Shown piece after piece: positions 1 through 23,704 of a DNA stretch of 23,704 nucleotides. Within the stretch, counting starts at the first letter, position 1; each line of letters starts with the position of its first letter. The notes beneath the pieces were generated by a model. It worked only from the letters and a program-made list of their open reading frames with translations, searched no databases and had not been told where the DNA came from. Both the position numbers and the translations under genes were made by a program. Source of the DNA: a virus; IMG/VR virus record IMGVR_UViG_3300034101_001728, positions 1 through 23,704 of that record. One strand, given 5' to 3'.

Positions 1-6106: not shown

Positions 6107-8508
6107 TCAACGGTGCGTTGGCCGTGTTCAACGGCCTGATTGTGCAAACAAGAAAGTTCTGGTGCGAGTGCGTTCTCGGCGGCGTGTGCTGCAACGGCGT
6201 ATGCCACTGTGACGAGGGCCAGTGCTGCAACGACGAGTGGAAGACGGAGCCTGGGTACTGCTGCGGCGACGAACTGTGGAGTCCAGAGAACGACCCTGAC
6301 GCGCCGTGCGAGGAGGGCTGGACGTTCCTGCGGTGGGGTGACGGGGTCGATCAGTGCTGTGGGTGCGTGTCTCCAGAGATCATGGACCCAGCACAGAACG
6401 GCGGCATCGAAGGAGCCGAAAACGTCGCGGCGTCTTTGTGCTGCCCAGCGTGCGACGGCATTGTGTTTCGCGACCAGTGGGGGGAGTGTCCGGGCCGGTG
6501 CTGCGAAAACGGCAACTGCCAGAACAAGAAGCCTTCCGAATGCGCCGGTGAGGTTCTTGGCGGCTGCTGCGATCGCGGGTGTCCGGTGCCGTGCTGTGAC
6601 CCAGATGGGGAATCGTGTGAAGTCATTGACCAGCAGACGTGTCCTGCGCCGCTCATTCGCGGCGTGGGCAACAGTTGCGACGAGGCCACATGCGTGGGGG
6701 CGTGTTGCGTCTATGACGAGGAAAACGGCTACGTCCTGCACGAGTCGTCGCCGACAACGAAGGCAAACTGCGACGGAGTCGGCGGCGAGTTCCAGGGCGT
6801 AGGAACGACGGAGTGCCTTGGATGCACTGAGCCGGGGTTTCCGCAGGACGCTCGTTGCCGACCGCCGTTCGACGCCTGTTGCTGCGAAGAAAAAACCAGC
6901 AAGGCTGCTGGCCTGACCTTCTACCAGCCACGCACTAAGCGGCTGCCGCCGATCAGCGACACGGTGTGGGTGCGGGTGGAACTTGAGTCTATGTCGGCCG
7001 TCCGCGTTCACGGCGAGCTTTACATCCCGACGCCATACGACCGGTGCGTCCGCGAGACGATTGTGTTTCCGCTGTGCTGGGACGCATTCAACGTCGAGCC
7101 GGTGCCGTGCGGTTCCAACTTCCAAGACCTCAAGATCAAGGTGTGCTGGGATCAACTGGCGACCGACCTTGAGACGCTCAAGTTCTCGGGCTGCAACAAT
7201 ATCACCGTCTGGCTTGGCAACTGCCTGTACGAGTGCAAGACGGTGATGACCTACGAAGGCCCAGGCCACACGAGCAACGCCAGCATCGTAATGCGAGGCG
7301 ACGGCGAGATTCGCGCAGACGGCACGGGGCCGCTCGTGCTAACCAGCGCCGTCACGCACGCTGGTAACTGCGACAGGACGCTGGCGCTGGCCGGCTCCAG
7401 CACGCACCTCAACGAGATCCGACGAATCGGCGACCCCGCTGGCAGCAACGTTTGCAACGTTGTCAAAGAAGGCAGCGGATTGTGGAGAATGAACGCCACC
7501 AGTAAGGATTTCAACGGCACACTGACCGTCAAGGGCGGCACCATGCAGGTCGCAAATGCCGGGGCGGTCGGAAGTCCGGTTGCCATCGGGGACACGGCTG
7601 TGGGTGCGAGCGGGATCGCGGCGTTACTGCTCGAGCAGGGCGTAAATACATCCGCCAGTTTTGATGTTCGCCCTCCGTCTGGTTCGCAAGTGGTGCTGAT
7701 CGGCGGTGCCAACACTTCCGGTACGGCGACGTTCTCTGGCGGCAATGTCCGAATGAGCCGCGATGTGACGCTGGTGGCCGCGACTGGCGGCACAGTTCGT
7801 TTTGAAAACCGCTGGGCCGGCGTCACCAACGCGACGCCAGCATCCCAGAACGTGACGATCGGCGCGGCGGGCTACGCGGGCCGGGTCGTGCTGGATAGTT
7901 CCGGCACGTTCGCCACCAGCGGTTCAGTGGCCATTCTTTACGGCACTGTATCGGTGGCGTTGTCAACGACTCTCTCGGCAGCAGGCGGGCTGGCGCTGTC
8001 TTCCGGCACGGCACTTCAAGTCCATGGACAGTCGCCGTTTGGGATTGATTCAACCACCGCCGTAACTGCCGCATCCGCCACGATCACAGTGCAGGAGGAA
8101 CCAGGCGACCCGCCTGCGTCGCAGTCCTTGGACGAGCTGACCGTCACAGGAACGCTGACCTTGGACGGCAGCGGCTCGCTCACAGTCGCCGACCTGTCTG
8201 GCGCGGGCAGCATTGTCAATGAAGATGGCACGCTGACGATCAACCAAAACAGCATGGCCGGCAGTCTGTCGATCACGGGCGGCACGGTGATCGCCAACGA
8301 GCCGATCACCAACCCCGGCGGGCTGGTTACGTCTGCCACGTTTACAAGCAGCACGCTGACGGTGGCGTTTTCTGGCGACCCGGCGTCCGGGGCTGCGTAT
8401 GTCCTGCTTTCTGGCCCCACCGTCAACAGTTATGGGACCGTCACACTGACGGGGACTACGAAAGCAGGCACCTATAACTCCGCGACATCCACTCTCACGA
8501 TCACATAG
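6097..8508 (+). CDS. Large cysteine-rich tail fibre / adhesin with beta-helix C-terminus
   Basis: An 803-residue protein with two very different halves. Residues 23-263 contain 40 cysteines, many as CC pairs, in a pattern that includes 'CCDPDGESCEVIDQQTC' and 'GACC...C..GG.F.G.GT.C' repeats. A middle region (about 285-380) carries seven more cysteines. From about 385 the protein becomes Gly/Thr/Ser-rich and beta-repetitive. The segment 'KDFNGTLTVKGGTMQVANAG' at 470-489 matches the passenger-associated (autotransporter-type) repeat. The C-terminal half therefore probably forms a beta-helix. As the last large gene of the tail module it is the best candidate for receptor binding. No signal peptide is present, as expected for a virion protein. 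Confidence 0.65.
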   Translation: MFIINGALAVFNGLIVQTRKFWCECVLGGVCCNGVCHCDEGQCCNDEWKTEPGYCCGDELWSPENDPDAPCEEGWTFLRWGDGVDQCCGCVSPEIMDPAQNGGIEGAENVAASLCCPACDGIVFRDQWGECPGRCCENGNCQNKKPSECAGEVLGGCCDRGCPVPCCDPDGESCEVIDQQTCPAPLIRGVGNSCDEATCVGACCVYDEENGYVLHESSPTTKANCDGVGGEFQGVGTTECLGCTEPGFPQDARCRPPFDACCCEEKTSKAAGLTFYQPRTKRLPPISDTVWVRVELESMSAVRVHGELYIPTPYDRCVRETIVFPLCWDAFNVEPVPCGSNFQDLKIKVCWDQLATDLETLKFSGCNNITVWLGNCLYECKTVMTYEGPGHTSNASIVMRGDGEIRADGTGPLVLTSAVTHAGNCDRTLALAGSSTHLNEIRRIGDPAGSNVCNVVKEGSGLWRMNATSKDFNGTLTVKGGTMQVANAGAVGSPVAIGDTAVGASGIAALLLEQGVNTSASFDVRPPSGSQVVLIGGANTSGTATFSGGNVRMSRDVTLVAATGGTVRFENRWAGVTNATPASQNVTIGAAGYAGRVVLDSSGTFATSGSVAILYGTVSVALSTTLSAAGGLALSSGTALQVHGQSPFGIDSTTAVTAASATITVQEEPGDPPASQSLDELTVTGTLTLDGSGSLTVADLSGAGSIVNEDGTLTINQNSMAGSLSITGGTVIANEPITNPGGLVTSATFTSSTLTVAFSGDPASGAAYVLLSGPTVNSYGTVTLTGTTKAGTYNSATSTLTIT

Positions 8509-8510
8509 CC

Positions 8511-8870
8511 ATGAGTTGCGTCGAAAAAATCTACGAGAACGGCGAGGCCGTCTACCGCGACTGCCACACCGGCGCGCCGGCAGCGGCCCACATGCCGGAA
8601 ACCGGGCCGGGGACGGAACTCAAAACGCTGCTGAAGGACTGGTTCGGGATCGTCGCCAACCTCGGCTGCTCGTGCAACGCGATGGCTAAGAAGATGAATG
8701 CCAACGGGCCAGAGTGGTGCCAAGGGCCGGGGATGCCGGAAATCCTCAAGGCCATGCGGACGGAGCATTCCAAGCGACGAGCCAAGCGCGAGACGATCCT
8801 GCCGTGGAGCGAGACTGGGGCGAAGTGGCTGGTCAGGGTCGCTTGCCAGCGTGCTAAGTCTGTCGGTTGA
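8511..8870 (+). CDS. Small CxC (possible zinc-binding) protein, unknown function
   Basis: This 119-residue protein starts two bases after the fibre stop, with the same TAGCCATG junction as at 4323-4330. Cys3 and Cys18 lie in an N-terminal segment, and Cys53, Cys55 and Cys70 form a 'GCSCNAMAKKMNANGPEWC' block preceded by 'GPGTELKTLLKDWFGI'. This block recalls a small domain I have seen in other phage tail and glycosyltransferase-associated proteins, and it may bind a metal. The C-terminal third is basic. It is the last gene before a hairpin at 8871-8889, so it may end the tail operon. Function unknown. Confidence 0.6.
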   Translation: MSCVEKIYENGEAVYRDCHTGAPAAAHMPETGPGTELKTLLKDWFGIVANLGCSCNAMAKKMNANGPEWCQGPGMPEILKAMRTEHSKRRAKRETILPWSETGAKWLVRVACQRAKSVG

Positions 8871-8889
8871 CGCCACCGCTAGGGTGGCG
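8871..8889 (+). other. Perfect 7-bp hairpin between tail and next module
   Basis: CGCCACC (8871-8877), a five-base loop and GGTGGCG (8883-8889) form a perfect stem beginning immediately after the stop codon at 8868-8870. No T-run follows, so it is not a textbook intrinsic terminator. It may protect the 3' end of the tail message or modulate translation of the small membrane gene, whose ribosome site starts four bases downstream. Confidence 0.5.
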
Positions 8890-8905
8890 GGTGAAAGGAC
8901 TCGCC

Positions 8906-9052
8906 ATGGCCGGCTGGCTGATCGCACTCACCGGATTCGTCTACGCCTACGTCGCGGCGGATCTCGCGTGGCACGGGAAGTCGGGCCTGGCCATCGCGTA
9001 CCTGGGCTACGCGTTTGCGAACGTCGGTCTGTACATGGCGGCCACGAGGTGA
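8906..9052 (+). CDS. Small two-helix membrane protein (holin-like candidate)
   Basis: A 48-residue protein from ATG 8906, with GAAAGGA six bases upstream. I prefer this start over ATG 8867, which overlaps the previous gene and lacks a ribosome site. It has two predicted membrane helices, about residues 3-21 and 27-45, separated by a short 'WHGKSG' turn. Size, two-helix topology and place after the tail genes fit a holin or another small phage membrane protein, but no recognised endolysin lies next to it. Its 17-base start region is identical to that of the lipoprotein-like gene at 12885. Confidence 0.55.
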   Translation: MAGWLIALTGFVYAYVAADLAWHGKSGLAIAYLGYAFANVGLYMAATR

Positions 9053-9055
9053 CCC

Positions 9056-9340
9056 GTGCCCGACGATCACGTCTTCACGCTGAACGGTGACGAGCGGTGG
9101 CTCATCCGGTTCACCACGCTGAAGGGCGCAGCATACGGCTACACGTTCAGCCAGAAGGCGAAGAACCCGCGAATCATCCTTGACGCCCGCATGCGTGGGC
9201 GAAAAAAGCTCGAGGTGCTGGTGCACGAGCTGCTGCACGCGTTGAACCCGACGCAGAGCGAAGAGCACGTCGAGCAGCAGGGCAAGGACATCGCACGCGT
9301 GTTGTGGAGCCTGGGGTATAGGGAGGTGCAGGATGGCTAG
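9056..9340 (+). CDS. HELLH zinc metallopeptidase-like protein
   Basis: A 94-residue protein starting at GTG 9056, three bases after the previous stop. 'LEVLVHELLHALNP' contains the HExxH zinc site (residues 57-61) and is followed by 'SEEHVEQQGKDIARVLW', where an acidic residue or His71 could be the third ligand. The combination HE.LHA...P...EEHVE...DIARVLW...GY is a pattern I associate with small phage SprT/gluzincin-like proteins. It overlaps the phosphoesterase gene by 8 bases. Substrate unknown: it could process virion proteins or act on host protein-DNA adducts. Confidence 0.7.
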   Translation: MPDDHVFTLNGDERWLIRFTTLKGAAYGYTFSQKAKNPRIILDARMRGRKKLEVLVHELLHALNPTQSEEHVEQQGKDIARVLWSLGYREVQDG

Positions 9341-10235
9341 ATCAGCCGGGACGTTTCGCCGGAAGAACGCCTCCGATCCGTGGCTCGTCACGTCACTTGA
9401 CGGCGGCGTCACTCGCATCGACTTCCAGACTCGCCTATGGGTTTTGCTCTCCAGCGATTGGCACTGGGACTCGACCAAGTGCAACCGCGAGAAGCTGGCC
9501 TCGGATCTACAGAAGGCGAAAGAACTCAACGCCGCAGTGCTGTCAATCGGCGATCACTTCGACGCCATGGGGGGGAAGTACGATCCCCGCAGCAACGGTA
9601 AGTGGGACGTGCGACCAGAGTTTCAGCGTGGCAACTACTACGACGATATCGTCACGCAGTGTGCCGAGTGGCTGGAGCCGTACCGCGAGCAGATGGCTCT
9701 CATCACGCCAGGCAATCATGAGACGGCCGTACGGAAACGCATGGAGACGTGCCTAACGACCAGGCTTGTGGAGCAGCTGCGGGTGCGTGGCTCCAAGGTG
9801 CGGCACTCTGGCTACTCGGGGTGGATTCTGTTTCGTGCCAAGAACGGCAAAACCAGCTCGGCTCTATATCGACTTTGGTACCACCACGGCTACGGCGGAG
9901 GCGGCCCTGTCACTCGAGGTGTGATCGACTACAGCCGATACCTTGTGGACGTTGACGCCGACTGTATCCACGCCGGGCACGTGCACCAGCGGACGCTCAT
10001 TGAAGCGAGCCGGCAGCGGCTGTCGCCTACCGGCATTCCACGTATTCGGCCGATGCACCTCGTTCGCTCAGCGGCCTACAAGCAAGAGTGCTTGACCGAT
10101 GGCTGGGCTGTCGAGAAAGGCATGAGCGCTCGGCCGCTTGGCGGCTGGTGGATGCTGCTGCGATGGAACACGGACAGCACGGAGTTGCGTGCGTCGTTTC
10201 ACGACTCGCCGCGTGATGACAACGACGACGCTTGA
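9333..10235 (+). CDS. Calcineurin-like metallophosphoesterase
   Basis: This 300-residue protein carries all metallophosphoesterase blocks in order: 'SSDWHWDS' (D42, H44), 'SIGDHFDAMGG' (D74), 'TPGNHETAVRKR' (N128-H129), 'YHHGYGG' (H184-H185) and 'HAGHVHQR' (H216, H218). These bind a dinuclear metal centre that hydrolyses phosphoester bonds in nucleic acids, nucleotides or proteins. It overlaps the metallopeptidase gene, so the two are probably co-expressed. The extended segment at about 85-105 is family-specific. Substrate cannot be told from the sequence; phage relatives are often annotated as DNA repair exonuclease-like. Confidence 0.85.
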   Translation: MARSAGTFRRKNASDPWLVTSLDGGVTRIDFQTRLWVLLSSDWHWDSTKCNREKLASDLQKAKELNAAVLSIGDHFDAMGGKYDPRSNGKWDVRPEFQRGNYYDDIVTQCAEWLEPYREQMALITPGNHETAVRKRMETCLTTRLVEQLRVRGSKVRHSGYSGWILFRAKNGKTSSALYRLWYHHGYGGGGPVTRGVIDYSRYLVDVDADCIHAGHVHQRTLIEASRQRLSPTGIPRIRPMHLVRSAAYKQECLTDGWAVEKGMSARPLGGWWMLLRWNTDSTELRASFHDSPRDDNDDA

Positions 10236-10277
10236 CGCACGCCGCATGCTTTCCATTTTCCCGAAAAAAGGAATGCC

Positions 10278-10802
10278 ATGAGCACGACACTCGAAGCGGC
10301 CAACGACGCGATGCGGGCAGCAGTGAAGACCAGGCTGGAAGCCACGCCAAAGGATGATCCCAAGATGCGGGGCTATGTGTCGCCGGCTGTAACGGAACCT
10401 CTGCCGGAAGTCGCAGAAGCAGAGGAAATGCAACACGACAGCGAGACCTATGCCGATTGGGACAGGTTGCGTGGCGACGGGTTGACGCAGACCGACGTGC
10501 ACCCAACCAGCCAGGCGTTCTTCGACCTGTGCGACGCTCTGAAAGAAATGCACCGCAGGAAATCTTCCGATTACGGATGCCCGAGCGGCACAGATCCGCT
10601 GGCAAACATCCGCAACGGCGCGAAGTTTGTCGGCATCCCGTCGTGGAAGGGTGCCATGGTGCGGCTCTCCGACAAAGTGACGCGGCTCGCGTCGTACAAC
10701 GTGACCGGCCGCTTGGAGAACGAGTCGCTTGAGGACAACCTCTTCGACCTTGCGTCGTACTCTCTGCTGGCCCTGCTGCTGCACCGGGAGGAAGGGCAAT
10801 GA
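10278..10802 (+). CDS. MazG-like / DUF1599-type nucleotide-modification-associated protein
   Basis: A 174-residue protein with A-rich ribosome site AAAAAAGGA before ATG 10278. After an acidic, probably disordered first 80 residues comes the conserved domain: 'MHRRKSSDYGCPSGTDPLAN', 'GIPSWKGAMVRLSDKVTRLA', and 'ESLEDNLFDLASYSLLALLL'. The K..DYG...DPL.N, RL.DK..RL and ES..D...DLA.Y pattern is that of the alpha-helical NTP-pyrophosphatase-like DUF1599 / nucleotide modification associated domain 1 group. Such proteins are common in phages and are thought to act on the nucleotide pool. Its stop overlaps the following start (ATGA). Confidence 0.7.
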   Translation: MSTTLEAANDAMRAAVKTRLEATPKDDPKMRGYVSPAVTEPLPEVAEAEEMQHDSETYADWDRLRGDGLTQTDVHPTSQAFFDLCDALKEMHRRKSSDYGCPSGTDPLANIRNGAKFVGIPSWKGAMVRLSDKVTRLASYNVTGRLENESLEDNLFDLASYSLLALLLHREEGQ

Positions 10803-11005
10803 CCGAGCCCCTCTCTGACGCCTACCTCCAGCAGTGCGAGTTCGACGCTCGCCGCTACCAGGGTGCCTACGTCGGCACGGCTGGCACGCTCGCGGCCCAC
10901 GTCATGCGGCTGCTCGCGGAGTTGTCGCGGGTGAAGGGCAAGCTGGCCGTGACGATCGCACAGCGTGACGAGCTGCCGTGTCTTAGCCACATTCGTGGAG
11001 ATTGA
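10799..11005 (+). CDS. Hypothetical protein, 68 aa
   Basis: A 68-residue protein that begins in an ATGA overlap with the MazG-like gene, which has GGGAGGAAGG just upstream as a strong ribosome site. The sequence is mostly helical ('TLAAHVMRLLAELSRVKGKL') with a leucine-heptad feel and no recognisable domain. It is the last rightward gene before the convergent integrase. A small partner of the upstream enzyme is possible, but I see no evidence for a function. Confidence 0.55.
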   Translation: MTEPLSDAYLQQCEFDARRYQGAYVGTAGTLAAHVMRLLAELSRVKGKLAVTIAQRDELPCLSHIRGD

Positions 11006-11078
11006 GCCGGGCCGGAGCGTTGAGGCGGCGTAGGGTCTCCTTTCCCCCGCGCTGCCTCCGCTCCGTGCCCGGTTCATT

Positions 11079-11096
11079 TATCCCAGAACGGGGATA
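11079..11096 (+). other. 6-bp inverted repeat between convergent genes
   Basis: TATCCC (11079-11084) and GGGATA (11091-11096) flank the loop AGAACG. It sits in the 92-base gap between the 68-aa gene and the integrase stop (convergent genes). It could weakly terminate transcription from either side, but neither strand has a T-run. It is also a possible part of an attachment site next to the integrase. Nothing else recognisable was seen in 11006-11097. Confidence 0.35.
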
Positions 11097-11097
11097 C

Positions 11098-12006
11098 CTA
11101 CGCCGCTGGCCTATCGCCGCCCTGCGGCGGCTCGTTCAGATCCAGCGGCGGCAGGTAGTCCAGCCCCCGGCTCGTCTCTGTGATCCTCGGGTCAAGGTAG
11201 TGCCCGCGAGTCATCGCCGGATCGGCATGGCCGAGGTGGGCTGTTGCGTCCCCACCGGCAGCCGCGACGTAAGAGGCCGACGCCTTGCGAATCGCGTGGA
11301 ACGCCCTGGAGGGCACGCCAGCCCGTTTGCACAGCAGACGCATCGACGCATAGTGCGACAGCGGATGGCCCGTCCTGGGCCACACCAGAGCGTCTGGCGA
11401 GCGTCTGAACTTCTCCAGTTCGGCGGCAAGCTCGGCCGTGATCGGGGCCACGAGATCCCGTTCCCGGCCCTTGCGGGTTTCCGCGAGGAAAAGCAGCCGA
11501 CCGTGCGTCGTGTCCACCTCGCGCCACCGAAGGGCCAGGAGCTCGCCGATACGGCACCCGGTCTGCCACGCCGTCTGCAGCAGGGTGCTCCACCACCAGG
11601 CGGACGGCAGCCCTGACAAGAGCGTGCGGCGTTGCCTGGCCGTCTTCACGAGTTGGCTCATCTCCTCGACCGTGTAGGCCGTTGGCGCCCGCTTCACCTT
11701 CTTTTGTCGCGGCAGGCCCGGCCATTCGCCTGGGTGAAGCTTCTTCCGGCATGCCCAGTTCCAGATCGCCAGCAACTGGCTGCGATCCTTGGCGACCGTA
11801 TGCGGGCTGACCACGCGGCCTCGGCACGGGTTGGTCGCCCGCCACCGCAGGAACTTGGACACCGCTACGTCTTCGAGATCCGTGACCAGCGGCTCGCGCC
11901 CCAAGAACTCCTTGAACTTGTCAATGGTGTGACCATAGAGCGACACCGACCGATCCGACAGATTCATCAGCAGGGCGTACCGCTCCAACAACTCGTGCAG
12001 CGTCAT
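11098..12006 (-). CDS. int: Tyrosine recombinase / phage integrase
   Basis: A 302-residue site-specific recombinase on the minus strand, with GGGAGGTG as ribosome site just before its ATG. The N-terminal SAM-like/core-binding domain spans about residues 1-100 ('LLERYALLMNLSDRSVSLY'). The catalytic domain holds the full set of residues: R152 in 'TGCRIGELLAL', K179 in 'TRKGRERD', H237 and R240 in 'FHAIRKAS', H260 in 'HLGHADPAM' and Y270 in 'RGHYLDP'. The enzyme would insert and excise the phage genome. It is convergent with the genes on its left and divergent from the early operon. It appears intact, so the phage is probably temperate. Confidence 0.95.
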   Translation of the reverse strand: MTLHELLERYALLMNLSDRSVSLYGHTIDKFKEFLGREPLVTDLEDVAVSKFLRWRATNPCRGRVVSPHTVAKDRSQLLAIWNWACRKKLHPGEWPGLPRQKKVKRAPTAYTVEEMSQLVKTARQRRTLLSGLPSAWWWSTLLQTAWQTGCRIGELLALRWREVDTTHGRLLFLAETRKGRERDLVAPITAELAAELEKFRRSPDALVWPRTGHPLSHYASMRLLCKRAGVPSRAFHAIRKASASYVAAAGGDATAHLGHADPAMTRGHYLDPRITETSRGLDYLPPLDLNEPPQGGDRPAA

Positions 12007-12077
12007 CTGACACCTCCCTTTCTGGCCCTAAGCCTACCGAGGTGTACAAGCGTTCAACGGAGCCCTCTCCGCTGAAA

Positions 12078-12125
12078 CTTGCCCCCGGCAGTCGATCCTA
12101 AGACGGGTCGGCTCGCCGGGGCAAG
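12078..12125 (+). repeat. Long imperfect inverted repeat between int and the early promoter
   Basis: CTTGCCCCCGGC (12078-12089) pairs with GCCGGGGCAAG (12115-12125), with one bulged C. Inside it, CGATCC (12093-12098) can pair with GGGTCG (12105-12110) with one G-T wobble. This 48-base structured element lies in the gap between the divergent integrase and early genes. It could be an att/Int/Xis or regulator binding region, or a folded RNA. No T-run follows on either strand, so it is not a clear terminator. Confidence 0.5.
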
Positions 12126-12150
12126 CGGCAGGATTGAAAGTGCGGGCGGT

Positions 12151-12178
12151 TTGATCTGCACTGATCCGACGATATGAT
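12151..12178 (+). promoter_or_regulatory. Early promoter P1 (sigma70-like)
   Basis: TTGATC (12151-12156), a 16-base spacer and TATGAT (12173-12178). The block CGACGATATGATT (12167-12179) is repeated exactly in P2. The ATG at 12185 lies six bases after the -10 element, i.e. at the predicted transcription start, so the message would be leaderless or nearly so. Confidence 0.6.
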
Positions 12179-12184
12179 TCTGGG

Positions 12185-12535
12185 ATGATTGCTATGGCAA
12201 ACCCGTTTAAGGGTTACATGACCGTGCGGCAGGTGATGGGCGAGATCAACGCTCGAGCTGCCAGCACTGTCACCAGACTGATCTACGACGAGGACAAGCC
12301 ACGTCCAGAGGGGAAGCGGCTTGCCGGCACCCTCATTCCAGGCCACGGCTGGATGATCCAGCGAAAGAGCGTGGCGGAGTTCATCGCGGAGGAGGCCGCT
12401 CGTCCACCTGGCGTGGGATTTCCGCGTGGGCGCGACCGCAGCGGGCAGGATGATGCCCCCAAGGCAGCCGCCAAGAAGCCAGCCAAGCGGGCCGCAAAGG
12501 TTGCCAAGCCTGCAAAGAAGGCCAGGGGCGGCTGA
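12185..12535 (+). CDS. HTH (excisionase-like) DNA-binding protein with Lys/Ala-rich tail
   Basis: A 116-residue protein; start ATG 12185 lies at the predicted +1 of P1, and ATG 12194 (113 aa) is an alternative. The N-terminal domain ('MTVRQVMGEINARAASTVTR' ... 'PGHGWMIQRKSVAEFIAEEA') resembles small MerR/excisionase-type winged helices, in which 'W.I....V..F' is the wing end. The last 30 residues are almost only Lys, Ala, Pro and Arg ('KAAAKKPAKRAAKVAKPAKK'), like the C-terminal tail of histone H1 or bacterial HU/H1-like proteins. First gene of the early operon, divergent to int: candidate Xis and/or lysogeny regulator (inference). Confidence 0.65.
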   Translation: MIAMANPFKGYMTVRQVMGEINARAASTVTRLIYDEDKPRPEGKRLAGTLIPGHGWMIQRKSVAEFIAEEAARPPGVGFPRGRDRSGQDDAPKAAAKKPAKRAAKVAKPAKKARGG

Positions 12536-12576
12536 AAAGTCTTTGGAATGTAGGTTTTCCCCGGCATTTTCACCCC

Positions 12577-12605
12577 TTGAATATGCAAAGATGCGACGAT
12601 ATGAT
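12577..12605 (+). promoter_or_regulatory. Early promoter P2 (sigma70-like), near copy of P1
   Basis: TTGAAT (12577-12582), a 17-base spacer and TATGAT (12600-12605). It shares the 13-mer CGACGATATGATT and the flanking TGCA with P1. As in P1, an ATG (12612) lies six bases after the -10 element. The block ATATGCAAAGA (12581-12591) recurs in P3. Confidence 0.65.
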
Positions 12606-12611
12606 TGGTGC

Positions 12612-12833
12612 ATGCGAGCGAATGAGACTCGCGGACGCCAGCCGGGAGACGAAACCATGAAGCTTCTGACCGCCACCTACGACTTCGACTACAAGCGAAT
12701 CGTTATGCACTACATGGCAGACGGCAACGCGGAGTTTGTGACGATGGGGCCTGTGACCGACGCCGAGATTCAGACTGCGTTCGCCGCTGAGGGTGGCAAC
12801 GTTGCCGGATGGACGGTCACTCTTTCCTGGTAG
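12612..12833 (+). CDS. Small early protein, unknown (73 aa, or 58 aa from ATG 12657)
   Basis: Two starts are plausible. ATG 12612 coincides with the predicted +1 of promoter P2 (leaderless, 73 aa). ATG 12657 has GGGAGA a few bases upstream and yields 58 aa, 'MKLLTATYDFDYKRIVMHYM' and on to 'GWTVTLSW'. The common part is a compact alpha/beta chain with several aromatic residues and no recognisable family. It is an early gene, so roles such as host takeover or control are possible, but nothing shows which. Confidence 0.5.
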   Translation: MRANETRGRQPGDETMKLLTATYDFDYKRIVMHYMADGNAEFVTMGPVTDAEIQTAFAAEGGNVAGWTVTLSW

Positions 12834-12884
12834 CTGGCACGCCATCCTGCAATCGGGCCGGATGGCAACTTGAAAGGACTCGCC

Positions 12885-13124
12885 ATGATCCACGACACAC
12901 TGAGAGCCATGCTGGTTATCGCCGTACTGGCCGCAGGCTGCTCGCTGCTGGTCGAGACTCGCCACCGCCTCGCGGTGATCGAGCTCTCGGCCAGGCTGGC
13001 CACGCCCCAGCAATACCCCATGCCTGCCTTCCAGCCGGCTACGCAACCCGAGCCTGGCCGCCTGCGGACGTTTGGCCGGGCCACGCTCGATCTCGCAGAC
13101 GCTGCGATTGGCCTTGTCCGTTGA
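12885..13124 (+). CDS. Small membrane-anchored or lipoprotein-like protein
   Basis: A 79-residue protein from ATG 12885 with GAAAGGA upstream. The N-terminus has a hydrophobic stretch ending in 'VLAAGC' (Cys19), a plausible lipobox, then a hydrophilic Pro/Gln-rich tail. It could be a lipoprotein or a single-pass membrane protein. Its start region is an exact 17-base copy of that of the two-helix membrane gene at 8906. Its stop codon lies within the -35 element of promoter P3. Early phage membrane proteins sometimes serve in superinfection exclusion; that role is speculation here. Confidence 0.5.
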   Translation: MIHDTLRAMLVIAVLAAGCSLLVETRHRLAVIELSARLATPQQYPMPAFQPATQPEPGRLRTFGRATLDLADAAIGLVR

Positions 13125-13154
13125 CATATGCAAAGACCTCCGTATACATATGCA
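13121..13154 (+). promoter_or_regulatory. Promoter P3 with 22-bp-spaced direct repeats
   Basis: TTGACA (13121-13126), a 16-base spacer and TATACA (13143-13148) form the best sigma70-like promoter in the window. ACATATGCA occurs at 13124-13132 and again at 13146-13154, 22 bases apart, covering the -35 and -10 elements like paired operators. No gene starts until 13278; the stretch 13155-13222 holds nothing else I can identify. Confidence 0.6.
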
Positions 13155-13222
13155 CCGATTCACTCATAAAACGCTTTAGTGTACAGGATTTCCAGTCCCC
13201 TCATTTTGTTGGTTGCCCCCGC

Positions 13223-13250
13223 TTGACGCCCAACTGAACAGATGTATATT
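13223..13250 (+). promoter_or_regulatory. Promoter P4 (sigma70-like)
   Basis: TTGACG (13223-13228), a 16-base spacer and TATATT (13245-13250). The start of transcription would fall near 13257, leaving about 20 bases of leader with AAAGGAG before ATG 13278. It does not share the ATATGCA block of P1-P3. Confidence 0.6.
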
Positions 13251-13277
13251 CGCGCCCCACACAAAAGGAGAATCGCC

Positions 13278-13550
13278 ATGCACGCTGATCCCCACGCCCG
13301 TGAATACCTCGCCGCCGTCGCCGCCATGCCCGAGCACACCGTTTCGGGCGGCACGACGCGGCTCATCGACGGGCAGCTGGTCACGACCTACGCGGTCGGC
13401 GACCGCATCCGCTTCATCGAGAAGGGCCGCACGCTTAACGGCGTCGTGGTCGAGGTGCTGACCGAGGACACCTACCACGTTCGGCGGCATGTGCCCGACG
13501 TTGGCAACGCCCACTACGCAGTGACGGCCGACCAGATCGTGCCGTTCTGA
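13278..13550 (+). CDS. Small SH3-like protein, unknown function
   Basis: A 90-residue protein with a clear ribosome site AAAGGAG (13264-13270). The middle, 'YAVGDRIRFIEKGRTLNGVV' followed by 'VEVLTEDTYHVRRHV', has the alternating-strand look of an SH3/KOW-like small barrel. Such folds often bind nucleic acid, but no diagnostic family motif is visible. It is first in the transcript from P4 and directly precedes the structured leader of recT, so it may be co-transcribed with the recombination module. Confidence 0.6.
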   Translation: MHADPHAREYLAAVAAMPEHTVSGGTTRLIDGQLVTTYAVGDRIRFIEKGRTLNGVVVEVLTEDTYHVRRHVPDVGNAHYAVTADQIVPF

Positions 13551-13570
13551 TTCGAGCAAAGGACCGTCGC

Positions 13571-13611
13571 CTGGTGGAACCAGACGGCGGAAGGAGCCCG
13601 GTGGAACCGGG
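13571..13611 (+). other. Tandem GGA-loop hairpins in the recT leader
   Basis: CTGGT-GGA-ACCAG (13571-13583) and CCCGGT-GGA-ACCGGG (13597-13611) are two perfect hairpins with the same GGA loop. A Shine-Dalgarno-like GGAAGGAG (13589-13596) lies between them. GGA in a hairpin loop is the known target of CsrA/Rsm-type RNA-binding proteins. The hairpins also lie inside a 13-codon frame GTG 13574 - TAG 13615. Confidence 0.5.
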
Positions 13612-13615
13612 GTAG
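13574..13615 (+). CDS. Possible 13-residue leader peptide upstream of recT
   Basis: GTG 13574 opens a 13-codon frame ending in TAG 13615, reading MEPDGGRSPVEPG. AAAGGA (13558-13563) lies ten bases upstream, slightly far. The frame repeats 'VEP.G' because it spans the two hairpins. It could be a regulatory upstream ORF, or a by-product of the repeated hairpins. Low confidence. Confidence 0.2.
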   Translation: MEPDGGRSPVEPG

Positions 13616-13705
13616 CAAGGACGCACGAACCACCCGCAACGCAGGACGCCGAGCGGGATTTTCAAAGGACATTCGCAATTCGCGAAACACGAAAGGACGC
13701 GACAG

Positions 13706-14623
13706 ATGAGCACGGAAATCAGCACCCAGCGGGCCAGCGGCTTGGCCCTTCAATCGTTCGATGACGCCTTCCGCTTCAGCAAGATGGTGTCGGCGTCGGA
13801 GTTCGCCCCCAAGGATTTCAGGGGCAAGCCCGAGTCCTGCATGCTGGCCATCCAGCACGGCAGCGAGGTGGGCCTGTCCCCGATGCAGTCGCTGCAGTCG
13901 ATCGCCGTTATCAACGGTCGCCCGACGATCTGGGGCGACGCGGCCCTGGCCCTGGTGCAGTCGAGCCCGGTGTGCGAGTACGTCCGCGAGTACACGGAAG
14001 GCGAAGGCGACGGCCTGGTGGCCGTTTGCGAAGCCAAGCGGCGTGGCTACCCTGCACCCACTGTCGTGCGGTTCAGCGTTGCCGACGCGAAGAAGGCTGG
14101 ACTGTGGGGCAAGTCTGGCCCGTGGAGCCAATACAGCAGCCGCATGCTGACCCTGAGAGCACGTGGCTTCGCCCTGCGTAACGCGTTCGCCGACGCCTTG
14201 CGTGGGCTCATCACGGCCGAAGAGGCCCAGGACTACCAGCACGAGCCGGTTCGCGAGCCCGTGGTGGTGCGTCCGAAGTTCCCGTCAACCGAGAGTCGCC
14301 CGGCGGCTGTGGAGCGCGGCCACGCCCCTGCAACAGCCGTTGATAGCCACGCGCAGCAGACGGCACAGCCGCCGGCCCTCTCGGCCACCAATGATCCCGT
14401 CGCCAATGCCCGGCTCGCCGTGCAGCGGACGAACAGCCTCGAACTGCTGGCCGCCCTGCGGGATCGCGTCAACCAGCGGCACAAGGAGGGCACGTTCACC
14501 GAGGCCCAGCGCAACGAGCTCGTGCACCTGATCGACGGCAAGTGCGAGTGGTTGGAAAGCGAGCCCGAGGACAACGGCCAGGAGTTCGCCCACGAGGCTG
14601 CCGCCACGGAGAACGCATCGTGA
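13706..14623 (+). CDS. recT: RecT-family single-strand annealing recombinase
   Basis: A 305-residue protein with GAAAGGA (13692-13698) before ATG 13706. Conserved blocks: 'ESCMLAIQHGSEVGLSPMQS' (43-62), 'QSIAVINGRPTIWGDAALAL' (64-83) and 'SVADAKKAGLWGKSGPWSQY' (124-143). Next come 'RMLTLRARGFALRNAFADAL' (146-165) and 'GLITAEEAQDY'. This is the RecT annealase core, which coats single-stranded DNA and pairs complementary strands in phage recombination. The region from about 180 to 305 is variable and probably disordered, followed by a helical part. No lambda-exonuclease or RecE partner gene is visible beside it. Confidence 0.85.
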   Translation: MSTEISTQRASGLALQSFDDAFRFSKMVSASEFAPKDFRGKPESCMLAIQHGSEVGLSPMQSLQSIAVINGRPTIWGDAALALVQSSPVCEYVREYTEGEGDGLVAVCEAKRRGYPAPTVVRFSVADAKKAGLWGKSGPWSQYSSRMLTLRARGFALRNAFADALRGLITAEEAQDYQHEPVREPVVVRPKFPSTESRPAAVERGHAPATAVDSHAQQTAQPPALSATNDPVANARLAVQRTNSLELLAALRDRVNQRHKEGTFTEAQRNELVHLIDGKCEWLESEPEDNGQEFAHEAAATENAS

Positions 14624-14844
14624 ACGGATGGCCCACCTTCGATGACGTTGTCGCGTACCTCCGCGAGCACGGCAAAGCCGACATGGCGACCGTTGCCAGT
14701 GGAATGCGTGATGAGGCGCAACGTTGCCGCAAGGCTGCGGAGACGAGCCTCAAGGCATACCACGAACTGAAGCTGAAGCACGAGCCACCGGCGGCCACGC
14801 CAGGGTGGAGGAGTTACCAAGCCAAGACGGAGTCGAGCGACTGA
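14620..14844 (+). CDS. Hypothetical protein, 74 aa
   Basis: This 74-residue protein starts at GTG 14620 in a GTGA overlap with recT, so it is probably translated by coupling. It is largely helical and charged ('ASGMRDEAQRCRKAAETSLK'), with no recognised domain. As the immediate partner of recT it might be an accessory of recombination, but that is only position. The 155 bases after it (14845-14999) hold a 7-bp hairpin at 14891-14911 and no gene. Confidence 0.55.
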   Translation: MNGWPTFDDVVAYLREHGKADMATVASGMRDEAQRCRKAAETSLKAYHELKLKHEPPAATPGWRSYQAKTESSD

Positions 14845-14890
14845 CACAGCCGGCACGCCATTGCCCCAGCGGCTCACCTGGCCGCATTGG

Positions 14891-14911
14891 TCGCCACGCG
14901 GTGAGTGGCGA
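14891..14911 (+). other. Hairpin in the gap after the recT operon
   Basis: TCGCCAC (14891-14897) pairs with GTGGCGA (14905-14911) around a seven-base loop. It lies in the 155-base gene-free stretch upstream of the gene at 15000. No T-run follows. It may mark an operon boundary or a processing site. Confidence 0.35.
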
Positions 14912-14999
14912 GTAACCACCGCAGTCGCAGCCGTACCTCCCACGGTGATGCGATCGAACGCCCCACGTCACGGGGCCAATACACGAAGGAGCGTGAGAC

Positions 15000-15323
15000 A
15001 TGAGTCTGATTCCAAATGGATGGGTTCGCATGGCGGCGTACGACACGCGGCCAGATAAGAAGCATGGAAACCCAGGGGACGAGTATCGCGTTTTGCTTGC
15101 TGCTGCATCGCGCCGAGAAATCGACGTGATGACTGTCGCAGGCATTCGCGGAAAACTGGTCAACAAGACGCAGGCTGACGCATACCTTGCGAAACACGCG
15201 AAGCCATCGACGGCTACGCAAAAGCCTTGCGTCGATGTTGCGTCTGACGCCTTATTGCTGGCGATCAACTCCATCTCTTATCAGCTTGAGCGAATCGCGA
15301 ACGCCATGGAGGCCAAGCCATGA
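15000..15323 (+). CDS. Hypothetical protein, 107 aa
   Basis: A 107-residue protein with GAAGGAG before ATG 15000. The N-terminal half reads 'YDTRPDKKHGNPGDEYRVLL', and the C-terminus contains a helix 'DALLLAINSISYQLERIANA'. No known domain. It overlaps the following winged-helix gene (ATGA at 15320), so both are probably expressed together. It lacks signal or membrane segments. Confidence 0.55.
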   Translation: MSLIPNGWVRMAAYDTRPDKKHGNPGDEYRVLLAAASRREIDVMTVAGIRGKLVNKTQADAYLAKHAKPSTATQKPCVDVASDALLLAINSISYQLERIANAMEAKP

Positions 15324-15640
15324 GCGTCTTCATCGACTCCCAGTGCGACCTGCCGCTGTTCACGCAGCGAGCACCGAGCGTCAACGGCTCAATCACCTCG
15401 GCCAAGGCGGCCGACTCGCTCGGGCCGGCGACGTTGAACGCGATGCAGCGGCGCGTGCTCGAGCTGCTCGCGGCAACGCCTGACGGGCTGACCGACGAAG
15501 AGCAGCAGACCCGTTTGGGTATGAACCCGTCCACGCAGCGGCCACGGCGGATCGAACTTGCACGGCGTGGTCTGGTGGTTGAGGCCGGGACCAGGCGGAC
15601 GGCGTCAGGGCGGATGGCCACGGTGTGGAGGGTTGCGTGA
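15320..15640 (+). CDS. Winged-helix DNA-binding protein
   Basis: A 106-residue protein in ATGA overlap with its upstream neighbour. Residues about 38-106 form a winged helix: 'NAMQRRVLELLAATPDGLTD', recognition region 'RLGMNPSTQRPRRIELARRG', and wing 'VVEAGTRRTASGRMATVWRV'. This small type is frequent in phage early regions, where it may regulate transcription or replication. The next gene starts at the last base of its stop. The target sequence is not known. Confidence 0.7.
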   Translation: MSVFIDSQCDLPLFTQRAPSVNGSITSAKAADSLGPATLNAMQRRVLELLAATPDGLTDEEQQTRLGMNPSTQRPRRIELARRGLVVEAGTRRTASGRMATVWRVA

Positions 15641-15834
15641 TGGCGAAGCCGCAGTGGCTGCAGGACAAGGAACGCGACGGCCTGGCGGAGCGCAAGGCCA
15701 AGTACGAGGCGACGCGAGATCTCGACTTTGAGGAGTGCGTGATTGCCTACTGCAACTGGCGAGCGGACGGGCACCAAGGCTCGTTCGATTTGTTCAAACG
15801 CGATTGGTACGCGAGACGCGGGAAGGTGATTTGA
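15640..15834 (+). CDS. Hypothetical protein, 64 aa
   Basis: This 64-residue protein starts at ATG 15640, sharing a base with the preceding stop. It is highly charged and helical ('DKERDGLAERKAKYEATRDL'), then 'FEECVIAYCNWRADGHQGSF'. No recognisable family. A small 5-bp inverted repeat (15840-15855) and a strong ribosome site AAGGAGG (15874-15880) separate it from the methyltransferase gene. Confidence 0.5.
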   Translation: MAKPQWLQDKERDGLAERKAKYEATRDLDFEECVIAYCNWRADGHQGSFDLFKRDWYARRGKVI

Positions 15835-15887
15835 CGTGTGTGCCACGGTAGGCACTGGTTCAGAACACAACGCAAGGAGGCACACGT

Positions 15888-17237
15888 ATGCCGCAGGTTT
15901 TTGAAGACATCATCGTTGACGCCGAGTTCGCCTCACTGATTCCGCCGCTGTCGGCGGAAGAGCGGCAGCAGCTGGAAGAGAACATCATTGAGCACGGCGG
16001 TGCACGCGACCCGCTGGTGGTGTGGGTTCCATCTGAGTGGACTCCAGACGGATGCGCTAAGCCGCTTTCCTACAGCAATCCAGACAGCATTGACGATGGG
16101 TCGCTGGATAGTTCTTTAGCCGGCGAGCCTGCCTGGTACGGCGACGACGGCGACACATACTTCCGTGAAGATTGGCCTCGCACGCTGCTCGACGGCCACA
16201 ACCGCTACGAGATCTGCACGCGGCTGGGGCTGCCGTTCGACATCGAGGAGATGTCGTTCAAGAACCGTGACGACGCTGCTGACTGGATGGATCGAAACCA
16301 ACTGGGCCGCAGGAACCTTCACCCGGATGCGTTCACCCTGCTGCTCGGGCGGCGATACAACCGCGCAAAGAAAGCCGAAGGCGGAAGGACTGGCCGCGAT
16401 TTTGGGGTGGAAAAAGTTGCCACCCCAAAGACGGCAGAAAAGATCGCACGGGAACATGGCGTCAGCGAAAAAACGGTTCGCAACGCAGGCAAGGTTGCCG
16501 AGGCCGTAGACAAGCTCAAGGCAGTCGACCCTCAGATTGAGCGACGGGTTGCATCAGGAACGGCCCCCGCAAGGGCTGCCGTCGTCAAGGCCGCAGCCCT
16601 GCTCGAGAAAGCCCCAGAACGGGCGCGTGAAATCATCGAGGGCCAGAAGAAGATGGCCGACGTGATCCGCGAAGAAAAGCGTGCGGAGGTTGTCGCGAAG
16701 CTGGAGAACGTCGAGGCCCGCAAGGCAAAGGAACTTGCAGGTCAGTACGACGTGATCGTTATCGACCCGCCGTGGCCTATGGAAAAGATCGAGCGAGACG
16801 TGACGCCAGAGCAGGTTGCGTTTGAATACCCAACCATGCAGGAGTCAGACCTCGCGGCGATGAAGATGCCTGCGGCAGACGATTGCCACCTATGGCTCTG
16901 GACCACGCATCGCTTCCTGCCGATGGCGATGCGGCTACTGGATTCGTGGGGATTTAAGTACGTCTGCACTTTTGTCTGGCACAAGCCTGGTGGATTCCAG
17001 CCGTTCGGCCTGCCGCAATACAACTGCGAGTTCGCTATTTACGCCAGGCGTGGCACGCCTCAGTTCATCGACACCAAAGCCTTCCCCGTCTGCTTTGCAG
17101 CATCACGCGGGAAGCACAGCGAGAAGCCAGAGGATTTCTACGACGTTGTGCGCCGCGTCACCGCTGGCCGCCGCATTGACATCTTCAATCGCAGAAAGAT
17201 TGAAGGATTTGATGTGTGGGGAAAGGAGGCCGACTAA
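15888..17237 (+). CDS. ParB-like / MT-A70 fusion: N6-adenine DNA methyltransferase
   Basis: A 449-residue two-part protein with ribosome site AAGGAGG. Residues 1-135 are ParB/Srx-like: 'LIPPLSAEERQQLEENIIEH' and 'LLDGHNRYEICTRLG'. A tryptophan- and aspartate-rich insert of about 50 residues (47-97) splits this domain. An HTH-like helix pair follows ('TAEKIAREHGVSEKTVRN'), then a long helical linker. The C-terminal 285-449 is an MT-A70 methyltransferase with 'DVIVIDPPWPMEK' (DPPW 293-296), 'HLWLWTTHRFLPMAMRLL' and 'TFVWHKPGG'. It should methylate adenine in DNA, for example to evade restriction. The next gene overlaps its stop (TAATG). Confidence 0.9.
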   Translation: MPQVFEDIIVDAEFASLIPPLSAEERQQLEENIIEHGGARDPLVVWVPSEWTPDGCAKPLSYSNPDSIDDGSLDSSLAGEPAWYGDDGDTYFREDWPRTLLDGHNRYEICTRLGLPFDIEEMSFKNRDDAADWMDRNQLGRRNLHPDAFTLLLGRRYNRAKKAEGGRTGRDFGVEKVATPKTAEKIAREHGVSEKTVRNAGKVAEAVDKLKAVDPQIERRVASGTAPARAAVVKAAALLEKAPERAREIIEGQKKMADVIREEKRAEVVAKLENVEARKAKELAGQYDVIVIDPPWPMEKIERDVTPEQVAFEYPTMQESDLAAMKMPAADDCHLWLWTTHRFLPMAMRLLDSWGFKYVCTFVWHKPGGFQPFGLPQYNCEFAIYARRGTPQFIDTKAFPVCFAASRGKHSEKPEDFYDVVRRVTAGRRIDIFNRRKIEGFDVWGKEAD

Positions 17238-17788
17238 TGACGGCAACCTATAGGCGGCAGCGAGCGTGGTCTGACGCCCTGCTAGGTGAGGCCAGAATGC
17301 TCGTTGGCTTTTGCACCGTGTCGGCAGCCGACCACGAAGACGACACGGAGCGTGCAACAGACCTGCGATGGTTTAACACCAGCGGCGCACAGTCTGCGCG
17401 TGTCGCATGCAGGCTCCGTGACCACAGTTACTTCCTTCGGTATCCAGACGAGTTCACTATCCGATCGTATTCAAACGGATACCAAACTGAACTCGACAAA
17501 ATCATGGCCGGTCACGGCACGCATGCGCTGTATGGATTTCGAACGCCTGACGGCCAGCACATCGGGGCGTGGAGATTCTTGGATTTGTTTGTCTTTCGCA
17601 GCTGGTACTTCAGCACGCAAAAAAGTGTTCTTGAGGGCCGCATTCGGCAGCAGTGGTCTGTTCAGGACAACGGAGACGGAACCAAGTTTTACGCCTTTAA
17701 GTACGACGCATTGCCACAAGGATTCGTGATGTTTCAGGGCACAGGAATGCAGGTGTGCGACAACGCAATGGTGGAGGTTGATTTCTAA
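17237..17788 (+). CDS. Unknown protein, 183 aa
   Basis: A 183-residue protein starting at ATG 17237, overlapping the methyltransferase stop by one base, with GGAGG (17225-17229) upstream. It is rich in aromatic residues (for example 'LFVFRSWYFSTQ'), mixed alpha/beta, with no membrane segment. I do not recognise the family. Translational coupling to the methyltransferase suggests a related job, such as an accessory or anti-restriction protein, but this is only context. Confidence 0.55.
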   Translation: MTATYRRQRAWSDALLGEARMLVGFCTVSAADHEDDTERATDLRWFNTSGAQSARVACRLRDHSYFLRYPDEFTIRSYSNGYQTELDKIMAGHGTHALYGFRTPDGQHIGAWRFLDLFVFRSWYFSTQKSVLEGRIRQQWSVQDNGDGTKFYAFKYDALPQGFVMFQGTGMQVCDNAMVEVDF

Positions 17789-17790
17789 GT

Positions 17791-17997
17791 ATGGCACTGA
17801 TGTCACAAGACGTTTACTTGACTGTCGAAGACCTTCGCGTAATCCGTGACTCCCTTGATTACTCGGTGCAGCGGGTAGGCGACTACCAGCACCTCCAGCA
17901 TTCACACAAACGTGACTCGCTGCGGCCAATCGAGGCGGCAAGGGACAAGGTACGGGCGCTGATAGCAAGCAGGAAGGTGGCAACCAATGGCCGGTGA
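17791..17997 (+). CDS. Hypothetical protein, 68 aa
   Basis: A 68-residue protein two bases after the previous stop, overlapping the replication gene by 11 bases. It is helical and charged, with 'VYLTVEDLRVIRDSLDYSVQ' and 'PIEAARDKVRALIASRKVAT'. Its ribosome site is weak, so translation probably depends on the upstream gene. No family recognised. Confidence 0.5.
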   Translation: MALMSQDVYLTVEDLRVIRDSLDYSVQRVGDYQHLQHSHKRDSLRPIEAARDKVRALIASRKVATNGR

Positions 17998-18838
17998 ATG
18001 GATTCCACTTGACTGCAACCTGGGCACGAAGCCCGAGGTGCTCGAGCTGGTGGACGAAACCGGGCTGCCTGTTGAGGCGGTCTGCTGGCGTCTCATCCAG
18101 TTGTGGTCATGGGCTGCGCTAAACTCGTCGGACGGCACGATCCGGGCCACGCCTGCCCGCCTTGGTGCCGTGGCTGGCGGTGAAGAAGCGTTCTGGCTTG
18201 CCGTTGAGCGTGTCGGCTGGGTGACGTTCTTAAACGGCACACTCGTCATCAACGGGTGGGACAAAAGGTTCTCCCGAGCTGCCAAGGCGAGGCTAGAAGA
18301 CGCCCGCAGAAAGGCTGAAAAACGCGTGGAAAATCGCAATGTCCGGACTTTGTCCGAAAAGTGTCCGGAAAAAAACGGACTACAGGAGAGGACAGTACAG
18401 GAGAGGACAGAAGAAGAAATACAACCGGCTGCGCCGGTAGCTACGAGCGATCCGCCGAAGCGGCGGAAACGCTCGCAGCCCCACGATGCCGTCTCGTGGA
18501 CTGCTGACGCAGGGTGGACGGGCATCACGGACGCCGACCGGCAGGAATGGCGTCTGGCGTACCCAGCGTGCGATCTGGCGGCAGAACTCGCCAAAGCCAC
18601 GTCTTGGCTCAGGGCGAACCCAGCAAAGGCTCACAAGAGCAACTGGCGGCGTTTCCTTGTGTCCTGGCTGACTCGCTCGCAGGACCGTGGCGGGACGCAC
18701 CGCGAGCCAGGTAGGCGGCCGGACGAGAAGCCGCCCCCGAAGGCATGGCGGGACGAGTACCGCCCTGCACCGTACCGCAGCCCCAAGGAAGTCGCCGCGC
18801 TTGCGGCCGGAATGAAACTCAAGGAGGAGGATCTATGA
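17987..18838 (+). CDS. Replication initiator / DnaD-DnaT-like protein
   Basis: A 283-residue protein. The N-terminal winged-helix region ('GEWIPLDCNLGTKPEVLELV', 'AVCWRLIQLWSWAALNSSDG') resembles the N-terminus of phage replisome organisers. A basic, low-complexity linker (about 95-165) follows, then a C-terminal 'LRANPAKAHKSNWRRFLVSW' with 'LTRSQDRGG'. That ending is characteristic of lambda O/DnaT-like phage replication proteins. It would bind the origin or recruit the host helicase. No helicase or loader gene is seen in the window. The stop is overlapped by the next gene's start. Confidence 0.65.
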   Translation: MAGEWIPLDCNLGTKPEVLELVDETGLPVEAVCWRLIQLWSWAALNSSDGTIRATPARLGAVAGGEEAFWLAVERVGWVTFLNGTLVINGWDKRFSRAAKARLEDARRKAEKRVENRNVRTLSEKCPEKNGLQERTVQERTEEEIQPAAPVATSDPPKRRKRSQPHDAVSWTADAGWTGITDADRQEWRLAYPACDLAAELAKATSWLRANPAKAHKSNWRRFLVSWLTRSQDRGGTHREPGRRPDEKPPPKAWRDEYRPAPYRSPKEVAALAAGMKLKEEDL

Positions 18839-19056
18839 GCGAGACGATTCAGCCACCCGCCACCGACCGCCAGCGCGAGATCCTCGACTTCGTCCGCGAA
18901 CGCACGGCGATCTGCGGCCCGACCGTCCGCGAGATCATGGAGCACTTTGGCTTTCGCAGCCCCAACGGTGCGATGTGCCACATCCTGGCCCTGGAGCGGA
19001 AGGGGCTCATCCGCCGCCGTGCCGGCCAGACGCGCGGAATCGAGGTGGTGTCATGA
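18835..19056 (+). CDS. Stand-alone LexA-type winged-helix domain
   Basis: A 73-residue protein with a very strong ribosome site AAGGAGGAGG (18821-18830). 'TDRQREILDFVRERT', 'PTVREIMEHFGFRSPNGAMC' and 'HILALERKGLIRRRAGQTRG' reproduce the LexA N-terminal DNA-binding domain, ending in the usual R..R.I stretch. The C-terminal autocleavage (S24 peptidase) domain of LexA is absent and the stop follows directly. It may repress host or phage SOS-type promoters without being cleavable, or act as a competitor of host LexA (inference). Confidence 0.8.
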   Translation: MSETIQPPATDRQREILDFVRERTAICGPTVREIMEHFGFRSPNGAMCHILALERKGLIRRRAGQTRGIEVVS

Positions 19057-19286
19057 GCCGCCGCAAGCCTTCCCCGCAAGCCGTCGCGGATGTCTGCCTT
19101 GCCTCGGCGTGGCGTGACGAGATTGACGATGAGTCCAGACTCCTGCTTGAGCAGGCCCACGACACGATCGTGTCGCTGATGGCTCGCCTGGTGGCCACGT
19201 CGAAGATTCTCGAAGTGGTCGAAGCCGAGATGGCGTCGCATAAGTTTCCGCTGCTCGGTGATGAAGACCCGGGGATGGCGCTATGA
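19053..19286 (+). CDS. Hypothetical protein, 77 aa
   Basis: A 77-residue, mostly helical acidic protein starting in an ATGA overlap with the LexA-like gene. Seen: 'DDESRLLLEQAHDTIVSLMA' and 'ATSKILEVVEAEMAS', suggesting a coiled-coil or helical bundle. No domain recognised. It overlaps the next small membrane gene by four bases (ATGA at 19283), giving a compact three-gene run ahead of the clamp. Confidence 0.55.
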   Translation: MSRRKPSPQAVADVCLASAWRDEIDDESRLLLEQAHDTIVSLMARLVATSKILEVVEAEMASHKFPLLGDEDPGMAL

Positions 19287-19534
19287 CGCTCGAACAATTC
19301 GCCCTCATCAGCATCGGCCACATCAGTCTCGCCTGCACGTTCGTGCTTGGCGTTTTGGTTGGGGTTTCACTTCAGAAGAAAAGGAATTCACATGGCTACG
19401 GCAACGAAGGAACGTCGCAAGACTGGTGGCATCACATTGAGCGCCGCCGAGCTGAAGAGTGCGCTCGCGGCTGTAAGCCCGGCTGTGCCAACAAGGGCAC
19501 CAAAGCCGGTGCTGACGAACGTGCGTCTGGGTGA
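19283..19534 (+). CDS. Small membrane protein overlapping the clamp gene
   Basis: An 83-residue frame from ATG 19283 (ATGA overlap). Residues about 6-30 form a membrane helix ('ISIGHISLACTFVLGVLVGV'), then a basic cytoplasmic-like tail. Its last 143 bases overlap the start of the beta-clamp gene in another frame. The start and membrane helix look real; the tail (including 'WWHHIERRRAEECARG') may simply be a by-product of the clamp coding sequence. Such long overlaps are uncommon even in phages. Moderate to low confidence for the full length. Confidence 0.45.
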   Translation: MTLEQFALISIGHISLACTFVLGVLVGVSLQKKRNSHGYGNEGTSQDWWHHIERRRAEECARGCKPGCANKGTKAGADERASG

Positions 19535-20504
19535 CGGGCTCGTGACCGGCACGGATCTCGAGGTGCGGATCGACGCCGCCATCGACTACCACGGCGATGC
19601 CATGCTGCTGCCGCACGGACGGCTCATGGCGATCCTCAACGCTGCCGGCGGTGACGAGGTGACGCTGGAGCCGACGGGCGCGCAGTGCGTCGTGCGGTGC
19701 GGCCACGGCACATGGACGCTGCCCGTCGAAGACGCGGCCGAGTACCCGCTGTGGGAACCAAAGGACGCCAAGCCGGTGACGCGGCTCCCGGCTGACCAGT
19801 TTGCTCGGGCGGTGCGTGGCGTCGTGTTTGCCGCCGACCAGGAGTCCAGCCGCTACGCCCTCGGGGCCGTGCTCGTGGACGTGAAGGACGGCGTGGTCAA
19901 CTTCGTGGCCACGGACGGCCGCCGGCTGTGCTCGTGCGAGATGGAGCACGACCTGGCCGTCGATGACACCACGACGCTGGTGCCGAGCCGGGTGATGCAG
20001 ATCCTGGCCCGCGTCGCTGTGGCAGCCGGCGAAGACTCGGTGCAGCTGGAGGCCACGGCGAACGAGCTGCTGGCGACGATCGGCGGCACGACCGTCACGG
20101 CACGGCTGACGGAGGGGCGGTTCCCCAAGTGGCGCGACGTGATACCGAAGGACGGCGGCGAGCCGACCACGGTGCTGGCCACCGAGTTGCTGTCAGCCAC
20201 CAGGGCTGCAGCCATCGTGACGAGCGAGCAGTCGAAGGGCGTGCAGTACACGTTCACGGCTGAGGGCATCCACTTGCACGGGCAGTCGGCCGAGGCCGGC
20301 GAGTCGAGCGTGACGTGCGAGATCGTGGAGGCGGGCAAGGCGTGCAGCGTGAAGCTTGACCCGGTGTTCGTGCGTGAGTGGCTCTCGGGCCTTCCGGCTG
20401 ACGGCGAGCCCACGGTGAGCGTCCAGGCCACGGACGCTCAGTCGGCCGTCGTGCTTCGCACGGACACGTTCACGGGCGTCATCATGCCCCTGGCGACGGA
20501 GTGA
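19392..20504 (+). CDS. dnaN: DNA polymerase III beta subunit (sliding clamp)
   Basis: A 370-residue protein, the usual length of a bacterial beta clamp. I chose ATG 19392, which has AAAAGGA (19378-19384) upstream; the frame is open further left. Features: 'LKSALAAVSPAVPTRAPKPV' with 'LTNVRL' in domain I, 'ESSRYALGAVLVDVKDGVVN' and 'FVATDGRRLCSCE' at the start of domain II, 'LTEGRFPKWRDVIP', and 'FTGVIMPL' at the C-terminus, as in the clamp's VMPMRL ending. It would encircle DNA as a homodimer and hold a polymerase. No phage DNA polymerase gene is seen in the window, so it may serve the host enzyme or a polymerase encoded elsewhere. Confidence 0.9.
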   Translation: MATATKERRKTGGITLSAAELKSALAAVSPAVPTRAPKPVLTNVRLGDGLVTGTDLEVRIDAAIDYHGDAMLLPHGRLMAILNAAGGDEVTLEPTGAQCVVRCGHGTWTLPVEDAAEYPLWEPKDAKPVTRLPADQFARAVRGVVFAADQESSRYALGAVLVDVKDGVVNFVATDGRRLCSCEMEHDLAVDDTTTLVPSRVMQILARVAVAAGEDSVQLEATANELLATIGGTTVTARLTEGRFPKWRDVIPKDGGEPTTVLATELLSATRAAAIVTSEQSKGVQYTFTAEGIHLHGQSAEAGESSVTCEIVEAGKACSVKLDPVFVREWLSGLPADGEPTVSVQATDAQSAVVLRTDTFTGVIMPLATE

Positions 20505-20506
20505 CG

Positions 20507-20815
20507 ATGGAAAACAAGCGTGCAGTCATATTGCACCAGATGTGGACTGCTGGCGAGACTGCCGAGGCGATTGGCAAACGCTTCGGAGTCTCTGCCAGCA
20601 CCGTCTGCCATTGGGCGCAGAAGTACAAATTGCCAAAGCGACAGAGACCGCAAAAGAACAAGTTTGCAGACCCGTCGCCAGAAGAGATCGAGCGACTCAA
20701 GGCTGTGCTAAAGGAACGGCACATTCAAGAGCGGATGCGGGAAGACGTGACGAACACGCAGAGCAAGGTTTCCAAGTGGCGGCGAGGGATATTTCAGCCG
20801 AGAGGTGTGGCGTAG
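20507..20815 (+). CDS. HTH protein (GcrA/homeodomain-like), copy 1
   Basis: A 102-residue protein; ATG 20507 fits the GACGGA site better than GTG 20501, which overlaps the clamp stop. The N-terminal HTH reads 'MWTAGETAEAIGKRFGVSAS' then 'TVCHWAQKYKLPKR'. A basic linker follows, then 'DPSPEEIERLKAVLKERHIQ' and 'RMRED'. The same layout (HTH, basic linker, DP[ST]P.EIE..., RED) is found in the gene at 23254. Probably a DNA-binding regulator; target unknown. Confidence 0.65.
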   Translation: MENKRAVILHQMWTAGETAEAIGKRFGVSASTVCHWAQKYKLPKRQRPQKNKFADPSPEEIERLKAVLKERHIQERMREDVTNTQSKVSKWRRGIFQPRGVA

Positions 20816-20842
20816 AACGCACAGGATCAGGAGCGGCGAACC

Positions 20843-21100
20843 ATGAGCGATGACAACACGCAGGGCGCGGCCGCGATTCAAAACACGCACATGACTGACC
20901 AGGAGATTCGCATGAGTGATCCAACGACAGCGACTCCTGGCCTGGAGGGGCCGCTGTGCTACGGATACACGCGCGACGGCGTGTGGCTGGACACCTACTA
21001 CGGCTGGGTGATTCCTGATGACGCCTCCGTCGCTGATGCAGGCGAGGCGGGGCCGGCCATTGAGCGAGACAGTCAGCGATCAGCGGCACCGTCCGCTTGA
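20843..21100 (+). CDS. Hypothetical small protein (85 aa, or 62 aa from ATG 20912)
   Basis: Two starts are possible. ATG 20843 has AGGAGCGG upstream (85 aa). ATG 20912 has a better spaced AGGAG (20901-20905) and yields a 62-aa protein beginning 'MSDPTTATPGLEGPLCYGYT'. The shared part is acidic with several aromatic residues ('GVWLDTYYGWVIPDD'). No domain recognised. Both starts are followed by MSD, which hints at a local duplication of the start region. Confidence 0.45.
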   Translation: MSDDNTQGAAAIQNTHMTDQEIRMSDPTTATPGLEGPLCYGYTRDGVWLDTYYGWVIPDDASVADAGEAGPAIERDSQRSAAPSA

Positions 21101-21128
21101 GTTGACACGCATGCCATCTTCCGTTTGA

Positions 21129-21144
21129 CCCGGCGGACACCGGG
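21129..21144 (+). other. Hairpin before the secreted-peptide gene
   Basis: CCCGG (21129-21133) and CCGGG (21140-21144) flank the loop CGGACA. It sits in the leader of the gene at 21164, just before its ribosome site CGGAGG. As in the recT leader, the loop contains GGA. No -10 element was found at proper distance from TTGACA (21102-21107). Confidence 0.35.
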
Positions 21145-21163
21145 CGTTCACGGAGGATGTCTC

Positions 21164-21442
21164 ATGCGTTTGCTTCTCGCTTGCCTTGTGGCCCTGGCCT
21201 GCTTCACGGTTGAAGCCGCCCCGACTGTCATCGTGACGGCCCAGGATCACGCCACGATCATCGCCCGTCGCGGCGTGCTCGTGCATTCGAGCTGCGGCCA
21301 GTACGAAGGGATCGGCTGCGGCTCGACGCCCGAGGCCGCTCGGAGGAACTGCTGTTTCTTCGGCAAGCGGGTGATCGTTGAGGAAGGCGTCGCCTACTCG
21401 CCGGCCCGTCGCCAGTGGTTCGCGGTGATTCGCTACCGGTGA
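21164..21442 (+). CDS. Secreted or periplasmic small cysteine-containing protein
   Basis: A 92-residue protein from ATG 21164, with CGGAGG upstream (21151-21156). Its N-terminus 'MRLLLACLVALACFTVEA' is a clear signal peptide, with likely cleavage before 'APTVIV'. The mature part has four cysteines ('SSCGQYEGIGCG', 'ARRNCCFFGKR') and ends 'ARRQWFAVIRYR'. The 'S.C...G.GCGST.E.A.RNCCFFG' motif is reminiscent of small secreted proteins found in planctomycete and environmental phage genomes, from memory. Export of a phage-encoded peptide suggests a cell-surface function; the role is unknown. Confidence 0.65.
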   Translation: MRLLLACLVALACFTVEAAPTVIVTAQDHATIIARRGVLVHSSCGQYEGIGCGSTPEAARRNCCFFGKRVIVEEGVAYSPARRQWFAVIRYR

Positions 21443-21445
21443 GCC

Positions 21446-21844
21446 GTGGCCATCACGTTCTCAGTACCGGGCGAGCCCGTCCCGCAGCCGAGGCCACGCG
21501 TCTCGACTCGGGGCGGGTTCGCACGGGCGTATGTGCCAGCCAAGCACCCAGTGCATGCCTACCGGCAATCGCTGGCAGCAGCTGCTCGAGATGCTGGCGT
21601 CACGCAAACCGACGAGCCGCTCAGTGTTGTTATCGACGCCGTCTTTGTGCGGCCGAAGTCTCATATGCGGAAGAGCGGCGTGAAACCAGACGCACCGAGG
21701 CTTCCCAGGCCCGACGTGGACAACATCGCCAAGGCGGTGCTTGACGCTCTGCAGGACGTAATCGGCGATGACACATGCGTGGCTCGCCTGGTGGTCGAGA
21801 AGAGCTACGGACAGGAGGCACGGACTACCGTGCGGATCGGGTGA
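21446..21844 (+). CDS. rusA: RusA-family Holliday junction resolvase
   Basis: A 132-residue protein from GTG 21446. Conserved motifs: 'VPGEPVPQPRPRVS' at the N-terminus and 'PRPDVDNIAKAVLDALQDVI' at 87-106, followed by 'GDD'. The acidic residues D90, D92 and D109 with K96 correspond to the RusA active site. It would cut four-way DNA junctions made during recombination and replication, in keeping with recT upstream. Length is standard. The next gene starts within its stop codon (GTGA at 21841). Confidence 0.9.
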   Translation: MAITFSVPGEPVPQPRPRVSTRGGFARAYVPAKHPVHAYRQSLAAAARDAGVTQTDEPLSVVIDAVFVRPKSHMRKSGVKPDAPRLPRPDVDNIAKAVLDALQDVIGDDTCVARLVVEKSYGQEARTTVRIG

Positions 21845-22374
21845 GCAACGCCAGCCTCTACCGCTACCTCGCCGAGCACTGCCAGCGGCACAAGGTGCAG
21901 CACTACCTTGAGATCGGCACCCGTGAAGGCGATTCGCTGCGAATCGTGCTAGAGAACGCCGCCGCCGATCTGCTGTCTGTCTGGGTGGCGGATCTCTGGG
22001 GCAGCGACTACGGCGGCAGCGGACGCGGCAGCCATCAGCACATCGAGCAGCTGCTGGACGATTTCAACTTCGACGGCCGCCGTGCGTTTCTCGACGGCAA
22101 CAGCCGAGACACGATCCCGGCCCTGATGCCCGAGAAAGCCGAAGCGTTCGGCCTTGTGCTCGTGGACGGCGACCACTCTTACGAAGGCGGCATGGCCGAC
22201 TTGGTGAACGTCTGGCCGCTCGTGAAGCCCGGCGGCTGCGTCGTGTTCCACGACATTACGCACCCGGCTCACCCCAATCTGATGCAGTGCTTTGACGAGT
22301 TCGTGGCGAAGCACAACGCGCCGCACGAGATCATCACGGACGGCTACGGCCTCGGAGTCGCGTGGAAGAAATGA
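21841..22374 (+). CDS. SAM-dependent class I methyltransferase
   Basis: A 177-residue protein from GTG 21841 in a GTGA overlap with rusA. Motif I 'LEIGTREGDSL' (23-33), a motif II acidic site 'VADLWGSD', and 'VDGDHSYEGGMADLVNVWPL' (108-127) followed by 'VKPGGCVVFHDI' fit the Methyltransf_24 type, often found with glycan modification genes. It overlaps the glycosyltransferase start (ATGA), so the two probably form a pair. Its substrate is probably a sugar or peptide rather than DNA, but this is not proven. Confidence 0.8.
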   Translation: MSNASLYRYLAEHCQRHKVQHYLEIGTREGDSLRIVLENAAADLLSVWVADLWGSDYGGSGRGSHQHIEQLLDDFNFDGRRAFLDGNSRDTIPALMPEKAEAFGLVLVDGDHSYEGGMADLVNVWPLVKPGGCVVFHDITHPAHPNLMQCFDEFVAKHNAPHEIITDGYGLGVAWKK

Positions 22375-23279
22375 ACATTCCCGACCATCTCATCTATCCA
22401 CTGGAGCCGTTCGCCGAGCTGTACCAGAAACGGTACGCGGAAGGCATGGCCCGGCTGGCTCATTCCAAGGTGGCTTTCGTGGGCCTAGCCCGAAACTGTG
22501 CCGTGCGGCTGGCTGAGAACCTCGGGCGGCTTGAGCACCTTGTGCGGTCGTGCAAGTCGTGGGCACTGCACATCGAAGAGAACGACAGCACGGACCAGAC
22601 GCTTGAGGTGCTCCAGGCGTTCGCCGAAGCGTACAAGCAGGCCACGTTCACATCGCAGACGCTTGGCCGCGAGCACTACGGGGCCGAGTTCGCAGGACGC
22701 AGGACGATTGCCCTGGCCGAGTACCGCGACGCGTGCCAGCGGTGGGTGCGGGACTGTGCCGCCGACGCCGACTACGTGATCGTGATCGACTGGGACCAAT
22801 GGGGCGGCTGGTCGCACGCTGGAGTCATCAACGGCATCGGATGGCTCGTGCAATTGCAGGGGGCCTACGGCATGGCCAGCGTCTCACTTAACGAGTTCAC
22901 GATGCTTGGCATGGGCGAGGATCGCAAGCCGAAGATCGGCAAAGGATGGACGCACTACGATGCCTGGGCGTTGCGTGGAGTTGGGCAGTCTCGTTGCTAC
23001 TTTGATGACTACACCGCTGGCCTTGGCGGCTGGAAGCACCAGTGGCTGCCGCCGGTTGGCTCGCCGCCCGTGCTCGTCTCGTCTGCATTCGGCGGGCTGT
23101 GCATCTACCGCACCGAAGCCTTCCTGCAAGGCACATATGACGGCGTGAAAGACTGCGAGCACGTTCCGTATCACGCAAGCGTCGCCAAGGCGACGGGCCA
23201 GCACTTGTATCTGAACCCGTCGCAACGATGCGTCATGGCTTGGATGACCGACAATGAAGGGCTGCACGGCGACCATTAG
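22371..23279 (+). CDS. GT-A-like glycosyltransferase
   Basis: A 302-residue protein from ATG 22371 in an ATGA overlap. 'KVAFVGLARNCAVRLAENLG' (33-52) and 'SWALHIEENDSTDQTLEVLQ' (63-82) with 'VIVIDWDQWGGWS' (136-148; D140 and D142) fit a GT-A fold with a D-x-D metal/nucleotide-sugar site. The order and the '.LARN.....END.T..T' pattern resemble the CMT1/GT69-like mannosyltransferase group (from memory). Together with the methyltransferase it may modify a glycan, the host surface or phage DNA. It has no signal or membrane segment. The following gene overlaps by 26 bases. Confidence 0.75.
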   Translation: MNIPDHLIYPLEPFAELYQKRYAEGMARLAHSKVAFVGLARNCAVRLAENLGRLEHLVRSCKSWALHIEENDSTDQTLEVLQAFAEAYKQATFTSQTLGREHYGAEFAGRRTIALAEYRDACQRWVRDCAADADYVIVIDWDQWGGWSHAGVINGIGWLVQLQGAYGMASVSLNEFTMLGMGEDRKPKIGKGWTHYDAWALRGVGQSRCYFDDYTAGLGGWKHQWLPPVGSPPVLVSSAFGGLCIYRTEAFLQGTYDGVKDCEHVPYHASVAKATGQHLYLNPSQRCVMAWMTDNEGLHGDH

Positions 23280-23616
23280 CGTCGCCGCATTCCGAGCCGA
23301 TTGGCTGACGCACATGCCCATGCGGGCATTGTGCGAGCGGTGGACCATTTCCCGCGACCAAGTCATACGCCTTAAGCACGTCTGGCATCTGCCACCCCGG
23401 CACGACAGGCGACTACGGGCCAAGCCCGTGCGTCAGCGTGACCCGACGCCCCGCGAGATCGAGCAGGCCAGGAAGGAGATCCAGGCGACGTGGAGCGAGG
23501 AAGTCCGCGAGGACCGCCGCGTCATCAAGAGCCAGCCCGTGACGCTCAAGCGGATCGAGATGACCGACGAAGCCCGGGACGCGTTCGAGGACCAGGCCGG
23601 CGAGGTGCAGTGGTGA
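23254..23616 (+). CDS. HTH protein (homeodomain-like), copy 2
   Basis: A 120-residue protein from ATG 23254, overlapping the glycosyltransferase by 26 bases; a later start is possible. The HTH part is 'WLTHMPMRALCERWTISRDQ' followed by 'VIRLKHVWHLPPR'. Next come a basic linker, 'RDPTPREIEQARKEIQATWS' and 'EEVREDRRV'. The 'DPTP.EIE..' block with 'W.EE.RED' parallels the gene at 20507. It may be a transcription regulator or a terminase-associated DNA-binding protein; context cannot decide. Confidence 0.6.
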   Translation: MKGCTATISVAAFRADWLTHMPMRALCERWTISRDQVIRLKHVWHLPPRHDRRLRAKPVRQRDPTPREIEQARKEIQATWSEEVREDRRVIKSQPVTLKRIEMTDEARDAFEDQAGEVQW

Positions 23617-23704
23617 GCGGCAACGATCACGTACAGCGGCGGATCGTCGTGGAGTACGGGCAGCTGTACGCGTACTGCTACATGACTGACGGCAACGGCA
23701 AGGT
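23613..23704 (+). CDS. Partial protein at right edge, unknown
   Basis: GTG 23613 overlaps the preceding stop (GTGA) and the frame remains open to the window edge, giving 30 residues starting 'MSGNDHVQRRIVVEYGQLYA'. Too short to identify. It continues outside the window. Confidence 0.4.
   Translation, partial: MSGNDHVQRRIVVEYGQLYAYCYMTDGNGK

Follow-up and report, generated by a model that had tools for sequence, protein, structure and literature searches.

A probable leaderless regulator gene and a hairpin-headed early transcript in a putative immunity-like switch of uncultured temperate phages

Introduction

Does an ATG that lies where transcription should begin mark a leaderless gene? The question is raised twice by a 23.7-kb virus record (23,704 nt; IMGVR_UViG_3300034101_001728), analysed here at its full length and referred to as the window. 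Two of its promoters, P1 and P2, place an ATG six bases beyond the -10 element, and a TANNNT sequence some 12 bp ahead of the start is a mark of leaderless bacterial genes (PMC3160421). A reading made from the sequence alone had proposed that both promoters produce leaderless mRNAs, or that an operator/promoter cassette had been copied within the early region. Since a tyrosine integrase gene lies just to the left of P1, and RecT-like, methyltransferase, sliding-clamp-like and tail genes were recognized elsewhere in the window by PHROG comparison, the natural reading is that the window is a piece of a temperate phage genome. Features of the region are listed in Table 1.

Table 1. Features between the integrase gene and the candidate promoter P3
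Feature	Position	Strand	Remarks
Tyrosine integrase	11098..12006	-	Divergent from P1; PHROG 1 integrase, 7e-37; Pfam PF00589 above cutoff
Promoter P1	12151..12178	+	-35-like TTGATC, spacer 16 nt, TATGAT; layout shared by 92 distinct relatives
Operator-like repeat, copy 1, at P1	12154..12179	+	Co-varies with HTH family
Small winged-HTH regulator gene, 116 aa, probably leaderless	12185..12535	+	ATG at predicted +1; another ATG in frame at 12194
Promoter P2	12577..12605	+	-35-like TTGAAT, spacer 17 nt, TATGAT
Operator-like repeat, copy 2, at P2	12581..12606	+	Co-varies with HTH family
Predicted 5'-terminal RNA hairpin, GCGAG-CGAATGAGA-CTCGC	12614..12632	+	ATG 12612 overlaps the hairpin foot and is not conserved as a start
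Shine-Dalgarno GGGAGA of P2 gene	12644..12649	+	Consensus in relatives GGAG at -12 to -9
First P2 gene, 58 aa	12657..12833	+	Likely start ATG 12657; variable position in relatives
Second small ORF downstream of P2	12885..13124	+	Ends inside P3
Candidate promoter P3	13121..13148	+	TTGACA, spacer 16 nt, TATACA; layout conserved in relatives
Operator-like copy at P3, CATATGCAAAGA	13125..13136	+	
Operator-like copy at P3, CATATGCACCGA	13147..13158	+	

Results

Two promoters share an extended motif

Both promoters proved to be present as first described, with TATGAT at 12173-12178 (P1) and 12600-12605 (P2) and an ATG six bases on, at 12185 and 12612, giving TATGAT-N6-ATG at 12173-12187 and 12600-12614. 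The sequence they have in common is longer than the sequence-only reading had noted, and extends over 26 bases of which 22 (85%) are identical. Within it, CGACGATATGATT occurs as exact copies at 12167-12179 and 12594-12606; with up to 2 mismatches allowed, there are 2 occurrences in the window versus 0.26 expected. The extended 23-mer ATMTGCAMNGATNCGACGATATG is likewise found twice in the window, and 0 times in 100 shuffles. TATGAT-N6-ATG alone, with at most 1 mismatch, occurs 3 times versus 0.91 expected; the motif is short, and its significance comes from relatives rather than from the window. In those relatives the bases between the -10 element and +1 (12179-12184 and 12606-12611 in the window) are G/C-rich, GGGGC being the commonest sequence ahead of the P1 ATG, and this stretch may bear on promoter control.

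The P1 gene has the signature of a leaderless gene

To avoid choosing sites by the motif itself, we built a profile from the HTH proteins of relatives minus their first eight residues and applied it to every reading frame of the fetched loci, the seeds of the profile themselves being P1 genes that carry the motif. It recovered 109 distinct genes, and although frame was not demanded, 98 of these have an in-frame ATG 4-8 nt past the best -10 element. Of the remaining matches, one has an ATG out of frame, at 14; the others, which include unrelated HTH genes and more distant integrase relatives (L087-L090), have no ATG nearby. Removal of near-copies left 92 distinct P1 genes, which share ancestry, so that counts made on them are not counts of independent events.

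Conservation of the spacing was the check proposed for the original idea, and at P1 it held: the TANNNT -10 element ends 6, 7 or 8 nt before the in-frame ATG in 61, 29 and 2 of the 92 genes, respectively. None of the 92 has a Shine-Dalgarno-like 4-mer (GGAG, AGGA or GAGG) upstream of this ATG. Further ATGs at offsets 3-15 are in frame in every instance (68/68), and the third positions of codons 2 and 3 have the highest per-base entropy, a pattern also seen in codon 5, past the second ATG. The 317 promoter-like sites of the fetched loci have their ATG most often at an offset of 6-7 (104 sites), with 0-2 at each of the offsets 3-5 and 8-11. When relatives were anchored on the integrase instead, the -10-N6/7-ATG layout was kept despite differing small proteins and promoter sequences. 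Leaderless translation of the P1 gene from 12185, on an mRNA predicted to start at that position, is well supported by these comparisons, and the first half of the twin-leaderless proposal survives: 92 distinct genes have an in-frame ATG at the predicted +1, lack a Shine-Dalgarno sequence and show coding-type wobble. The relatives make up a large group of uncultured, temperate phages, and the comparisons support a P1 regulator gene that is leaderless across the group. In L087-L090, an SD-led GTG start (GGAGGTG..GTG) stands in place of the leaderless ATG of the window, which indicates that the start state has changed within the group.

P2 is predicted to head a transcript with a conserved hairpin

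At P2, the same check gave a different result. In 103 distinct relatives with the hairpin core, the codon at +1 is ATG in 67, ACG in 20, TGG in 7, GTG in 6 and TCG in 3, so the ATG is replaced in 36 of 103. Nor is the reading frame kept, since the distances to the next start fall into the three frames as 63, 19 and 17 among 99 leaders (36 out of frame), and a conserved in-frame start at +1 is thus absent. What is conserved is the arrangement further downstream: 93 of the 99 leaders have an SD-like motif ahead of the next start. At about ten loci the stem is GTCAGG/CCTGAC with the same type of loop, and there the ATG is gone while the hairpin and the Shine-Dalgarno sequence are kept. Because hairpin, Shine-Dalgarno sequence and downstream start are conserved and ATG 12612 is not, translation of the P2 gene most likely starts at 12657 behind GGGAGA. 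The relatives contradict leaderless translation from 12612, and loss of both the frame and the ATG rules it out as a candidate.

The hairpin of the window folds as a single strand with a z of -2.4, and its consensus in relatives is GCGAG-CRAWTGAGA-CTCGC. In an alignment of 20 sequences, 96.7% of stem cells are paired, versus 74.0% when shuffled, with 35 double changes, the sites having been picked partly by complementarity so that these counts lean toward structure. When transcripts were located by P1 anchoring and a promoter pattern, a stem of at least 5 bp was found in the first 42 nt of 75 of 80, versus 15.6% of shuffles, many of these loci having originally been fetched by the hairpin pattern; the loop is 9 nt long in nearly all. 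At least 119 stretches of viral contigs contain the element. A single copy per contig is the rule (36 of 39 matching records), and the proteins encoded behind it are diverse (102 distinct proteins in 52 clusters). The leader matches no Rfam family, either at the gathering score or at E 5, and neither the leader nor the regulator has a relative among the INPHARED phages. The hairpin may act as a 5'-end stabilizer or as an antitermination signal. A scan of genomes for the hairpin gave nine matches, eight of them without the promoter layout. The ninth (L221), which has the full P1/P2 layout, is a 3.4-kb contig from a metagenome-assembled genome labelled Proteobacteria; it is possibly misbinned and its link to a host uncertain, and for this reason we name no host.

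Two other assignments of the translation starts can be weighed against these data. That both ATGs are leaderless starts is suggested by the identical -10-N6-ATG geometry of P1 and P2 in the window, and the P2 ATG, where present, is in frame with the next start, without an intervening stop, in 44 of the 67 relatives. Against this stand the ATG and frame losses already described, stop codons inside several of the in-frame P2 leaders, and the alternative stem, which removes the ATG yet leaves the hairpin and Shine-Dalgarno sequence in place; we consider this assignment extremely improbable. A different possibility is that the P1 gene has a short leader, with transcription from 12185 and translation from the second in-frame start at 12194. 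Codons 3-5 include ATG, GTG or TTG in 90 of the 92 P1 genes, versus 2-38 of 92 in other, later three-codon windows, and codon 4 is ATG in 63, GCA in 10, GTG in 8 and TTG in 5, with other hydrophobic codons almost never found. Ribosomes may accordingly begin at codons 3-5 on a leader of roughly 9 nt, or may use both starts. Yet the first ATG is in frame in 92/92 genes, the codons between the two starts have the wobble pattern of coding sequence, two genes lack a second start, and the second start has no Shine-Dalgarno sequence of its own. Exclusive use of the second start therefore seems rather improbable to us, and leaderless translation from 12185 is the reading we carry forward.

Putative operators at three promoters change with the regulator

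An immunity region has, at several promoters, operators cognate to the regulator encoded within it. What was found here is co-variation in sequence between operator-like sites and the HTH protein. The mean similarity between the P1 and P2 spacers is 7.4 within a phage versus 5.10 (sd 0.47) when phages are swapped (0/5000), in a comparison across ten HTH clusters. A P3-like site with the cognate operator, usually in two tandem copies, lies about 0.2-1.6 kb downstream of P2 at most loci examined, which represent the window's own HTH family and six others; a few of the loci examined (e.g., L047, L148 and L120) have no P3-like site with the operator. These data support the view that P1, P2 and P3 carry a putative operator varying in step with the HTH protein. 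A fourth promoter-like site, TTGACG-16-TATATT, is present at 13223-13280, with the Shine-Dalgarno sequence AAAAGGAGA ahead of an ATG at 13278, and TTGACGCCCAACTGA in this region is similar to the P2 start of a different HTH family.

The P1 protein is modelled as a winged HTH (mean pLDDT 74). The model fits BldC with a Z of 6.9 and the Pukovnik Xis with a Z of 6.8, both below the Z of 8 at which kinship would be settled, and its other fold neighbours include Tn916 Xis, TorI and RdfS; the best Foldseek match is weak (E 0.62). The protein of the window has no Pfam or PHROG match, and three relatives match HTH_17 (PF12728) above the Pfam cutoff.

These observations bear on two further explanations. 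A single cassette duplicated recently in the window would account for the 22 of 26 identical bases at P1 and P2. Relatives of every HTH family, however, have both promoters, with an operator of their own common to the two, and different elements follow P1 and P2. The idea of a shared operator is supported, in that one type of operator recurs at three promoters in each HTH family; a recent copying event in the window is very improbable, and we take the relatives to rule it out. The remaining alternative concerns function. When a basic winged-HTH protein is encoded next to an integrase, excision may be its first role and regulation its second, and it is conceivable that this one is primarily an excisionase (recombination directionality factor), that its sites lie near promoters by chance, and that another protein is the repressor. 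The adjoining integrase gene and the fold neighbours, which include the Pukovnik and Tn916 Xis proteins, TorI and RdfS, favour this explanation. It has to contend with sites that lie over the -35 and -10 elements at three promoters and change along with the HTH family, and no second regulator gene was identified between the integrase and P2. We judge a primary excisionase role to be unlikely, while giving it appreciable weight.

Discussion

Our results are probably best explained by an immunity-like switch in which a leaderless, self-controlling regulator of HTH_17 type governs its own promoter and two early promoters. The P1 mRNA would begin at, or 1-2 bases from, ATG 12185, and the small winged-HTH regulator would be made from this leaderless mRNA, in which another in-frame start follows nine bases later. 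The regulator is predicted to bind the shared operator overlapping P1, P2 and P3. Repression rather than activation is suggested by the position of this operator over the -35 and -10 elements, and the bound regulator would limit its own synthesis and keep the early promoters down. When free, P2 would give rise to an mRNA headed by the conserved hairpin, with an ordinary Shine-Dalgarno start at 12657. More tentatively, the architecture itself may be one that is undescribed, combining a leaderless regulator mRNA with conserved paired in-frame starts (one an AUG at +1, the other 2-4 codons on) and an early transcript whose 5'-terminal hairpin, of a new class, might work in cis, with RNA polymerase (antitermination), mRNA stability or the ribosome as its target. 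Of the original idea, one half holds, in that P1 appears to be leaderless, and the other half, P2, reveals a different device that apparently belongs to the same switch.

Regulators of the lambda type belong to a different HTH class from the winged, HTH_17/MerR-like protein of the window, which also differs in its tandem in-frame starts. What the systems have in common is a phage switch regulator encoded by an mRNA that starts at its AUG, as is the case for phage lambda cI and PY54 cI/cro (PMC4488713), together with operators at promoters. CvkR, a MerR-type repressor of V-K CRISPR-associated transposons, is likewise a mobile-element regulator made from a leaderless mRNA; its binding site is the cas12k promoter, and the data tend to speak against autoregulation (PMC9938897), whereas in the window the putative operator is also present at the regulator's own promoter.

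The resemblance to the Pukovnik Xis, TorI and Tn916 Xis lies in the predicted fold and in the position of the gene beside an integrase. Cox of phage P2 and Apl of phage 186 act as both excisionase and repressor. The protein described here differs from the Xis, Cox and Apl proteins in that putative operators at three promoters co-vary with it. The group offers a sequence-based case of a leaderless phage regulator kept across ten HTH clusters while operators changed, which makes selection for the missing leader testable, and it yields a ready set of matched regulator/operator pairs.

It also yields a widespread, unnamed RNA element heading an early operon. The HK022 put RNA is similar in that it is structured and lies close to where a phage early transcript begins, but it comprises two stem-loops in about 70 nt (PMC9378689), whereas the P2 leader has one 19-nt hairpin at its 5' end, followed by a Shine-Dalgarno sequence and a start within 45 nt. 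Cluster K mycobacteriophages carry 11-19 copies per genome of a 13-mer, the SAS (PMC3203893). Like the SAS/ESAS elements, the P2 hairpin is noncoding, conserved and located upstream of phage genes that are unrelated to one another; unlike them, it is usually present in one copy per contig and is tied to one promoter. For comparison with lambda nut, which consists of boxA and a boxB hairpin and works with an N-like protein, the P2 hairpin has the 9-nt loop CGAATGAGA.
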